DNA of 64,000 nucleotides from the IMG/VR virus record IMGVR_UViG_3300010389_000007, positions 20,835-84,834 of that record. One strand, given 5' to 3'. The notes beneath the pieces are model-generated. The model was given only the letters and a program-made list of their open reading frames with translations. It ran no database searches and was not told the DNA's origin. This DNA is from a virus. Of this stretch, positions 1-64,000 are shown one piece after another (within the stretch, counting starts at the first letter, position 1; every line of letters starts with the position of its first letter). A program made the translations under genes and the position numbers.

Positions 1-126
1 ACTGCGTGCCTGGTAATCTTTCTTCAAGATTTCACCATTCCACTCAGGATAACCATCCCAGTGACAATATACACCAGAATAGGTATTGTCTTTGTGTTTG
101 ATTGAAATGAAACTACGAGTTCCCAT
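1..126 (-). CDS. Partial small protein with YCHWDGYP motif
   Basis: The ATG at 126 opens a frame running off the left edge, giving 42 residues without a stop. It starts MGTRSFISIK and carries YCHWDGYP near residue 19, a motif common in small conserved phage proteins of unknown function. It is too short for the ORF list but has the same orientation and codon style as its neighbours. The C-terminus is missing, and no function can be given beyond resemblance to that family. Confidence 0.7.
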   Translation of the reverse strand, partial: MGTRSFISIKHKDNTYSGVYCHWDGYPEWNGEILKKDYQARS

Positions 127-146
127 TGTTTTGTTGAATAATAAAG

Positions 147-290
147 TCAGTCTTCAATCAGAATCCATTCATCTTCATCACTCTCAGTGATGGATTCCCA
201 ATTATCTTCAAAGAGGTCAAACATTGCCTCATTAGGCACTACACAATCAAACTCATCAATTTGAATATCCTCAAGAAATGCAGTAGACAT
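147..290 (-). CDS. Small acidic hypothetical protein (47 aa)
   Basis: This is a 47-residue acidic frame starting MSTAFLEDIQ and ending DEWILIED. An in-frame ATG nine bases upstream (299) is an alternative start. The start lies just downstream of the palindrome at 301-317 that recurs before two other genes, which supports it being a real transcribed gene. No domain is recognised. Confidence 0.6.
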   Translation of the reverse strand: MSTAFLEDIQIDEFDCVVPNEAMFDLFEDNWESITESDEDEWILIED

Positions 291-300
291 GAATCTCATT

Positions 301-317
301 TGATTACCTAGTAATCA
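301..317 (-). promoter_or_regulatory. Promoter-operator palindrome, copy 1
   Basis: TGATTAC-CTA-GTAATCA is a perfect 7-bp inverted repeat with a 3-nt spacer. On the minus strand the -10-like hexamer TATGAT runs directly into it, and the palindrome ends 10 nt before the ATG at 290. Related elements lie at 1548-1560 and 6460-6472 at the same distance from start codons. This copy has no clear -35. Its role as a promoter or operator is inferred. Confidence 0.5.
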
Positions 318-381
318 TAGCATGAGATCCCCCTGTTTGGAGATTTATTGTGACACTAGTACATGTGTCACATCAGTATAA

Positions 382-579
382 TCAATCTGCCTTTTTAGTT
401 TTTCTTTTTCTAGTTTTCTTGGGTGCTACTCCACCTTCCCATGCTTCATTTTCAGGGGTGCTAGGATCATCTGCAATAAAGTGTCCATTCTCATCCTTTG
501 CTCTCTTAGGAGTTTCTGTTACTTGCTCCTCAGGATCTGGCGTTGGAGTATTACCAATCAAATTAAGAAATCTGCTCAT
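382..579 (-). CDS. Small hypothetical protein with basic tail (65 aa)
   Basis: The protein starts MSRFLNLIGNTPTPDPEE and ends in a lysine/arginine-rich tail (KKTRKRKTKKAD). The middle is acidic and proline-rich, so it is probably unstructured. A late promoter octamer (TCTAAATA, 601-608) lies 22 nt upstream of the ATG, pointing to late expression and perhaps a virion or head-assembly role, which is inference. No domain is recognised. Confidence 0.7.
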   Translation of the reverse strand: MSRFLNLIGNTPTPDPEEQVTETPKRAKDENGHFIADDPSTPENEAWEGGVAPKKTRKRKTKKAD

Positions 580-600
580 TTTGCTATAGCAACTTAATTT

Positions 601-608
601 TATTTAGA
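601..608 (-). promoter_or_regulatory. T4-like late promoter TCTAAATA
   Basis: The octamer TCTAAATA on the minus strand ends 22 nt before the ATG at 579 and abuts the 3' end of tRNA-Ala. It matches the T4 late consensus TATAAATA at 7 of 8 positions, and the same variant recurs at 5336, 25032 and 51094. Confidence 0.6.
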
Positions 609-609
609 A

Positions 610-680
610 TGGAGGATACCAGAGTCGAACTGGTGACTAATGCTTGCAAAGCACTCATTTTACCACTAAACTAATCCCCC
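610..680 (-). tRNA. tRNA-Ala (UGC)
   Basis: A full cloverleaf can be drawn: acceptor GGGGGAT/ATCCTCC, anticodon loop TTTGCAA with anticodon TGC, and T arm ACCAG-TTCGACT-CTGGT. The discriminator is A and no CCA is encoded. It is the last tRNA of the six-gene cluster in the direction of transcription. Confidence 0.93.
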
Positions 681-682
681 AA

Positions 683-764
683 TGCACATGAAAGGACTTG
701 AACCTTCATGGATTGCTCCACTGGAACCTAAACCCAGCGCGTATACCAATTCCGCCACATGTGC
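683..764 (-). tRNA. tRNA-Leu (UAG)
   Basis: The acceptor stem GCACATG/CATGTGC is perfectly paired. The anticodon loop TTTAGGT gives anticodon TAG, and a long variable arm typical of tRNA-Leu is present. The discriminator is A and no CCA is encoded. Confidence 0.92.
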
Positions 765-767
765 AGA

Positions 768-840
768 CTCCCCCACCTGGATTCGAACCAGGAACCAAGT
801 GATTAACAGTCACCTACTCTGCCTGTTGAGCTATAGGGGA
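768..840 (-). tRNA. tRNA-Asn (GUU)
   Basis: The acceptor is TCCCCTA/TGGGGGA, the anticodon loop CTGTTAA gives GTT, and the T arm contains GGTTCGAATCC. The discriminator is G and no CCA is encoded. Confidence 0.93.
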
Positions 841-847
841 ATGAAGT

Positions 848-1018
848 TTATTCAGATTGCTTACACTCTAGCATGTATTCTACAGTGTTAGCAACATCTT
901 CCATTGCATCTCTAAGAAATGGTCTCTGTCCTGACTCCTGACGCATTGTATCAGAATCATCACAGAGAGTCCATCTCCATTGTTGTTGAGATGTGGAATA
1001 CCATAAGTTAATTTTCAT
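848..1018 (-). CDS. Small hypothetical protein between tRNAs (56 aa)
   Basis: The ATG at 1018 is preferred because the longer frame starting at 1066 would run into tRNA-Pro. The protein starts MKINLWYSTS and contains RWTLCDDSDTMRQESGQR followed by an amphipathic helical end. It lies between tRNA-Asn and tRNA-Pro. I recognise no domain; it looks like a conserved cyanophage small protein. Confidence 0.6.
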   Translation of the reverse strand: MKINLWYSTSQQQWRWTLCDDSDTMRQESGQRPFLRDAMEDVANTVEYMLECKQSE

Positions 1019-1036
1019 AGTCTTGTTAATGACTAA

Positions 1037-1110
1037 TCGGAATGACAGGATTCGAACCTGCGACATCTCGCTCCCAAAGCGAGTGCTCTACCAAACTGAG
1101 CTACATTCCG
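1037..1110 (-). tRNA. tRNA-Pro (UGG)
   Basis: The anticodon arm CTCGC-TTTGGGA-GCGAG gives anticodon TGG. Acceptor CGGAATG/CATTCCG and the GGTTCGAATCC T arm are intact and the discriminator is A. Its 5' end directly abuts the CCA end of tRNA-Val with no spacer. Confidence 0.93.
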
Positions 1111-1185
1111 TGGTGGGAAATACTGGATTCGAACCAGTGACATACTGCGTGTAAAGCAGGCACTCTACCACTGAGTTAATCTCCC
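1111..1185 (-). tRNA. tRNA-Val (UAC), CCA encoded
   Basis: The acceptor is GGGAGAT/ATTTCCC, the anticodon is TAC and the T arm is CACTG-GTTCGAAT-CCAGT. It is followed by discriminator A and an encoded CCA (1113-1111). I see no encoded CCA in the other tRNAs of the cluster. Confidence 0.92.
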
Positions 1186-1187
1186 AA

Positions 1188-1273
1188 AGGAAGGTTAGGG
1201 ATTCGAACCCTAGGAGGTTATTAGCCTCAGTAGTTTTCAAGACTACCACCATCAACCACTCGGTCAACCTTCC
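1188..1273 (-). tRNA. tRNA-Ser (UGA)
   Basis: The acceptor is GGAAGGT/ACCTTCC. The anticodon arm GTAGT-CTTGAAA-ACTAC gives TGA, and a long variable arm is present as expected for serine. The discriminator base reads U, unusual because serine tRNAs normally carry G. It is the first tRNA in the direction of transcription. Confidence 0.9.
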
Positions 1274-1280
1274 AAGTATA

Positions 1281-1298
1281 AAGGGGATTGCTCCCCTT
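1281..1298 (-). terminator. Hairpin after the KTSC-like gene
   Basis: AAGGGGA/TCCCCTT forms a 7-bp stem with a 4-nt loop just after the stop of the gene at 1304-1534. On the minus strand only a weak T stretch (TTTAT) follows, so termination is uncertain. It could also insulate or help process the tRNA transcript. Confidence 0.45.
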
Positions 1299-1305
1299 AT
1301 TTATC
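1298..1305 (-). promoter_or_regulatory. Late promoter-like GATAAATA before the tRNA cluster
   Basis: GATAAATA on the minus strand lies 24 nt upstream of tRNA-Ser and overlaps the stop of the preceding gene. The same variant precedes the genes starting at 38500, 50210 and 55490. A start here would fall inside the hairpin at 1281-1298, so the hairpin would form only on read-through transcripts. Confidence 0.4.
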
Positions 1306-1534
1306 AGTTCTGAATGGGAATCAGAACCTTATTGTTTTTGAGTTTTGCAATCAGTTTGCCAACACTCTCAGCAGTACGAATTTGATCTTCAACACTCAGA
1401 GGATTGTCACATGCAAAGACATAGGACTTGTCAGGATTGCTAAGATAAGTCACACCAACTTGATTTTCATCATAGTCAAAAGAGACTTCAGAGATAGCAG
1501 AAGACTCAACATTGAGAATAACAGAAACAGACAT
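1304..1534 (-). CDS. KTSC-like small protein (76 aa)
   Basis: The 76-residue protein contains SSAISEVSFDYDENQVGV followed by alternating beta-strand residues (TYLSNPDKSYVFAC), resembling the KTSC fold seen in small phage and bacterial proteins. The ATG at 1534 lies 13 nt downstream of palindrome copy 2, and a sigma70-like promoter precedes it. Molecular function is unknown; the family assignment rests on pattern only. Confidence 0.6.
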   Translation of the reverse strand: MSVSVILNVESSAISEVSFDYDENQVGVTYLSNPDKSYVFACDNPLSVEDQIRTAESVGKLIAKLKNNKVLIPIQN

Positions 1535-1547
1535 TTGCCTTTGATTG

Positions 1548-1560
1548 ATTACTTTGTAAT
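1548..1560 (-). promoter_or_regulatory. Promoter-operator palindrome, copy 2
   Basis: ATTAC-TTT-GTAAT lies at the expected transcription start of a sigma70-like promoter whose minus-strand elements are TTGACT, 17 nt, TATCAT. The TATCAT hexamer overlaps the palindrome. The upstream sequence TCCCTCCA is shared with copy 3, so conservation extends beyond the palindrome. Confidence 0.55.
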
Positions 1561-1601
1561 GATAACAGATCTGGAGGGAAAAGTCAAGAGGTTTGTGCCA
1601 C

Positions 1602-1736
1602 TTAGAGGAGTGTCACATCCTCCCAGTTCTCTTTGAATATAAGCATCAATGCTTTACTGTTGAATGGATTAAAGGTTGCATATTGATCACAAACAAATAC
1701 AATTTGCCCCTTAAACCCATCATAATTAATACACAT
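1602..1736 (-). CDS. Small hypothetical protein (44 aa)
   Basis: The frame starting MCINYDGFKGQIVFVCDQ is preceded by AAGGAGAAA, a strong ribosome-binding site next to the ATG at 1736. An in-frame ATG at 1754 would add six residues but would place that site inside the coding region. It ends NWEDVTLL. No domain is recognised. Confidence 0.55.
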   Translation of the reverse strand: MCINYDGFKGQIVFVCDQYATFNPFNSKALMLIFKENWEDVTLL

Positions 1737-1765
1737 TTTCTCCTTAAGAATCATAGTATCAAAGA

Positions 1766-2065
1766 TCAATAGTTCCAGAAATCATCATAGTCATCTTGTG
1801 TTGCCAAAGATATGTTATGTGTGGAAATGCCTGTAGGAAGATCAGAAAGATCAATGTCTAACTTCTTATATCCCATGAGCAGTGATTTCACATCAACTGC
1901 CCTATTCATTTGCTTTTTGTGGTAATCAATCCAAGAGTCAACTTCTTCAATCAACTCATCATAAAACTCTTGTGGAGTTGTATCATCTTCATTAAGATAC
2001 TCAGAGACTAGATCTTCTAATCTCTTTTTCCTTTCAATTTTGTAGTTATCAGGATTCATTTTCAT
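1766..2065 (-). CDS. Hypothetical protein (99 aa)
   Basis: The protein begins MKMNPDNYKIERKKRLEDL with a charged helical half and ends DDYDDFWNY. Its start overlaps the end of the preceding gene by 17 nt, suggesting translational coupling. A GGAAAAAG stretch could serve as ribosome-binding site. No function is recognised. Confidence 0.65.
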   Translation of the reverse strand: MKMNPDNYKIERKKRLEDLVSEYLNEDDTTPQEFYDELIEEVDSWIDYHKKQMNRAVDVKSLLMGYKKLDIDLSDLPTGISTHNISLATQDDYDDFWNY

Positions 2066-2237
2066 TAGTCTTTTTCCATGATTTACGAACTCTCTTCAAC
2101 TCCTTGAGTTCCATTTTGATGTTCTGATAGGCAGTTTCACTGTCAATCTTGTCTGCCATTTCCATGGCAATGATAACATCAACTCTGGTGCCAAAGTGTT
2201 TAAGAGCAGTCTCAAAATTGTCTAAATCTTCATACAT
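2049..2237 (-). CDS. Hypothetical helical protein (62 aa)
   Basis: The ATG at 2237 (MYEDLDNFETALKHFG) is chosen because GAGGA sits 8 nt upstream and it gives a short coupled overlap with the preceding gene. The start at 2252 would lack this. The protein is almost entirely helical and charged. Function is unknown. Confidence 0.62.
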   Translation of the reverse strand: MYEDLDNFETALKHFGTRVDVIIAMEMADKIDSETAYQNIKMELKELKRVRKSWKKTNENES

Positions 2238-2589
2238 TTTTTGATTCCTCAATGTTGTAAACTACTGGATGGATTTGGTCCATCTTAGACTCTAATCTGT
2301 TCTCTGCTTCATATAAAGCATTTGTAAGTCCAATGTTCTCATCCTGAAGAGATTTGACTTCATCAGAGAGTCTGTGGACTTCACTCTTTAACCACAGAAT
2401 ATCATCTAAATTGCCAACAATTCTTTCATCAAAAGACTTGATCCAATCCATAATGAAATGTTCCTCACCTGTCAAATCATTCTTTACTTTGTAATAGTAA
2501 TCTTCTTCAGGATCAGAGTCATAAGGATACAACCAATTTTGTAACTCTAAAGACCACCCCCAAAGTATAACTCTAATAGATCTAAACAT
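2230..2589 (-). CDS. Coiled-coil hypothetical protein (119 aa)
   Basis: Residues 1-25 are hydrophobic and tryptophan-rich (ILWGWSLELQNWLYP). Residues ~60-105 show a heptad pattern typical of a coiled coil (LKSEVHRLSDEVKSLQDE). The start is coupled to the preceding gene by TAATG. It could be a membrane-attached oligomeric protein; the function is unknown. Confidence 0.65.
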   Translation of the reverse strand: MFRSIRVILWGWSLELQNWLYPYDSDPEEDYYYKVKNDLTGEEHFIMDWIKSFDERIVGNLDDILWLKSEVHRLSDEVKSLQDENIGLTNALYEAENRLESKMDQIHPVVYNIEESKNV

Positions 2590-2690
2590 TAGATCACTCC
2601 TACTGATTTTAGATAGTTTCTATATGCTGCATACCTCTGCCATTTTGGTTGGTTTGGTACATCTAATTGATGACATATTTCACAGTACAT
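2589..2690 (-). CDS. Very small hypothetical protein (33 aa)
   Basis: MYCEICHQLDVPNQPKWQRY starts this 33-residue frame, and its stop shares a base with the next ATG (TAATG), a coupling used repeatedly in this window. A CxxC pair near the start could bind metal, but two cysteines are not enough to claim it. Confidence 0.5.
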   Translation of the reverse strand: MYCEICHQLDVPNQPKWQRYAAYRNYLKSVGVI

Positions 2691-2697
2691 TAACCAT

Positions 2698-3048
2698 TCA
2701 TACCATGGAGTTGTTGGATCCAGGACATGATATGGGTACGATGTAGTAGTTGTTTGTGGGTTCATCATTCCAGTGCCTAATTACTCCAGCAACAATAAAA
2801 CAGTTAGTAATGAAATAAGTCAGTAAAATTACTGTCCTAATTTTTGCTACTTCGTCTGCTTCCTTGTCGCACTCGCTTGCTTTTTGTCCCAGGGATTTTG
2901 CCCACAATCTCCACACCTTTGGTTGAGATAGTGTATTGTTTTGGGGCAAGACTTTCTCTTTCGATGAGTTTGAAAAGATGCTCTTGACACTGGAACCAGC
3001 AGATTCTATTCTCTTCTTTAATGTCGAGACGAATTGGAAAAGATACAT
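2698..3048 (-). CDS. Small membrane protein; start uncertain
   Basis: The 3' half encodes EADEVAKIRTVILLTYFI and a continuing hydrophobic stretch typical of a single transmembrane helix, then a short polar tail. The 5' half of this frame overlaps the MSKFPYV gene (2837-3064) in another register and is probably not translated as shown. There is no internal ATG near the real start, so initiation at a GTG or TTG near 2900-2910 or a frameshift from the overlapping gene must be considered. Only the C-terminal ~60 residues are well supported. Confidence 0.45.
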   Translation of the reverse strand: MYLFQFVSTLKKRIESAGSSVKSIFSNSSKEKVLPQNNTLSQPKVWRLWAKSLGQKASECDKEADEVAKIRTVILLTYFITNCFIVAGVIRHWNDEPTNNYYIVPISCPGSNNSMV

Positions 3049-3064
3049 ATGGAAATTTACTCAT
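2837..3064 (-). CDS. Hypothetical protein (75 aa)
   Basis: The protein starts MSKFPYVSFPIRLDIKEEN and contains ICWFQCQEHLFKLIERESL, followed by a basic tail (KSKRVRQGSRRSSKN). The start overlaps the end of the preceding gene (ATGAGTAA). It overlaps the membrane-protein frame by about 210 nt in a different register. No domain is recognised. Confidence 0.65.
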   Translation of the reverse strand: MSKFPYVSFPIRLDIKEENRICWFQCQEHLFKLIERESLAPKQYTISTKGVEIVGKIPGTKSKRVRQGSRRSSKN

Positions 3065-3221
3065 TGGTCTTCTTATTCTTTTCAGTGAAGTACACGTGAA
3101 ATGTCTTATTTAAGACATCTTCACAAAGTTTGTACTCTTTTCCATTAAAGGGTACACCATGGATCTGATAATACCTAATTGCATCATGAATAATTTTTGT
3201 TTGTTCAGGTGTGAAATCCAT
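3057..3221 (-). CDS. Small hypothetical protein (54 aa)
   Basis: MDFTPEQTKIIHDAIRYYQI opens the frame, which continues with HGVPFNGKEYKLCEDVLNK and ends in a lysine-rich tail. Its stop overlaps the next start. Its length and form match the small accessory genes around it; function unknown. Confidence 0.6.
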   Translation of the reverse strand: MDFTPEQTKIIHDAIRYYQIHGVPFNGKEYKLCEDVLNKTFHVYFTEKNKKTNE

Positions 3222-3242
3222 TAGAATCCTTTGATAAAACCA

Positions 3243-3500
3243 TTATACAGCATCAGAATCTTTTTTGGAAAGTTCTTGTGCCAGTTTTTTTGCTGTCCTC
3301 ATATACTTCCTATCCATCCACCATTTACCTATAGGAGAAGAGAGAATGACTGGATGAAATCTAATCATCCAGAACATCCTCTCTACATTTACCCTTGCAG
3401 TTTTAGATAGAATGACAATAAATGTCCCTACATTGGGATCTATTATTACCATTCCAATTATGATAGCAAATATACTCAACCACACATACTCTACAGTCAT
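3243..3500 (-). CDS. Small membrane protein with YMRTAKKLAQEL motif (85 aa)
   Basis: Residues ~5-30 are strongly hydrophobic (VWLSIFAIIIGMVII), predicting a membrane segment. The ATG at 3500 shares a base with the upstream stop (TGATG); a TTG three bases earlier is less likely. The C-terminal motif DRKYMRTAKKLAQEL is nearly repeated in the gene at 59089-59244 (YMRKAKKLAQ), so the two may form a small family. Confidence 0.65.
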   Translation of the reverse strand: MTVEYVWLSIFAIIIGMVIIDPNVGTFIVILSKTARVNVERMFWMIRFHPVILSSPIGKWWMDRKYMRTAKKLAQELSKKDSDAV

Positions 3501-3679
3501 CAATGAAACTCCTCGTTCCTTCGTCTATCTAGGTACTCTAGAACTTCAGATCTCCACTCCATTAACTCGTTGAAACACTTTTGATTGTGTGCACATTGAC
3601 GCAGTGCTGGATCTGGTTTCAATACACTCTCATAGAACAATCCCAGGGCATCACGACGCTTTTCATGTTTTTCTGACAT
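3500..3679 (-). CDS. Small hypothetical protein (59 aa)
   Basis: The frame begins MSEKHEKRRDALGLFYESVL and is helical and charged throughout, ending DRRRNEEFH. GGAGAATAG just upstream supplies a ribosome-binding site that overlaps the stop of the preceding gene. Function unknown. Confidence 0.62.
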   Translation of the reverse strand: MSEKHEKRRDALGLFYESVLKPDPALRQCAHNQKCFNELMEWRSEVLEYLDRRRNEEFH

Positions 3680-3682
3680 AGA

Positions 3683-3880
3683 CTATTCTCCAATAGGTGT
3701 GTTAAAGCAAGAGGGATCTGTTCCATCAGCAAATCTTGAGATAAACTCAACTTTCTGATATGGAGTGAGTAACTCACTGGACATTACTCCTTCCACCAAC
3801 CAATCAAAGTCATCACAACTTAAGAGTAATTTTTCTGGAACTGGTTGTGCTAGTGCAAGAAGCAATGGTAGTTGAATCAT
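3683..3880 (-). CDS. Small hypothetical protein (65 aa)
   Basis: The N-terminus MIQLPLLLALAQPVPEKLLL is hydrophobic but lacks the basic start of a classical signal peptide. The rest contains CDDFDWLVEGVMSSELLTP and is acidic. It lies directly after the dehydratase-like gene. Function unknown. Confidence 0.6.
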   Translation of the reverse strand: MIQLPLLLALAQPVPEKLLLSCDDFDWLVEGVMSSELLTPYQKVEFISRFADGTDPSCFNTPIGE

Positions 3881-3881
3881 T

Positions 3882-4916
3882 TTAGATTGTAATCCATCTA
3901 CTATTATTTAATGTCCAGTTAGTAACTTCTGCAATCCTTTGTCTTACAGACATAGCAGGTTCCCACCCAAGTTCTTTCATCTTACTACCATCAAGAGCAT
4001 ACCTTAGGTCATGTCCTGGACGTGAAGAATGGAAGTCAATCAACTCATACTTGAGTTCTTTTCCTTGTGCTTCTGCAATGATCTGTGCTAGTTCTAGGTT
4101 GTTAAGTTCCTCAGATCCAACAATGTTGAACTTAGGACACTTAGCACCAGTTTCATCTGGTTTGAAACTACCTTTGTAATTCAATAGGAATAGAATTGCA
4201 CTGGATACATCCTCTGCATGTATATAATGCCTGGATCCTGGAATTGTGCAACTACTGTCGCTATGAATCGTTACAGTTTCACCATCCCTTGCTTTTTTAA
4301 TACACATTGGAATGTATTTCTCAGGATGCTGTCTCTCACCAAACACATTCATTGTGTGGGTGATATAGACAGGGAGACCATAAGTATTCTCATATGCTAC
4401 AGCAAGTTCTTCACCACCTGCTTTAGTTGCACTGTATGGATTGGTAGAGTTGTACCTATCATGCTCCTTATACTTAATACCATTAGGAGCAGGACCAAAT
4501 ACTTCATCAGTGCTGAAGTAAATGAACCTTTCTAGGTGTGGTTGTTGAGTTCTAGCAAACTCTAGGATGTTGCAGGTAGCAACAACATTATCCAGAACAA
4601 ACTCCATTGGATATTCAATACTGCGATCCACATGTGAACCAGCAGCAAGGTGGAGAATGTAATCTACTTTGCCAATCTCAGATCTAATAAGTGGATTAAG
4701 TTCTGCCTTTAGATCATGGAAAACAACCTTCACACGCTTACGATCCTCTGCTGTAAAGTCAGCAAGGATGTCATTCAACCTGTTCAGATTGCCACTATAA
4801 TCCAGTCTGTCTAGGGTGACAATTTCCCAGTCAGTGTGTTTAAGAACATAACCAATTAGATGGTGCGCAATAAAACCTGCACCACCTGTAATAAGAGCTC
4901 TCTTTGTCATATTCAA
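3882..4916 (-). CDS. dTDP-glucose 4,6-dehydratase-like NAD(P)-sugar enzyme
   Basis: A short-chain dehydrogenase/epimerase of 344 residues. It has the Rossmann motif GGAGFIA (11-17), the STDE signature (135-138) with Thr136, Asp137 and Glu138 in the positions used by 4,6-dehydratases, and YSATK (161-165). Length and motif order match the RfbB family, which converts NDP-glucose to the 4-keto-6-deoxy sugar. It may modify host surface sugars or supply sugars for virion or DNA glycosylation. No partner sugar-pathway gene lies nearby; a glycosyltransferase sits 58 kb away. A UDP-sugar decarboxylase or epimerase activity cannot be excluded. Confidence 0.85.
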   Translation of the reverse strand: MNMTKRALITGGAGFIAHHLIGYVLKHTDWEIVTLDRLDYSGNLNRLNDILADFTAEDRKRVKVVFHDLKAELNPLIRSEIGKVDYILHLAAGSHVDRSIEYPMEFVLDNVVATCNILEFARTQQPHLERFIYFSTDEVFGPAPNGIKYKEHDRYNSTNPYSATKAGGEELAVAYENTYGLPVYITHTMNVFGERQHPEKYIPMCIKKARDGETVTIHSDSSCTIPGSRHYIHAEDVSSAILFLLNYKGSFKPDETGAKCPKFNIVGSEELNNLELAQIIAEAQGKELKYELIDFHSSRPGHDLRYALDGSKMKELGWEPAMSVRQRIAEVTNWTLNNSRWITI

Positions 4917-5173
4917 TCAAGATAGTAATCTGAAGTATCCACCAATTCCCAACTTAAATCAAGATCTTCTAGGAATTGTGTCAACTCATGTTCAGTTGTA
5001 GGAAGGATCTCGTCTTCCTCTAGTGTGAATACCGCCTCACACAATGCAGGACCATATTCAGCAGGTTCAAAGTAAGTTTGTGCATGTGTTTGCACTGCAT
5101 CATCAATTATGGCAGCAACATAGATGCTACCATCTTCATGCTGGTTGATAGTGTCAATGTTAATAATGCTCAT
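4913..5173 (-). CDS. Acidic hypothetical protein (86 aa)
   Basis: MSIINIDTINQHEDGSIYVA opens an acidic protein with a YFEPAEYGPALCEAVF segment. It overlaps the next start by 4 nt (ATGA), so it is coupled to the dehydratase-like gene. I recognise no domain. Confidence 0.65.
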   Translation of the reverse strand: MSIINIDTINQHEDGSIYVAAIIDDAVQTHAQTYFEPAEYGPALCEAVFTLEEDEILPTTEHELTQFLEDLDLSWELVDTSDYYLD

Positions 5174-5177
5174 GAAA

Positions 5178-5309
5178 TCAATAACTGTACTTGGAAATCA
5201 TTTGGTCCAGTTTATCCTCTCTATATTCATCTTCTGCTTCTTCTAAATTATCTTCTTCTAGTTCTTCATAGATGGTATCACCATCTTTTTCTAGAAAGAT
5301 TGAAGGCAT
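5178..5309 (-). CDS. Small acidic protein under a late promoter (43 aa)
   Basis: The ATG at 5309 (MPSIFLEKDGDTIYEEL) is chosen over upstream starts because they overlap the hairpin and end of cobS. A TCTAAATA late octamer at 5336-5343 sits 27 nt upstream. The protein is largely Glu/Asp. Function unknown. Confidence 0.6.
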   Translation of the reverse strand: MPSIFLEKDGDTIYEELEEDNLEEAEDEYREDKLDQMISKYSY

Positions 5310-5335
5310 GGAGATAGTGAGTGCAAAGGATAATG

Positions 5336-5343
5336 TATTTAGA
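5336..5343 (-). promoter_or_regulatory. T4-like late promoter TCTAAATA
   Basis: TCTAAATAC on the minus strand is 27 nt from the ATG at 5309. It follows directly from the hairpin that contains the cobS stop codon. Confidence 0.55.
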
Positions 5344-5362
5344 GGGAGATTACTCTCCCTCT
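5341..5362 (-). terminator. Perfect 9-bp hairpin across the cobS stop
   Basis: AGAGGGAGA/TCTCCCTCT pairs perfectly around the loop TTAC, which holds the cobS stop codon on the minus strand. No T run follows, so it may slow or partly terminate transcription, or protect the 3' end, rather than act as a standard terminator. It overlaps the late promoter downstream. Confidence 0.45.
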
Positions 5363-6447
5363 TGCTGCTGAAACTCAGCATCAATTTTATCATACAATTC
5401 CACAAAAGTGGACTTTGTTTCATCATCAAAACGATTCAGGCAGACCTTGAGTGCCTTATCTTTCTTGCCAAAGATAGAATATGCCTTGATGATATGAACA
5501 AGACGACGAGTAGAGATCACTTCATCAATACCACCATCATCAAAGGTTTTGCGAATAATCTCAGACCAAGTGCACAGATGCTTGATAAAATCTGTGTGCT
5601 CACGAATCATAGGAATACTGAGAGATTCTGCAACCTTAGTGAGAATCTTAGTCTCTACAGTAATGGTAGGATACTCCTGTTCAAAGGTGATAGGGAACCT
5701 CTCAAGAAATGCCTCATTGAGCACATTAGTGCCAATGAAACGTCCATCATCAGAACCCTTACCTTTGGTGTTAGCAGTAGCAAACACATTGAATCCTGCC
5801 TTAGGAACAATATGCTTACCAATCTTCTTCAAGAAGACACCTTTACCCTCAAGAATAGACTGAAGACACATGATCTTATTGGATGCAAGATCAATCTCAT
5901 CAAGCAGAAGAATTGCACCCCTTTCCATTGCCTCAACAACAGGACCATTGTGCCATACAGTTTCACCATTAACTAGACGAAAACCACCAATGAGATCATC
6001 TTCATCAGTTTCAATAGTGATATTGACACGAATCAATTCACGACCAAGTTGTGCACAAGCCTGCTCAACTCCAAAGGTTTTACCATTACCACTGAGACCA
6101 GTAATAAAGGAAGGATAAAATAAACCAGAGGATACAACTTTCTTAATATCACTAAAGTTACCAAAGTTGACGAAGGTATCATCTTTAACAGGGATTAGAT
6201 TTTGTTGAACAGGTGCAATAGTTTGAACAGTGTCCACACCTTCAGCAGCAGGAGCATTATAGGTTTCTTCCAGTTCTTTCACAGTTGCCTCAAGATTCCA
6301 TTTACCACGACCAACTTTGTAAGTTTGAAGATACTTACTTGCAGTTGCATAAGAAGTATTAAGTTGATCTGCTACAGTACGAACTGCTTGAGTATCAACC
6401 TCAACACCAAATTGTTCTTTGAGTAGGTTGACAATCTGTTCTTGCAT
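5350..6447 (-). CDS. cobS: CobS-like AAA+ ATPase (MoxR type)
   Basis: The ATG at 6447 gives 365 residues; longer starts extend through the promoter region. Walker A is GLSGNGKT (117-124) and Walker B ILLLDE (179-184), followed by an AAA+ sensor region (NVFATANT). Residues 1-60 form a small helical domain. CobS is the ATPase subunit of cobaltochelatase, and cyanophages often carry it. No CobN-type chelatase subunit is in this window. The neighbouring gene joins HExxH and VWA domains, so this pair also fits a MoxR-VWA remodelling system. Promoter-operator copy 3 lies immediately upstream. Confidence 0.85.
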   Translation of the reverse strand: MQEQIVNLLKEQFGVEVDTQAVRTVADQLNTSYATASKYLQTYKVGRGKWNLEATVKELEETYNAPAAEGVDTVQTIAPVQQNLIPVKDDTFVNFGNFSDIKKVVSSGLFYPSFITGLSGNGKTFGVEQACAQLGRELIRVNITIETDEDDLIGGFRLVNGETVWHNGPVVEAMERGAILLLDEIDLASNKIMCLQSILEGKGVFLKKIGKHIVPKAGFNVFATANTKGKGSDDGRFIGTNVLNEAFLERFPITFEQEYPTITVETKILTKVAESLSIPMIREHTDFIKHLCTWSEIIRKTFDDGGIDEVISTRRLVHIIKAYSIFGKKDKALKVCLNRFDDETKSTFVELYDKIDAEFQQQEGE

Positions 6448-6459
6448 GTCTTTAACTTG

Positions 6460-6472
6460 ATTACTTTGTAAT
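6460..6472 (-). promoter_or_regulatory. Promoter-operator palindrome, copy 3
   Basis: ATTAC-TTT-GTAAT is identical in core to copy 2 and lies 12 nt upstream of the cobS ATG. On the minus strand TATTAT overlaps it and TCCCTCCA lies 8-9 nt further upstream, as in copy 2. No clear -35 element is seen. Confidence 0.55.
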
Positions 6473-6529
6473 AATACCATGGATGGAGGGAGAATGGGAG
6501 AAATAGTAGACAGTCCCCCAACTGTCACA

Positions 6530-8674
6530 CTAGGCAATAGTATCAATGAAGGAAGACAAAAGTTTCTTATTTGTTTTCTTTTTGCTCAGCATTTTAACAA
6601 ATGCAGTCTTGATCTGTGCCTTAGATGCATCCTCAGGAACAACAAAATCCTCATCCTGTGCTAGAGCAGTGGAAGGAAGAATGTTGAACTGATCATAACC
6701 AGTTCCAGTGAAAGTGATGTACTGATTCTTCTTGAAAGTTTTCTTCACTGCCTCATAATCACCACTCTCTCTTCCATACCATTCATAGCAAGTTCTAAAC
6801 TCCCTGCTAGGAACAATCCTGAAGTTGATAAAGTTCACTGTAGGAAACTTATCCTTCAAAGTAGAAAGAAGAACCTTAGAATACTGAGGGAAGTTGCCAT
6901 AAGAATATGACTGATAGATTCTACCATTCTTCCTGTTACGAATAGTGGTGTTGTATGCTCTGGAATAACCAATATACTCTTCACCAACATGATTCTTTCT
7001 CACCTTGGTAATAGAGTTGACATATCCCTCACCATCAGTAAGGAAGACTACATTAACTTTCTGAAGTTTGTTCTTCTTTTGGAAGTCAGGAATTAGAGAA
7101 TGTAGGGTGAGCATGGTATCACCAAGAGGAGAACCAGAGAGATCAAGATGTCTGGGAGCAGCACCATTACCATACTGAAATGACCAGCAACATGCCCAGA
7201 TGTTCTTCATTTGCTCTTCTAATTGACGAGCATTTGATTTACTAGAGAAGAAATTCATCAGTCTGAAAGACTTTTCTGGAGCAACAATTCCTGCCATTCT
7301 GTCATACAAAGGAGGATGATCTGGTTGCACTTCAACATAAGAACTAGGATCAACAGTGAAAGCATACACTTCAAAGGGAATGTTTGCTTTCTTACAGAAC
7401 CAAATCAGGTTGTACATTTGCTTGCAGGTATCAAGAATCCAGCGTGCCATAGATCCAGACCAGTCAAGAATAAAGATCAATCCATGATTCTTACCATCAG
7501 GAACTACAGAAATCTTCTTGAACAGATCCTCATTGTACTTGTAAGTATGCAGTTTGCTGGTATCAAGAACACCAGTGCGTGCAGTGCTAGAACGAGCATA
7601 CTGATCTGCTGACTTCTTACACTCAAACTCTTTCATCAAGTAAGAAACTTCTTTCTCAGCAGACTTCTTATACTTAACATACTCAGAAATGACTTGAGTA
7701 TGCCATTCTTTTACCCAAGAAGAAGAGTTGGCATAGTATTCCTTAGTTGCATTATGGATATACTCATTAGGAACAATTACATTCTCAAGTTTAATCTCAG
7801 GTAATTCAGCATAGACAGTTTCTTCGCCAAACTTGTTAGTCAGTTCTTCTGCCTTCTCTTCAAATGATTGGGCAGTCTTTGACTCAAACTCACCATGTTC
7901 TTTGCTTGGTTCACTACCACCACCAGAGGGAATCTCTTGTTCCATAGTGGTTTCACTTTCATTGTTATCGCCAACAGAAGATTGCTCATTGGCATTAACT
8001 TCTTCATTGGCATTGTCGTTGGTGTTTTCACTAGCACCTTGCTGATTCTCAGGAAGTTCAACTTCTTCACCACCAACTTGACCCTGATCCTGAGAAATAT
8101 CAGGCATTTCACTCAGTTTCTTTTTCTTGTAGTTGAGGAAATCAACAATCTCCTGAGAGATCTTGAGAACTTCTTGGAAGGTTTCAACTGCACTAATGCG
8201 AGTCACAAAATCATCCTCAGCATCAGAGAATGCAATGTTATGGAATGCACCAATCTTAAAGTACAGATTGATACGATCAATGAATGAAAGTTCATCTAGA
8301 TTCTCATCCTTAGTGGAAAAGAAATCATCAGTATTCAGTTCATTGTAACCATGATAAAAAGTTTTAGATAGACCAGGATATTTCTTCTTCATTAGACGCT
8401 CTACACGAACATCTTCAATCACATTAACAAAATCTTTAGGTACATTAGGATATTCTTCACGCCAATCAATGTTATCTGTAAAGATAGCATGACCTACCTC
8501 ATGACCCACCAGAAGGTCATAAACAGTGGCAGATGCCCTATCCCACATAGGAAGAGTTAGAACCCTCCTATCAACATCGAAAGAGGCAGTAGAGACCTTT
8601 TTATGCTCAACGATAAGGTTCTCTGTTGCCAGACACTTAGCAAGGGATCCTTTTACTTCTAAATTGACTGGCAT
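6530..8674 (-). CDS. HExxH plus VWA-domain protein (CobT-like)
   Basis: This 714-residue protein has HEVGH at 58-62 with a downstream acidic motif VIEDVRVE (85-92), a layout seen in zinc-peptidase-like and CobT-like proteins. A Gln/Glu/Asn-rich linker follows (~205-275). Near residue 402 is a metal-ion-dependent adhesion site (DWSGS), and FLTDGEG supplies the later acidic residue. It lies directly upstream of the CobS-like ATPase, as VWA and MoxR partners often do. Likely roles are a chelatase-like or protein-remodelling partner; catalytic protease activity is unproven. A sigma70-like promoter at 8812-8840 and a leader with two hairpins precede it. Confidence 0.8.
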   Translation of the reverse strand: MPVNLEVKGSLAKCLATENLIVEHKKVSTASFDVDRRVLTLPMWDRASATVYDLLVGHEVGHAIFTDNIDWREEYPNVPKDFVNVIEDVRVERLMKKKYPGLSKTFYHGYNELNTDDFFSTKDENLDELSFIDRINLYFKIGAFHNIAFSDAEDDFVTRISAVETFQEVLKISQEIVDFLNYKKKKLSEMPDISQDQGQVGGEEVELPENQQGASENTNDNANEEVNANEQSSVGDNNESETTMEQEIPSGGGSEPSKEHGEFESKTAQSFEEKAEELTNKFGEETVYAELPEIKLENVIVPNEYIHNATKEYYANSSSWVKEWHTQVISEYVKYKKSAEKEVSYLMKEFECKKSADQYARSSTARTGVLDTSKLHTYKYNEDLFKKISVVPDGKNHGLIFILDWSGSMARWILDTCKQMYNLIWFCKKANIPFEVYAFTVDPSSYVEVQPDHPPLYDRMAGIVAPEKSFRLMNFFSSKSNARQLEEQMKNIWACCWSFQYGNGAAPRHLDLSGSPLGDTMLTLHSLIPDFQKKNKLQKVNVVFLTDGEGYVNSITKVRKNHVGEEYIGYSRAYNTTIRNRKNGRIYQSYSYGNFPQYSKVLLSTLKDKFPTVNFINFRIVPSREFRTCYEWYGRESGDYEAVKKTFKKNQYITFTGTGYDQFNILPSTALAQDEDFVVPEDASKAQIKTAFVKMLSKKKTNKKLLSSFIDTIA

Positions 8675-8705
8675 GTGCTTTCTTAACTGTCCTTACAGGA
8701 TAGCA

Positions 8706-8733
8706 TGAAAAAGGGGGGTCACCACTCCCCCCT
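8706..8733 (-). terminator. Rho-independent terminator or attenuator
   Basis: On the minus strand GGGGGG-AGTGGTGA-CCCCCC is followed by TTTTT. It lies downstream of the fibre region but also between the promoter at 8812-8840 and the HExxH/VWA gene, so transcripts from that promoter must read through it. It may end fibre transcripts, attenuate the downstream gene, or both. Confidence 0.75.
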
Positions 8734-8748
8734 AGTACACTAATTAAA

Positions 8749-8768
8749 CTGTCCACCACCAAGGACAG
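8749..8768 (-). promoter_or_regulatory. Leader hairpin upstream of the terminator
   Basis: CTGTCC-N8-GGACAG forms a 6-bp hairpin in the leader between the promoter at 8812-8840 and the terminator at 8706-8733. A related CTGTCC also occurs near 8688, close to the start codon, and could pair as an alternative partner. Regulation by switching is only a suggestion. Confidence 0.35.
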
Positions 8769-8811
8769 GTCTTTGGATCTCAAAGCTACAAAGAATCCTC
8801 AAGACTTTTAT

Positions 8812-8840
8812 ATAGTATCATGACTGAATATAAATGTCAA
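8812..8840 (-). promoter_or_regulatory. Sigma70-like promoter for the HExxH/VWA gene
   Basis: On the minus strand TTGACA (8840-8835), a 17-nt spacer, and TACTAT (8817-8812). The -35 is perfect and the -10 matches at 4 of 6 positions. It would be read by the host polymerase early in infection. Confidence 0.7.
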
Positions 8841-8907
8841 GTTGACAGAAACTTAAACTATGAGTAGGATAACTCTGTCAGGTTTCAAGATAATACTATT
8901 TAAAAAC

Positions 8908-9291
8908 TTAATCTCCAATAAACATTATTAATACTCTAGCGTGATCCGAAGCTCCAGAACCACTGGACTTGGTCATAATGACAGCACTAGTTGAAGTGTC
9001 AGCATTTGTGCCTTGAGGAACAATGTTGGGCACTGAAGTTCCTGTACTGTAACCATCATCACCTGTCCCAGCATAAACATAGTTAGCATTAGAGAAAGCA
9101 GAGCTAAAATTGACTGTATATTGACCTCCTCCTCTGTCTGTAATACTAGAGACATTAGAACTGGCATTAATTGTTACAGTTCCAGTGCCTTTGAACTGTA
9201 CCCAGGCACTCACTTTACCTTCAATATTTATATCTACTGGAGTAGAAGCTCCAGCAGTATTTTCTATAGTATTTACTCTTAAGGTACTCAT
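8908..9291 (-). CDS. Small fibre-like virion protein, paralogue 3 of 3
   Basis: This 127-residue protein shares the start MSTLRVNT and the core AWVQFKGTGTVTINAS...NVSSITD with its two upstream neighbours. The motif AWVxFxGTG followed by SSITDxGxGxYTVNF is found in short phage tail or fibre proteins. The C-terminal half differs completely between copies, as expected if it contacts a variable ligand. A role as a receptor-contact tip is inferred. Confidence 0.7.
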   Translation of the reverse strand: MSTLRVNTIENTAGASTPVDINIEGKVSAWVQFKGTGTVTINASSNVSSITDRGGGQYTVNFSSAFSNANYVYAGTGDDGYSTGTSVPNIVPQGTNADTSTSAVIMTKSSGSGASDHARVLIMFIGD

Positions 9292-9334
9292 TCTAAATTT
9301 CTCCTATTTGATTTAAATACTATGGGTTAGTTAA

Positions 9335-9706
9335 TTAGCGGAAAACTGCTGCAAAAACATAATCACTGTTGCTGAAAGCGTTAGCTCTGGTTCTGACTTC
9401 TAGCCTAAATCCACCAGTTCCAACAAAAGCATTTGAAAGATCTCCAGCTGCTCCACTATAATTGTTTGGATTTGCTCCACAAACAGCAACATAACTTGAA
9501 TCAGAAAAAGCAGTGCTAAAATTGACTGTATATAGACCAGTACCATTATCTGTAATGCTGCTCACGTTGTTACTAGAGCGAATTGCAACAGTTCCAGTGC
9601 CATTGAAGTTCACCCATGCTTTTGCAATTCCATTTGAAATTTGAGCTGGAGTAAGACCGTTGTTCCCAGCAGCATCTTGTAATGTGTTTACTCTTAGTGT
9701 GCTCAT
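9335..9706 (-). CDS. Small fibre-like virion protein, paralogue 2 of 3
   Basis: This copy has 123 residues and the shared core AWVNFNGTGTVAIRSS...NVSSITDNGTGLYTVNF. Its C-terminal part (SSYVAVCGANPNNYSG onward) has no counterpart in the sister proteins. It sits between them in the same orientation with ~40-nt spacers. Function inferred from the family as for its neighbours. Confidence 0.7.
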   Translation of the reverse strand: MSTLRVNTLQDAAGNNGLTPAQISNGIAKAWVNFNGTGTVAIRSSNNVSSITDNGTGLYTVNFSTAFSDSSYVAVCGANPNNYSGAAGDLSNAFVGTGGFRLEVRTRANAFSNSDYVFAAVFR

Positions 9707-9741
9707 AGTATTTCCTGTTTATTTTGTTTGGATGTCTGGAA

Positions 9742-10155
9742 TCAGTTGAATGCAGCAGCAGTAACCCACTCATGATCAACGTTGCTTCCACTAGAATTAG
9801 TAGCTCTAAGCGAGATAGATCCTACAGCGGGAGTATTAACTCCCTGTCCACCAAATTGATCACTATCATGTTGAACATATCCAGAACTAGTTTGTCCACC
9901 AGTCCCACAAACTAAACTGCAGTAATTAACATTTGGAAAATTATTAGCCCAGTTTACTCTATAATGTCCTGTTCCAACATCAGTAATACTAGAAACATTA
10001 AACGATCCATTAATAGAAATAGCACCAGTACCATTAAATCTAACCCATGCACGACATAAGGTTCCATTTTGAGTTCCACTTCCATCAGTGAACTGAACTA
10101 CATTATTAAAACCAGATGTAATGTGTTGAACTGTATTGACCTTAAGTGTGCTCAT
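9742..10155 (-). CDS. Small fibre-like virion protein, paralogue 1 of 3
   Basis: At 137 residues this is the longest copy. It starts MSTLKVNTVQHITSGFNN and has AWVRFNGTGAISINGSFN followed by SSITDVGTGHYRVNW. An extra ~15-residue segment before the core distinguishes it. It starts four nt after the stop of the gene at 10159-10443. Confidence 0.7.
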   Translation of the reverse strand: MSTLKVNTVQHITSGFNNVVQFTDGSGTQNGTLCRAWVRFNGTGAISINGSFNVSSITDVGTGHYRVNWANNFPNVNYCSLVCGTGGQTSSGYVQHDSDQFGGQGVNTPAVGSISLRATNSSGSNVDHEWVTAAAFN

Positions 10156-10158
10156 ATC

Positions 10159-10443
10159 TTATACCAGTGGGTTTTCTCCAAGGACATTAGCATCCCATAC
10201 TGCCTTGAGTTCATTAGTCACTCCAGTAACATCAGTAGAAGTAATGCTAGTATTATCAACGATACCAGTAGCATCTCTGAGTGCCTGCTTGCGTGTAGCA
10301 GATGCTGCTTGAGCAGTTGAGTCTGCTGCTTCAACAGCTCTCATGAAGGTTACATCTTCTGCTTGAAGCAGTGGGTTGCGAACCTCACGAATCTTATCCT
10401 TATGGATTGCTTTTGCTTTATCTACATTAATTCCAATAGGCAT
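10159..10443 (-). CDS. Probable tail-fibre associated or assembly chaperone-like protein (94 aa)
   Basis: A helical 94-residue protein with KQALRDATGIVDNTSITS and VTNELKAVWD near the C-terminus. The RxAxRDxT...xELKAxW pattern resembles phage tail-fibre assembly proteins. It lies between fibre genes. A chaperone role is inference, and a structural role is equally possible. Confidence 0.5.
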   Translation of the reverse strand: MPIGINVDKAKAIHKDKIREVRNPLLQAEDVTFMRAVEAADSTAQAASATRKQALRDATGIVDNTSITSTDVTGVTNELKAVWDANVLGENPLV

Positions 10444-10456
10444 TGTTTAAATCTCC

Positions 10457-10654
10457 TTAATTAAAAGTCCAAGCATCTCTGTAAGTTCTATCTGAAGGAA
10501 CTTCAGATACATCAATAACTTGATAAGGTTTTCCTGGAGGAAGATCTCTCAGCAACCTTTCAAGAGATGGGCATTCTGGTGAAGGTACAATAATACTAAC
10601 TCCACCGTCATCATTGGGATAAATTACCCTTGTATTTGGATTTAGTTCAGACAT
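10457..10654 (-). CDS. Small conserved phage protein (65 aa)
   Basis: MSELNPNTRVIYPNDDGGVS begins a compact protein with DLPPGKPYQVIDVSEVPSDR and DAWTFN at the end. This pattern is seen in small proteins near phage tail genes, but its function is not known to me. A perfect late promoter TATAAATA (10677-10684) lies 23 nt upstream. Confidence 0.7.
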   Translation of the reverse strand: MSELNPNTRVIYPNDDGGVSIIVPSPECPSLERLLRDLPPGKPYQVIDVSEVPSDRTYRDAWTFN

Positions 10655-10676
10655 GATTTTAAAATTTTTGTACTTT

Positions 10677-10684
10677 TATTTATA
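10677..10684 (-). promoter_or_regulatory. T4-like late promoter TATAAATA
   Basis: An exact match to the T4 late consensus on the minus strand, 23 nt upstream of the ATG at 10654. It overlaps the stop codon of the preceding gene. Confidence 0.75.
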
Positions 10685-10853
10685 CAACAGTCCAGTTGGC
10701 ACCAGAGTTAACTGTAACTGTGACACCACTATTTATAGTAATTGGGCCAACACTCATATAGTTGGTTCCATTAGAGAGTGTAGTGTTTCCTGTTACTTGT
10801 TGACTAGATTCAAAAAAAACTCCTCCACTACCTCCCCCTATAGTTTGTGACAT
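10680..10853 (-). CDS. Small virion-like protein with fibre-tail module (57 aa)
   Basis: The frame MSQTIGGGSGGVFFESSQQV is preceded by GGAGGT and the stop-start TAAATG. Its C-terminus MSVGPITINSGVTVTVNSGA closely resembles the C-terminus of the collagen-like fibre at 25035-27770 (MSIGPILINSGVTVTVPSGA). The module may be an interlocking or trimerisation tip; here it exists as a separate small protein. Confidence 0.7.
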   Translation of the reverse strand: MSQTIGGGSGGVFFESSQQVTGNTTLSNGTNYMSVGPITINSGVTVTVNSGANWTVV

Positions 10854-11276
10854 TTAGACCTCCTGTGCTCCAGAATAGTATTCTGTAGATTTCAAATGAT
10901 TGTATGCCTGAGTCAGAATTGAATCTGAACTATTGGGATCAATCATAAATTTAATCTCATAAGATTCTCCTTCAGTTACAATCCCATCAGGAATTTGTTC
11001 ACGAACAGTATCACCAAATTTACCAACAAATTTTCTACCATTTGATCTTGCTTCTGCAGAGGCAAACACAGTTACCTCAATAGATCCAACATATCCTGCT
11101 CTCCAATAGACCTCAGGACCCCTATCTCCAACAGTTAATCCATCTTCTCTAGAAGAATCTGGAGGTGGAGCGATGTCCTGAAGTCTTTTCTCAGTTCTGA
11201 CGTTAGTGACAAGATGATAGGCATTATCTACCACTACGCCAGTTCCAGGAATTTCAAAATCTCTCAGTAATGCCAT
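10854..11276 (-). CDS. Conserved phage protein, probable virion component (140 aa)
   Basis: The 140-residue protein begins MALLRDFEIPGTGVVVDNAY and is rich in beta-strand residues, with IEVTVFASAEAR and YEIKFMIDPN segments. It lies directly after the giant fibre gene with a 1-nt gap. A virion role follows from position only. Confidence 0.6.
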   Translation of the reverse strand: MALLRDFEIPGTGVVVDNAYHLVTNVRTEKRLQDIAPPPDSSREDGLTVGDRGPEVYWRAGYVGSIEVTVFASAEARSNGRKFVGKFGDTVREQIPDGIVTEGESYEIKFMIDPNSSDSILTQAYNHLKSTEYYSGAQEV

Positions 11277-11277
11277 T

Positions 11278-14200
11278 TCACTCTCCTAATTTTTTCTTGA
11301 GTTCGTCAAGTTCTCTTCTCATAGTATTTATTATTTCATTCTGTTCTTTAACTGCTTCAATTAACAGTGCAGTTAAGTTTCCATACTCAACTGAATACTC
11401 ATCAACGTCCTTAGCATGAGTGACAACTTCAGGTACAATTTGCTCAACTTCCTGAGCAATCAGACCCATCTTGATTCCTTCCTTACGGTTCTTAGCTTTT
11501 GTAAGATCCCATTCAAAAGTAACACCACGAAGTTTGAGAACCTTATCTAATGGACTCTCAATAGTTTCAATGTTCTTCTTGAGTCTGACATCAGATGCAG
11601 CAGTGATTGTGCCAGTTGCATATACATCACCACTAACATAAAGTTCATATGCAGATGATGTTGTAGATCCAGTAATACCAACACAATTATCGCCATATGA
11701 ATAGTAAACAGGCCATATTCCACCAGCAGAATAGTAAATTCCACCATTACCAGTGGCACTCTGAAACATTAAATGTGGACCTCTTCCTGAATCAAATAAA
11801 AATCCAAAATATCCACCTCTATTGCCATCTACTTTCCATGCACCATAAGATGTAGTTTCATTTGCTCTAAGGTCAGCATCATTAGTTGACTCATAAATTC
11901 CTTCATCAACTCTCAGTCTTTTGTAAGAATAGTTGTTGTTAGAAGTTCCATTGATCTGGAATCTAGCAGTGAGACTGTTATAGTCGTCCATGAACCTATA
12001 ACCACCATAATTAGAATTAGCACCAAAACTAATACCAGTATGGAAGTTAATTCTCAGATCTGGATATGGAGAATTCCATGTACCATCTTCTTGGAAAATA
12101 TCATAGGCATATGAACTAATTGAAAGGTTAGAATCACCACCAACATTCCTAGGTTTTAGAGTTCTATAAAGAAGTCTAGTTCCATCATAAGTGAGATTAG
12201 CAGCACCAGCAGGTGAACCATTGTTATTATAGATTAATTGTGTATCTGATCCTGCTACTGGACCAGGAATACCTTGGAATCCTTGAGCACCCTGACGACC
12301 TTGAGCACCTTGAGCACCAGCAGATCCTTGTCTACCTTGAGCACCTTGAGCACCTGCTGTACCCTGTCTACCTTGAGCACCTTGAGCACCTGTTGCACCT
12401 TGAGGACCTCTAGGTCCAGCAGATCCTTGTCTACCTTGTGCACCTTGTGCACCTGCTGATCCCTGTCTTCCTTGAGCACCCTGAGCACCTACAGCACCTT
12501 GTCTACCTTGAGCACCTTGAGCACCAGCAGCACCCTGGGCTCCAGCAGCACCTTGAGCACCTGCTGTACCTTGTCTTCCTTGAGCACCCTGAACTCCAGC
12601 AGCACCTTGGAAACCTTGGAATCCTTGTGCACCAACTGATCCCATAGGACCAAATACTATAGTATAAACTCCAGTAGTGGTGTTTATTGATGATGAAACA
12701 TGAAGTCCACCAGAGTGAGTAATAGATCTACTTCTTTGGAGAACACCATCCTTATAATACTTTACAGTTGATCCATCATAAGTTATTGAGAAAATAGTTG
12801 AAGTGGTATATGAACCATAAGTTCCAATATTGGATCCATTCTCATAAATTCTTGCTGTTCCAGCATTCACATACCAAGCATAATCAAGTGTTGTATATGA
12901 TGTAGATGCTGTTGGATCAGCAGTCAATGCAATCATTCCAACGCCACTAGTATTATTAACTTGGAATGCCATGTATGCATATTCATACTCTTCTGCAGAG
13001 TAAACCCTTGCATTCCATCCACTACCAGATGTTCTTTGGAATTGATTTGGTCCAGTTTGAGTTACTGTTGACAATACTGGTGTCCAAGAACCTCCTCCAA
13101 GTTGTCCTTGAGCACCCTGAGCACCACCAGATCCTTGAACTCCAGAATTTCCTTGAGCACCTTGTCTACCTTGTGCACCTTGAGCACCAGCAGCACCTTG
13201 AGCACCTGCTGCACCTTGTCTACCTTGGGCACCCTGAACTCCAGCAGCACCTTGTCTGCCTTGAGCACCTTGAGCTCCAGCAGCACCTTGTCTACCTTGA
13301 GCGCCCTGAGGTCCAATTGCACCTTGAGCACCTGTAGTTCCAGAAGCACCCTGAGCACCAGCAGCACCTTGAGCACCTGCTGCACCTTGTCTACCTTGAG
13401 CACCTTGTCTGCCCTGATATCCTTGTGCACCTTGTACACCTTGATTTCCTGTGGCACCTTGAACGCCTTGATTTCCTTGTGCACCTTGAGGTCCAATAGC
13501 ACCTTGAGCACCTGTAGTTCCAGAAGCACCTTGAGCACCCTCTACACCAGGAGATCCTTGTCTACCTTGAGCACCTTGAGCACCTGCTGCACCTTGAACC
13601 CCTTGGTATCCTTGAGCACCTTGTCTACCTTGGTGTCCTTGAGCACCTTGTCTACCTTGAGCACCTTGGACACCTGCAATTCCCTGTGGTCCTATGGATC
13701 CTTGAGCACCTACAGAACCTTGTCTACCTTGAGCACCTTGTCTACCTTGGGCACCTTGAGCACCTGTAGATCCTTGTCTACCTTGTGCTCCTTGTATTCC
13801 TTGAGCACCCTGAGCACCTGTAGATCCTTGAACACCTTGAGCACCTTGAACACCTTGAGAACCCTGAACACCTTGAGCACCTTGTCTACCTTGTGCTCCT
13901 TGTACTCCCTGTGCACCCTGAGGTCCAATTGCACCTTGAGCACCAGCAGATCCTTGTCTACCTTGAGCACCTTGAGCACCTACAGCACCTTGTCTGCCTT
14001 GAGCACCTTGAACTCCTTGAGCACCCTGAGCACCTGTAGATCCTTGAACACCTTGAGCACCCTGAACACCTTGAGTACCTTGAGCACCTACAGCACCTTG
14101 TCTACCTTGAGCCCCTTGTCTACCCTGTGCACCTTGAGGTCCAATAGCACCTTGAGCACCTACAGCACCTTGTCTGCCTTGAGCACCTTGAGCACCTACA

Positions 14201-17200
14201 GATCCTTGTCTACCCTGAGAACCCTGAATACCTTGTGCACCCTGGGCACCTACAGCACCTTGTCTACCTTGAGCCCCTTGTCTACCCTGAGCACCTTGAG
14301 AACCTTGGGGTCCTAAGAATCCTTGAGCACCTTGAGCACCTACAGCACCTTGTCTACCCTGAGAACCTTGTCTTCCTTGTGCACCCTGAACACCTTGGAA
14401 TCCTTGTGGTCCAATAGCACCCTGAACACCTTGGGATCCTTGTCTACCTTGAGCACCTTGGAATCCTTGGGCACCTTGACGACCTTGTGCACCTTGAACT
14501 CCTTGGAATCCTTGGAATCCTTGTGGTCCAATAGCACCTTGTCTACCCTGTGCACCCTGAGCACCTACAGAACCTTGTCTACCCTGAGCACCTTGAACAC
14601 CTTGTGAACCCTGCCTACCTTGGAATCCTTGAGCACCCTGAGGTCCTTGGAATCCTTGAGCACCTTGAGCACCTACAGCACCTTGTCTACCCTGAGAACC
14701 TTGTCTTCCTTGTGCACCTTGAGCACCTACAGTTCCTTGTCTTCCTTGTGCACCTTGAACTCCTTGGAAACCTTGAGCACCCTGAACTCCTTGGAATCCT
14801 TGTGCACCTTGAGGTCCAATAGAACCTTGAGTTCCATTTGTTCCTTGTACACCTTGGAATCCTTGAGCGCCTTGAGGTCCAATAGCACCTTGAACACCTT
14901 GAGCACCTTGTCTTCCTTGTGCACCTTGGAATCCTTGTGCACCCTGAACACCTTGGAATCCTTGTGCACCCTGAGGTCCATTTAGAGGTTGTGTCCACTT
15001 AACACCAGTTCCTGTAGATGCAAGAACAGAGTTTGCAACACCTACAGTTCCTGGAGTATCATATAGAGGTCCATTGATCTTTAGATTTGTTGTAGTGGTA
15101 AATCCAGAAGATCTAATATCATGAACTCTAATGCTTGGAGTTAGAGTTACAATTCCAGAAGATACTGATAGGTTAGTGGAATCAAAGGATGCAATACCTT
15201 TTGTAGAGCTTGTTGCTAATGTATGGGTGTTGCTAGTTACTCCAACAACCCTACCATAAGCATCTACAGTAAGATGTGAAATAAATTTGTCAGTCCCTGC
15301 AGATAGAGAAGTAACAGGAGTTGATACAGTTGCCAGATCAATATCATCAGGATTAATTACAATTCTTAGAGTGCTTGCAGTTCCAACATTAAAGTCTGCA
15401 CCAGAATCATATAAACCAAGACCAGCACCTTTCTGAGATGGTGATGAAATCTGAGTAAATTCAATTGCAGAAACACCAATTGCAAGTGCATAAGTGTCTC
15501 TGGTAACAAGAGCAAAACCTTTTCCTTGCTCTTCTACACCACCAATAATGAAAGCAAAGTCTCCAGTTTCAATTTCCCCAACTTGGTCATAGTCACTAGC
15601 TCTTGTTAATTCCCAAGAAGTTGATCCATTACCAACTCTGGTTACAGTGTAGAAACCATTTTCATATAGATTTGTCTGCTCTTTAATTAGGATTCTTTCA
15701 TCTAAGAATAAAGTGGTATCATCAATGGAAGTTGTACCTACACCAACACCATAGAGTTTTGCTCCAACACCACTAGCGCCATTATCATAATTTGAAACTA
15801 AGTTAATTGTAGATCCAAGAGAAACTGCCTTCTGAACCTGAATGCCTTGTGCAAAGGCATCAACATAATTCTTGGATGCAAGTTCTGCATTTTGTAGAGG
15901 GATTTGCTCATTGACAAATACTCTATCAACATAAAGATTGCTGCTGATTCCAACATCACCCTTGACCTCAAGGGTTCTTGTCATTACAGAAGTATTAACA
16001 CCAACCTTGTTTGTAGAATCATTGAAGTATAGTTCAGCACCACCAAAGTCTCCGCCATCATTATATTGAATCTGACCATCAGCACCGCCTGGAGTTACAT
16101 CAACTGTGATGGTTACACCAACTCCAGTTCCATCATTGGTTGCAGTAATATACTGTCCAACAAAGTTGAGTGCAGTTACACTTCCTGCAGTACCTACAAT
16201 AGATCCTTCATCTTTAATGGTTAGACCATTGAAGTTATTGACTGTTGCAAGTGGAACCCAATCAACACCAGTTCCAGTTGAAATTAGAACTTCATTAGCA
16301 TTACCAGTTTCTGCATTTCCATCATACAATCCACCAGAAACATAAAGACTGTTGGTTGCAGTTACAATACCAGCAGTTACATCACCATTCAGTGCACCAG
16401 AGAATCCACCAGTGGATGTTGTGACTCCAGTGATCTGAACTCCATTGTTTGTGGTCTCAAATTTCTTGGATCCGTTGTAGTAGAGTTCTACTGCACCATC
16501 TGTGATGAATTTTGCTTTAGTTTCAGTTCCATTGGTATTTTTTACTTCTAAATTATCAGCATTGATATTAAGATTTCCAGAACCAGTTTCTGAAATAATA
16601 GAATTATTATTGGAAGAGTTGTGGAAAATCTGTAAGTCAGTACCATCACCAAATCTCAATCTATCATCATCACCAAGATTTACATTACCTTGGAATGTAG
16701 AAACACCAGAGACATTCAGTGATGTGATTCTTGCATCAGCAACTGTACCAACACCAGAATAATTGAGATCTGTACCAGACAGAGTTGTTACAATACCAGT
16801 AACTATTCTTGCTTCTGTTGGTACATGGAGGTTGGTTACTGTTCCTGTTGTTGATGAAAGTGTGGTTACAATACCAGAAACAATTCTTGCCTCTGTAGGA
16901 ACATGCAGTGTTGGTGATGTAGTTACTCCTGAAACCTTGAGAGTATTTGCAATAACTACATTATCTGGGAGTCCAACTGTAACTGTAGCACCTTCACCAG
17001 TACCAGTAACTTCAATTTCATTTGTAGTTCCAGAAACTGATTCAACATAATCTCCAGTAGTATCAGTTCCAAGTTCTACTGAGTTTGGTTGAATAGTTGC
17101 TGCAAAAGATACATTACCTGTGCCATCAAAGCTAATGGGAGAAGCAAGTATATCTCCAGTAATTTGGAAAGTTCTTGCTGTTTCTAATTTTGTTGCATCT

Positions 17201-20127
17201 GTTGCTAATCCTGCATTAGCAGCATACACAGCATAAGTTGCTATATCTGCATTAGTTGCTATTCCAGCAGAAGCAGCATAAGTTGCATAGGTAGCAATTC
17301 CTGCTACATCAGCATAATCTGCTCTAGTGGCATTAGTTGAATCTGTAGCAAATCCAGCATTGGCAGCATAAGTTGCAAAAGTAGCAGCATCTGCATTGGT
17401 AGAAACTCCAGCAGAAGCAGCATAAGTTGAGTATGTAGAAACTCCAGAAGAAGCAGCATAGGTTGCATAAGTTGCTATATCTGCATTAGTTGCAATACCA
17501 GCATTAGCAGCATATGAAGCAAAAGTTGCTATATCAGCATTAGTGGAAACTCCAGCATTAGCAGCATAAGGAGTATAGGTAGCAACACCAGCATTTGCAG
17601 CATAAGTTGCATAGGTTGCTATATCTGCATTAGTGGATATTCCTGCATTAGCAGCATAAGTTGCATAAGTTGCAGCATCAGCATTAGTGGCAATACCTGC
17701 AGAAGCAGCATAAGTTGCATAAGTAGCAGCATCTGCATTAGTTGCTATTCCAGCATTAACTGCATAAGTTGCTATTCCAGCACTGATGGCATATGTTGCA
17801 ATACCTGCTGAGACTGCATAAGTAGATTCTGTAGAAATACCAGCAACTGCAGCATAATATGAGAATGTGCTAATTCCAGCATCAGCAGCATACACAGCAT
17901 AAGTTGCTATATCTGCATTTGTGGAGATACCAGCATTTGCGGCATAAGTTGCATAAGTAGCAATTCCTGCTACATCAGCATAATCAGATCTCGTGGCATT
18001 ATCTGCATTAGTAGAAACTCCAGCATTAGCAGCATATACAGCATAAGTTGCTATGTCTGCATTTGTAGAAACTCCTGCAGAAGCAGCATAGACTGCATAA
18101 GTAGCTACATCAGCATTGACTGCATTTGTGGCATCTGTTGCTAATCCTGCATTAGCAGCATAAGTTGTGAAAGTAGCAATATCAGCATTAGTTGCTATTC
18201 CAGCAGTTGCTGCATAGTTAGAATACGTTGAAATTCCAGCAACATCAGCATAATCTGCTCTAGTGGCATTGTTAGCATCAGTAGCAATTCCTGCTGTTGC
18301 TGCATAAGTTGCATAGGTAGCTGCATCTGCATTGGTAGCAATACCAGCATTAGCAGCATAAGGAGTATAGGTAGCAACTCCAGCATTTGCAGCATAAGTA
18401 GCAAAGTCTGCATCTGTAGATAGTCCAGCATTAGCAGCATATACAGCATAGGTTGCTATGTCTGCATTAGTAGCTATGCCTGCATTTGCTGCATATGGAG
18501 TGTAACTAGAGACTCCAGCATTAGCAGCGTAGGTAGCATAAGTTGCCACACCTGCTGTGCCAGCATAGGTAGAATAAATTGCAATATCAGCATTAGTTGC
18601 TATGCCAGCAGAAGCTGCATAAGTTGCATAGGTTGCAATACCTGCTACATCTGCATAATCAGATCTCGTGGCATTAGTTGAATCTGTAGCAAATCCTGCT
18701 GTAGCAGCATATACAGCAAAAGTTGCTATATCAGCATTAGTGGAAACTCCAGCATTTGCTGCATATGGAGTATAAGTAGCAACACCAGCATTAGCAGCAT
18801 AAGTGGCAAAAGTGGCATCAGTAGAAACTCCAGCAGTTCCAGCATATACAGCATAAGTTGCTATATCGGCATTAGTTGCTATACCCGCATTAGCAGCATA
18901 TGGAGTATAGGTAGCAACACCAGCATTAGCAGAATAGGTAGCATAAGTTGCTATGCCAGCAGTTCCAGAATATACAGCATAAGTTGCTATATCAGCATTG
19001 GTAGCAATACCAGCAGAAGCTGCATAAGTTGCATAGGTTGCTATTCCAGCTACATCTGCATAATCAGATCTAGTGGCATTAGTGGCATCAGTAGAAAATC
19101 CTGCATTAGCAGCATATACAGCATAAGTTGCTATATCAGCATTGGTAGCAATACCAGCAGAAGCTGCATAAGTTGCATAGGTTGCTATTCCAGCTACATC
19201 TGCATAATCAGATCTAGTGGCATTAGTGGCATCAGTAGAAAATCCTGCATTAGCAGCATATACAGCATAAGTTGCTATATCAGCATTGGTAGCAATACCA
19301 GCAGAAGCTGCATAAGTTGCATAGGTTGCTACACCAGCATTAGAAGCATAAGTTGCAGTATCTGCATTCCCAGTTAAATTTCCAGTAATATTACCAACAA
19401 AATTGCTTGCAGTAACTACTCCAGTAAAGTCAGCATCAGTTCCCTTTACATAATCAATAGTGCCAATACCAGAATAGTTAATATCTACACCAGAAAGGGA
19501 AGTTACAACACCAACTCCAATATCTGCTGTTCCTACATAAGCATTTGCATAACTTAAAGTGCCACCATCAAGAGTTTGTAGGGTACTAATGCCAAGAAAC
19601 TTGGCAGAAGTTCCTGTTAGAATATCAATATCACCAGTATCATAATCTAAAGAGGTTCCACTTAAAGATGTTACAACTCCAGTGTTAATATAACCATTGG
19701 TAAAATTGCCATTAGTATAGGTAGCAGTAGTTCCTTCTACTGTTGTTATCGTACCAATGCCATTATAATTTAAATCTCTTCCAGAAAGTGATGTAACTAC
19801 ACCTACTTCAAAATATCCAGTTTCTCCATTGACTAAAGTAGATGTAAGAGTTGTAACTACACCTACTTCAAAATATCCAGTTTCCCCATTAACTACAGTT
19901 CCCTGTAGAGTTGTGACTGTAGCAACACCAGCAGAAATATCACCACTAAATTGAGAAGCAGTAACTACCCCAGTTACTAATTGATCACCCTCAACTTGTA
20001 GTTCTGCAGTTGCATTGGTTGTGCCAATTCCAACCTTGCCAGTTACCTCTAATACTGTATCAGTATCATTGTAACCAGATAGACCAACCTTAATATCTCG
20101 TTGTCTTCTTGATAAAAAATCTGACAT
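11278..20127 (-). CDS. Giant tail fibre with Ala/Tyr repeats, collagen-like blocks and S74 chaperone
   Basis: At 2949 residues this is the largest protein in the window. In order it has a beta-rich N-terminus, Ala/Tyr/Thr-rich repeats of about 16 and 48 residues (~245-985), a beta domain containing [15 protein letters not shown], a long collagen-like block (~1713-2342; G-A-Q, G-R-Q and G-F-Q triplets), a non-repeat insert (~2345-2490), a second collagen block (~2495-2624), a tip domain and a C-terminal S74 intramolecular chaperone (~2840-2949; SDVRLKKNI and [15 protein letters not shown]). S74 domains trimerise the fibre and cut themselves off. It probably forms a long trimeric host-contact fibre. 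The start MSDFLSRR is preceded by GAGGTAAT. Confidence 0.88.
12255..12640 (-). repeat. Collagen-like triplet repeat, distal block
   Basis: About 128 codons of G-X-Y triplets, mainly G-A-Q and G-R-Q, encoded by near-identical 18- and 27-nt units. Plus-strand translations of this region give long spurious open frames. Confidence 0.85.
13100..14985 (-). repeat. Collagen-like triplet repeat, main block
   Basis: About 628 codons of near-continuous G-X-Y triplets with Gln at most Y positions and no proline-hydroxylation-type GPP. Repeated DNA units make this block prone to unequal recombination and assembly collapse. Confidence 0.85.
17155..19396 (-). repeat. Ala/Tyr-rich protein repeats in the giant fibre
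   Basis: Units such as [18 protein letters not shown] occur dozens of times across ~740 residues, with Thr, Asn, Asp and Ala spaced regularly. The pattern suggests a repetitive beta-solenoid or helical shaft. Copies are degenerate in the 3' part of the gene and perfect near its 5' part. Confidence 0.85.
18971..19330 (-). repeat. Perfect 144-bp tandem repeat, 2.5 copies
   Basis: Copies at 18971-19114 and 19115-19258 are identical over 144 nt, and 72 nt of a third copy (19259-19330) are also identical. Each encodes 48 residues. Identity without synonymous differences indicates very recent duplication or gene conversion. Confidence 0.9.
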
Positions 20128-20131
20128 TTAA

Positions 20132-20473
20132 TTACCTCTTGGCACTTTCTAGAACGCTAAGAACAATCTCCAGGGTTCCATCTACACTCCCCTGAACCTT
20201 AAAAACGTCACCTGTTTCCAAAATTAATCTTCCAGATAATAATGAAGTAGAATCATTTGCTGGAATTGGAGTTTCTTTTACTAACCTTGCATCAACTCCA
20301 CTTCTGGAGTGTGCTGCAGTAACTGTCTGGGTTGAGGTTCCTGTACCTACATTACTGACCTGAGCAAGCAAAATAATAGAGGCAACTCCAGTTGGAGCAG
20401 TATAAATCCCTACATTAGAAGTAGTGACATTATGCCTGATGGTCAAAAATTTATTAAGTGCTATTTGTGCCAT
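20132..20473 (-). CDS. Small virion protein, paired with the giant fibre (113 aa)
   Basis: MAQIALNKFLTIRHNVTTSN opens a beta-rich protein with a SGRLILETGDVFKVQG motif. It is a paralogue of 27770-28153 (EGRLVLERTALKTDAI in the same place, IYT...TSIVLYAQVANTGTG versus IYT...ASIILLAQVSNVGTG). Each copy sits between a beta-helix protein and a collagen-like fibre, so it may be a fibre adaptor, an inference. Confidence 0.72.
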   Translation of the reverse strand: MAQIALNKFLTIRHNVTTSNVGIYTAPTGVASIILLAQVSNVGTGTSTQTVTAAHSRSGVDARLVKETPIPANDSTSLLSGRLILETGDVFKVQGSVDGTLEIVLSVLESAKR

Positions 20474-20474
20474 A

Positions 20475-22706
20475 TTATCCTAACTGATCCAGGGCAATAA
20501 TTAGGGGTGTTACTGTATTTAGAAGACTCTGATCGAAGTCCCTACCACTGATTGTTCCTGTAAATTGGTTCACAGAAACACCATCACCAATTCTAAAGTT
20601 ACCTGCCTGATCTGTGCTGGTATAGACTACCAATCCACCATCTCTAAATACAACTTCATTATCTTGAATTGTTACTCCACCAAGAGCAGGTTTTGCTGTA
20701 AAGATGTTAGTTCCAGATCCAACATATTCAAATGAGTGTGATGAAGCAATTTGTAAACTTTGTCTGGTAAAATATGCAGTAGTCCCAGACCCAACTTCAA
20801 AATCAAGAACAGTTTTGAGAACAACTGTGCTAACACCAGCAATTGGTAATGATGCACTCTCAATAGAATAATAAATTGGTTGTAAAACAACAGTTCCAGA
20901 TGCTCCACCAGTTCCACCAACTGAAATGTTTGGTGGATTTTCTATTTCATACTGAGATCCAGTTGCAATAATTGTAAATCCAGTAACTGTTCCATCTAGT
21001 GAGACATCAGCAACTGCTTCTGCCCTAATACCAGATGGACCAGTTGGTGCATCAATAGTAACTGTTGGTGGATTGTTTAGATCATATCCAGATCCAGGAT
21101 TATCCACAATAATAGAATCTACTGTATAGTATAATTTTCCAAAGTACAGTGCCTGACCATCATAAGGTCTGTAAGAACCAATTCCAGAAATTGCAATTGT
21201 ATCAGTATCTTCTGCTGCAGTAGTGGAAACTTCCCCAGTCATTCTATAAATTGATCCAGAATCTGTACCACCAACACCAATTGAGACTAGACCTTCATTT
21301 CCAAATGATGAGTTTGAGTTTGTAATATCACACTGACCACCATTTCCTGTGTAAATTGCAATATCATCACAAATAGTAAATATAGAAACTAACTGTGCAT
21401 ATGCACCATTTGTGATGGTAACACCAATGCCACCCTGGTTATATTGGGTATAGGAGTCAACTGACATTGTGCCAGTAACACCAATGTCATCTTGATCTCC
21501 TGGTTCTGCATGGAAACCATCAACTTTCATTCCAATACTATCTGGAATAAAGTTAGTGCAGTTTCTAATATATGGACCCTGAGTGATTGGACCTACACCT
21601 GGGGAGAATGAAGGATCATTTTCAACTGAAGTTCCTAATCCAGAATTTCCTGGATAAGTTGTATTGAATCCTACTCCAAGAACTCCTAATCCTTGATCAA
21701 TAATTGCAGTTACAACACCAACACAAGAATAGATGGCAGATACTACATTGGCACATCCATCAACACTTTGATTTCCATATGCACCATCTGGTTGAATACT
21801 TAGGTCTCTTACTTGGAAATACTCATTTTGATAATTTCCATCCCAGACTACATTATTGATACATGATTTTGCAATGCCTGCTGCATAATACATTGCATCA
21901 ATTGTTTCAGTCTTAACTCCAACAATGTGTTGAAGTGCTCCTGCTTGTGTGTAATATGATTTTCCTGCTCCAACACACTTAGAGTTTCCACCTCTTGTTA
22001 TGTCATAACAGACTGCTTTGAATACTGATTTAATATCTTCTGCGCATTCTTTGGCAGTTCCAATGCCCATTGAGAATGCACCACCATTATAGTCAGTGCT
22101 AGTTAAATATCCTACTGTTTCTTTTGCAATAAAATCAAGATTCATCCTGATCATTCTTGCAGCATCAAAATATCTGAATGATGAAACTCCAACTAATGGT
22201 TGGAATGCAATAACTGATGCTCCATTGGACATTCCTGGTCCAACAAAACTTAAATCTGTAACATGAACACCATTGTTCACATGAAACAGATCTTCAGTTG
22301 TATTCTGTGGAGTTACCTGACAGTTTCTTAGTTCAGTTCCCTCAACAGATACATTTCTAGGAATAACTACTGGATTATTTTCTGCATAATAACCAGGATA
22401 GATCTTGATAGTATCACCAGGAAGTGCTATTGCTGCTGCAGCCTTAATGGTTGCTTTTGCATCTCCTTGGTTTAATCCTGTATTATCATCATCTCCATTA
22501 GTATTGACAAATATTGTTTTTCCTACTGATGATCCAGCACCAACTTCAATAACTCTTGTACCTACACCTACAGCACCTTGATCCTGTTTAAGAAAAAGTT
22601 TACCATCATACAAGTTGATGGCTAATTCTCCTGCCTGGAGTTGATCTATAGTGGGTTTCTTTGCAGGAACAGAAGACCTTCTTATCCTGATCTTAGGATC
22701 TGCCAT
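20475..22706 (-). CDS. Beta-helix type tail protein (743 aa)
   Basis: The N-terminus has QLQAGELAINLYDGKLF, a motif of phage tail-fibre proteins. Residues ~85-125 (IKAAAAIALPGDTIKIYPGY then SVEGTELRNCQ) resemble the start of a pectate-lyase-like right-handed beta-helix. The C-terminus (TSTDQAGNFRIGDGVSVNQF) matches that of 28161-32636. No lyase active-site residues could be assigned, so it may bind rather than cut polysaccharide. Late octamer AATAAATA lies 50 nt upstream. Confidence 0.75.
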   Translation of the reverse strand: MADPKIRIRRSSVPAKKPTIDQLQAGELAINLYDGKLFLKQDQGAVGVGTRVIEVGAGSSVGKTIFVNTNGDDDNTGLNQGDAKATIKAAAAIALPGDTIKIYPGYYAENNPVVIPRNVSVEGTELRNCQVTPQNTTEDLFHVNNGVHVTDLSFVGPGMSNGASVIAFQPLVGVSSFRYFDAARMIRMNLDFIAKETVGYLTSTDYNGGAFSMGIGTAKECAEDIKSVFKAVCYDITRGGNSKCVGAGKSYYTQAGALQHIVGVKTETIDAMYYAAGIAKSCINNVVWDGNYQNEYFQVRDLSIQPDGAYGNQSVDGCANVVSAIYSCVGVVTAIIDQGLGVLGVGFNTTYPGNSGLGTSVENDPSFSPGVGPITQGPYIRNCTNFIPDSIGMKVDGFHAEPGDQDDIGVTGTMSVDSYTQYNQGGIGVTITNGAYAQLVSIFTICDDIAIYTGNGGQCDITNSNSSFGNEGLVSIGVGGTDSGSIYRMTGEVSTTAAEDTDTIAISGIGSYRPYDGQALYFGKLYYTVDSIIVDNPGSGYDLNNPPTVTIDAPTGPSGIRAEAVADVSLDGTVTGFTIIATGSQYEIENPPNISVGGTGGASGTVVLQPIYYSIESASLPIAGVSTVVLKTVLDFEVGSGTTAYFTRQSLQIASSHSFEYVGSGTNIFTAKPALGGVTIQDNEVVFRDGGLVVYTSTDQAGNFRIGDGVSVNQFTGTISGRDFDQSLLNTVTPLIIALDQLG

Positions 22707-22716
22707 ATATTATAGT

Positions 22717-22747
22717 GGTATATACCGTACCCCTGATATGTATCAGG
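22717..22747 (-). repeat. Two palindromes in a 5' leader
   Basis: GGTATATACC (22717-22726) and CCTGATA-TG-TATCAGG (22732-22747) lie between the late promoter and the start of the beta-helix gene. No T run follows, so they are not clear terminators. They may stabilise the leader. Confidence 0.5.
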
Positions 22748-22755
22748 ATTTCTTT

Positions 22756-22763
22756 TATTTATT
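22756..22763 (-). promoter_or_regulatory. Late promoter-like AATAAATA
   Basis: On the minus strand, 50 nt upstream of the ATG at 22706, and overlapping the end of the previous gene. It matches TATAAATA at 7 of 8 positions. Confidence 0.45.
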
Positions 22764-22953
22764 CAAAAGATTCTGACTCAGTTTCAGTTTGTTGCTCTAT
22801 TTCTTTTTCAAGAGATTTAATTCTTTCATTCAATTCAGAAACTACTGTAGATAAAGCATTTATTTTTGCCTCATATACAATGTTTTGGTTAATTAATTCT
22901 GTTACTTTCTTTTGATAGGAAGCAAGTAGTGCATTATAATCTATATCAACCAT
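22759..22953 (-). CDS. Small coiled-coil protein (64 aa)
   Basis: After MVDIDYNALLASYQKKVTEL a long heptad pattern continues (VSELNERIKSLEKEIEQ) to an acidic end. The start shares one base with the stop of the preceding gene. It may oligomerise or plug a fibre assembly; the role is unknown. Confidence 0.68.
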   Translation of the reverse strand: MVDIDYNALLASYQKKVTELINQNIVYEAKINALSTVVSELNERIKSLEKEIEQQTETESESFE

Positions 22954-24350
22954 TAGAATGTTCCAGCATCAACAGTAATATTTTCTAGGAATCTTTCTGA
23001 TCCTGTGCAAGAAACTAATTGAGATTGTCCAGCACAATCATTGACCCAGATAGATTCAATCTCTATAGCAGCATATGTGTTAATTGTCAACACACTACTA
23101 GATTCTGTTACATCTTTTGCTAATACAATTCTTTGAGCACTGTCATCCCAGAATGCAGCAGCTTTCTTTGCACTTCCATCATACCAGTGCATCAATAGAC
23201 CAACATCAATATTTAAATCTGATGCTGGAACATCAAGAAGACCACCACTATTGATAAGTCCAACCTCAATCAGACTATCTTCAACCTTCATGCTTTCAGC
23301 ATTCACTTCTACAGTGGTGCCTAATACATAAAGATCACCATTAACAGTTAGGTCATTAGTTGCACTTATGTTTCCAGTAAATGTGGATACTCCAGTAACT
23401 GCAAGATTTGATTGGAATCTTACTTCTCCACCAACATCAAGAGCATATCTATCTCCCAAAGCTGGGTTATCAATAATAACACCATCTTGGAATGTTGAAA
23501 CTCCAGTTACTTTTAGATCATTTGATTCTAATGCATTAGCAATATCTACACTTCCATTAACATCTAGATCAGTTGTTATGGTTGCACCAGCACCAACTAT
23601 AAGATCTTGAACATATAAATTTCTCCACTGTTTATCTGTGGCACCTAAATCATATGAATTTGTTGTAGATGGACCTACATTAGATGCAAATTCCCCACCA
23701 ACAATAATATCATCAGTATCATTATCGCCAATGTTAATTGTTCCACCTTTGAATGTTACTTCTCCAACAAAGGTTGAAACTCCAGCAACTTCTAAATTTC
23801 CTCCAATATTAACACTCTTTTCTACCCCAATACCACCTTCTACTACAAGTGCACCAGTATCCTTATCTGTAGAATCTGTTACATCCTGGAACTCTACTAA
23901 CTGAGTAGCAGTTAAGAATCCTACAGTTAAGTTATCAACTTCTAAATTTGTAAATTGATTGGACCAAGATAGTGATCCAGTTCCATCAGTTTTTAGGAAT
24001 GTGTCATCAATTGGTGTGGGTGGGAAAGTATATTGTACGTTTGCATCCAACCCATTTGGTGCTGCCAAAGTTACATAATTTTCTCCATTGTCTGATGCTT
24101 CTAGCAGATTAATACCACCACCAGTAGTGGAAGTTTCTTTTGACCAATACCTAGAAGAACCAAAAAACTTATTATTTGGTGCAGTAATAAGTTCACTGGT
24201 AATGGTATTGATACCAAGAGTTATGGTAGTGCCAGTGCCAATGTAAAAATCATAACTATCTGTGGTAAATCCTGGCTCCCCTGCTCTGAAAGTTACCAGT
24301 CCAACATTAGCAGCAGGGCCTCTCTTGAATTGTAATACAGCAGAAGCCAT
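22953..24350 (-). CDS. Tail-fibre-like structural protein (465 aa)
   Basis: MASAVLQFKRGPAANVGLVT with FRAGEPGFTTDSYDFYIGTG resembles the N-terminal unit of phage tail-fibre proteins. The middle holds repeated GVSTFTGNISATNDLTVNG-type segments, also found in the giant fibre. The C-terminus ends NITVDAGTF, similar to NIDLDGGSF of the next upstream gene. A late octamer lies 20 nt upstream. Host-contact role inferred. Confidence 0.7.
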   Translation of the reverse strand: MASAVLQFKRGPAANVGLVTFRAGEPGFTTDSYDFYIGTGTTITLGINTITSELITAPNNKFFGSSRYWSKETSTTGGGINLLEASDNGENYVTLAAPNGLDANVQYTFPPTPIDDTFLKTDGTGSLSWSNQFTNLEVDNLTVGFLTATQLVEFQDVTDSTDKDTGALVVEGGIGVEKSVNIGGNLEVAGVSTFVGEVTFKGGTINIGDNDTDDIIVGGEFASNVGPSTTNSYDLGATDKQWRNLYVQDLIVGAGATITTDLDVNGSVDIANALESNDLKVTGVSTFQDGVIIDNPALGDRYALDVGGEVRFQSNLAVTGVSTFTGNISATNDLTVNGDLYVLGTTVEVNAESMKVEDSLIEVGLINSGGLLDVPASDLNIDVGLLMHWYDGSAKKAAAFWDDSAQRIVLAKDVTESSSVLTINTYAAIEIESIWVNDCAGQSQLVSCTGSERFLENITVDAGTF

Positions 24351-24369
24351 AGTTATCCCTAGTTTTTAC

Positions 24370-24377
24370 TATTTATT
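24370..24377 (-). promoter_or_regulatory. Late promoter-like AATAAATA
   Basis: AATAAATAG on the minus strand lies 20 nt upstream of the ATG at 24350, within the usual spacing for this phage. Confidence 0.6.
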
Positions 24378-24684
24378 AAAAGGACCCACCGTCTAAATCT
24401 ATATTATCTCCTCTGGAAGAATTTGTATCCAAAGCATTAATGAATACTCCAGGAAGACCATCACCAGAAGACGAAGATGATTGTACAGTAGATGCAGCAG
24501 AAACTAAAACATCATCAGGATCAATGAAAGTGAATTTGCTTGATGTAGTGTCATATGCAAGAACATAATTAAATGATTCTGATGTAATGCCAGTAGCATT
24601 AACATCTATAAGATCTGTTAATCTGTTTGCCACGTTAGTTAAGACCTCTACTTCTGTTGTTGAGTTTAAATTAAGCTCTATCAT
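24376..24684 (-). CDS. Hypothetical virion-region protein (102 aa)
   Basis: The protein starts MIELNLNSTTEVEVLTNVAN, has a serine-rich stretch (VQSSSSSGDG) and ends NIDLDGGSF, which mirrors the end of the gene downstream. It overlaps the preceding gene by 14 nt. Structural role inferred from position and tail similarity. Confidence 0.62.
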   Translation of the reverse strand: MIELNLNSTTEVEVLTNVANRLTDLIDVNATGITSESFNYVLAYDTTSSKFTFIDPDDVLVSAASTVQSSSSSGDGLPGVFINALDTNSSRGDNIDLDGGSF

Positions 24685-25015
24685 TAGATGCAGATCCTCT
24701 TACTAGAACATTGCCTTCTAGAACTTTTGTCTTAACCCCAGAAACATTAATTGTAAAGAAGTCATAAACATGCCTTCCAACTGGAAGTTCAGTAGTCACT
24801 GCATTTGCCAGTTCAATTCTAACAACTCCAGCACTTTCTGGTGGAAGAACTGTTGTACTAAATGCATATCCAACTGGAGATCCATAATGTTTTCTCATTA
24901 CACAAGAGAATCCATAACCAGTTAAGTTTACCACTGCTCCATCAGTCTTAATCTTGAGGGCAGTGGAAAAGTCAGCACCCTTATCAATAGTAAAATTTAC
25001 TGCAGATACTGCCAT
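24671..25015 (-). CDS. Virion protein resembling fibre N-terminal modules (114 aa)
   Basis: MAVSAVNFTIDKGADFSTAL followed by NLTGYGFSCVMRKHYGS resembles the beta-sandwich modules at the N-terminus of phage baseplate or fibre proteins. It has a single domain. A late-type octamer (TCTAAATA) lies 17 nt upstream. Confidence 0.62.
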   Translation of the reverse strand: MAVSAVNFTIDKGADFSTALKIKTDGAVVNLTGYGFSCVMRKHYGSPVGYAFSTTVLPPESAGVVRIELANAVTTELPVGRHVYDFFTINVSGVKTKVLEGNVLVRGSASNDRA

Positions 25016-25031
25016 ACTACTTACTTTATTT

Positions 25032-25039
25032 TATTTAGA
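25032..25039 (-). promoter_or_regulatory. T4-like late promoter TCTAAATA
   Basis: TCTAAATAA on the minus strand ends 17 nt before the ATG at 25015, and lies in the intergenic gap after the collagen-like fibre. Confidence 0.5.
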
Positions 25040-27770
25040 TGATGACCCACTCTGCCCCAGATGGCACAGTAACTGTAACCCCAGAATTAATAAGTATTGG
25101 ACCAATACTCATGTTATTGTAAGATGCGGAAACTGAGTAATTTGATGAAATTGTACCAAGACTTCTAAAGAAAGGTACACCAGTCAAAGTAATTTCTGCA
25201 GAAGAATTGACTCCTCCAGATGTTAAAGGTCCTGCAAAAGATAATGCTCCAGTTCCTGGATTAAATTGGAATGCAGTAGCAGAAGCTCTTACTCTTGGAG
25301 TTGCATTGACTCCAGCAGAACTTACAAATACTGGATAGTATGTTCCATTTGAAGTGGTGTTTGTTGCATTAACAACATTAGATGGTCCTGGAGCACCTTG
25401 GAAACCTTGGAAACCTTGTGGTCCCTGGGGTCCAATAACACCATCAGTTCCCTGATTTCCATTTATACCCTGGAATCCTTGAGCACCTTGTCTACCTTGA
25501 TTGCCTTGGTTTCCTTGTGCCCCCTGAGGTCCTCTTGGTCCCTGTGGTCCAATTGGACCAGGAGTTCCAGCACCACCATCAAGTCCTGGTGATCCTTGAG
25601 ATCCTTGAGGTCCAACTGAACCTTGAGGTCCTAGTCCACCAAGAGCACCCTGAGGTCCTCTAGCACCTTGTGGTCCAATTGGTCCCTGTGGACCTTGGAA
25701 TCCTTGAGGTCCTTGAACACCTTGAGGTCCAATATTTCCTTGAGGACCATATGGACCTTGAGGACCTTGGCGTCCTTGGGCACCCTGAGGTCCTGCAGAT
25801 CCCTGTGGTCCAGTTCCTTGAGGTCCAATGGCACCTTGTATGCCTTGATATCCTTGAGCACCTTGTGGACCAATATTTCCTTGTGGTCCTTGGAATCCTT
25901 GTGGCCCTTGAACACCTTGAGGACCTCTAGATCCTTGTGGACCAATTTGCCCCTGTGGTCCCGCTAATCCTTGTGAACCCTGAACACCTTGAGGACCTTG
26001 GAATCCTTGAGGACCTCTAGATCCTTGAGGTCCTTGTGCACCTTGTGGACCAGTTACATATCCAGCATCAACATAAGAAACTCCATTACAAACATATAAA
26101 TGTCCATCTGCATTTACAATGTAAGCATCACCTTGAGTTCCACCAGTACAAGCTGGCAAATCTCCCACTGTAGCTACTGCACCTAAGATGTTAATTGCAG
26201 TTCCTGGTGCACCTTGAGGACCTTGGAAACCTTGAGGTCCCTGAACACCTTGAGGTCCTCTTAATCCTTGTGGTCCTTGTGGACCAAATCCTTGTGGTCC
26301 TTGGATACCTTGAGGACCTAAGAATCCCTGTGGTCCTTGGAAACCTTGGGAACCTTGTACACCCTGGTATCCCTGAACACCTTGAGGTCCTTGTGCACCT
26401 TGTGGTCCTTGGAAACCTTGAGCACCTTGGGGTCCAACTGGTCCTTGAGGTCCTTGGAATCCTTGTGGTCCTTGAATTCCTTGAGGACCTTGTGGTCCAA
26501 TTCTTCCCTGAACACCTTGAGGTCCCTGAACACCTTGTGGTCCTTTTTGGCCAACTTCACCTGGGAGACCTTGAGATCCTTGAGGTCCTTGGAATCCTTG
26601 TGGTCCTTGAACACCTTGAGGTCCTCTTAATCCTTGTGGACCAGTATTTCCTTGTGGACCTTGGAATCCTTGAGGTCCAATAAATCCTTGAGGACCTTGG
26701 GAACCTTGAGGACCTTGGAAACCTTGTGGTCCCTGAACCCCTTGTGGACCTATTTCTCCTTGAGGACCTTGAACACCTTGAGGTCCAAGATCTCCTTGTG
26801 CTCCTTGAGGACCTTGGAATCCCTGTGGACCTTGAATGCCCTGAGGACCTTGTGCACCTTGTGGTCCTGTCCCCTGTGGTCCAATAAATCCTTGTGGTCC
26901 TTGGAATCCTTGAGGACCATATCCTTGTGGTCCAATGAATCCTTGTGCACCTTGAGGACCTTGGAATCCTTGAGGACCTCTAGATCCTTGTGGACCTTGG
27001 AAACCTTGAGGTCCTTGTGGTCCAATTGGTCCCTGTGGACCTTGATAACCTTGGAAACCTTGAGGTCCAATAAATCCTTGAGGACCTTGGAATCCTTGAG
27101 GTCCTTGTGGACCCAATCCACCAGCAACATTAGTCCAAGTAAATCCTGCTCCTGGTCCTAATGATGTTAATACCTTTGGAAATGTTCCTACATCTCCAGC
27201 GTAGTTTGCAATATCTCCACTAACTCTTACTGTAGTTACGCCAATATCAACTCCAACAGTTGGATCAGTGCTACCAATTCCAAGTCTTGATGATCCTGGA
27301 ATGAAAACTAAATGTGTTGGTGCAATGTCAAATGCAGTTACAACACCTGGAGCTCTTTGATCTGTAAATCCAAGATAATATGGATTTAAATCTGCAGGTT
27401 CATCTGCAGAAATAGATGCTGTGATGGTAATTGTAGCAACACCTACGCCACCTGGCTCAATTGGTGTTACAGTTACACCAGAACCAACAAAATTTAACTG
27501 GGTGACAGATCCAGCTAAACCTACAATATTTCCTTCATCTCTAACAGTAATTCCTCTATCAATAACACCTGGAGGAAGTTGCTGCCAATATCTTCTTCCA
27601 GGATCAGTATCTACAGCAACAAGGATATATTGTTGTCCAATAGGTGGATTATCACCAGGGGGATCCCCCAAATTGGGTTCAGCCTGATTTAATCCAAGAT
27701 ATTGGTATCTATCAGCTGTTAATCTATCTTGGGGGGACTTAATTACCCTGCGACTAAGATACTTTGCCAT
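25035..27770 (-). CDS. Second collagen-like tail fibre (911 aa)
   Basis: The N-terminal ~215 residues include GITVRDEGNIVGLAGSVTQL, closely matching a segment of the giant fibre. Two collagen-like blocks (~218-521 and ~573-793) use mainly G-P-Q triplets, more classical than the G-A-Q of the giant fibre. An insert domain at ~521-573 (VGDLPACTGGTQGDAYIVNA) separates them. The C-terminal ~118 residues end in MSIGPILINSGVTVTVPSGA, shared with the small protein at 10680-10853. There is no S74 domain. It probably forms a trimeric fibre. Confidence 0.83.
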   Translation of the reverse strand: MAKYLSRRVIKSPQDRLTADRYQYLGLNQAEPNLGDPPGDNPPIGQQYILVAVDTDPGRRYWQQLPPGVIDRGITVRDEGNIVGLAGSVTQLNFVGSGVTVTPIEPGGVGVATITITASISADEPADLNPYYLGFTDQRAPGVVTAFDIAPTHLVFIPGSSRLGIGSTDPTVGVDIGVTTVRVSGDIANYAGDVGTFPKVLTSLGPGAGFTWTNVAGGLGPQGPQGFQGPQGFIGPQGFQGYQGPQGPIGPQGPQGFQGPQGSRGPQGFQGPQGAQGFIGPQGYGPQGFQGPQGFIGPQGTGPQGAQGPQGIQGPQGFQGPQGAQGDLGPQGVQGPQGEIGPQGVQGPQGFQGPQGSQGPQGFIGPQGFQGPQGNTGPQGLRGPQGVQGPQGFQGPQGSQGLPGEVGQKGPQGVQGPQGVQGRIGPQGPQGIQGPQGFQGPQGPVGPQGAQGFQGPQGAQGPQGVQGYQGVQGSQGFQGPQGFLGPQGIQGPQGFGPQGPQGLRGPQGVQGPQGFQGPQGAPGTAINILGAVATVGDLPACTGGTQGDAYIVNADGHLYVCNGVSYVDAGYVTGPQGAQGPQGSRGPQGFQGPQGVQGSQGLAGPQGQIGPQGSRGPQGVQGPQGFQGPQGNIGPQGAQGYQGIQGAIGPQGTGPQGSAGPQGAQGRQGPQGPYGPQGNIGPQGVQGPQGFQGPQGPIGPQGARGPQGALGGLGPQGSVGPQGSQGSPGLDGGAGTPGPIGPQGPRGPQGAQGNQGNQGRQGAQGFQGINGNQGTDGVIGPQGPQGFQGFQGAPGPSNVVNATNTTSNGTYYPVFVSSAGVNATPRVRASATAFQFNPGTGALSFAGPLTSGGVNSSAEITLTGVPFFRSLGTISSNYSVSASYNNMSIGPILINSGVTVTVPSGAEWVII
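25390..26045 (-). repeat. Collagen-like G-P-Q repeat, distal block
   Basis: About 218 codons of G-X-Y triplets, mainly G-P-Q with intervening G-F-Q, G-V-Q and G-A-Q. Confidence 0.85.
26205..27118 (-). repeat. Collagen-like G-P-Q repeat, proximal block
   Basis: About 305 codons of G-X-Y triplets. The coding pattern is periodic at 9 and 18 nt and creates spurious open frames on both strands. Confidence 0.85.
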
Positions 27771-28153
27771 TATTGATTAAGAGTCTCCAGGATGCTTACT
27801 GTATATTTCATGTGGTTTGGATCAGATGTAGAAATTCCACTAATGGAAATTGCATCTGTTTTCAGTGCAGTTCTTTCAAGAACAAGTCTTCCCTCAATAA
27901 GAACTAAAGCATCATTTGGTGGGACTAAACCACCTTGAATAAGTTCATTGAAGTCTGTAGTAACCCCAGATTGAGATCTATTTGTTCTCTTGTGGGAGAA
28001 AGTGACTGTTCCAATGCCAGTTCCAGTATTTGCAACTTGGGCATAAAGTACAATACTTGTATAACCTGTTCTTGTAGTATAAATTTCAGTATTTTCAGTA
28101 GTGCTGACAATGCCAGTTACTGTTTTGTATGTATTTAGTGGTTGTTGTGCCAT
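27770..28153 (-). CDS. Small virion protein, paired with the second fibre (127 aa)
   Basis: The stop overlaps the start of the fibre at 27770 by one base. It has the same pattern as 20132-20473: IYT...TSIVLYAQVANTGTG and EGRLVLERTALKTDAI. It lies between a beta-helix protein and a collagen-like fibre, as its paralogue does. It may link the two. Confidence 0.72.
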   Translation of the reverse strand: MAQQPLNTYKTVTGIVSTTENTEIYTTRTGYTSIVLYAQVANTGTGIGTVTFSHKRTNRSQSGVTTDFNELIQGGLVPPNDALVLIEGRLVLERTALKTDAISISGISTSDPNHMKYTVSILETLNQ

Positions 28154-28160
28154 CTAGTTT

Positions 28161-31100
28161 TTAACCTCCTCCTAGGGCAATGATGAGTGGAGTTGTTTCA
28201 GCTTGAAGACTCTTACTGAATGCGGTACCACTGATAGTACCTGTATTTTGGTTGATAGTAATACCTTCACTGATTCTGAAGTTTCCTCCCTGATCTGTAC
28301 TAGTGAAAGGTACTCTTCCACCATTTGTAGCTACAATTTGATTTTCATCAATTGGTACTGCAGCCTTAGAAGGAATAGCATTAACAATGTCTGTTCCTGT
28401 TCCTATATATTCAAATGTAATGCCAGATGCAATAATCTTACTTGCTTGGAAGAAGTTGACTGAAGCACCTGCAGATACTGGATAAGTAATAAACTGATCA
28501 AAAGTAACAGTAGTAATTCCAGTTGGATCAACTGGGGTTGAAGAAACTACATTGAAGAATAAATTCTCCATAACAGCAGTTGCTGTTGCAGTAGATCCAA
28601 TTCCAGGGGTAGCATCTGGGGGTGGTGCAATTGTCACAGTTGGTGGAGACAGGTAACCTGTACCAGAAACTAAGATAGTAATTTCACCAATTGTACCATC
28701 TGGATTGACACCATCTTCAAAAATTGTTGCTTCTGCAGCAATAGCATCATCACCAAGTTCAGGTAATGAAAGTTGTACCTCAACTGGTGCACCAACTACA
28801 TATCCAAATCCAGGACTATCAATTCTGATTGTATTGACAGTAAAGTATTGAGTGTCAATAAATGTAACTTGACCATCATAAGGTCTTTGACCTCTTGGCA
28901 ATTGTCTTTCTGGAAGTGATCCAGTTCCAAGTCCAATTACACTAGTAATAATTCCTGCACTTGTTGTAATAATACCAACAATTAGAGGACTGTATCCATT
29001 CTTATTGGTATCTTTAATTTGGGGGATGCTATTAATTCCACTTTGGTAAGATTCTGGCAGATTTAAGTTTTGAATAACATAAGTTGAAATGCCAGCAAGG
29101 TAATTGATTGCTGAAATTTCACCATCTGCAACATATCCTGGAGTGAATCCAGTTGGGACTGGACTACTATCTCCAAGGTAAGAAACTGAATAATCTGCAG
29201 AATCTCTATATGCAAGTGCAGTATCAATAGAATTAATATTACTTTGTTGAATTAGATCAAGAGCAAATGTTTCTACAATAATCTTAGTATCTCTCTTACA
29301 CTTGTCTCTACCTGCTGCCACACCACCATAATCAAATGCTGTTCCTAGACCACCATAAGGACCATCAGTGCTAGTAACAAATCCTACAACCTCATTTGCT
29401 AAGAAGTCTGCATTTGCCCTGAGCAAATCAACAGCATCATCATATGCCTGAGTTGCACCTGCACCAACATTAAGGACAAGGCTATCAATGTTATCTCCTT
29501 CAGGAGTAACAGTAACAATGCCAACATATTGTAATGGGGTTGTTCCATTTGCCCATAGACCAAAATTACCAAAGGAAGCATTACTATTGTTCATGTCACA
29601 GACACCACCTGTGTCATTGTAGACTGCAATGTTACAACAAATTGTGAACAGAGAAACTAACTGTGCATATCCAAAGTTAGTAATTGAAACACCAATTCCA
29701 TTTTGGTTATATTGAGTGTATGCATCAAGAACCATGGACTTGAATCCACCTGCTCTTGCACCATCAATTCTCATTCCAACACTATCTGGAACAAAGTTTG
29801 TGCAGTTCTGAACATATGGTGACTGCCAATTCTTTTCAGTTCCATCTGCATAACCCAATCCAACTGTTGGGAATGAAACCATTGCATTTGGATTTGCTTC
29901 ACCAACAAAAGATTGTTGTGCAATATAGCAACCTCTTCTTACATGGTATAGATCAGTTTTTGCTTTTGTGGAAACAAGAGTTCTTCTTAGATCTTCTCCA
30001 ACAACAGCAACTCTTTCTGGAACTTGAATAGGACCATCTTCAACATAAAGACCAGCAAAGACTTTAACTGTGTCTCCTGGTTGTGCAATAGAACATGCTT
30101 TCTTAATGGTTAGGAATGCTCCACCTGGAGTATCTCCAACATTACTATCATTGCCATACTTAGCAACAAACCACTCATTACCAACCTTTGCTCCTGGTGG
30201 TTGCCAAGTTAATTCTCCTACTGGATTATTAATTTTTGGTGTTTCTGCTAATCCTTCTCCAATAATTGTAGTAACAATTCCAACGCAAGAGTGGATAGCA
30301 GAGTAAACATTAGCACAAGCAAATGGATTTGTGTTGCTATCTCCATCTGGAAGAAGTTCAGTGTCTACAACTTGTGCAATGCTTGCGACACCAGTAATAG
30401 TTCTGGTTGCTGGAAGTGTACCAAACTCAATTGCCTCAGTTATAATTTGAATAAATACTGTGATTGCAGATGCCTGGGTTGCACAATCTCCAGATACATA
30501 AACTCCAGGTAATCCTGACTGATCTCCAACTACAGAATTATCAATATATTGGACTTCAGAAGTATATCCACCAAGAGTAATAGTCTCATTGCGCATGGCT
30601 TGAATTGCCATGTCTCTTGCCTGCTGATAAGCATAGATAGACTCTGTTTCTTCTCCAGAGAGATAATCATTGTCTACATAAATCTTTGCTGCATCATATA
30701 CTTGATCATTTCCACCAAATTCTAAGTTGAAGCACATTGCTTCAAGTACATCAATAATATCATCAATACACTCTTGATTTCCACCTGGGACAGAGAATCC
30801 AGAGAAGTTGGCAAGCATTCTACCAACTGCAACCTCAGCAATGAGAACTTTATTTGCAAGAATTAGTCTTGCTGCATCTGCATAAGTTCCATTGAGTGGT
30901 GGAGTTTGATAAGACTTTGGAAGTCTTGAGTTATTAATTACATATCTGGCAAGAGTTGAAATGCTGCTGAATCCAACCAAAGTTGCCTGTTTAACATATC
31001 CAGTGCTAAATCCTGTTGGAATTACAGCAGAATCATCAAGATATTTTAGAACTGCTCCCTCATAATATGAAAGACCAGCACCAACTGACTTGGAGTTTCC

Positions 31101-32636
31101 TCCCTTAGAAATGTCAAATGCAATTGCATCAATTAAATATCCAATATCTCTTCTACACTTTACTCTACCAGTAGCAACTCCAACTGCACCATAATCAAAG
31201 TCTGGACCATAATAACCAAATGGACCATCAGTGCTGGTAATGAAACCTACAATTTCATTAGCAATGAATTCCTTGTTTCTGACCAGTAGATTTGCAGCAT
31301 CAAGGAATCTACCAGGAATGTTATATTTTGAAGATAATACAGAGTATGCAAAACCTACATTATTGTCACCATCTACAACTTCACCACCAATTCTTACATC
31401 ACCTTGAACATCTAAGGTTCTAGTTGCAACATTGGTTCCAATTGCAACTAATGGTTGAATAGTTTTTACGAAATCTGTTCCAAGAGTTCCATATACTTCT
31501 TCTGATGTGAAGTACTCAGAAGCAGAAAGGACAGTTCCTGCTATACCTACATCTAATTCTCCAGTTGTGGTAATTCCTAAAACATTCAGATTATCAATTG
31601 TTGAGATTCCTACTCTTTCTTCTCCAATGGAAGCAAAGTCAATAGTAGAGATCCCAACTACAGACTCTCCAATAGTTGCAAATCCTACAGTTGCAATACC
31701 AGAAAGTAATTGTGAAATTGTACCAATACCAATTGTTGAAACTCCAACAGTTTCTGAATCAATAGTTGCTGTTGTGACACTTGCAATGCCAATTGTGGCA
31801 ATTCCAGCATATACATCAGTTACAGTTGCAAATCCAACTGTAGCAACTCCGATTGCAGCATCAGTTATAGTTGCAAATCCAACTGTGGCAATACCAGAAT
31901 ATAGGGTGGTGGCAGTAACAAATCCTACAGTTGCAATGCCAATATTGGCATCAGTTACATCTGCTAAAGATATTGTTGCAATACCAATATTGGCATCAGT
32001 TACATCTGCTAAAGTTATTGTTGCAATTCCAATTGCAGCATCAGTTATGGTTGCAAATCCAACTGTGGTCAATCCTACTGTGGATTGTAGGACATCTGAA
32101 TACTCAACTGTTGATATACCAACTATCTCTTCAGCTACAGTAGCAAATCCAACTGTTGATACTCCAACAGTCTCTGCAGAAATATCAGCAACTGCAACTG
32201 TTGCAAATCCTGAGATTGTGGCAAAGGTCATGGATGTAAATCCTTGAACCCTTGCGTTCTGTAAAATGTCTAAATTATATTCAGGAACAGTAGAACCAAT
32301 ACCAACAGAACCAAGACCAGTTATAACTACTGATTCTGGAGCAAATACATTGACTTTAAATTTATTGGTTCCAGGATCTTCATCAATACCAATGCCATCA
32401 GTTACATATACCTTACCATCTACATCTAATTCAAAATTTGGTGCTGCTACATTAACACCTAGTCTATCCCCAACAGTCAGATTTGTTTCTACATTAGCAT
32501 CACCAACAACATCTAAACTAAAATCTGCTAGAGTTTTACCTATTGCTACTCTTTTTGTTGTAGAATCAGCATATAATGCTTCTGTTCCTACACCAAGACC
32601 TGTTCTAACTACAAAATAGTTTTCTTGTGATGCCAT
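28161..32636 (-). CDS. Large beta-helix type tail protein with internal repeats (1491 aa)
   Basis: Residues ~130-380 hold repeats of the type ATVGFATVTDANIGIATI. Later come two segments resembling pectate-lyase-type beta-helices (GGAFLTIKKACSIAQPGDTV and IQVPERVAVVGEDLRR). The C-terminus (FTSTDQGGNFRISEGITINQ) matches the 743-residue protein at 20475-22706, which makes it a longer relative. A perfect late promoter is 30 nt upstream. Catalytic residues cannot be assigned. It is probably a fibre or spike. Confidence 0.77.
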   Translation of the reverse strand: MASQENYFVVRTGLGVGTEALYADSTTKRVAIGKTLADFSLDVVGDANVETNLTVGDRLGVNVAAPNFELDVDGKVYVTDGIGIDEDPGTNKFKVNVFAPESVVITGLGSVGIGSTVPEYNLDILQNARVQGFTSMTFATISGFATVAVADISAETVGVSTVGFATVAEEIVGISTVEYSDVLQSTVGLTTVGFATITDAAIGIATITLADVTDANIGIATISLADVTDANIGIATVGFVTATTLYSGIATVGFATITDAAIGVATVGFATVTDVYAGIATIGIASVTTATIDSETVGVSTIGIGTISQLLSGIATVGFATIGESVVGISTIDFASIGEERVGISTIDNLNVLGITTTGELDVGIAGTVLSASEYFTSEEVYGTLGTDFVKTIQPLVAIGTNVATRTLDVQGDVRIGGEVVDGDNNVGFAYSVLSSKYNIPGRFLDAANLLVRNKEFIANEIVGFITSTDGPFGYYGPDFDYGAVGVATGRVKCRRDIGYLIDAIAFDISKGGNSKSVGAGLSYYEGAVLKYLDDSAVIPTGFSTGYVKQATLVGFSSISTLARYVINNSRLPKSYQTPPLNGTYADAARLILANKVLIAEVAVGRMLANFSGFSVPGGNQECIDDIIDVLEAMCFNLEFGGNDQVYDAAKIYVDNDYLSGEETESIYAYQQARDMAIQAMRNETITLGGYTSEVQYIDNSVVGDQSGLPGVYVSGDCATQASAITVFIQIITEAIEFGTLPATRTITGVASIAQVVDTELLPDGDSNTNPFACANVYSAIHSCVGIVTTIIGEGLAETPKINNPVGELTWQPPGAKVGNEWFVAKYGNDSNVGDTPGGAFLTIKKACSIAQPGDTVKVFAGLYVEDGPIQVPERVAVVGEDLRRTLVSTKAKTDLYHVRRGCYIAQQSFVGEANPNAMVSFPTVGLGYADGTEKNWQSPYVQNCTNFVPDSVGMRIDGARAGGFKSMVLDAYTQYNQNGIGVSITNFGYAQLVSLFTICCNIAVYNDTGGVCDMNNSNASFGNFGLWANGTTPLQYVGIVTVTPEGDNIDSLVLNVGAGATQAYDDAVDLLRANADFLANEVVGFVTSTDGPYGGLGTAFDYGGVAAGRDKCKRDTKIIVETFALDLIQQSNINSIDTALAYRDSADYSVSYLGDSSPVPTGFTPGYVADGEISAINYLAGISTYVIQNLNLPESYQSGINSIPQIKDTNKNGYSPLIVGIITTSAGIITSVIGLGTGSLPERQLPRGQRPYDGQVTFIDTQYFTVNTIRIDSPGFGYVVGAPVEVQLSLPELGDDAIAAEATIFEDGVNPDGTIGEITILVSGTGYLSPPTVTIAPPPDATPGIGSTATATAVMENLFFNVVSSTPVDPTGITTVTFDQFITYPVSAGASVNFFQASKIIASGITFEYIGTGTDIVNAIPSKAAVPIDENQIVATNGGRVPFTSTDQGGNFRISEGITINQNTGTISGTAFSKSLQAETTPLIIALGGG

Positions 32637-32659
32637 AATCGGGTTCCACTATCCCCCTT

Positions 32660-32687
32660 TTGATTTATTTATAAGATATGGTATAAT
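32660..32687 (+). promoter_or_regulatory. Sigma70-like promoter for the oxygenase gene
   Basis: On the plus strand TTGATT (32660-32665), 16 nt, TATAAT (32682-32687). The minus-strand late promoter lies inside the spacer, so the two directions may compete. Confidence 0.55.
32666..32673 (-). promoter_or_regulatory. T4-like late promoter TATAAATA
   Basis: An exact match on the minus strand, 30 nt upstream of the ATG at 32636. It is nested in the plus-strand promoter spacer. Confidence 0.72.
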
Positions 32688-32708
32688 AACTTAAGAGAAT
32701 CAAACATC

Positions 32709-33194
32709 ATGCAAGTAATAGATAACTATTTACCAGAGGAAATTTTCAAACCTATTCAAACAATGATTCTTAGTGATGGATTTCCCTGGTATTGGAATGA
32801 TGCAAAATCAACTTATGAAAATTATTCATGCAATGATTTAGACAATTTTCAGTTAACTCATAGATTTTATGATCAATATAGCAAATGCAGCACTGCTAAT
32901 ATTGATCAAATTATAGTAAAATTAAACCCACAAGCAATTGTTAGAATTAAAGCAAATTTAAATCCAAAAACAACCAAAATTATAAAATATGGATTTCATG
33001 TGGATACTCATATTAATTGCAAGACTGCAATCTATTATTTAAACACTAACAATGGATATACAGAATTTAAAAATGGGGAAAGGGTTGAGAGTGTAGAAAA
33101 TAGAATGGTGTTTTTTGAGTCCCAGTTAGAGCATACTGGGACATCATGCACAAATCAGAAAAGAAGAGTTGTTATAAATTTTAATTATTTTTAA
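32709..33194 (+). CDS. 2OG-Fe(II) oxygenase-like protein (161 aa)
   Basis: The double-stranded beta-helix iron site is visible as His97-x-Asp99 (FHVDTH), His142 (EHTGT) and Arg152 (KRRVVINF). Such proteins use 2-oxoglutarate and iron to hydroxylate or otherwise oxidise a substrate, and cyanophages often carry several. The gene is a plus-strand island in a minus-strand fibre region and ends by overlapping the next gene's stop by 4 nt. The substrate is unknown; a protein or nucleic-acid target is possible. Confidence 0.78.
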   Translation: MQVIDNYLPEEIFKPIQTMILSDGFPWYWNDAKSTYENYSCNDLDNFQLTHRFYDQYSKCSTANIDQIIVKLNPQAIVRIKANLNPKTTKIIKYGFHVDTHINCKTAIYYLNTNNGYTEFKNGERVESVENRMVFFESQLEHTGTSCTNQKRRVVINFNYF

Positions 33195-36100
33195 GAAACT
33201 CTCATAATGTATGCAAGAGCATAGTATGGAGGTAAGTTTGCATTGGTTGCAGGTGAACCTTCAGTGGAAATTGTGGTTGTAGTTGATGTTGATGCTGTAG
33301 GTTGTGTGTAAGATACATTACCAGATGAAGTACTTAGACTTACTCCATCAACAACTTGTCCTCCACCACCAGAAACACCTTCAGTGCTTGTGCTAACAGA
33401 TGCTCCTGTCAAGAATGTGCCACTTGCATCTCCACCAGTTAGGGTTGTTGTTGATGATGAAGAGGCAGTGTGATTGTGTGAAACCAAAGTAGCATCTGCA
33501 CTACCACCAGTTGCTCCTGCAGAAAGTCCTGGATATGTAGTATCTCCAGTTCCACTGCTAGCACCAACAACAAATCTGTTTCTTAAGTTTGGAGTTCCAT
33601 TTGTTCCATCGCATAGTGCCCAGTTTGAAAGATCTCCAGTCCCAACAGAAGATGCTGCACCAGACCAAAGAATAATTCCACCAACAGGAATTGTTCCATA
33701 TCCATGAAGTGTTGTTGATGGTGGAACAATTACTTTTCCACCAGCAGAATTCAAGTATAAGTTATCTGATGTGGTAGTAATTGTGGTTGCTGAAGAGACC
33801 CCAACTGTAACATTACCAATTGTTGCATCATTATTAACTAAAAGGTTATTTCCAACTGCAACTCCCCCAGAAACTACAACAGCAGCAGTTGTTGAGTTAA
33901 TTCCTGGTTGAGTGTTTGCAAAAGTTACTATTCCAACAAATTCAGACTCACCTTCAACAGTTAATGATTGTAAGGTGGTTATTGCAGTGGATGCATCTAA
34001 AATATCATTTACAATTAAAGTATTAACTTCAAGGGTATCTGCTACTGCAGTATCTTCATCCTCTACTGGAACACCAACTGCAGTTTGATCTCCTGTAATT
34101 GCATCAAACTTAGTTCTTCCAATAAAGAACTCCCCATTGCTATTCATGCCAGTGTAAACAACTAGTCCGCCTTGAGAAACTAAAGATTGTGAAGTTAATA
34201 TCTCATCTTCATTTAGAATTCTATCTTGGTTTGATGGCATACCAGTAGAATAGTTACCAGGACCAAAACCAACATATTCAAATGTATGACCTGATGCTCT
34301 AAGAATGGAGTTTCTTCTAAGTTCAATTGGAACTACTGAAATTCTCTTAATTGCAGATCCAGTTAAGTGCGAAGATATTCTGGTTCCTAACTGACCTCTC
34401 TTAACATAAATTTCACCACCAGAAACTTTAGTCACCAACATAATTTCAGTATTTACCTGAATTATGTCTCCCTTTTGCAATCCATAAATGCTTGATACTA
34501 AGAAGTTAATATCAGATACTGAAATTGCTTGATTTGTTTTTGACTTATATCCATCATAAAGGGCAAAATGTCTTGATGCTAGATTTTCATTTTCAGCATT
34601 AGTTTCTTTTGAATTAGATGAAAGACCATATGCATAAACTCTATTTGCAGCTCCAGCATCTCCTCTAACAGTAAATGATGTGATTCCAATCACATTAGAA
34701 ACTGTGGATATTCCAATAGTTGGATCTGATCCAATTTGGTCATCAAACAATACTTTATTTCCAACTGCAAAATTATGTGGTTGTTGGGTTATAATAGTTG
34801 TTGTATTAGTTCCAGAATCATATACTGCTCCATCTGGAGAAGTTTGTAGTTGATATCCTGGACCACCAAATAAGATAACAGATTGCTCTGGAGTCTCTGG
34901 AATTCCTAGATTATTATAGTATGTTATAGTATTTGATGTTACTGACTTGATCAAGAAAGTTCCATTATTTCTTGAATTTTCACATCCAAGAATTTGAATA
35001 GTGTCTAAATCAGAAGATTCTTGATTTGTAGATGCAACAATAACACTTGCAGTATTTGAAGATCCTGGAATTCCTCTTAATGTTAGGGAATCTCCAACAG
35101 TATATCCAGAACCAAAGTTTTGAATTGCAGCAGTAGTTACACTATTTGAAGAAACTGTTATTGTTGCAGTTGCATCTTGCCCAGTTCCTCCACAAAGAGG
35201 AATATCATAATAAGTTCCATTTAAAAATCCAGATCCACCAGAACTAATAGTCAATCTCTTAATACCACCTAATCCATGATTTGTTGCAGTTGTTGCTGTA
35301 CAAACACCAACTGGACTAAATGTTGTTGTGTCTTGATAGGTAGTAATTCCAGTTATTACTTTTCCTAGATTAAAATCTGCTAAGAAAGATGATACAACTT
35401 CCTTAGTACTGCTATTCTTAGGGTCATTGACATTTACTACACCAATAATTGATCTAGATGCTTTTGTAATTGTTCCTTCAGGGTCTGAGTTTGGATTATC
35501 CTCATCAACCTTTGGATACAATCTTTCAATACTTTGTGATAGTTTGTATGTATCTGTATCAAATGGAGATACAGTTGGAACATTTTTAAATGCATTAACT
35601 GTTACATGATAAACTCCATCAGTAATTCCTTCCTCATAAGAAGTGATGGTGTCAATGTCATAAAGTTGATAATCATTTTGTACAGATTTCTGAACAAAAT
35701 ATGGCAAACTATTTCTGTTTGCATCATAGATTGTATAAGGTGGAATTCTATAGTTTGAAGTTTGAGCACAATCTCTTACAGTTAACCAAGATTCTGCAGT
35801 AGAAATGCCAACTGTAATTTCTCCAGGATCTCTAGATATTGCATAAGTAAATCTTAATTCATTAACAACTGCTGCAACAGTGAATTCCCCATTATATCCA
35901 GTTCCAGTACCAAGACCCACTGGAGCAGGTTCTGCAGAACTCTTTAAGTCATAAACTTTTATAGAATCTCCAACTTTTAAGTTGTGTGGTTTACTCGTTA
36001 CAATGGTAACAAATCCAGCACTATACCATGCATCAACAATTGCACCATTATTTCTAATTAAGGATAATTCATTGTTTGTAGCAGAAACCAAATCAGTGCT

Positions 36101-38500
36101 TTCTGCCTGTGGAAGTAAAGAACTTAGAGCATTTGATGCCCTCTCAATAATAAAACCAGAGGTGATGTCAGAAGCAGCTGAAGATTCTTTAGGGATAAAA
36201 ATTCTAAATCTATATGCTTTATCTTGATTTACTCTACTATCTAAGGTTCTCTTGATGTATGAAAGTGGTGCACTAACTGTGGCAAGATTGCTAAAGAATG
36301 AAGTTGCACCAGAACCTACAGAGTTTACTCCAACATACCAATTTTGATTTGCTGAGTCCCACTGAATTGGATGACCAATATCCCCAACATTCTTCTCATT
36401 AACAGAACTTCTGAAGACTAGGTTTCCAGTAGCAAAACCTACTTGGTTTTTAATATCTACTACAAAAACATCATTTTCTGCATTATTTACATTATCATAT
36501 AATTTAATTCCAGTTCCACCAGTTAATCTAACATTATACAGTTTATCATGTTCTATACCATCTGGAAGAACCCCATTTTTTGCAATTATTTTCCCAGAAA
36601 TTCCAGTAGAAATGCCTGTTATTCCAGATAAAGTAACTATATTGGTTGTGGTGTCAATTGTATTGATATCATATTCAATTTTATATGATGGAGTGATGGG
36701 AATTTGATATTCTACGTTAGCTGCTCTATAGTATAAAAGATCTTGATTCTTACCACCTACAGAAAATCCTCTAACTTTATTAGTTGGTGGTGAAAGTAAG
36801 TCTGTAAGATCGTTAAAATATACCCTGGTATTTTGATTTGATGCTGCAAGTGAATTTGTTAAAGTGGCATTAAGTTTTTCATATCTAATAACATTATCTG
36901 CTGCTGGGAGTTCTTTTGGTTGAAGTATATGAGTGATGTACGCATGATTATCTTTAGATAAAGCGTCTTTTTTATATCTTGATGAAAATAGTGCATTTTG
37001 ACCAAAATTACTGTTTGAGTTAGTAATTGATTGATCACCACCAATGTCAGCAACAAACTGCTTTGCATATCCAATAGCAAAGATAGAAACACACTGAATG
37101 AATGCATCATTAGATGCTTTTATGTGGAAAGTTTCCCATTCAGGTCTATATCTTGCTCTTGATGATTGGTGCAAGAATTTGTCTACACCAAAATTAGTTT
37201 GGAATTTATATGCTCCAGAAGTTGCATCATATTCTGCAAATGCTCTATCATCCTTTTGTAGAGAAATTCCAGTAAATTGTGCTGTGACCATGGATCTAAA
37301 TCCTTTGGCCTTTGATCCATCTGCATGGAGACCATTCATACCATAAACAGACTTCAAACTACAGTTGAAGACGTATGGAGATGCTGAGGAAACAGTATCT
37401 GAGATTACTTTTACCGATGCTCCAGTTACACTTGGGTTTAGAGTCTGAGTAGGAACATTAGATAGTAAATATGTAAATTCTGTTTCGCTTGTTACCTGAG
37501 CAACAACAAAATTTCCATTATACTCTAGTTCTGAGGTTGGACCTTCAGCCTGAGCTAATCCAGATATGATAATTGGGGTGAATGGTGATAGATTGTGTGG
37601 TGATTGAGTCTGAACAGTGATTACAGGAGTTCCGGATACACCATTTCCAGAAATTGCTGATGTAATAATGATAGAACCAGTTCCAAGTTCACCAACAATT
37701 CTATTTTCATCTACGTTAGGTTGGAAGTTATCATATCCATCTATGATACTTCTAGATGATTGGGAACCAAATCCCAAACTCAATTTGTAGTAGTAGTTTT
37801 CTAAATCTGTGTGACCAGTGCTAGTATTATTTTTTACTATTATATTAGTATCATCTGCATATTCAAACGCAGTAAGTTTATGGTGTGAAAAGTTTGGTAC
37901 AGTTGTATTTGTTGAATAATTATTATATACTTTTCCAATTGGATCACCATCAAAAATAGTAAATCCAAAGATATAACAAGCACCAGTTAGTTTGAATATT
38001 GCTGCTGGATCAATATTGTCATCTACTGGACTTGGAACAAATTTTGGTCTTATCTTTGTCTTTCTTAAATCATGAGCAACAAGAGAAGTTCCCTTTGGTA
38101 CTATGACCCCACCATCTACACTATTATAAATGTATAATTGGTTTGCAGGATCATTAATATCAAAATTAGTGGAAACGTTAAATTCAGTAATAGTTCTGGT
38201 GGCACTATTTACATCCTTTAATACGTTGGAACTATCTACCCAATATCCAGGTCTGTTGTCAATAAAGTGAGTTCCTGGGGAAAGTAAAATGGTGGTTTGG
38301 TCAAAAAGATCATTATTAGTTCCAGGAACATAAGAGAATCTTGCAGCTTCAATTAATGCCCTTTGAATGGTTTTAAAAGGTCTTAACCTTGAGTTTCCCC
38401 TATTATCAATAGAATCTGAAGCATCTAACTCATTTGGATCAACATATAGGGTATTACCATTGAGATTCTTCAAAAAGTTCTCTAATCTCGCTAAAGGCAT
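33191..38500 (-). CDS. Beta-helix protein with phage tail collar domain (1769 aa)
   Basis: The N-terminus (YVDPNELDASDSIDNRGNSR, then RPFKTIQRALIEAARFSYVP) is the start of a beta-helix of the type seen in phage tail proteins. The C-terminal ~130 residues form a phage collar domain like T4 gp12 or microcystin-dependent proteins: PVGGIILWSG, WALCDGTNGTPNLRNRFVVG, then NLPPYYALAYIMR. The collar binds metal or host surface in relatives. Late promoter GATAAATA lies 33 nt upstream. A tail-fibre or spike role is well supported; exact position in the virion is not. Confidence 0.82.
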   Translation of the reverse strand: MPLARLENFLKNLNGNTLYVDPNELDASDSIDNRGNSRLRPFKTIQRALIEAARFSYVPGTNNDLFDQTTILLSPGTHFIDNRPGYWVDSSNVLKDVNSATRTITEFNVSTNFDINDPANQLYIYNSVDGGVIVPKGTSLVAHDLRKTKIRPKFVPSPVDDNIDPAAIFKLTGACYIFGFTIFDGDPIGKVYNNYSTNTTVPNFSHHKLTAFEYADDTNIIVKNNTSTGHTDLENYYYKLSLGFGSQSSRSIIDGYDNFQPNVDENRIVGELGTGSIIITSAISGNGVSGTPVITVQTQSPHNLSPFTPIIISGLAQAEGPTSELEYNGNFVVAQVTSETEFTYLLSNVPTQTLNPSVTGASVKVISDTVSSASPYVFNCSLKSVYGMNGLHADGSKAKGFRSMVTAQFTGISLQKDDRAFAEYDATSGAYKFQTNFGVDKFLHQSSRARYRPEWETFHIKASNDAFIQCVSIFAIGYAKQFVADIGGDQSITNSNSNFGQNALFSSRYKKDALSKDNHAYITHILQPKELPAADNVIRYEKLNATLTNSLAASNQNTRVYFNDLTDLLSPPTNKVRGFSVGGKNQDLLYYRAANVEYQIPITPSYKIEYDINTIDTTTNIVTLSGITGISTGISGKIIAKNGVLPDGIEHDKLYNVRLTGGTGIKLYDNVNNAENDVFVVDIKNQVGFATGNLVFRSSVNEKNVGDIGHPIQWDSANQNWYVGVNSVGSGATSFFSNLATVSAPLSYIKRTLDSRVNQDKAYRFRIFIPKESSAASDITSGFIIERASNALSSLLPQAESTDLVSATNNELSLIRNNGAIVDAWYSAGFVTIVTSKPHNLKVGDSIKVYDLKSSAEPAPVGLGTGTGYNGEFTVAAVVNELRFTYAISRDPGEITVGISTAESWLTVRDCAQTSNYRIPPYTIYDANRNSLPYFVQKSVQNDYQLYDIDTITSYEEGITDGVYHVTVNAFKNVPTVSPFDTDTYKLSQSIERLYPKVDEDNPNSDPEGTITKASRSIIGVVNVNDPKNSSTKEVVSSFLADFNLGKVITGITTYQDTTTFSPVGVCTATTATNHGLGGIKRLTISSGGSGFLNGTYYDIPLCGGTGQDATATITVSSNSVTTAAIQNFGSGYTVGDSLTLRGIPGSSNTASVIVASTNQESSDLDTIQILGCENSRNNGTFLIKSVTSNTITYYNNLGIPETPEQSVILFGGPGYQLQTSPDGAVYDSGTNTTTIITQQPHNFAVGNKVLFDDQIGSDPTIGISTVSNVIGITSFTVRGDAGAANRVYAYGLSSNSKETNAENENLASRHFALYDGYKSKTNQAISVSDINFLVSSIYGLQKGDIIQVNTEIMLVTKVSGGEIYVKRGQLGTRISSHLTGSAIKRISVVPIELRRNSILRASGHTFEYVGFGPGNYSTGMPSNQDRILNEDEILTSQSLVSQGGLVVYTGMNSNGEFFIGRTKFDAITGDQTAVGVPVEDEDTAVADTLEVNTLIVNDILDASTAITTLQSLTVEGESEFVGIVTFANTQPGINSTTAAVVVSGGVAVGNNLLVNNDATIGNVTVGVSSATTITTTSDNLYLNSAGGKVIVPPSTTLHGYGTIPVGGIILWSGAASSVGTGDLSNWALCDGTNGTPNLRNRFVVGASSGTGDTTYPGLSAGATGGSADATLVSHNHTASSSSTTTLTGGDASGTFLTGASVSTSTEGVSGGGGQVVDGVSLSTSSGNVSYTQPTASTSTTTTISTEGSPATNANLPPYYALAYIMRVS

Positions 38501-38532
38501 TTTAGAGTATCCTTACGTATTTTCTTCTGTCT

Positions 38533-38540
38533 TATTTATC
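38533..38540 (-). promoter_or_regulatory. T4-like late promoter GATAAATA
   Basis: On the minus strand, 33 nt upstream of the ATG at 38500, and adjacent to a plus-strand octamer in the opposite direction. Confidence 0.6.
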
Positions 38541-38548
38541 AATAAATA
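38541..38548 (+). promoter_or_regulatory. Late promoter-like AATAAATA
   Basis: CAATAAATACC on the plus strand ends 22 nt before the ATG at 38571, matching the spacing used elsewhere. Confidence 0.55.
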
Positions 38549-38570
38549 CCATTATCAATCTTTTGTAATT

Positions 38571-40253
38571 ATGGAATTTCGTTCTCCTAAAGAATGTTTG
38601 TTGTCACTATATCAAGATAAAGTAAAATCAGATAATGAGCAAATAAAACAAATAGAACAAACTGAATCTGGATTTAGTATCCAATTGCCAGATGGAACAA
38701 ATTTTGAACTTCCTGCAATACAAGATACCCTAGATTGTTTTACTGACCCAATCAATAAAATAGACACTAGAATAGTCACTCTGAACAATCAAATTGTAGA
38801 CTTACAAAATTCTATTCTTCAAGTTGGACAGACTGCTAATAGTTGTGGGTGTGGTGGGTCTGTTGGATTTGGGAGCACTGGGGTTCCATTCTTTATTGGG
38901 ATTAATACAGTAACTGTATACGCAGATTCATTGCTTTGGAGAGGTTGGTCATACACTTCTCCAAATCCATTCTCACAAATCAGTGGAACCTTATCAGTTG
39001 GAATAGATTTTGCAATAACATCAGCAGAATATACTATCGGATCAACAACTTATCCAGTAAGAGGATATTTGTATGTTCCTCCAATATTAAGCACGTCTGT
39101 TGATGTGATAGTCCTTTATCATGGAACAATCTCAGATACTACAACAACAGTTCTTGAAGCTGCATCAAACTTCATGCAAATTGCAAAAGATAACATTAGA
39201 CTAAAAGATAAAATTATCTTTAGTGTTGCTTATCCACAAGACGCAATCCCTACAGCAAACTCTCTTGATGGAACTTATGGTGGTGTTGGAAATGCTGGAT
39301 TCTTATTTGAGGATAATTTGCCATTTGCCAGAGCAGCATTACTCTGGGCAAAAAATTCCTTGAATTCTTATATAGCATCTCAAGGTCTTAATAAGAGTAT
39401 TAATAGAGTTTTCATGTTTGGACATTCTCAGGGAGGTTCATTGGTCCATAAATTGAACACTTTAGAATCTACTGATGGTGTTATTGCAAATGCTCCAGGT
39501 CCAATAAGATTAGATTTAACTTGTCAAAACCAAGAAACTCTAGGATTAGTTGGTGCAGGAAAACCAATAACTTTACAAAATGCTGTTTGTCAGAAGTTAT
39601 ACAATGTCTATGGATCAGCATTTACATCATCTCAATATTTTGACAGATCTGTTCAAGCATACACTACTGGTTTAATATCTCCAACCTTATACATTCAAGG
39701 TCAGCAAGATACTACTGGTGCAGGTAGCCAAATTGATTGGATCAACACTTTATTTGCAGATGTGGAATCTCAAGTAGTCAGTGATGGAAAAGGTGGTTTG
39801 TTGAAAGTTCAAGGTGGTCATGATGCATTTGTCAACAATCCAATTGCACAACAAGCAATTAGAGACTTTGTAGAATCAACTGGGTCTGATGTAACAACGA
39901 CTGCAGCAGGAACTGTTGGTCTTGGTACTGAAGATCTAGTTGGACAATCCCTAATTGGAATTTACTATGGTGATGTTGGTGTTGCTAGAACAACTTTGAC
40001 AATTTGTCCAGGAATTACAACTTGTGATGCATATCCTAGTCAGATTGCAAGTTTACAGGCACAAATTACACCTTTAAGATCTGAGAGAAATTCGTTAATA
40101 GGAAAAGTAAATTACCTTAAGAGTGAAAGGAGTAAGTATGAAATAAGAAAATATGGGTTCAACAGACAAAAAGAGGAATTAAATGCAGATATTGCATCTA
40201 GCAATGCAGTGCTTAATTTCCTTAACGATCCTGCGAATGAAGAATGGTTATAA
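38571..40253 (+). CDS. Alpha/beta-hydrolase with flanking coiled coils (560 aa)
   Basis: The ATG at 38571 (MEFRSPKECLLSLYQDKVKS) is preferred because the late octamer lies upstream; a longer frame would run into the divergent promoter. The N-terminal ~120 residues are helical and coiled. The hydrolase core has the nucleophile elbow GHSQGG with Ser286, Asp380 (QGQQDTT) and His417 (GGHDAF) in the right order. A C-terminal coiled coil (~480-555) follows. Unlike most genes here it is plus strand and lies between fibre genes, so it may be a virion-attached esterase or polysaccharide-modifying enzyme. Substrate unknown. Confidence 0.82.
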   Translation: MEFRSPKECLLSLYQDKVKSDNEQIKQIEQTESGFSIQLPDGTNFELPAIQDTLDCFTDPINKIDTRIVTLNNQIVDLQNSILQVGQTANSCGCGGSVGFGSTGVPFFIGINTVTVYADSLLWRGWSYTSPNPFSQISGTLSVGIDFAITSAEYTIGSTTYPVRGYLYVPPILSTSVDVIVLYHGTISDTTTTVLEAASNFMQIAKDNIRLKDKIIFSVAYPQDAIPTANSLDGTYGGVGNAGFLFEDNLPFARAALLWAKNSLNSYIASQGLNKSINRVFMFGHSQGGSLVHKLNTLESTDGVIANAPGPIRLDLTCQNQETLGLVGAGKPITLQNAVCQKLYNVYGSAFTSSQYFDRSVQAYTTGLISPTLYIQGQQDTTGAGSQIDWINTLFADVESQVVSDGKGGLLKVQGGHDAFVNNPIAQQAIRDFVESTGSDVTTTAAGTVGLGTEDLVGQSLIGIYYGDVGVARTTLTICPGITTCDAYPSQIASLQAQITPLRSERNSLIGKVNYLKSERSKYEIRKYGFNRQKEELNADIASSNAVLNFLNDPANEEWL

Positions 40254-40260
40254 AAACCCT

Positions 40261-40300
40261 AGGGGCAATTTTTACCCAGAATTTTTTTTGCCCCTTTTTT
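40261..40300 (+). terminator. Bidirectional terminator
   Basis: AGGGGCAA and TTGCCCCT pair around a 21-nt loop, followed by TTTTT on the plus strand. On the minus strand the stem is followed by AGGG then TTTTT, so it could also end the tRNA-Leu transcript from the other side. Confidence 0.75.
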
Positions 40301-40323
40301 GGAATTAAAAGTCAATTTTGAAA

Positions 40324-40408
40324 TAGGAGTGGGGAGACTTGAACTCCCACGACCTTGATGGTCAACAGATTTTAAGTCTGGTGTGTCTACCTATTCCACC
40401 ACACTCCC
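40324..40408 (-). tRNA. tRNA-Leu (UAA)
   Basis: The anticodon arm CCAGA-CTTAAAA-TCTGT gives anticodon TAA. Acceptor GGGAGTG/CACTCCT and a long variable arm are present; the discriminator is A and no CCA is encoded. It stands alone, far from the other six tRNAs, with its own promoter and terminator. Confidence 0.92.
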
Positions 40409-40413
40409 AAAGT

Positions 40414-40435
40414 GGGAAGAGATCTCTCTCTTCCC
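40414..40435 (-). other. Hairpin directly upstream of tRNA-Leu
   Basis: GGGAAGAGA/TCTCTTCCC forms a perfect 9-bp stem with a 4-nt loop that ends 6 nt before the tRNA 5' end. It lies in the leader of the tRNA transcript and may assist 5' maturation. No T run is present. Confidence 0.55.
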
Positions 40436-40457
40436 TGCACTTCCTTCACACTTGGAT

Positions 40458-40486
40458 AGTATAAGTCAAACCCCTTTGACTGTCAA
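40458..40486 (-). promoter_or_regulatory. Sigma70-like promoter for tRNA-Leu
   Basis: TTGACA (40486-40481), 17 nt, TATACT (40463-40458) on the minus strand. The -35 is perfect and the -10 is 5 of 6. It overlaps the stop codon of the gene at 40483-40653. Confidence 0.75.
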
Positions 40487-40653
40487 CCATCATAAGCAAG
40501 TTCACCTCTGAGTTCTGCAACCTTGGCAGTTGCAAAACACTCCACACAAGTCCAGAAAGTTTCACCACTGACCATGTTCTCACCACAGAAATGGGAGGCA
40601 ACATCCTCAAGAATGCCATTGAGTTCTTCCAGTTGGTCACGAGTGATTTGCAT
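40483..40653 (-). CDS. Small hypothetical protein (56 aa)
   Basis: MQITRDQLEELNGILEDVAS opens the frame, which contains FCGENMVSGETFWTCVECFA with four cysteines, three of them clustered (C-x-x-C), then a helical end. The cysteine arrangement is suggestive of metal binding but not diagnostic. It is read on the minus strand; the overlapping plus-strand frame at 40591-40797 is a shadow. Confidence 0.6.
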   Translation of the reverse strand: MQITRDQLEELNGILEDVASHFCGENMVSGETFWTCVECFATAKVAELRGELAYDG

Positions 40654-40689
40654 GGTGGGTACTGTCTTGCTTACCCATCCATCATAGCA

Positions 40690-41385
40690 CTAGGAGCAGC
40701 ACTCTGCAAGTTTGGTGGACAGTTCAGCAACTGTCTCCTTCAAGGTATCAATTTGCTTTTGCTGTTCTTTGATTGCTTCTACCAGAACAGCAGTTAAATG
40801 AGGGTAATCTAAAACTTTATTTCCCTCTGAATTATCTCTGACTAAATCTGGAATGACTTCCTCAACTTCTTGAGCAATCATTCCAATTTCATGCCAACCA
40901 TAGTCATTTCTATCATATTCAACACCCCTCAAAGTCATTACTTTCTCTAAAGAATTCTCAAGAGGTTTAATATTTTCTTTTAGTCTGATGTCAGATGTTA
41001 GTTCTACTGGAACTCCATTTGCAGTAAGACTTCCAACAACATTAAACGTTCCAAAAAATGTTCCTACTGGAGATGCTGCACTCCATGAAGGAGTTCCTTC
41101 AAACTTTTTAATGATAGCATCTGCTTTAACTCCAAGGTCTGCTTTCATTCCAAAGGATGAGCTAGCACCAAACTTTAAATGAGATCCAAATGCATTAGAG
41201 AGTCCAAAGGCATTATGGGTGCCAATTTGATTGGTCAATCCATTGAGGTTGTTGACTCCAGTTGTCTGAAGAGCAAATGGTTTTGTTGGATCAATGCTTT
41301 GCCAAATATCAACAGTTGCTAGTGGTGGAACAAGTGCTGCACCTGCCTGGATACCTTCAGCATCTATACTATTAATGTATGCCAT
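40690..41385 (-). CDS. Small fibre protein with S74 chaperone domain (231 aa)
   Basis: The C-terminal half (SDIRLKENIKPLENSLEKVM, then IGMIAQEVEEVIPDLV) is an S74 intramolecular chaperone like that ending the giant fibre. The N-terminal ~120 residues (WQSIDPTKPFALQTTGVNNL onward) form a short distinct domain. S74 self-cleavage would release that domain as a compact trimer. It is coupled to the next gene by a 1-nt overlap. Confidence 0.78.
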   Translation of the reverse strand: MAYINSIDAEGIQAGAALVPPLATVDIWQSIDPTKPFALQTTGVNNLNGLTNQIGTHNAFGLSNAFGSHLKFGASSSFGMKADLGVKADAIIKKFEGTPSWSAASPVGTFFGTFNVVGSLTANGVPVELTSDIRLKENIKPLENSLEKVMTLRGVEYDRNDYGWHEIGMIAQEVEEVIPDLVRDNSEGNKVLDYPHLTAVLVEAIKEQQKQIDTLKETVAELSTKLAECCS

Positions 41386-41963
41386 TATAATCCTCCAAAT
41401 ACTACTGTTTCTATTATTTTATCTACAAAATCTCCAAGATTTGTTGGGATCAAAGCTGCCTTTGGTTCTATAATTGTAACCCCACCAGTTCCTTTCATAT
41501 AAATTGCACCTTTTGATGCAAGTAGGAGTTTATTTCTAGCACCAATAGCAACATTGGCAGCATTAATCTTAACACTATCTGCTGCTTCAATAATAATATT
41601 TTGTCCAGATCTAATGACCATTGGTTCATCAGCTGCAGTGCATTCATATCTAATTTCTCTAGCAGCAAGAGTTAAAACACCATTGCCAGCATCAATCTTA
41701 ATTCCACCACCACCATCTGCAATAACAAATAAACCCTCTTTGGATCTACTTACTATATTATCTCCAGTATCATTTGGTTGACCACTTAACTCAAAACCAC
41801 CATCCTTGTACAGTTTTAAGTGAGCACCAGATGTAGAATGTAATTCTACCTGTCTTGTTCTTTCCTTAGATACAGACTCTCCAATGAAAAGAGTTCCATC
41901 TTTGGGATCACTAATTACAAATCCTGTTACTTCTTTTTCTTCAGGTTTTTTGGGTGTTGCCAT
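41385..41963 (-). CDS. Baseplate-region structural protein (192 aa)
   Basis: The sequence has strand-rich repeats (GGIKIDAGNGVLTLAAREIR, SGQNIIIEAADSVKINAANV) like the needle or beta-helix part of phage and type VI spike proteins. It lies immediately downstream of the gp5-like gene with a 1-nt overlap. It may extend the central spike; the exact role is inferred. Confidence 0.65.
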   Translation of the reverse strand: MATPKKPEEKEVTGFVISDPKDGTLFIGESVSKERTRQVELHSTSGAHLKLYKDGGFELSGQPNDTGDNIVSRSKEGLFVIADGGGGIKIDAGNGVLTLAAREIRYECTAADEPMVIRSGQNIIIEAADSVKINAANVAIGARNKLLLASKGAIYMKGTGGVTIIEPKAALIPTNLGDFVDKIIETVVFGGL

Positions 41964-43987
41964 TATCTATCAGCACAAAGAATAACTTTTCTTACTGGTT
42001 GTCTATCCTCTGGGATTTCACCAACCTCTACAAACTTCAGAACAGGAACTAATATTGCACCTGATCCTGTTGTAGTATTTATTGCCAACTCAGGAACAGT
42101 TCTTATGACACCTGCATTTATGATTCTAGTGTCTACTATTCTACCATCAGGATCTACTACTGGATAAATTTCAACTCCACTATCACAATAGATGTTATAA
42201 ATTAAGTCCTCCTCAGTATATCCAATTCCAGTATTGATGATGATAACATCAGAAATATATGCAGTATATTCTTTACCATCATCTCCAACTGGATTAACAA
42301 AGCAGATATCATCTCCCTCAGCATCACTTGTAGGACCAAGATAGTCCATACCATTGCTAACCATGTAGACAGAATCTATTCCACCAGTTGTGGGATTTAA
42401 AATTGCATTGCCTCGTGCACCACCTCCAGTATTACAGGCATCTTCAAATGAAACATATGGTGCTGTTGTATAATCTGCCCCAGGATCCTTAATGTTTACT
42501 CCCATCACCTGACCAAGAACGTCAACAACAACTGCTCCAGTTCCACCACCTCCACCAAATCCACCAAAGAATGTTACCTTTGGTAGACCACAATTTAAAG
42601 TAGTTCCATCACAGTCAAAGTATGCAGCAAATTCATCCTTACTTACTCCTAATGCAGCAAGAACATCATCACTAGGATCTCCTCCACTATTTTGTCCCAA
42701 CCAACTTGAGAATTGTTGTGTTCCATCTGAGAAAAGATTCCTCACCCCTTGTGCTGGTGAATAATTAAGAATCTTTTGGAAGTTTACTGCACCCTTAGGA
42801 ACATATCCTTTATTCATCTCATAATCAAACTGTTTCTTACACTTATTGTCTTCACATGTGAAGAATGAAAGAACAGTTTTTGCATATCCAATTGCTTGTG
42901 AAATATATCCTGAAATTTGACCAACACCCTCACCAATAACTGAGGTTAATTCTTGTAGTGCTGGACCAATAGCATTTGCAATTTCATTTCCAATGGTTTG
43001 CATCATGCTTCCAATGAATGATTCTACTGCACAGAGGGGGACACTCACAACCTTCCCTACCATTTGTCCAATAAAATCAAAAACAAATTTTCCTATTTTC
43101 TTTAAAATGTTCTGGAATAAACACCAGATACCATCTACAGCTTTGTCAACTGCTAATTTCTTGGCAAGAATAGCATCTTTTGGGAGAAGTTTTTCAATAA
43201 CATCCTTAAGACCTCTGTATATCTTTTCTATAATATAATCTCTTGCAATTTTTGTATACTCAGATAGACCATCAGAAATTGCAGTTGTAACTTCCTGTAT
43301 CAAATCTGGAAGATTTTGAACATAATTTAAAGTTGGATTTACATAGATGTTAATGTAATTTTGAACTGTGTTTAGATAGTAAATAAATTTTCTAAGTGCC
43401 TTAGCAATTTTGGATACAGTATCAGTTCCTTCCTTACATTGTGGAACAATTGTTACAACTGGTGCTGATCCTGGTGCACTTGCTGCTTGCTTTTTACTTT
43501 CCTTATTGTCAGCAGTTCTACCTGATGCTAATGGAACTCCAGAATCTGGCGTTTTTCCAATTTTTGGTTGACTAGATGGATTTATTATAGTATCTCCTGG
43601 TTTGAATGGTTTGAATCCATCAGTTCCTTTATCAAATGTATTTGAATGCTCAATAGATGATCCAGAGAACAATGCCCCAATGATGACAGGTTGTTGACCA
43701 TCATCACCATCCATAAAGAATCCAATGACAGTTTCAGATCCTCTAGGGTTGAAACTAATTCCAGCACCACCTTCCCCAGCACCAAAGTTTAGTGGTACTA
43801 AGACATGTGCCCATGGAAGATCCTCATCTTTTACAACTGAAGATGAGGATGGGTGGTGACCTATGATTCTAACCTTTGCCCTATATCCATTCTCAGTATT
43901 CTTATACTTGGTAACGATTCCAGTAAACCATCTAAAGGAATCTTTACCAATAAAGTTTGGATTAATTAGGGATTGTTCTATTAGCAT
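41963..43987 (-). CDS. gp5: gp5-like baseplate hub protein (674 aa)
   Basis: Residues ~20-115 form the OB-fold seen in T4 gp5 and VgrG: WFTGIVTKYKNTENGYRAKV, WAHVLVPLNFGAGEGGAGIS and GSETVIGFFMDGDDGQQPVI. T4 gp5 also has a lysozyme domain after the OB fold; I see none here, and peptidoglycan-hydrolase-like domains lie instead in the genes at 45452 and 47288. The rest is a long helical and beta segment. It probably forms the baseplate hub core. Confidence 0.8.
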   Translation of the reverse strand: MLIEQSLINPNFIGKDSFRWFTGIVTKYKNTENGYRAKVRIIGHHPSSSSVVKDEDLPWAHVLVPLNFGAGEGGAGISFNPRGSETVIGFFMDGDDGQQPVIIGALFSGSSIEHSNTFDKGTDGFKPFKPGDTIINPSSQPKIGKTPDSGVPLASGRTADNKESKKQAASAPGSAPVVTIVPQCKEGTDTVSKIAKALRKFIYYLNTVQNYINIYVNPTLNYVQNLPDLIQEVTTAISDGLSEYTKIARDYIIEKIYRGLKDVIEKLLPKDAILAKKLAVDKAVDGIWCLFQNILKKIGKFVFDFIGQMVGKVVSVPLCAVESFIGSMMQTIGNEIANAIGPALQELTSVIGEGVGQISGYISQAIGYAKTVLSFFTCEDNKCKKQFDYEMNKGYVPKGAVNFQKILNYSPAQGVRNLFSDGTQQFSSWLGQNSGGDPSDDVLAALGVSKDEFAAYFDCDGTTLNCGLPKVTFFGGFGGGGGTGAVVVDVLGQVMGVNIKDPGADYTTAPYVSFEDACNTGGGARGNAILNPTTGGIDSVYMVSNGMDYLGPTSDAEGDDICFVNPVGDDGKEYTAYISDVIIINTGIGYTEEDLIYNIYCDSGVEIYPVVDPDGRIVDTRIINAGVIRTVPELAINTTTGSGAILVPVLKFVEVGEIPEDRQPVRKVILCADR

Positions 43988-44199
43988 TAGTCTTCGTATA
44001 CTCTACACTCTAATGCATCTGGATTGGCATCACAGTATAGTTCTAGTGGTGTTGGATCATGACTATCCTCTGGATGATTCTCATGATATGTTTCCAACTG
44101 TCCCAATTCATCCTCAATATGCCTTCTTCTTTGGGAAGAAATCATTGGGTTCTGCAGTTCTTCTTTGTCCCTATTAATGTGATCTTCTATGTTTTTCAT
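43987..44199 (-). CDS. Small baseplate-region protein (70 aa)
   Basis: MKNIEDHINRDKEELQNPMI opens a charged protein ending YCDANPDALECRVYED. Its stop overlaps the gp5 start by one base and its start overlaps the hub gene's stop by four. Function unknown; the position suggests baseplate assembly. Confidence 0.62.
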   Translation of the reverse strand: MKNIEDHINRDKEELQNPMISSQRRRHIEDELGQLETYHENHPEDSHDPTPLELYCDANPDALECRVYED

Positions 44200-45452
44200 T
44201 TTCTTCCTCCATAAGAGTCTCTGATTAATTCTAGTCCAGTAAGTCCTTTATTGCCAAACTCATGTTTTAGTTTACTTATAATATATTTACCAGACTTTCT
44301 ATTATCTTTTTCCTCACTCTCCTTTGATATCTTCCCAAACTTGACCTCAACTACATCTCCTACTGTCAATGCTAAGTTTAAAGGTACTGTAATATTTAAC
44401 GCTTGACTGAACAATAAATTGTATCTTGTCACAGCCTGTGCCTGATACTCCATTCTCTTATCTGCTGCTTGGAGTTTCCCAGACTTATCCATCTGTCCAC
44501 TATCAAGCATACTAACCATCAATCTTGATGGACTATCTTCTAATCCTTCTGGTATTACTGGAGCATTATCACTATTACTAGAGTGATTCATTATCTGATA
44601 ACTATCCTTTAACTTGTATACATTTGAATAGAATTTTCTAGTGTTGGTATCAAAGAAATAGTTTACACTAGCATACATTCCAATTTTTAAATTGTCAATG
44701 ACACTAGAGTTCTTTCTGAAAACTGGTGGAGAAGTTATCTTAAAGTTTGCTTGTGAATCTGCAGGTCCTGAAAGTACTTCTCTGTAACTGTAAGTTGCTT
44801 TTGATTGTCTTCCTTCAGCAAATAAAGAATCTACACTTTTAAAATTATATCCATTTTGATTCTCAAAGAACATATATCCTGCAGTTCCAACCTCATTACC
44901 AGACTTTCCAATAGGTGGAATTCCTTTAGGACATAACCATCCCAATACTGTGAATGGTTTTCTAGCATTACCCATGAATGAGTATTTGTTAGATGTCTTT
45001 TCTATGTTGCTATCTTGATATCTAGTTGTCCCTAATTCTTTCTGTAGAATCTTGGTTACAGAATTATCTATTGTGTTATCATATCTTCTGAATACTCTAG
45101 TAGTTTCATTGGTAAAAAACTCTAGTGGAACTAAATCCAAAACAAATAATTCTCTAGTGGACTCTGTAGTTGAGTTTACAATGTTTCCAATGTAATAAGT
45201 ATTTCTATTCTCATCTGTAAGATTTATCTTTAACTTTGTAGCATCTTGTGATATAACCAGTCTGACTTTTTCTCCACCAGCAATCTTTGCCAAGAATCCA
45301 GAGGTGTTAGTTATGACAAGGGACACCAATGACATTGGTGAGGTTATGTTTTCACTATAAGATATTGAAACAACAGATTCTGTCAGGTCTTGAAACCCAT
45401 CTTTAGTTTCTATAAGAAACTCTTGAATTTTGTAATTGTAATATGATGCCAT
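44196..45452 (-). CDS. Baseplate hub protein, gp27/gpD-like (418 aa)
   Basis: The sequence has two beta-barrel-like parts (ITSPMSLVSLVITNTSGFLA and KYIISKLKHEFGNKGLTGLE) and lies directly upstream of gp5 in transcription order, as phage hub proteins of the gp27 or gpD type usually do. I see no catalytic motif. The assignment rests on position and general pattern. Confidence 0.65.
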   Translation of the reverse strand: MASYYNYKIQEFLIETKDGFQDLTESVVSISYSENITSPMSLVSLVITNTSGFLAKIAGGEKVRLVISQDATKLKINLTDENRNTYYIGNIVNSTTESTRELFVLDLVPLEFFTNETTRVFRRYDNTIDNSVTKILQKELGTTRYQDSNIEKTSNKYSFMGNARKPFTVLGWLCPKGIPPIGKSGNEVGTAGYMFFENQNGYNFKSVDSLFAEGRQSKATYSYREVLSGPADSQANFKITSPPVFRKNSSVIDNLKIGMYASVNYFFDTNTRKFYSNVYKLKDSYQIMNHSSNSDNAPVIPEGLEDSPSRLMVSMLDSGQMDKSGKLQAADKRMEYQAQAVTRYNLLFSQALNITVPLNLALTVGDVVEVKFGKISKESEEKDNRKSGKYIISKLKHEFGNKGLTGLELIRDSYGGRK

Positions 45453-47284
45453 TAACCTAGTACACTATAGTATAACATCTTTAACAATTTCTTATCTGCA
45501 TCATCTTGAATATTTATTGACATTGGTGATGAGGATTGGGATTGTGATGCCTGTGGTAGGGTAACTGGCATTGGAACTTCTATAACTTCTGGTGGCATTT
45601 CTGCCATTGCCATTTGATAAACCTTAGATTTATTTAAAATTGCATTTAGTATATCTGGAGAAACATTTTCTAAAGGATCCCCACCACTTTGTGTGTGTTG
45701 ATTGTCTACTGGCAAGACTGCTTCTTTTCCATGGAGTAAAGCAAAGTATCCACCCTTTGGTCCAGAAAGAATGTTTCCTCCATGAGATCCTTCTGACTCA
45801 TAAAATTCATTTAAAAGTGCTCTTACTCTCTTTGATCCATTGTATTCAGTTGGTCCAATAGGACCAGAACCATTCCACTGATGCCCAGGAACGTCAAAAG
45901 CACGTCCCTCATAGTGAGCAGATCCTGCAGTATGACCAGAACTAACATTCATTTCAGTAACTTCTATATTCTTGCTCTTCAAATATGCTGCTGCTCTTTG
46001 CATAGTATCTCTATCTTTAAAGGCAACATGGTCATGATAATTACCAACTGTTCCATGTGCTGGATCATATGCAGGACTTGATGGATCTCCAGTTAAGTAT
46101 TGTGAAAAGGATGCTTTCTGAGTAAACTCATAACCAGCACCATTAATTGGAGTAGATCCTGCACCTCTAGCCTCAACTCTTGCAGCCTCTAATTTTACAT
46201 CTTCTGGTGACATAAAGAGACCCTTGGTAAATTCTTTAGAGAACTCTTCAAACTTAACCAAAGCTGTACTGTAACTGTCTAAAGTTTTTGTGAATGTTAA
46301 ATTTCCCTTTGCCTCAGCTAATTTTTTCTCTTTCTCTGTTTGAGTTTTTAATCTATTCTTTTCAATTTCCTTATCACTTGCACCAATTAAATCTCTTGTT
46401 AGATTAGTCAGATCTAATGCAAATGATGCTATTGATGCAAGACCAGCTAATGGCAATCCAACACCAGTTGCAGCAGATGCAGCTGCAAATGCATCTAAAG
46501 ATGCTCCTGCTCCTGAGATAGCTGCTCCAGTAACATCACCCTCAGATGCTCTAATTGCAGCATCAGCAGCACCAACAACTGCACCAACTCCAGGAACAAT
46601 TGATGCACCAAACCTACCAAATGCTCTTGCTGCTCTACCCCCTTTAGTTGCAGTGCTTACTACATCACCAGTTTGTCTGGATCTTTTTAGTGCATCTTTT
46701 CCAAATCTATTCTTAAATGCTCTGTCTCCAAATCTCTGTCTATATCTGTTTTGTGCACTAGTGGATACTCTTCTTCCAGTGACATCAAATCCTCTTTGTG
46801 GTTTGGGACCTCTGCCAAAAAATCCTTGAATTGCACCACCAGCAAGACCAAGTAATCCTGGTGCCATTAATGCACCAGCAGCAACCATTCCTGGGGAAAG
46901 TGCTCCTAGCAAATCTCCCTCTAATAATTTTTCTAAAGAATTGAGTCCTGCAAGGGCAGCAATTTGAAACAAAGGATCACCACTCTTAGAGAAGAATGAT
47001 CCTTTAAATTTTGGAACCTTTAATTTTTCTTTTGTTGTCTTTTTAGTTTTCTTTTGATATGCCCTATCCTTCTCTTTCTGTATAGAATCTAATCTATTTT
47101 TGTATCTATTCAAGACAGACAGTTGTGTCTTTCTTTGATAGATACCCTTCTCAAAAGTCTTCCTTAATTTAGTAGAAGTTTTTCTTGCTTCAGTGGATAC
47201 CTTAACTAAGTTGTTGACCTTAGATACCCTAGCAACAATCTTGGGTTGTGGTTTTGGTGCTTCTAGTAGTTTTTGTGCGTCCAT
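45452..47284 (-). CDS. Tail protein with peptidase M15-like domain (610 aa)
   Basis: The N-terminal ~110 residues are basic and helical. The middle holds hydrophobic Gly/Ala-rich segments as in tape-measure-like proteins. Near residue 450 GHTAGSAHYEGRAFDV matches the S-x-H-x-x-G-x-A-x-D signature of D,D-/L,D-peptidase-type enzymes (M15 family). It may digest peptidoglycan during DNA entry. Late synthesis with the neighbouring baseplate genes is expected. Length and layout resemble virion-attached lysins rather than a simple tape measure. Confidence 0.7.
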   Translation of the reverse strand: MDAQKLLEAPKPQPKIVARVSKVNNLVKVSTEARKTSTKLRKTFEKGIYQRKTQLSVLNRYKNRLDSIQKEKDRAYQKKTKKTTKEKLKVPKFKGSFFSKSGDPLFQIAALAGLNSLEKLLEGDLLGALSPGMVAAGALMAPGLLGLAGGAIQGFFGRGPKPQRGFDVTGRRVSTSAQNRYRQRFGDRAFKNRFGKDALKRSRQTGDVVSTATKGGRAARAFGRFGASIVPGVGAVVGAADAAIRASEGDVTGAAISGAGASLDAFAAASAATGVGLPLAGLASIASFALDLTNLTRDLIGASDKEIEKNRLKTQTEKEKKLAEAKGNLTFTKTLDSYSTALVKFEEFSKEFTKGLFMSPEDVKLEAARVEARGAGSTPINGAGYEFTQKASFSQYLTGDPSSPAYDPAHGTVGNYHDHVAFKDRDTMQRAAAYLKSKNIEVTEMNVSSGHTAGSAHYEGRAFDVPGHQWNGSGPIGPTEYNGSKRVRALLNEFYESEGSHGGNILSGPKGGYFALLHGKEAVLPVDNQHTQSGGDPLENVSPDILNAILNKSKVYQMAMAEMPPEVIEVPMPVTLPQASQSQSSSPMSINIQDDADKKLLKMLYYSVLG

Positions 47285-47287
47285 TTA

Positions 47288-49306
47288 TCAACCTACATCT
47301 ACAATGTTCCATTGAGTTCTGTACAGTTGCCCAATTATATCATTTGAATTATTTGGATCCACAAAATCATCATTACTTCCACCATCAAGGTTCACAGAAC
47401 CAGGACTACCAGAACTTGTTGGAGTTGGAATCATGCTAACAAGAACTCCTCTTGATGGTGGTGCAGTAGAACTAACATCTACTCTCTTTTGCTTTGATGT
47501 ATATCCACCTCTCTCATTGCCACCTTGAATACTTTCAAATGCTTTTCTGCTTGCCTTTAAATCTTCCTCTGTTACTTTTGTGTTTGTTGTCCAAGCACCC
47601 CAACCTGAACTTCTAAGTATTGCCAATGCAGCTTGAGCATTTGTAACTGGATCAAACAAATCTTCATTGCTTGATAGATTGAATCTTTTTCTTCTTTCAG
47701 CACCAAGCATATATCCTGGTTCATCAAGCATGTTGATTTGCCATAACCCATAAGAGTTATCTGGATATCTTGGATTATGTTTCTTAGATCCTCCTCCAGA
47801 TTCATATTTTGCTATTGCTGCCAATCTTATTGCTTCTTCATCTGTAGCACCAACCTTCTTGAGTAATTCTATTCTTCCTTTCATATCAAAATATTCTCCC
47901 TCAACAGTTCCCCTGGTCTCCATGTTCATTTCTACTGGGTCACCACTAATCGGACCTCCAGTGGTTTGATCTGTAGTGCTACCAGTTCCTCCCCCACCAC
48001 CAGAAGAAGATCTTTTACCCATCATATGATCTATCATCTTTTCAAACTTTTGATTTAAATTTTGGAATCTCTTTAAATCATCTTGGGTAATTGCAGCATA
48101 TCCACCAGCAGCAAGTGCTTTCTCTTGTGCTTCTAGCTCATCTAACCTATCCTGACTATCACCTCCAGTTTCTTGGGATCCCATAAAGGCACTTCCCAAA
48201 GATAATGCACCTGCACCAAGAGTCATTAGTGCACCAAACTTACCAATTCCACCCATCCTAGGAGTTCTTCCCCTTGGTCCTCTCATGGGCATCCCACCTC
48301 TTCTACCAAAGGCAGCTCTACCAAACCCTTTAAGAAGTGATTTCAGAATTGTGCCAGCAATCATCATTCCAATTTGTGGAACAAAGGTAATACCAATTCC
48401 CATCAAAGATCCAATGACCTTTGTTAGATCTCCATTGATGATGCCATCCAGTAAATTAAATGCAGCAAGCCCTCTTATTGCACCTCCAACTCCAGAGAAA
48501 AATCCACCAACAAATGGTTTAATTATTTCTTTAAGACTTCTCTTATCATCACCAAGATTTTTCTTTGGAAGTCTTCTTTCTCTATTGGCAATCCTCTTTC
48601 TATAATCTTCAATCTCTTTCTTATTCTTTGCTTTTGTCTGAGCATAATCCTCTTGGATTACCTCAGTAATTTTATCTAAATTATTGTTGACAACTTCCAA
48701 GTCTAAAGTAAGTCTTCCTAAAGAAGATATTACTTTCTTACTTGGAGATGCTACAGTCTCACCCTCTTGCTCCTGTGTTATTGGAGCAGATATTTTATCT
48801 GCTACTTCTTTTGGAATAGGTCTCTTGGGAATAATCCCAGTCATCCTATTGACCTTTACTGATATCTTCTTTCCAGGTCTAAGAGTAGAAGGTGGAGATA
48901 TAAATGACTGTGCTTTTTCTCTTTGTGCTTTTCTCTGTTCTGTTATTTCTCTTACTCTAGATTCTATAGCAGCTTGTTCTATTTTCCTATTTGTCTCTTC
49001 CCTGAATGGACCTTCTAGGTATTCTTCTACCAACCATTCTTGATATGCTTGTAGATTAGAGTAACCTCCATCCTTTCCACGCTGATCCACCTGAGGATAT
49101 CCTCTAGGATCTTTCTTCATGTTTGCAATTAATCTATCAGCATCTGCTGATGTTATGCGAACAAAAGATGAATACTGTATGCCAGCACTATCTGTACCAC
49201 CAGTTAATTTAGCCTTGAGTCTGCTCCAAAGAGCGTCAGAAACCTTACCTTTATACCAAGGTTGTTGTGAGTCTAGTGTTCCCTTTGGTGGTTCAGTACG
49301 ATTCAT
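47288..49306 (-). CDS. Tail protein with lysozyme-like SLT domain (672 aa)
   Basis: Residues ~490-585 contain KYESGG followed by YGLWQINMLDEP, the glutamate and substrate-site pattern of soluble lytic transglycosylases. The N-terminal half is charged and helical, and residues ~280-380 are glycine-rich and hydrophobic. The ATG is shared with the stop of the frameshift product (ATGA). It probably acts together with the M15-like protein encoded next to it. Confidence 0.75.
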   Translation of the reverse strand: MNRTEPPKGTLDSQQPWYKGKVSDALWSRLKAKLTGGTDSAGIQYSSFVRITSADADRLIANMKKDPRGYPQVDQRGKDGGYSNLQAYQEWLVEEYLEGPFREETNRKIEQAAIESRVREITEQRKAQREKAQSFISPPSTLRPGKKISVKVNRMTGIIPKRPIPKEVADKISAPITQEQEGETVASPSKKVISSLGRLTLDLEVVNNNLDKITEVIQEDYAQTKAKNKKEIEDYRKRIANRERRLPKKNLGDDKRSLKEIIKPFVGGFFSGVGGAIRGLAAFNLLDGIINGDLTKVIGSLMGIGITFVPQIGMMIAGTILKSLLKGFGRAAFGRRGGMPMRGPRGRTPRMGGIGKFGALMTLGAGALSLGSAFMGSQETGGDSQDRLDELEAQEKALAAGGYAAITQDDLKRFQNLNQKFEKMIDHMMGKRSSSGGGGGTGSTTDQTTGGPISGDPVEMNMETRGTVEGEYFDMKGRIELLKKVGATDEEAIRLAAIAKYESGGGSKKHNPRYPDNSYGLWQINMLDEPGYMLGAERRKRFNLSSNEDLFDPVTNAQAALAILRSSGWGAWTTNTKVTEEDLKASRKAFESIQGGNERGGYTSKQKRVDVSSTAPPSRGVLVSMIPTPTSSGSPGSVNLDGGSNDDFVDPNNSNDIIGQLYRTQWNIVDVG

Positions 49307-49488
49307 CTATTTGCCTTGGCTGCTTTTTCTTCCTCTTCTTTAATATAGTTTTCTAATAAAGTGAGATAGATTTCTCTTTCCCAAGGAATCATATTTTCAA
49401 TCTCTGTCAATGAATATTTATGGTGCTGCATCAAGGCAAAGTTTATTCTGTAGTATGCCTCAAGGTCTTCATGACCAAGGACTAACCG
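49303..49488 (-). CDS. -1 frameshift extension of gp26 (61 aa)
   Basis: A frame without a usable start codon overlaps the end of gp26 and runs as RLVLGHEDLEAYYRINFALM, then HHKYSLTEIENMIPWER, to a Lys/Glu-rich end. It is entered if ribosomes slip by -1 on T-TTT-TTC (49494-49488) just before the gp26 stop, giving a ~302-residue fusion. Its stop overlaps the next ATG. The layout is that of tail assembly chaperone pairs such as lambda gpG/gpGT. Frameshifting is inferred from sequence. Confidence 0.72.
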   Translation of the reverse strand, partial: RLVLGHEDLEAYYRINFALMQHHKYSLTEIENMIPWEREIYLTLLENYIKEEEEKAAKANR

Positions 49489-50210
49489 AAAAAACTTGAG
49501 AGACCCTCCAGAACAATTTCATTATCCTTTCCAGTTACTGGATTGGTTACTGTCATAGTGTGAGTTAATTTTGGCATGGTGTTGAAGAAGTTTTCAACCT
49601 GCTTAAATTGTGATGAGTCAAAAGTTTGTAACCACTCAACAAGTTCTTTCTTTGTAACATCACTAGCAGACCATGATTCATCTTTGGTGTATACCATGTC
49701 AACACATGATGCCACAATGTCAAAGGATCTATCAATAGTTTCTCTACTATCATTAGTTTCAAAATTGAAGTTATTGTCAATGAACTCCTGCAGAGAAGGA
49801 TACTTCATCTTCAGGACGATCTGATCATCAACTTTAATCTCTGAGGTATGTTCCTCAGGGAACTTAACCTCAATCTCTCTAATATCTACTGTACAATCTA
49901 CCTGAGTTACTCCATCATCAGGACATGTAACTAAAAGTTCTACTGCCTCACCAACTGACTTTGCTCTAATGTTGAGAAACAGATATTCAATATCAAAACT
50001 TGGAAGAGTATCAATCTTAACTCCTCTTGTCAAGATACAATCTTTTAGGACTGTCTTGACTGCTCTAGTGATCTCAGATGACTCACCACTTTCCATGGCA
50101 AGGATCAATACCTTTTCTTCCTTGACCAAGAAAGGTCTATATGTAATTTTCTTTTTGTTTGAAGGTAGAATCAACTCATAAGTTGGAGTTGCAATCTTAG
50201 GTAAAGGCAT
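49482..50210 (-). CDS. gp26: gp26-like baseplate hub/assembly protein (242 aa)
   Basis: MPLPKIATPTYELILPSNKK with YRPFLVKEEKVLILAMESGE matches the T4 gp26 family of cyanophages, and the length fits. The C-terminus EGLSSFFG is encoded by AGT-TTT-TTC-GGT-TAG, whose T-run is a slippery site. The late promoter GATAAATA lies 28 nt upstream. In T4 gp26 takes part in baseplate hub assembly; the frameshift extension points to a chaperone role. Confidence 0.83.
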   Translation of the reverse strand: MPLPKIATPTYELILPSNKKKITYRPFLVKEEKVLILAMESGESSEITRAVKTVLKDCILTRGVKIDTLPSFDIEYLFLNIRAKSVGEAVELLVTCPDDGVTQVDCTVDIREIEVKFPEEHTSEIKVDDQIVLKMKYPSLQEFIDNNFNFETNDSRETIDRSFDIVASCVDMVYTKDESWSASDVTKKELVEWLQTFDSSQFKQVENFFNTMPKLTHTMTVTNPVTGKDNEIVLEGLSSFFG

Positions 50211-50236
50211 AATGTCCTATAGATGTTTCAGTGTGA

Positions 50237-51094
50237 TTATTTATCCAGCAATTCACGTTGTCTTTGGTATGTACTTAGGAGATCATTAGATGAATCACTC
50301 TTAAATCTACCTGGAACATTTTCTGCTCCACCAAAGGATTGTTCAAATCCTTGTGTATATGCTCTAGCATATTCTTCTGGACTTAGGAGACTTCCTCTTA
50401 TTGGATTATCTGAATTAGTAGAAGAAAGTGGTGTTTCTACAGGATCTACTCCTGGACCAGATACTCTTCCACCACCTGTTGGGTTGTTATTAAACCTATC
50501 AGATTTATAATTATAAACATCATACTGAAATGTAACTGTTGTCTTTAGAATAGATGTCCCTTCATAAGAAACAGGAATGGATATTAAGTTAGATGGCCAA
50601 GCATTTCTTAGAGTATAAGTAACAGATTTTTTTGGTGCTGTACCAGCCTGTGTGGTCAACCTCTTGCCTGGAGAATGGAATTCTCTTTCAAATTTTGTTA
50701 TTAAAACTTCCTTTCTATATTGTGTTGGATATTTGTGTTCTACATAAGAATCTCCAATTTCTCCACGATTCTCAGAAATATAATCTATCCAAGACTGAAA
50801 ATAATTTATAACTTTATAATCTTTATCAACATAAAAACTTACATCTACTGGAGGATAAGATCTTCTTGTTGGGTAATACTCTGTTCTGCCTTGTCTATCA
50901 CCATATACAGTTCCTAATTCATATGATGTTCCTGGGAGAACTGCTTCATATGCCATAAAGTTGACATCTGTATTGGTAGATCCACCACCAGACCATCCTA
51001 TCCAAACATCAAATGTGTTTGTAAGTGCAGGTTTGAATTTTTTTACCAGACTATCAGTTGTGTAATATAGGTTTGTGTATGGATTAACTGACAT
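50237..51094 (-). CDS. gp54: Tail-tube-like protein, gp54/gp19 family (285 aa)
   Basis: The sequence carries the tube-protein pattern VWIGWSGGG, YEAVLPGTSYELGTVYGDRQ, YYPTRRSYPPVDVSFYVDKD, YRKEVLITKFER and VTYTLRNAWPSNLISIPVSY. T4 gp54 and gp48 resemble the tail tube protein gp19, and the context between gp26 and gp48 suggests the tube initiator gp54. The C-terminal ~60 residues are flexible. The precise gp number is inference. Confidence 0.72.
   Translation of the reverse strand: MSVNPYTNLYYTTDSLVKKFKPALTNTFDVWIGWSGGGSTNTDVNFMAYEAVLPGTSYELGTVYGDRQGRTEYYPTRRSYPPVDVSFYVDKDYKVINYFQSWIDYISENRGEIGDSYVEHKYPTQYRKEVLITKFEREFHSPGKRLTTQAGTAPKKSVTYTLRNAWPSNLISIPVSYEGTSILKTTVTFQYDVYNYKSDRFNNNPTGGGRVSGPGVDPVETPLSSTNSDNPIRGSLLSPEEYARAYTQGFEQSFGGAENVPGRFKSDSSNDLLSTYQRQRELLDK
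50238..50245 (-). promoter_or_regulatory. T4-like late promoter GATAAATA
   Basis: On the minus strand, 28 nt upstream of the gp26 start, inside the 3' end of the gp54-like gene. Confidence 0.62.
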
Positions 51095-51101
51095 CTAAAT
51101 A
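51094..51101 (+). promoter_or_regulatory. Late promoter-like TCTAAATA before gp4
   Basis: TCTAAATAG on the plus strand is 24 nt upstream of the gp4 ATG at 51125, in the short divergent gap to the gp54-like gene. Confidence 0.55.
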
Positions 51102-51124
51102 GTGAGAGTGTTCCTATATTATGT

Positions 51125-51559
51125 ATGAGCTATAAAGGAAGATTTAAACCATCCTTCCCAGAAAAATATATTGGAGACCCAAACAATGTAATCTACAGGT
51201 CTCTGTGGGAATTGAAGTTCATGAATTACTGTGACAGAAATGAGAATATATTGAAGTGGTCTAGTGAAGAGATATGGATTCCATACCTATCACCACTAGA
51301 TAATAGAATACACAAATACTTTCCAGACTTTTACATTAAGTATGTTGATAAAAACAAAGTCACCAAAGAAAGTTTAATTGAAGTGAAACCAAAGAGACAA
51401 GTTAATGGTCCCAAAACTGGTAAGAGAGTGACCAAGAAACAACTTGTTGAAGTTAGAGAGTATGCAAAGAATCAAGCAAAGTGGAAAGCAGCAAAGGAAT
51501 TCTGTGCTGATAGAAGATGGGATTTTCAAATATTGACGGAGGATAACCTTGGCGTATAA
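51125..51559 (+). CDS. gp4: gp4-like head completion protein (144 aa)
   Basis: The sequence YIGDPNNVIYRSLWELKFMN, then EEIWIPYLSPLDNRIHKYFP and DFYIKY is the T4 gp4 (head completion) family signature, and the length matches. T4 gp4 acts at the end of packaging on filled heads before tail attachment. It opens the plus-strand block and overlaps the next gene by 11 nt. Confidence 0.85.
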   Translation: MSYKGRFKPSFPEKYIGDPNNVIYRSLWELKFMNYCDRNENILKWSSEEIWIPYLSPLDNRIHKYFPDFYIKYVDKNKVTKESLIEVKPKRQVNGPKTGKRVTKKQLVEVREYAKNQAKWKAAKEFCADRRWDFQILTEDNLGV

Positions 51560-52106
51560 AACAATCTTTGAACAAGTCAAAGAGTATGCCCCATCAAATC
51601 CAACAAGAGAATGGTACAGAACAGAAGTGTTTGGTGCCAAGACCATTCAATATGAGAATGATCCTACAGCATTAATAAGAGAAGAACAATCAGATGATGC
51701 AGGTGATGTTCTTCAAAGAGATACAAATGTAATGAGGGTTTATCCCAGAATCTTTAGCCTAATGCTCTATGGATATAAAGCAAAGTATAGAGAAGAACTT
51801 CCATTCTATGATAAGTATCCACTAGCATTTGTCTTGGATGTACAACCCAAGTCCTTCTTTGCTATAAATCTACATTACTATACACCATCACAAAGAATAG
51901 GAATAGTTCAAAATTTAGCAGAAAATAAGATTCCAAGATTTGAAAAAGGAGCACATAAATATTTACTATCAGAGGTAAGAACTCCTTATCTACATCTTGC
52001 TCAACAAGAATGGGAAACCATATGCATTTTACCACTAGAAGAATTTGTTATGGACTTGGGTGGAGTAGAAGTACCAATTCCATCAAATAAGGTGTGGGGT
52101 AGATAA
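51549..52106 (+). CDS. Conserved cyanophage tail-region protein, TTG start (185 aa)
   Basis: The start codon is TTG at 51549, preceded by GGAGGAT, which fixes the start inside the end of gp4. The protein (FEQVKEYAPSNPTREWYRTE, then LMLYGYKAKYREELPFYDKY) is conserved in position between gp4 and gp48 but I recognise no domain. A neck or baseplate role is plausible. Confidence 0.68.
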   Translation: MAYKTIFEQVKEYAPSNPTREWYRTEVFGAKTIQYENDPTALIREEQSDDAGDVLQRDTNVMRVYPRIFSLMLYGYKAKYREELPFYDKYPLAFVLDVQPKSFFAINLHYYTPSQRIGIVQNLAENKIPRFEKGAHKYLLSEVRTPYLHLAQQEWETICILPLEEFVMDLGGVEVPIPSNKVWGR

Positions 52107-53792
52107 ATGGGAATAGTCAGCGGAGACAAAGGTGTAGGTGGAGGATGGTATCAGGATCCAGATAATCCAGATATCTATAGATCTTACATAAATCAAAAGG
52201 CTGCTGGAAGTTCAGGAGTTAGGGATTACATATATGAATTTAATATTAGAACTGGAAGTTCAAATGTTTTAACAAATGCTGCTACAAGATCTTCTATTTG
52301 GACTACAAATGGTAGCGATGGGAAGCAAGCAAATGTAAACAGTGATCTAATAAAAGAGTATAAAGAATCATTTGGATTAGATGTAACTGCATTAAGAAAA
52401 ATAGATCAATATTATGCTGAATCTGCTGTAGATAAATTTGCTACAGGACCACAGAAAGAACGATTAAATAAATTAGGAAGATTCAATACAGAACAAGAAA
52501 CCCCATCCCCATCTCCTAATGGTGGAGGCAACCCAGATGCTGGAGGAGCTAATACAAGACAACCTACATCAGAATCAGGTGCAAAGTTTCCCTTTGGTTC
52601 TTTAAGAACTGTAAACAACTTTAATAAAGGTGACACTGGATATCAAAACTTTAAGTATCCAACCACTATAGAGAGTGGGCAAGATTATATGATAATCAAT
52701 ATATTTAATTATAAGGTTGCAGATATATTTGGTTCTGGTGGTGTTGCTAATATAAGTCCTGGAGCATTTTTAGAAGGGCAAAGTTTATCCTCTAGACAGT
52801 TTAACGAGCTTAAAGAATCTCTGGCAAATATAAGACTCCCTGTTCCAAATAATATAATGGAAGCAAACCAAACAAAATGGGGATCTAAAGAACTAAACAA
52901 TCTTGCTGCTGGTTTATTGGCTGGTGCTACTGGAACAGTGGCAGGTGTTGCAGAAACAGATTTTATGACTGCTAGAGAATATACTAGGGACACAGTTAAA
53001 AGTATTCTAGAAGGAAACACCCCAGGAAAAACTCTCATAAAACAAAAATTAACTTTAGGTGCTGCATCAACTTTAATCAATAAACTTGGAGTTAAAGTTG
53101 ATGCTGAAGCATTTAGGGCAAGAGCAACTGGAACAGTAGTCAATCCAAATCTAGAATTACTTTTCAATGGACCTGCGTTGAGAGCATTCCAATTCCAATA
53201 TAAACTAACACCAAGAAGTTTAGAAGAAGCAAAGCAAATAAGAGGAATAATAAAAACATTCAAGAAAGCAATGGCTCCTAAAAGAGGAACTGCTACAGAG
53301 GATGCTTTTTTCCTTGGTGCACCTAATGTGTTTCAACTTAAATTCATGAGGGGAACTGGAGAAAATAAATATCTCCCATCAATTAAAACTTGTGCACTAA
53401 CAAACTTCTCTGCAAACTATACTGCTGATGGATTCTATTCTGCATACTATGATGGACAACCAATCTCAATTGATATTGTCTTACAGTTTGCTGAACTGAC
53501 TCCTATATACAATGATCATTATACAATTGATACTGATAGTGTTGGATTTAGGGCAGACTTAAATGAGTTAGAGAAGTCAACAACTGCCCCAGTAACAAGT
53601 GAACCTGCAGCAGAACCACCTGCAGACCCAGGACCCTCAAGAGGTGGAACATCAGGGGCAGTTGCTCCAGCTACAAGAATATTCCAACCAGGAGGACCAA
53701 CAGCAATTCCTGGAGATCCTGGAACACCACAACCAGGATCAGGAAGACCTGGATCAGAACCTGTGTACACAGGAGGAGTAAGAGGAATTTAA
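52107..53792 (+). CDS. gp48: gp48-like baseplate tail-tube cap protein (561 aa)
   Basis: The C-terminal region NLELLFNGPALRAFQFQYKL, LTPRSLEEAKQIRGIIKTFK and GAPNVFQLKFMRGTGENKYL matches the gp48 family. Residues ~150-290 and the long Pro/Gly tail (~500-561) are additional. It lies between a conserved protein and gp53, as in related phages. It probably caps the baseplate and starts tube assembly. Confidence 0.8.
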   Translation: MGIVSGDKGVGGGWYQDPDNPDIYRSYINQKAAGSSGVRDYIYEFNIRTGSSNVLTNAATRSSIWTTNGSDGKQANVNSDLIKEYKESFGLDVTALRKIDQYYAESAVDKFATGPQKERLNKLGRFNTEQETPSPSPNGGGNPDAGGANTRQPTSESGAKFPFGSLRTVNNFNKGDTGYQNFKYPTTIESGQDYMIINIFNYKVADIFGSGGVANISPGAFLEGQSLSSRQFNELKESLANIRLPVPNNIMEANQTKWGSKELNNLAAGLLAGATGTVAGVAETDFMTAREYTRDTVKSILEGNTPGKTLIKQKLTLGAASTLINKLGVKVDAEAFRARATGTVVNPNLELLFNGPALRAFQFQYKLTPRSLEEAKQIRGIIKTFKKAMAPKRGTATEDAFFLGAPNVFQLKFMRGTGENKYLPSIKTCALTNFSANYTADGFYSAYYDGQPISIDIVLQFAELTPIYNDHYTIDTDSVGFRADLNELEKSTTAPVTSEPAAEPPADPGPSRGGTSGAVAPATRIFQPGGPTAIPGDPGTPQPGSGRPGSEPVYTGGVRGI

Positions 53793-53795
53793 ATT

Positions 53796-54566
53796 ATGTC
53801 ATACTTCAGAAACTTTTCAGACTTCTTATACCAGTCTCCCCTATCATCAAGAACATCATCTTCTGATTATATCAGAGTAAAAAATATATTTCGTAGAGCA
53901 AAGATCAGAGATGATATCTTCCAAGCAGCAGTAGCATTTGATAAGTATCAAATTGTTGGTGAGGAAAGACCTGATCAAATTGCAGAAAAGATTTATGGAA
54001 GTCCTCAATATGATTGGGTAGTTTTACTTTCAAATAATATTATTAACTTAAGAGAAGAATGGCCTCTTTCTGACAGTGAATTTAATAACTACATTGCAAC
54101 TAAGTATACAGCAGATGAGTTAGGTGAAGTCCATCATTATGAAACAGTTCAGCATCTTGATACCAGGGGAAAAATGATTGTACCTGCTGGAAAAATTGTT
54201 GACTCAGACTTTAGTGTAACTTATTTTGATTATGAAGTGGAGCAGCAGAATGTATTAAGTGTTCCATACACATTTGATTCAAGTACAACCACATTTGATT
54301 CTACCACTGTAAGATTTGATATGGAAGAACAGATTGAAACTATTCAGGGAACTGCATATACAATTAATCCAGTTAAAGCAATCAGTGTTTATGATCATGA
54401 AATTGCTAGAAATGAAGAGAAGAGAAACATTTATGTTCTGAAGAGAAGATATCTCCAGACAATCATTGATGACTTTGAAGATATTATGAACTATGGATTC
54501 TCTTCTCAGTATGTAGATAGGACAACAAAAAGGGGAGACAACTTAAGAGTCATCTCCCCAAGGTAA
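53796..54566 (+). CDS. gp53: gp53-like baseplate wedge protein (256 aa)
   Basis: YFRNFSDFLYQSPLSSRTSS and RPDQIAEKIYGSPQYDWVVL are typical of T4 gp53 (baseplate wedge). The gene is convergent with gp32; the hairpin at 54526-54560 that ends gp32 transcripts lies within the last codons of gp53, so the same DNA serves coding and termination. Confidence 0.83.
   Translation: MSYFRNFSDFLYQSPLSSRTSSSDYIRVKNIFRRAKIRDDIFQAAVAFDKYQIVGEERPDQIAEKIYGSPQYDWVVLLSNNIINLREEWPLSDSEFNNYIATKYTADELGEVHHYETVQHLDTRGKMIVPAGKIVDSDFSVTYFDYEVEQQNVLSVPYTFDSSTTTFDSTTVRFDMEEQIETIQGTAYTINPVKAISVYDHEIARNEEKRNIYVLKRRYLQTIIDDFEDIMNYGFSSQYVDRTTKRGDNLRVISPR
54526..54560 (-). terminator. gp32 terminator embedded in gp53
   Basis: On the minus strand GGGGAGA and TCTCCCC pair with a 14-nt loop and are followed by TTTTTG. 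The stem lies in the last ~13 codons of gp53. It is placed just after the gp32 stop, consistent with ending gp32 transcription. Confidence 0.72.
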
Positions 54567-55490
54567 TCATTCTTCTGCCAGTCTCTGGAAGTAACTCAGA
54601 GCATCATCTTCATCTTCATCAGAAGAGGATGAACTTGCCTGATAGCTGGTCCCACCATACTTTCCCTCAGAAACTTCTTCCCTAGAAGGAACAGGACCAC
54701 GATCCTCTTCTTCATCTTCAAAGGATTCATCAACCTTGGGTGCAGCTTTCTGACCAAGGACAGACTTCAGACGATTATCAAGTTGTTCATAGGACTTGAA
54801 CTTGTCTGCATTAACAAAGTCCTCAAGAGAGTATGCTTTCTTCCAGATTCCCTCTAGAACATCATCATCAAAGTCACCAAGAGTAGAGGTTGATTCAAAC
54901 TCAGAACTATCATAGTTCCAATAACCAGCAACCTTCTTGATCTTCACCTTGAAGTTTGCACCATTCCAAAAATCAAAGGGATCAATTGGAGTCTCATCAT
55001 CAAACTCAGGTTGCATAGCAGCAGAGATCTTGTCAAAGATCTTCTTGCCATACTTGAACAGGAATACTTTACCCTCATTCTCAGGGTGTGCTTTATCACT
55101 CACAACATAGATGTTGGAGTAGTAAGAGAGTTTACGCTTCCTTTGACGTACAATCTCTTGGTTTGCTTTGCTACCAGTGTTCCACAACTCACGGTTTGCT
55201 TCACACACTGGGCAACTCTGACCAACAGTGGTCAGACAGTTATCAATAAACCATCCACCATTTCCTTGGAAGGCATGAGTATAAACTTTTGCCCAAGGAA
55301 GCTCCTCATTAGCAGGAGCAGGGAGGAAACGAATAACTGCAAATCCATTGCCTGCTTTATCTACTTCAGGTTTCCAGATGCGCTCATCAGCACCACCTGA
55401 ACCTGAGGTATTCATCTTCTCCACTTCTTGAACCAGTTTAGAAGTCAGAGAACCAAGCTTGGATTTCTTTTTAAGGTCTGCAAAAGACAT
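54567..55490 (-). CDS. gp32: gp32-like single-stranded DNA-binding protein (307 aa)
   Basis: The sequence has a short basic N-terminus (MSFADLKKKSKLGSLTSK), a core with GWFIDNCLTTVGQSCPVCEA providing zinc cysteines (C-x8-C-x2-C), and an acidic C-terminus (SSSSSDEDEDDALSYFQ). This is the T4 gp32 layout. It coats single-stranded DNA in replication and recombination. Two promoters lie upstream: sigma70-like at 55547-55575 and a late octamer at 55578-55585. Confidence 0.9.
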   Translation of the reverse strand: MSFADLKKKSKLGSLTSKLVQEVEKMNTSGSGGADERIWKPEVDKAGNGFAVIRFLPAPANEELPWAKVYTHAFQGNGGWFIDNCLTTVGQSCPVCEANRELWNTGSKANQEIVRQRKRKLSYYSNIYVVSDKAHPENEGKVFLFKYGKKIFDKISAAMQPEFDDETPIDPFDFWNGANFKVKIKKVAGYWNYDSSEFESTSTLGDFDDDVLEGIWKKAYSLEDFVNADKFKSYEQLDNRLKSVLGQKAAPKVDESFEDEEEDRGPVPSREEVSEGKYGGTSYQASSSSSDEDEDDALSYFQRLAEE

Positions 55491-55546
55491 TAGATTACCT
55501 CGGATTGAAAGGATTGTTTGGATTGGATCTGATTGATCACAGGACT

Positions 55547-55575
55547 ATCATACCCTGAGGAGACAGTCCTGTCAA
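55547..55575 (-). promoter_or_regulatory. Sigma70-like promoter for gp32
   Basis: TTGACA (55575-55570), 17 nt, TATGAT (55552-55547) on the minus strand. Both hexamers are strong, so gp32 could be transcribed by the host enzyme early. Confidence 0.75.
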
Positions 55576-55577
55576 GG

Positions 55578-55585
55578 TATTTATC
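55578..55585 (-). promoter_or_regulatory. T4-like late promoter GATAAATA for gp32
   Basis: Lies 88 nt upstream of the gp32 ATG and 3 nt upstream of the sigma70-like -35, giving a tandem early plus late arrangement. Confidence 0.5.
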
Positions 55586-55916
55586 TTTCTCTTATTGCAG
55601 TTTTCCTGAGACCATCAACTGTAGCCTTCATGGTTTTGAATACCTCATGGATGTCAGGGGTATCACCAAACCCTAGTAGTTGAGCAGAGTCTCTCATCTG
55701 CTGCTTCATTTGGAGTGCCTCTGGATCATCAGACAAGCAGAGTCTGGTGTAGATAATCTCCTGCTTCTCCAAAAGTTTCTCTAGCAAATCAATGTGTGCT
55801 AGTTTTTCTGCAGTTGTCATTGCAAAGAAAGCAGGCAACTCCTTAACAATCTGTCTCTGAATTTCAGAGATAGATTTCATATCTTCTTTAACCATGTCTG
55901 AATCAAAAAAAGACAT
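55581..55916 (-). CDS. DUF1825-like cyanobacterial-type protein (111 aa)
   Basis: MSFFDSDMVKEDMKSISEIQ and a helical ELLEKLLEKQEIIYTRLCLS segment resemble DUF1825, a small helical family otherwise found mainly in cyanobacteria. Its presence supports a cyanobacterial host. The biochemical function is not known. It lies upstream of gp32 in the replication block. Confidence 0.7.
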   Translation of the reverse strand: MSFFDSDMVKEDMKSISEIQRQIVKELPAFFAMTTAEKLAHIDLLEKLLEKQEIIYTRLCLSDDPEALQMKQQMRDSAQLLGFGDTPDIHEVFKTMKATVDGLRKTAIRER

Positions 55917-55918
55917 TA

Positions 55919-56512
55919 TTAACCTCCTACAACAGTACTCTTTAAAATTTTTCTGTACTTGAATATATCAATATTTAGAAATGGGGAATATTTCTTGAGT
56001 TTCATAGAGACAGATTCCCAAATAGGATCCAAAAGTTTCTTGTCAAAATTACTCCCGAACAGGAATATTCTATCATAGATCACTAGTGTTTCCATAGAAA
56101 TTTTCCCGCTCAGGAACTTTTTTAAAATGATTGGGTGACCTTTAGTACAATCAAATACATCATCCACTTTGTATTCTGAGAATAATTCCTCAGACTCTTG
56201 TGTAAAAATGTACTGTAGACTTTGCTGTCTCTTGTTCCACTCTTGATAGTAAGTATCCCCTGACCTAATTACACTACCAATCCATAAACTGTTTGGATCA
56301 TCTGCAGCTACAAAATTAGCGATGAAGAAGTTTTTAATTTCCTCATCGCTCTTTTGTCTACTAAGTTTTTCAAACCAGTACTTGTCCTTTCTTTTATTGA
56401 AGGTTGCTACTGATGCCCTAGACTTACCTGCATACTTATGATAATCATACTTCTCTTTACTAAAGTGATTCTTCAGTGCAAGGTATTGCTTGTAAGCATC
56501 AAAGGGTGTCAT
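55919..56512 (-). CDS. gp59: gp59-like helicase loader (197 aa)
   Basis: MTPFDAYKQYLALKNHFSKE, then KRKDKYWFEKLSRQKSDEEI is the T4 gp59 family signature. T4 gp59 loads the gp41 helicase on gp32-coated forks. The gene is adjacent to gp32 and gp33, and its start overlaps the gp33 stop by 4 nt. Confidence 0.82.
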   Translation of the reverse strand: MTPFDAYKQYLALKNHFSKEKYDYHKYAGKSRASVATFNKRKDKYWFEKLSRQKSDEEIKNFFIANFVAADDPNSLWIGSVIRSGDTYYQEWNKRQQSLQYIFTQESEELFSEYKVDDVFDCTKGHPIILKKFLSGKISMETLVIYDRIFLFGSNFDKKLLDPIWESVSMKLKKYSPFLNIDIFKYRKILKSTVVGG

Positions 56513-56766
56513 ATAACAAGTTTTGCTCTAGATGTTCTCTTCAAGAAATTCAAATTAATAGCATCACACTTAAGTTTTTCTTTGAGTGGTTTGCTAACTA
56601 ACTTACCTACAGATTCTACCTCAATATTGTTCTGTTCGCAATAGTAGATGATAGCATCAATGTAGTTCATGTCTTTGTTGACTTTGACAATCTCTTCAAT
56701 GATCTGAGAAAACTTTGCTTGACACAAAAACTTTGATTCTAGTGCAGACTTTAATTTACTTTCCAT
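56509..56766 (-). CDS. gp33: gp33-like late transcription coactivator (85 aa)
   Basis: A short helical protein with FSQIIEEIVKVNKDMNYIDA and a C-terminal LNFLKRTSRAKLVI, in the position and size of T4 gp33. T4 gp33 links the sliding clamp to RNA polymerase at late promoters. This fits the many T4-type late promoters found here. Confidence 0.75.
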   Translation of the reverse strand: MESKLKSALESKFLCQAKFSQIIEEIVKVNKDMNYIDAIIYYCEQNNIEVESVGKLVSKPLKEKLKCDAINLNFLKRTSRAKLVI

Positions 56767-57436
56767 ATTCTTTTAGTTTTGATTCTATAAAATCCTTAAT
56801 GTAATGTGTCAGAAGTTTCATGTACTTGAGTTTATCATACTCCTCATAAACAACGCAATCCCCATCTTCACATGCCATTAGAATAACTAGTTTCTTAACA
56901 GGAATACCAGTGAGTTCATAGAACATGCAAGCATATGCTGCTGCCTGAACAAAATAATGTTCAATCCATTCTCTGGGTTTTGCTTTCTTTGAAGTCTTAA
57001 AGTCTATTACTGATAGTTCACCATTATACTCAGCAATGCAGTCTACTGTACCTGCTATGCCTAACTGCTGACTGTATAATGAAGATTCAAGTGCATAGAT
57101 ATTATTTATCTTTTTTAATTCTGGAGTAATAATTCTAAAAAGATGCTTTGCAATTAAAGACTTCTCAGGAATCAAAGGCATGTTAAGAAGGTAATGCTCA
57201 ACCAGACTGTGGAGATCAGTGCCTCTACTAGTTGCCTGTTTGTTTACCCTATTAGCCTCTTCTTCTCCAACTCTTTTTCTCCAGTCTTCAAAGATATGTT
57301 TATTGTGGTGACTGGTGACAGAAGTAATGGAGACAAGTTTTACTAACTCATCTCCATCAGGGATTTTGTAGTATCTTACACCATCAATAGTCTCCCTATC
57401 TAACTTAGGGAGACTAATATCAACATGATTAAACAT
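56756..57436 (-). CDS. PD-(D/E)XK exonuclease-like protein (226 aa)
   Basis: The motifs GTDLHSLVEHYL, GIAGTVDCIAEYNGE and DFKTSKKAKPREW give the D-x(n)-DxK nuclease core with a Gln-rich helix (FVQAAAYACMF). These resemble RecB-like or MGME1-like single-strand exonucleases of cyanophages. It lies in the replication block and overlaps gp33 by 11 nt. The substrate preference is inferred. Confidence 0.78.
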   Translation of the reverse strand: MFNHVDISLPKLDRETIDGVRYYKIPDGDELVKLVSITSVTSHHNKHIFEDWRKRVGEEEANRVNKQATSRGTDLHSLVEHYLLNMPLIPEKSLIAKHLFRIITPELKKINNIYALESSLYSQQLGIAGTVDCIAEYNGELSVIDFKTSKKAKPREWIEHYFVQAAAYACMFYELTGIPVKKLVILMACEDGDCVVYEEYDKLKYMKLLTHYIKDFIESKLKEYGK

Positions 57437-58194
57437 TAAAAACCTGCTGCCATCTTATTAACAATGTAGGATTTAACTAGACCAGATCTAACAATGTCAT
57501 CAACACCAAATTCAATTGTCTCAAACTCTGGCATTCTTTCAATGATCTTCATGAAATCTAGGATTCCATTTCTCTCATTGGTCTTTGTAAGGTCTGACTG
57601 TCTTGCGTCTCCACAAAACACAATCCTTGAGTTGTCACCAACCCTAGTAATTATACTATCAAGTTCATGAAAGTTCAAGTTTTGACATTCATCAACAATG
57701 ATAATTGAGTTATCAAGAGTAGTACCTCTGATGAAAGAAGTAGACCAGAATGTAACTGTCTCTTGAGATCTTAAGTTGCCATACAGCATTTCAAAGTCTG
57801 CATCTGTTGGCATCTCAAACATGTACTTAACCATGTTCTTGTATGGGATCTGATACAAGGCTGACTTGTCATCATGATCACCAGGCAAGAAACCAATCTC
57901 TCTAGTAGCAACCAGAGATCTTACAATAACAATCTTTTGATATGGGGTGATTTCACTGAGGACATCTCTCAATGCATTGTAAAGTGCAATGAATGTCTTA
58001 CCAGTTCCTGCACAACCATATACAAAAAGATGTTTGTCTGAATTGTATGCTTCAAAAAATTTCTTTTGATTCTCTGAGGCAGGGGTAATATCCAGAAGGA
58101 AGTCTGTATTGATTGGTTTCCTTCTCTTCATTTGCTTTGCAGTCATGCCAATTCCAATTGGCTGATTGTCATTGCTTCTTTTTTTTCTTGCCAT
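57436..58194 (-). CDS. phoH: PhoH-like ATPase (252 aa)
   Basis: Walker A GCAGTGKT (60-67) and Walker B IIIVDE (164-169) with FCGDARQ downstream define a PhoH-type P-loop ATPase, a common marker in marine phages. The N-terminal ~40 residues are basic. The function in phages is unproven; a link to phosphate stress or RNA handling is suggested by the family name only. It is coupled by TAATG overlaps on both sides. Confidence 0.87.
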   Translation of the reverse strand: MARKKRSNDNQPIGIGMTAKQMKRRKPINTDFLLDITPASENQKKFFEAYNSDKHLFVYGCAGTGKTFIALYNALRDVLSEITPYQKIVIVRSLVATREIGFLPGDHDDKSALYQIPYKNMVKYMFEMPTDADFEMLYGNLRSQETVTFWSTSFIRGTTLDNSIIIVDECQNLNFHELDSIITRVGDNSRIVFCGDARQSDLTKTNERNGILDFMKIIERMPEFETIEFGVDDIVRSGLVKSYIVNKMAAGF

Positions 58195-58436
58195 TAGATT
58201 TTCTTTACTCTAGAACCAGGGGCTTTTGATGCTTTATGGAGGACATCATTCCATCCAGGATTTTTGGAGACTAGTTTATTTCTCCAGTCTCCAGTTTCTC
58301 CTGGACTTGCACATCCTTCTGACCAATCCCTTTTCCATTCAGGATTGTCCTTGTACCATTGCTGAATGTCATTGACACTCATTTCAATCTCTTTCTTTTC
58401 CCCAGTATCTACATGAATAATAGGATAAATTGCCAT
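58194..58436 (-). CDS. Small conserved cyanophage protein (80 aa)
   Basis: MAIYPIIHVDTGEKKEIEMS with NPEWKRDWSEGCASPGETGD and WRNKLVSKNPGWNDVLHKAS is a typical small conserved phage protein. The paired Trp-rich motifs are characteristic. I know no function. A late octamer lies 22 nt upstream and the stop is coupled to the PhoH start. Confidence 0.68.
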   Translation of the reverse strand: MAIYPIIHVDTGEKKEIEMSVNDIQQWYKDNPEWKRDWSEGCASPGETGDWRNKLVSKNPGWNDVLHKASKAPGSRVKKI

Positions 58437-58457
58437 ACTTTAAATCAATTATAAAGG

Positions 58458-58465
58458 TATTTATT
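58458..58465 (-). promoter_or_regulatory. Late promoter-like AATAAATA
   Basis: AATAAATACC on the minus strand, 22 nt upstream of the ATG at 58436, at the end of thyX. Confidence 0.58.
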
Positions 58466-59099
58466 ATTCCCAGTCAAGAGCTTCTGCAACTGTAGGGAAT
58501 TGTTGTTTAAAGATTTCCTTACAGGCAAGAGCAATATCCATGTGCTCCTTCTGAGTTCCATGAGCAGAACGAAGATCAATGTAATGAATCCAAGAGCGAC
58601 ATGAACCACTCATGTAGATTCTGGTAGGAGTGCAGAGTGGCAGCACATTACGAGCACACTCCTTTGCTACGCCCAACTCAAGCATTTGTTGGTACAATGC
58701 CATGGATGAACTGAACAGAGTTTGCATTTGCATTTGCAGTTTCTGGACAGTGAAGTCATCAAGATCATCAATAGAGTTTTGACGATTCTTGGTGTCTTGT
58801 CTACGAAGATCAGGTAGAGGAATATCTTTGCTCAGCAGAGAAGAATCTGCATAGCGTTGTGAAAATTCCTGGAAGGTAAAAGACCTATGACGCAAAATCT
58901 GAGCTGCTATTGCACGAGTAGTTTCAATCTCAAGGGTCATGAAACTTTGTTCAAATACAGACCAGTGATTATGCTTCACACAATACTTAAGGAGTCCAGC
59001 AACATTAGGGTTTTCTTGGTTGGCAGGATTACTAACTCTAGCAACATAACCCATGGTCTGTTCAGCATCAGGGGTAATTGAAACTAGTTTAACTGTCAT
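58464..59099 (-). CDS. thyX: ThyX flavin-dependent thymidylate synthase (211 aa)
   Basis: The ThyX signature RHRSFTFQEFSQRY lies at 70-83, and RSAHGTQKEH near the C-terminus gives further conserved residues. The enzyme makes dTMP from dUMP with FAD and folate, raising dTTP for phage replication. Length matches the family. The start overlaps the upstream small gene by 11 nt. Confidence 0.92.
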   Translation of the reverse strand: MTVKLVSITPDAEQTMGYVARVSNPANQENPNVAGLLKYCVKHNHWSVFEQSFMTLEIETTRAIAAQILRHRSFTFQEFSQRYADSSLLSKDIPLPDLRRQDTKNRQNSIDDLDDFTVQKLQMQMQTLFSSSMALYQQMLELGVAKECARNVLPLCTPTRIYMSGSCRSWIHYIDLRSAHGTQKEHMDIALACKEIFKQQFPTVAEALDWE

Positions 59100-59244
59100 T
59101 ACTTTCTCCTTTCATGTGTTTGAATTTAAGTGCTTTTTGGGCAAGTTTTTTTGCCTTCCTCATGTATCTGAGTTCTTCCTCATTATACATCCATGGTTGC
59201 TTCAATGCAATCTTTGACATTCTTACTGTGGTTTTGAAATCCAT
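59089..59244 (-). CDS. Small protein with YMRKAKKLAQ motif (51 aa)
   Basis: The ATG at 59244 (MDFKTTVRMSKIALKQPWMY) is chosen because the longer frame runs into the preceding gene. The motif LRYMRKAKKLAQKAL closely matches DRKYMRTAKKLAQEL in the membrane protein at 3243-3500. The two may be members of one small family. Function unknown. Confidence 0.62.
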   Translation of the reverse strand: MDFKTTVRMSKIALKQPWMYNEEELRYMRKAKKLAQKALKFKHMKGESNDS

Positions 59245-59245
59245 A

Positions 59246-59419
59246 TTAGTCTGGGTATCCATCATCATCAAAACATTCATCATAGTCCACAAAAGGAGTA
59301 ACTCTATCTCCCTTATCCTGTGGAACATATGATTCTACATCTGAATAAACTTCAGACTTTAAACTCTCAACTAATAGTTCTAGATTCTTTACTATTAGTT
59401 TTAACTTTTCTCTTTCCAT
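59246..59419 (-). CDS. Small acidic protein (57 aa)
   Basis: MEREKLKLIVKNLELLVESL gives a coiled-coil-like N-terminal half; the C-terminal half is acidic (DYDECFDDDGYPD). Its stop sits one base before the next start. A terminator lies about 30 nt upstream, so this gene may begin a new transcript. Function unknown. Confidence 0.62.
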   Translation of the reverse strand: MEREKLKLIVKNLELLVESLKSEVYSDVESYVPQDKGDRVTPFVDYDECFDDDGYPD

Positions 59420-59447
59420 ATCCAATACGAAGATACCTAATTCTAGA

Positions 59448-59475
59448 TAAAAAAAAGGGGGATGTCAATCCCCCT
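59448..59475 (-). terminator. Rho-independent terminator
   Basis: On the minus strand GGGGGAT-TGAC-ATCCCCC (7-bp stem, tetraloop) is followed by TTTTTTTT. It lies at the end of the small gene cluster at 59465-59882. Confidence 0.85.
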
Positions 59476-59620
59476 CAAAGTTAAAAAGTTTTTCAAACCA
59501 TTCATCTAAATGAATTATATAGCATGACCAATATTTACATCCTCTGTATGTTAATTGATAACACGCAGGAGGTCTGTTATCTTTATCCATATCATCATAG
59601 TGATATGTGTAATGCTCCAT
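59465..59620 (-). CDS. Small protein with Tyr-rich core (51 aa)
   Basis: The ATG at 59620 (MEHYTYHYDDMDKDNRPPAC) has AAAGGTGA upstream; the longer frame is less likely. The middle YQLTYRGCKYWSCYIIHLDE carries a YRG motif like the neighbour at 59736-59882. The terminator lies over its last codons. Function unknown. Confidence 0.6.
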   Translation of the reverse strand: MEHYTYHYDDMDKDNRPPACYQLTYRGCKYWSCYIIHLDEWFEKLFNFEGD

Positions 59621-59739
59621 TACTTCACCTTTGCTGGACAGTGACCTGCCATACAAAGTTGTGCATTGTGAAGTTTAGTTTCCTTAACTTGCTTTGCCTT
59701 GATGACAGAAAGCCAGTTAGATGCAACTACTTTCTTCAT
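59620..59739 (-). CDS. Very small basic protein (39 aa)
   Basis: MKKVVASNWLSVIKAKQVKE is a basic start; QLCMAGHCPAKVK ends the frame with a C-x5-C pair. Start and stop are coupled by TAATG on the minus strand. Function unknown. Confidence 0.55.
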   Translation of the reverse strand: MKKVVASNWLSVIKAKQVKETKLHNAQLCMAGHCPAKVK

Positions 59740-59882
59740 TTGATAACCTCCACTTTTTCTTCATGCTTGCAACCACGATAGGTCTCAAGAATGGTGTGGG
59801 TCTCAACTTCCTTCTTAGCATGGGGATCATAAGAGATACCACGATAAGAAGTATTGTTGCTGTAAAGGTTAAGAAGATTCAT
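59736..59882 (-). CDS. DUF4278-like protein (48 aa)
   Basis: The ATG at 59882 (MNLLNLYSNNTSYRGISYDP) is chosen over the longer frame because it begins after the expected promoter. The repeated YRG elements (SYRGISYD, ETYRGCKH) resemble DUF4278, a small family found mainly in cyanobacteria. It is the first gene of the unit driven by the promoter at 60022-60050. Confidence 0.65.
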   Translation of the reverse strand: MNLLNLYSNNTSYRGISYDPHAKKEVETHTILETYRGCKHEEKVEVIK

Positions 59883-60021
59883 CGTTTTACTCCTAAAGAA
59901 ATGAGATGTGTTAAGATCCCGTTCCTTCAGTCTTTTGCGTTCTCCATTTGCTATTTGCAAATAGAGAATGAACGATCCGTTCCGAGACTTACTTGCGTCC
60001 CATAGGGATGAACGTATGGTC

Positions 60022-60050
60022 ATTATAGACCTAGCAAACTATCTATGCAA
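60022..60050 (-). promoter_or_regulatory. Sigma70-like promoter for the small-gene cluster
   Basis: On the minus strand TTGCAT (60050-60045), 17 nt, TATAAT (60027-60022). The -10 is perfect. A ~135-nt leader with a palindrome (CTATTTGCAAATAG near 59950) follows before the first start codon at 59882. Confidence 0.65.
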
Positions 60051-60086
60051 CTAATTTTGTAAAATGTGATACAATTTTATTATGTT

Positions 60087-60206
60087 TTAATCTTTCTTCT
60101 CTACAAATCCTCTGAAAGTGTTTGTCTGATCCCATACCCAAACAGTTTCCTTACCATCTTTATCAATAACTGAGTAATGAGGTCTAGTCTCTTTGTCTCC
60201 AGTCAT
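60087..60206 (-). CDS. Small hypothetical protein (39 aa)
   Basis: I choose the ATG at 60206 (MTGDKETRPHYSVIDKDGKE); alternatives at 60242 and 60287 lengthen the overlap with the next gene. It ends WDQTNTFRGFVEKKD. No domain recognised. The start remains uncertain. Confidence 0.5.
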   Translation of the reverse strand: MTGDKETRPHYSVIDKDGKETVWVWDQTNTFRGFVEKKD

Positions 60207-60501
60207 CTGGTTTGTCTTGTTTGAACCAATCTGCGATTTCATCAGCACTACCAAATCCTGTTCTGTGATTAGATGGGTCAGGATCACCTAAACCCATCTT
60301 GTTCATAAAATCATCCATGCTTCCTTCTACCATCTCAGGATTAGAAGCTTGTCTCCTTGCCCTATTGAGCATTTCCCTGGCAGATGTATTTGCCTTGCCC
60401 AACTTCTCTGCCCAGATCATATCATCTAACTTTACTTCTTCACCATTCACAATGCACTTGCAAATAAATTCTAATCTGAGCCTATATTTCGTAGACAACA
60501 T
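60184..60501 (-). CDS. Conserved cyanophage protein (105 aa)
   Basis: MLSTKYRLRLEFICKCIVNG with WAEKLGKANTSAREMLNRAR is typical of a conserved cyanophage protein of unknown role; the C-terminal half is acidic and glycine-rich. AAGGAGAG lies before the ATG and a late octamer (60523-60530) is 22 nt upstream. Confidence 0.68.
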   Translation of the reverse strand: MLSTKYRLRLEFICKCIVNGEEVKLDDMIWAEKLGKANTSAREMLNRARRQASNPEMVEGSMDDFMNKMGLGDPDPSNHRTGFGSADEIADWFKQDKPDDWRQRD

Positions 60502-60522
60502 ATTGTCTCTCCTTATATGACC

Positions 60523-60530
60523 TATTTATT
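60523..60530 (-). promoter_or_regulatory. Late promoter-like AATAAATA
   Basis: AATAAATAGG on the minus strand, 22 nt upstream of the ATG at 60501. Confidence 0.6.
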
Positions 60531-60857
60531 TTACCTCTCGATATAACTGAGGGTATGATTATCAGATTTTAATTGATGAATGATAATGTCACACCCAATT
60601 TTTGGATTGGATTCTCCACATGTGAAGATATCCACAGCTGCTTCACCTTTCTCTGGCCAAGTGTGGATGCTAATATGACTTTCAGAAAGAAGACTTATAG
60701 CAGTTACTCCTTGTGGATCAAACTTGTATGAAATGGTTTCTAAAACTTTTGCTCCACTTGATTCAGCAGCAATCTCTAAAAGATCTCTGAGAAAAGTTTC
60801 ATTATTTAAACAATCAAAATCACAACCATAAAGGTTTAGCAAATAGTGTTTTCCCAT
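60531..60857 (-). CDS. speD: SpeD S-adenosylmethionine decarboxylase (108 aa)
   Basis: The autocleavage site is visible as LLSESHISIHTWPE: Glu59-Ser60 is the expected cut, generating a pyruvoyl group from Ser60. The length fits prokaryotic SpeD. It makes decarboxylated AdoMet for spermidine synthesis and is a known cyanophage auxiliary gene. The next gene starts 1 nt away in the same orientation. Confidence 0.9.
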   Translation of the reverse strand: MGKHYLLNLYGCDFDCLNNETFLRDLLEIAAESSGAKVLETISYKFDPQGVTAISLLSESHISIHTWPEKGEAAVDIFTCGESNPKIGCDIIIHQLKSDNHTLSYIER

Positions 60858-60858
60858 T

Positions 60859-61107
60859 TCACTTCTTCTTTTTTTGATTTGGATTAGACCAAACTTTAGG
60901 GTTTGCTCTCCCCTCAGATTGAGTCATTCTAATTAAGTCTTCCCTATAGTTGTCCCAGTAGTAATCAAAAATTTCTACTCTTTTAGATGCCACAACAATA
61001 TCAAAATGTGTCATACCATCTTGAAGATATTCAACTAGGTATGCAGTATGTGGCAGAGTTCTATCATCTGCCAATGATGGATCACAATCTCTATAAATGA
61101 TTTTCAC
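60859..61107 (-). CDS. Hypothetical protein (82 aa)
   Basis: MKIIYRDCDPSLADDRTLPH begins a compact protein that ends in a poly-lysine tail (NPNQKKKK). It lies next to speD. No domain recognised. Confidence 0.62.
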   Translation of the reverse strand: MKIIYRDCDPSLADDRTLPHTAYLVEYLQDGMTHFDIVVASKRVEIFDYYWDNYREDLIRMTQSEGRANPKVWSNPNQKKKK

Positions 61108-61111
61108 AATT

Positions 61112-61546
61112 TTAATTAAATACTAAATTTGGGAATGCATCCTGAACAACTGCTTTTGTAATCTTATATCTTTTGTGAAGTTGCTTGTCCTTCATGTGAC
61201 ACAATAGTTCTGCTTCAGATGCATGAAGAGACTCCAGGAGTTGGATAAACATCATCTCCTTCTTCATCTTTGTGGTGTTAGTGACACCTTTAACAAAGTG
61301 ATTAAACTTTCTCCATTCATGAATCAGCTTAGAGTGCTCAGTTCCAACTGGGGCATCATTAGCTGTGTATGGAACTTCTCCATCTGGAAGATCAGATTGG
61401 ACTCTTGAATCAAAGTTCCAAGTGAGAACTGCTCTTAGAGCAGGACTGTCATAGTGTCTTAAAATTGTAATCTTTTCATCTCTATTCTTTGCATTAGAGA
61501 CTCTTTGAATAACTTCAGACACCAGTTGATCTGGTGGCAATTTCAT
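61112..61546 (-). CDS. DUF6433-like conserved protein (144 aa)
   Basis: The helical sequence LPPDQLVSEVIQRVSNAKNR, then HEWRKFNHFVKGVTNTTKMK and HASEAELLCHMKDKQLHKRY is typical of a conserved cyanophage family (DUF6433-like). Function unknown; it lies 4 nt from the next gene. Confidence 0.68.
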   Translation of the reverse strand: MKLPPDQLVSEVIQRVSNAKNRDEKITILRHYDSPALRAVLTWNFDSRVQSDLPDGEVPYTANDAPVGTEHSKLIHEWRKFNHFVKGVTNTTKMKKEMMFIQLLESLHASEAELLCHMKDKQLHKRYKITKAVVQDAFPNLVFN

Positions 61547-61564
61547 AAATCATTCTCCATTTAA

Positions 61565-61780
61565 TTAATCTTCAGGTTCTTCATCATCCATATCACCTTC
61601 AAATCTAAAGGCAATTATTTCATCTGGGATTACGTTTCCATCTTCATCATACATTTCAGGATGCAACTTAGCAACTTGTTGTGCCCAGGTGTGTTCTCTA
61701 TAGATCCACCCAGCTAAACTTCCAACAACTAATGACATCAACGCAAACATTACAGAAAAAACAAGAGTGATTGCTATCAT
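61565..61780 (-). CDS. Small membrane protein (71 aa)
   Basis: Residues ~3-27 (AITLVFSVMFALMSLVVGSL) form a membrane segment, followed by a cytoplasmic-like acidic tail (FRFEGDMDDEEPED). GGAG precedes the ATG. Role unknown. Confidence 0.65.
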   Translation of the reverse strand: MIAITLVFSVMFALMSLVVGSLAGWIYREHTWAQQVAKLHPEMYDEDGNVIPDEIIAFRFEGDMDDEEPED

Positions 61781-61793
61781 TGTCCTACTCCTT

Positions 61794-61940
61794 TTATTGA
61801 GACTTCCTTATATCAAAGGAAAAATTTAAGGAGATGGTCACTTCTCTTTTTAGGAAGGAAACCATCTTATCAAAACAGAATGAAAAAGTTTTCTTTCTGG
61901 GTTTCCTCCTTCTCAAAATAAGTTCAACTCCTCTGTTCAT
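61794..61940 (-). CDS. Small basic protein under a perfect late promoter (48 aa)
   Basis: MNRGVELILRRRKPRKKTFS opens a basic protein with an alternating strand-like rest (VTISLNFSFDIRKSQ). A perfect TATAAATA (61958-61965) lies 18 nt upstream, which favours a real gene over a non-coding leader. The longer in-frame start at 62015 would overlap glutaredoxin. There is no good ribosome-binding site, and the start lies in a hairpin. Confidence 0.5.
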   Translation of the reverse strand: MNRGVELILRRRKPRKKTFSFCFDKMVSFLKREVTISLNFSFDIRKSQ

Positions 61941-61948
61941 TTCAGAGG
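61930..61948 (-). other. Hairpin over the start codon of the small basic gene
   Basis: CCTCTG-N7-CAGAGG forms a 6-bp hairpin with the ATG (61940-61938) in the loop. It could limit translation. No T run follows. Confidence 0.4.
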
Positions 61949-61957
61949 GATCTGGAT

Positions 61958-61965
61958 TATTTATA
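61958..61965 (-). promoter_or_regulatory. T4-like late promoter TATAAATA
   Basis: An exact match on the minus strand, directly after the glutaredoxin stop codon, 18 nt before the ATG at 61940. Confidence 0.7.
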
Positions 61966-61969
61966 GAGG

Positions 61970-62218
61970 TCATAGAAGAGAATTTTCTGCAAGATACTTT
62001 ACAGTATCTGTACATCCTCCTAACTTAGTTGTTCCCATAATGACTTGTGGGAATGTGGATCCTTTTCCAAACTCTGCATAGAACTCTTCTCTGGTAAAAT
62101 CAGTTCCAAGTTCATATGCAACTGCTGGATATCCTTTTTTAATACTTAGATCCCCCAATATTGTTTTAATCTTATCACAATATGGGCAACCTTGTTTACT
62201 GTAAATTGTGAAATTCAT
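61970..62218 (-). CDS. Glutaredoxin (82 aa)
   Basis: The ATG at 62218 (MNFTIYSKQGCPYCDKIK) places the active-site CPYC at 11-14, which is standard for glutaredoxins; the longer frame adds an unlikely extension. GSTFPQVIMG carries the cis-proline motif and LGGCTD lies near the end. It can reduce ribonucleotide reductase or other disulfides. T4 encodes a similar protein, nrdC. Confidence 0.87.
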   Translation of the reverse strand: MNFTIYSKQGCPYCDKIKTILGDLSIKKGYPAVAYELGTDFTREEFYAEFGKGSTFPQVIMGTTKLGGCTDTVKYLAENSLL

Positions 62219-62222
62219 AGGT

Positions 62223-63479
62223 TTAAATTCTAACTGGATGTGGTCTACGTTTGTCTGATTTAATTGCACATAACCATGCAGTTGTTACTGCAATATTATC
62301 TTGCCACCAATTAGTTTCAAGTCTAAATTCTTGAAATCTAATATCAGTGTTTCTAATAAATTGTGCTTTGTCTCTCCTGGTGTAATACCAGAAACTATTC
62401 TCATTCCAAAAACTAACATGGGTTGGATCTTGCCATGCTCCTCTACCATCAGTAGAAGGAACTTCAATAAATGCCCAACCACCATCACAAAGAACTCTAT
62501 GGATCTCTTTCATTGATTTGATTGGATCCTTAAGGTGCTCAAGAACATGGCTAGCATTGATAACACCAACACTATTATCCTCTAGAGGAATGCCATCATT
62601 CAAATCACAAATAATATCAGCATCACACTGATCAATTGTTATATATCCAGGTCTTGGGAACAACCCTCCACCAATATCAACTTTCATCAGACCATTAAGA
62701 TCTGCATCCCTCTCAGCAAGTGCTTGTCCATATTGATGGAACAACTCAAAAGTCTTGATTTGAATGTTATCAATCCTTTGAGTTTGTGTATTGTTGTTGT
62801 CAGGAAGCCATCTATAGTAATAAAGAATCTTATCAATAAAGTGAAACTTAGTATTCAAATAAGATCTGATGACTAGTTCATGGTCATCACAGATATTTAA
62901 TTCAGGATTGTGCCCACCAATTTCATGGTAGAAACTGGTTCTCCATGCCCTCACATGATCTGGAGCATACCAGATAATACCAATACTATGAGCAGTTGCA
63001 GGGAAACTATTAATTTTCATAAAAGTTTCTCCCCTGAACTCAACCCATTCATTGGTCCATCCATTATCAGCATTCCAGGGGATCTTATATTGATCTCCCC
63101 TCATGTCATACTGAACCTCCTCACTAAAAGCAAAACCAACTTCAGGATCTTGGAACGCTTGATTGAGTTCCTCAAGACAATCTAATGTGAGTAGGTCATC
63201 ATGATCCACCTCAACAAGAACATCTCCCCTGCCTAAGAAGAAAGCTTTGTTCTTAATGAATCCAACATTTGGGTTTGTAATTCCAGTGTGAATTCTAACC
63301 CTATCATCATCTTTAATTTCTTGAGGGATATGATGTGGTTTACAATCACCATTCAAATACAAAACCCACTCCCAATTAGAGTAGGTCTGATCTCTGATTG
63401 TTTCATATAGTTCTAAAAGAAAGGGCATGTTCTTAGAACTATGCTCTGGTGTAATGATACTAAACTTGTGATTAATCAT
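62223..63479 (-). CDS. GT2 glycosyltransferase fused to methyltransferase (418 aa)
   Basis: The N-terminal ~230 residues are a family-2 glycosyltransferase: HKFSIITPEHSSKN, DVLVEVDHDDLL (metal-binding DxD) and EELNQAFQDP. The C-terminal ~170 residues are a class I SAM methyltransferase: VDIGGGLFPRPGYITIDQCD, NASHVLEHLKDP and EVPSTDGRGAW. The ATG at 63479 is preferred to a TTG at 63488. It could glycosylate and methylate a surface or tail component. A single protein with both steps is unusual. Confidence 0.82.
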   Translation of the reverse strand: MINHKFSIITPEHSSKNMPFLLELYETIRDQTYSNWEWVLYLNGDCKPHHIPQEIKDDDRVRIHTGITNPNVGFIKNKAFFLGRGDVLVEVDHDDLLTLDCLEELNQAFQDPEVGFAFSEEVQYDMRGDQYKIPWNADNGWTNEWVEFRGETFMKINSFPATAHSIGIIWYAPDHVRAWRTSFYHEIGGHNPELNICDDHELVIRSYLNTKFHFIDKILYYYRWLPDNNNTQTQRIDNIQIKTFELFHQYGQALAERDADLNGLMKVDIGGGLFPRPGYITIDQCDADIICDLNDGIPLEDNSVGVINASHVLEHLKDPIKSMKEIHRVLCDGGWAFIEVPSTDGRGAWQDPTHVSFWNENSFWYYTRRDKAQFIRNTDIRFQEFRLETNWWQDNIAVTTAWLCAIKSDKRRPHPVRI

Positions 63480-63480
63480 A

Positions 63481-63979
63481 TCAATCAAAAAAGAAAATGT
63501 GAAATAGTCTTGAGTCTTCTATGGTTTGTCCAAAGTATTCTGATGCAGCATGGATTTGTTTTGCATCAAATAATATTAGTCTGTTGAAAATATTTCCAAC
63601 AACATCTACCAGTCTAAATTTTGTACTGTCATAAAATCCACCAGAGAATGCTTGATCTGAATTAGGATCTGATTCTTGTCTTGCTCCACCCTCATGAGCA
63701 TAGAAAGAAGTACCACATTGGTAAGGAGCATTGGGTGTTAAGTATACCATACCTGCCCAAGTTTGTCCATCCCAATGATAAACTAAAGAATCTTGTGGAG
63801 TGCAGTATTGAAATCTACCACACATTCCATGAGACTCCCACTCAGTAATCTTATGTCCCATTATATTTTCAATTTCTCTTTTTGTACCAGGGACAAAATG
63901 CTGCTCTACAGTTCTTCTTCCCTTGTACCATTCTGATTGATCTTCATATTGTTGCTGCATAGCATATTCTCTTACAGCA
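63481..63979 (-). CDS. 2OG-Fe(II) oxygenase-like protein, truncated at the window edge
   Basis: The sequence has YHWDGQTW with the His-x-Asp pair, a beta-strand MVYLTPNAPYQCGTSFYAH, then LILFDAKQIHAASEYFG with the distal His and SRLFHIFFFD with Arg. The first residues (MCIRDS) of the longer open frame are adapter, not phage; real sequence begins at 63979, so the N-terminus is missing. It lies directly upstream of the glycosyltransferase with a 1-nt gap. Confidence 0.72.
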
Positions 63980-64000
63980 CTGTCTCTTATACACATCTCC
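63980..64000. other. Nextera transposon adapter sequence (artefact)
   Basis: CTGTCTCTTATACACATCT (63980-63998) is the 19-bp Nextera mosaic end, and the following CC continues into the i7 adapter. It is not biological. It shows that the assembly ends here and that the last gene is incomplete. Confidence 0.97.

Follow-up and report, generated by a model that had tools for sequence, protein, structure and literature searches.

A probable −1 frameshift at the end of gp26 may give two tail-assembly chaperones from one phage gene

The gp26 locus and its two reading frames

The stretch of DNA analyzed here, which comes from a virus of cyanobacteria and is hereafter called the window (64,000 nucleotides, positions 20,835 to 84,834 of IMG/VR record IMGVR_UViG_3300010389_000007), carries on its minus strand a gp26 gene located between a tail-tube-like gene and a large downstream gene. 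The features of the locus are the following:

50237..51094, minus strand: upstream tail-tube-like gene (phrog_45 tail tube, PF23849)
49482..50210, minus strand: gp26 ORF, 0-frame product of 242 aa (PF12322 / phrog_150)
49504..49509, minus strand: internal GGAGGG resembling a Shine-Dalgarno sequence, 9 nt before the heptamer (anti-Shine-Dalgarno pairing compared with a synonymous null)
49488..49494, minus strand: slippery heptamer T_TTT_TTC (read from the sequence; conserved in relatives)
49482..49484, minus strand: gp26 stop codon TAG (read from the sequence)
49452..49483, minus strand: possible stimulatory hairpin AGU-CCUU-GGUC-AUGAA-GACC-(UU)-GAGG-(CAU)-ACU, 4 nt after the heptamer (centroid fold)
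49303..49488, minus strand: −1 frame extension of 61 residues plus a TGA stop, with a gp51 domain (phrog_634; profile match)
47288..49306, minus strand: downstream gene of 672 aa with a hydrophobic segment and an SLT lysozyme-like domain, whose ATG overlaps the −1 stop (ORF and profile matches)

Profile searches assigned the gp26 product to phrog_150 (8.2e-78) and to PF12322, T4_baseplate (8.4e-71), the latter match scoring 238.6 bits against a cut-off of 24.5 and covering residues 9-241. The 3' end of the gene reads GAG GGT CTC TCA AGT TTT TTC GGT TAG, and a single sense codon (GGT) thus separates the TTC of the heptamer from the stop codon. The −1 frame has 61 codons, starting at CGG (49488) and closing with a TGA (49303-49305), which shares bases with the start codon of the downstream gene (ATG at 49306; ATGA). 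Slippage would yield a fusion of 302 residues (241 + 61), with EGLSSFFRLVLGHEDLEAYYR as the predicted junction peptide.

An earlier sequence-only reading of the window had proposed a T-TTT-TTC site near the gp26 stop, a −1 stop overlapping the next ATG and a 302-residue fusion, and all three were confirmed (site at 49488-49494, overlap at 49303-49306). The same reading held that the 61-residue −1 frame had no start codon of its own. The length was correct, and no start codon is present in the first 18 tail residues nor upstream of the slip; however, a TTG and an ATG are found at residues 19 and 20, respectively. Because the −1 frame lacks an early or upstream start, initiation inside the tail would cost a conserved part of the domain.

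The ~54 kb of ORFs of the window contain no more than four in-frame TTTTTTN heptamers. When all 78 in-frame X XXY YYZ sites were considered, the gp26 site was the only one located <30 nt from a stop and followed by a long −1 extension that an ordinary neighbor gene does not explain. A second heptamer, TTTAAAG, lies 25 nt before the stop of the ORF at 55919-56512 (minus strand) and is followed by a 119-codon −1 frame; this candidate was rejected, as the next gene has its own ATG and a GGAGG.

Conservation of the slippery site and its stimulators

Relatives were gathered from IMG/VR and from phage records, giving 153 unique loci. An in-frame T TTT TTN closes gp26 in 148 of them, which are all the unique cyanophage-type relatives (148/148); the five loci without it belong to four Ackermannviridae-type phages and to T2. 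The heptamer is TTTTTTC in 145 cases, with TTTTTTT, TTTTTTG and TTTTTTA found once each, and its carriers include P-SSM2, phiM12, phiAS5, XZ1, Marzo, ZPAH1 and RHph_I9. Absence of the slippery site or interruption of the −1 frame in related phages had been set beforehand as a refutation of the frameshift; the site was present in 148/148, and the −1 frame is open in related phages.

In the Ackermannviridae-type gp26 homologues (L185-L202, L094-L096, L010), a gp51-like tail is found in the −1 frame without a canonical heptamer. Close to the point where the −1 frame of these loci opens, NTT TTC A.. (U_UUC A) is conserved. An ATG, GTG or TTG start is lacking there in most Kuttervirus-type loci, and TAATG is found in YC, K471 and L199-L201. 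A non-canonical −1 shift and an unusual restart are both possible.

Codon choice at the site was analyzed in 24 representatives of the 148 relatives, <70% identical to each other. The residue encoded just before the site varies (S, D, N, A, G or R), and its codon (AGT, TCT, GAT, AAT, GCT or CGT) always ends in T; the first Phe codon of the site is TTT in all 24. Under a null of synonymous codons drawn from the codon usage of the family itself, log10 p = −10.6. Because the 24 lineages were treated as independent, this value should be taken as indicative and not as an exact probability.

Two kinds of stimulatory element were considered. Upstream, the relatives harbor GGAGGG or a GAAGGG-type sequence at roughly −15 to −10 relative to the heptamer. 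The mean energy of pairing between this element and the 16S tail was −7.5 kcal/mol, compared with −5.6 in synonymous recodings, and 0/300 null sets were as strong. Downstream, the relatives show excess structure in sequence that begins 6 nt past the heptamer (mean z −1.53, versus ~−0.3 in most other sequence windows; one upstream window reached −0.8). An 11-bp stem with a 5-nt spacer and compensatory changes is found in ~43/134 sequences (about a third), and its covariation score, obtained from 84 sequences that lie outside the clade of the window and were not selected for pairing, was higher than that of 500/500 shuffles and of all slid versions. The 5-bp stem II scored no better than shuffles, and RNAalifold gave no consensus structure over the whole set or over the clade of the window because hairpin shapes differ between subgroups. 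The hairpin of the window itself is not significant (z −0.9 to −1.4). In many relatives the downstream stem-loop stands out clearly; that of the window is weak, and no convincing structure is found there.

Such an arrangement is reminiscent of E. coli dnaX, with which it shares an upstream internal Shine-Dalgarno sequence, a homopolymeric heptamer and, in many relatives, a downstream stem-loop; the spacing of the Shine-Dalgarno sequence is also similar. A difference is that the shift gives a shorter product in dnaX and a longer one in gp26. Stimulation by an internal Shine-Dalgarno sequence is established for dnaX (PMC5009743).

Runs of T can cause transcriptional slippage, and one might thus argue that RNA polymerase, and not the ribosome, slips on the six T's of the site to give an identical fusion. 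This explanation seems, however, very improbable: the run has six T's only, while bacterial cases have been described for runs of about nine (PMC5009743), and it is kept in a single codon phase, in a form appropriate for tandem slippage and next to a ribosomal stimulator.

The −1 tail and the duplicated genes of T4-type phages

The −1 tail matches phrog_634 (gp51, "baseplate hub assembly catalyst"; 7.3e-29, residues 2-60), and 579 phage records match the tail. No match for either gp26 or the −1 tail was found by sequence search of the PDB. The suspicion that standard annotation splits or loses the tail was well founded, as P-SSM2 has a separate gp51 and none is annotated in DSL-LC03 and ACG-2014h. 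A gp51 tail is present in the −1 frame of DSL-LC03, ACG-2014h and ZPAH1 (L002, L003, L097) and remains unannotated in the three phages.

Both gp26 and gp51 of T4 are counted among the hub assembly chaperones; assembly requires gp51, yet the finished particle does not contain it (PMC3004832). The window gene is homologous to both. In T2, gp26 (208 aa) and gp51 (249 aa) are two divergent genes, and both products match PF12322 along the entire profile (8.8e-64 and 4.3e-55, respectively), an observation that identifies them as paralogues. The T4-type gp51 is a continuous ORF made of PF12322 and the same C-terminal tail found in cyanophages, without gaps at the junction (FFRLVLGHEDLEAYYRIN / VFKLLVNPDEIFTFYQIN). 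The heptamer was absent from the seven T-even-type gp26 genes examined. A tree of 29 proteins, whose rooting was not established, placed T-even gp26 and gp51 together across a 100/99 branch from every frameshift-type protein, including those of the Straboviridae phiAS5, ZPAH1 and XZ1. Most simply, these comparisons can be read as a duplication of the gene on the T-even lineage, after which the tail stayed in frame in one copy and was lost from the other. Gene duplication would thus seem to have replaced the frameshift in T-even phages: T4-type phages use two divergent genes without frameshifting, while the window would use one gene for both products.

Evidence of selection in the −1 frame is found at the junction. 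A single codon normally separates the heptamer from the gp26 stop; its first base is G in nearly all cases, and its second base varies. As a consequence, this codon mostly encodes G, A, V, E or S in the 0 frame, and the −1 codon, CGN, encodes Arg in 140/148 relatives; the base that varies freely is synonymous in the −1 frame. None of the 148 relatives has a −1-frame start codon before the slip, so that ribosomes can reach the Arg codon in the −1 frame only by slipping. Conservation of Arg next to a variable 0-frame residue is as expected if the −1 frame were translated across the junction. An alternative cause for conservation of the G is a context effect of this base on slippage. In the natural fusions represented by T4-type gp51, the junction position is occupied by Lys in 6/7 and by Glu in phiAS4.

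Along the tail, the median dN/dS (NG86) in relatives is 0.12 and third positions hold 54% of differences: the tail is under purifying selection. This observation bears on the possibility that the frame break is a sequencing error in the contig or the scar of a decayed gene, which could be invoked because the break falls between two domains that form one protein in T4. Besides this selection on the tail, the break is found at the identical base in 148 unique contigs and isolates, so that error and decay are already refuted by conservation.

A more serious objection is that gp51 might be a small gene in its own right, expressed through stop-start coupling or through reinitiation past the gp26 stop, the heptamer being incidental. 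Many relatives have a separate gp51 in their GenBank annotation, and in many the gp26 stop is followed by TAATG or TAAGTATG; furthermore, the −1 frame of 93/148 relatives has an ATG no more than six codons past the slip, where a separate gp51 could also start. We nevertheless consider this explanation unlikely. The remaining 55/148 relatives have no early ATG but keep the heptamer, and the tail of the window offers no start for 18 residues. Reinitiating ribosomes would never read the conserved Arg codon, which precedes the stop. Where a downstream ATG exists, GGAGGG lies ~24 nt from the nearest one, beyond ordinary Shine-Dalgarno reach, and is therefore not the initiation site of gp51. Residue 4 of the tail alternates between M, L and I, a pattern typical of a hydrophobic position and not of a start codon. 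Lastly, T4 gp51 is a natural fusion. Reinitiation may supply extra free gp51 in relatives with an early ATG; however, it explains neither the window nor the conserved codon before the stop.

The probable programmed −1 frameshift from gp26 into the downstream frame, as first proposed from the DNA of the window, is supported by the observed conservation of the site, by the evolution of the −1 frame and by the gp51 domain of the tail. Programmed frameshifting at this site is very likely in our opinion. Slippage itself and the slippage ratio are nonetheless inferred from sequence comparisons, without peptide, reporter or ribosome-profiling data.

A proposed lambda-like pair of tail chaperones

The order of genes (tube-like gene, gp26, −1 tail, large tape-measure-like gene) fits that of lambda G/GT, with the caveat that the tape measure is inferred. 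The 672-aa gene at 47288-49306 probably encodes a tape-measure-type protein; a phiM12 gene at a comparable location carries an annotation of similarity to tape measure proteins.

Two observations on neighboring genes can be added. The genes at 45452-47284 and 47288-49306 (both on the minus strand) each match a separate part of a single 1036-aa family (phrog_11440), which suggests one ancestral large gene, split in the window. On the plus strand, the head closure protein gp4 (51125-51559) matches a TnsA-like endonuclease N-terminal domain (PF08722, 7e-24).

In lambda, as in the window, the slippery site ends the first ORF, a tail domain follows in the −1 frame, and the pair lies between tube-type and large tape-measure-type genes. 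Both gpG and gpGT are absent from virions, like T4 gp51. Differences are, however, found: sequence homology is not detectable, gp26 is far longer than gpG, and the heptamer, which is GGGAAAG in lambda, is TTTTTTC in the window and has a Shine-Dalgarno-like stimulator. The lambda gpG/gpGT tail assembly chaperones are produced by −1 frameshifting (PMC5009743, citing Xu et al. 2004).

The claim of a lambda gpG/gpGT-type layout is upheld by the gene order and by existing annotation, while homology to gpG was not demonstrated. In the GenBank record of Acinetobacter phage Apostate (NC_049491), gp26, gp51 and gp28 are noted as tape measure protein assembly chaperones, and such a role has thus been proposed already by annotators. 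A Pfam search gave no match to a tail-chaperone family, and sequence homology to known tail assembly chaperone families was not found. The AlphaFold model of gp26, built from 54 sequences, had a pLDDT of 87 (an earlier input of 15 sequences gave 1/5 good models). HK97 gp13 (2ob9_B) was the third PDB match to this model (62 columns, rmsd 2.8, probability 0.82), but the E value of 0.92 is not significant. The predicted likeness in fold between gp26 and the HK97 tail assembly chaperone gp13 is suggestive only.

Altogether, we propose that in this virus and in related T4-like phages one gene gives rise to two tail-assembly chaperones, a pair akin to lambda G/GT, by −1 frameshifting, and we estimate the probability of this reading at roughly 0.85. 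Most ribosomes would end at the gp26 stop and release the 242-aa product, while a fraction would slip by −1 on U_UUU_UUC and synthesize the 302-residue gp26-gp51 fusion. Slipping ribosomes would be held by the internal GGAGGG and, in many relatives, also by the downstream stem-loop. By analogy with lambda gpG/gpGT, the part shared by both products would coat the tape measure protein encoded by the next gene, and the smaller share of copies that end in the gp51 tail would use it to bring in tube or hub subunits. In T4, the two products would correspond to gp26 and gp51, each encoded by its own copy of a duplicated gene. The lambda-like role is likely; it relies on analogy, and chaperone function, including tape measure binding, is inferred.

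We found no published description of gp26/gp51 frameshifting in the open-access literature searched, and reports in subscription journals cannot be excluded. Searches by term in the PRFect paper and in the 2016 recoding review gave no such description either.

If the proposal is correct, the annotations of many cyanophage genomes would be corrected, and one rule would cover both the T4 superfamily and lambda-type tails. The proposal would also make gp51 the long partner of gp26, produced by frameshifting in most relatives and by duplication in T-even phages, and thereby give gp51 a testable role as tape measure chaperone.
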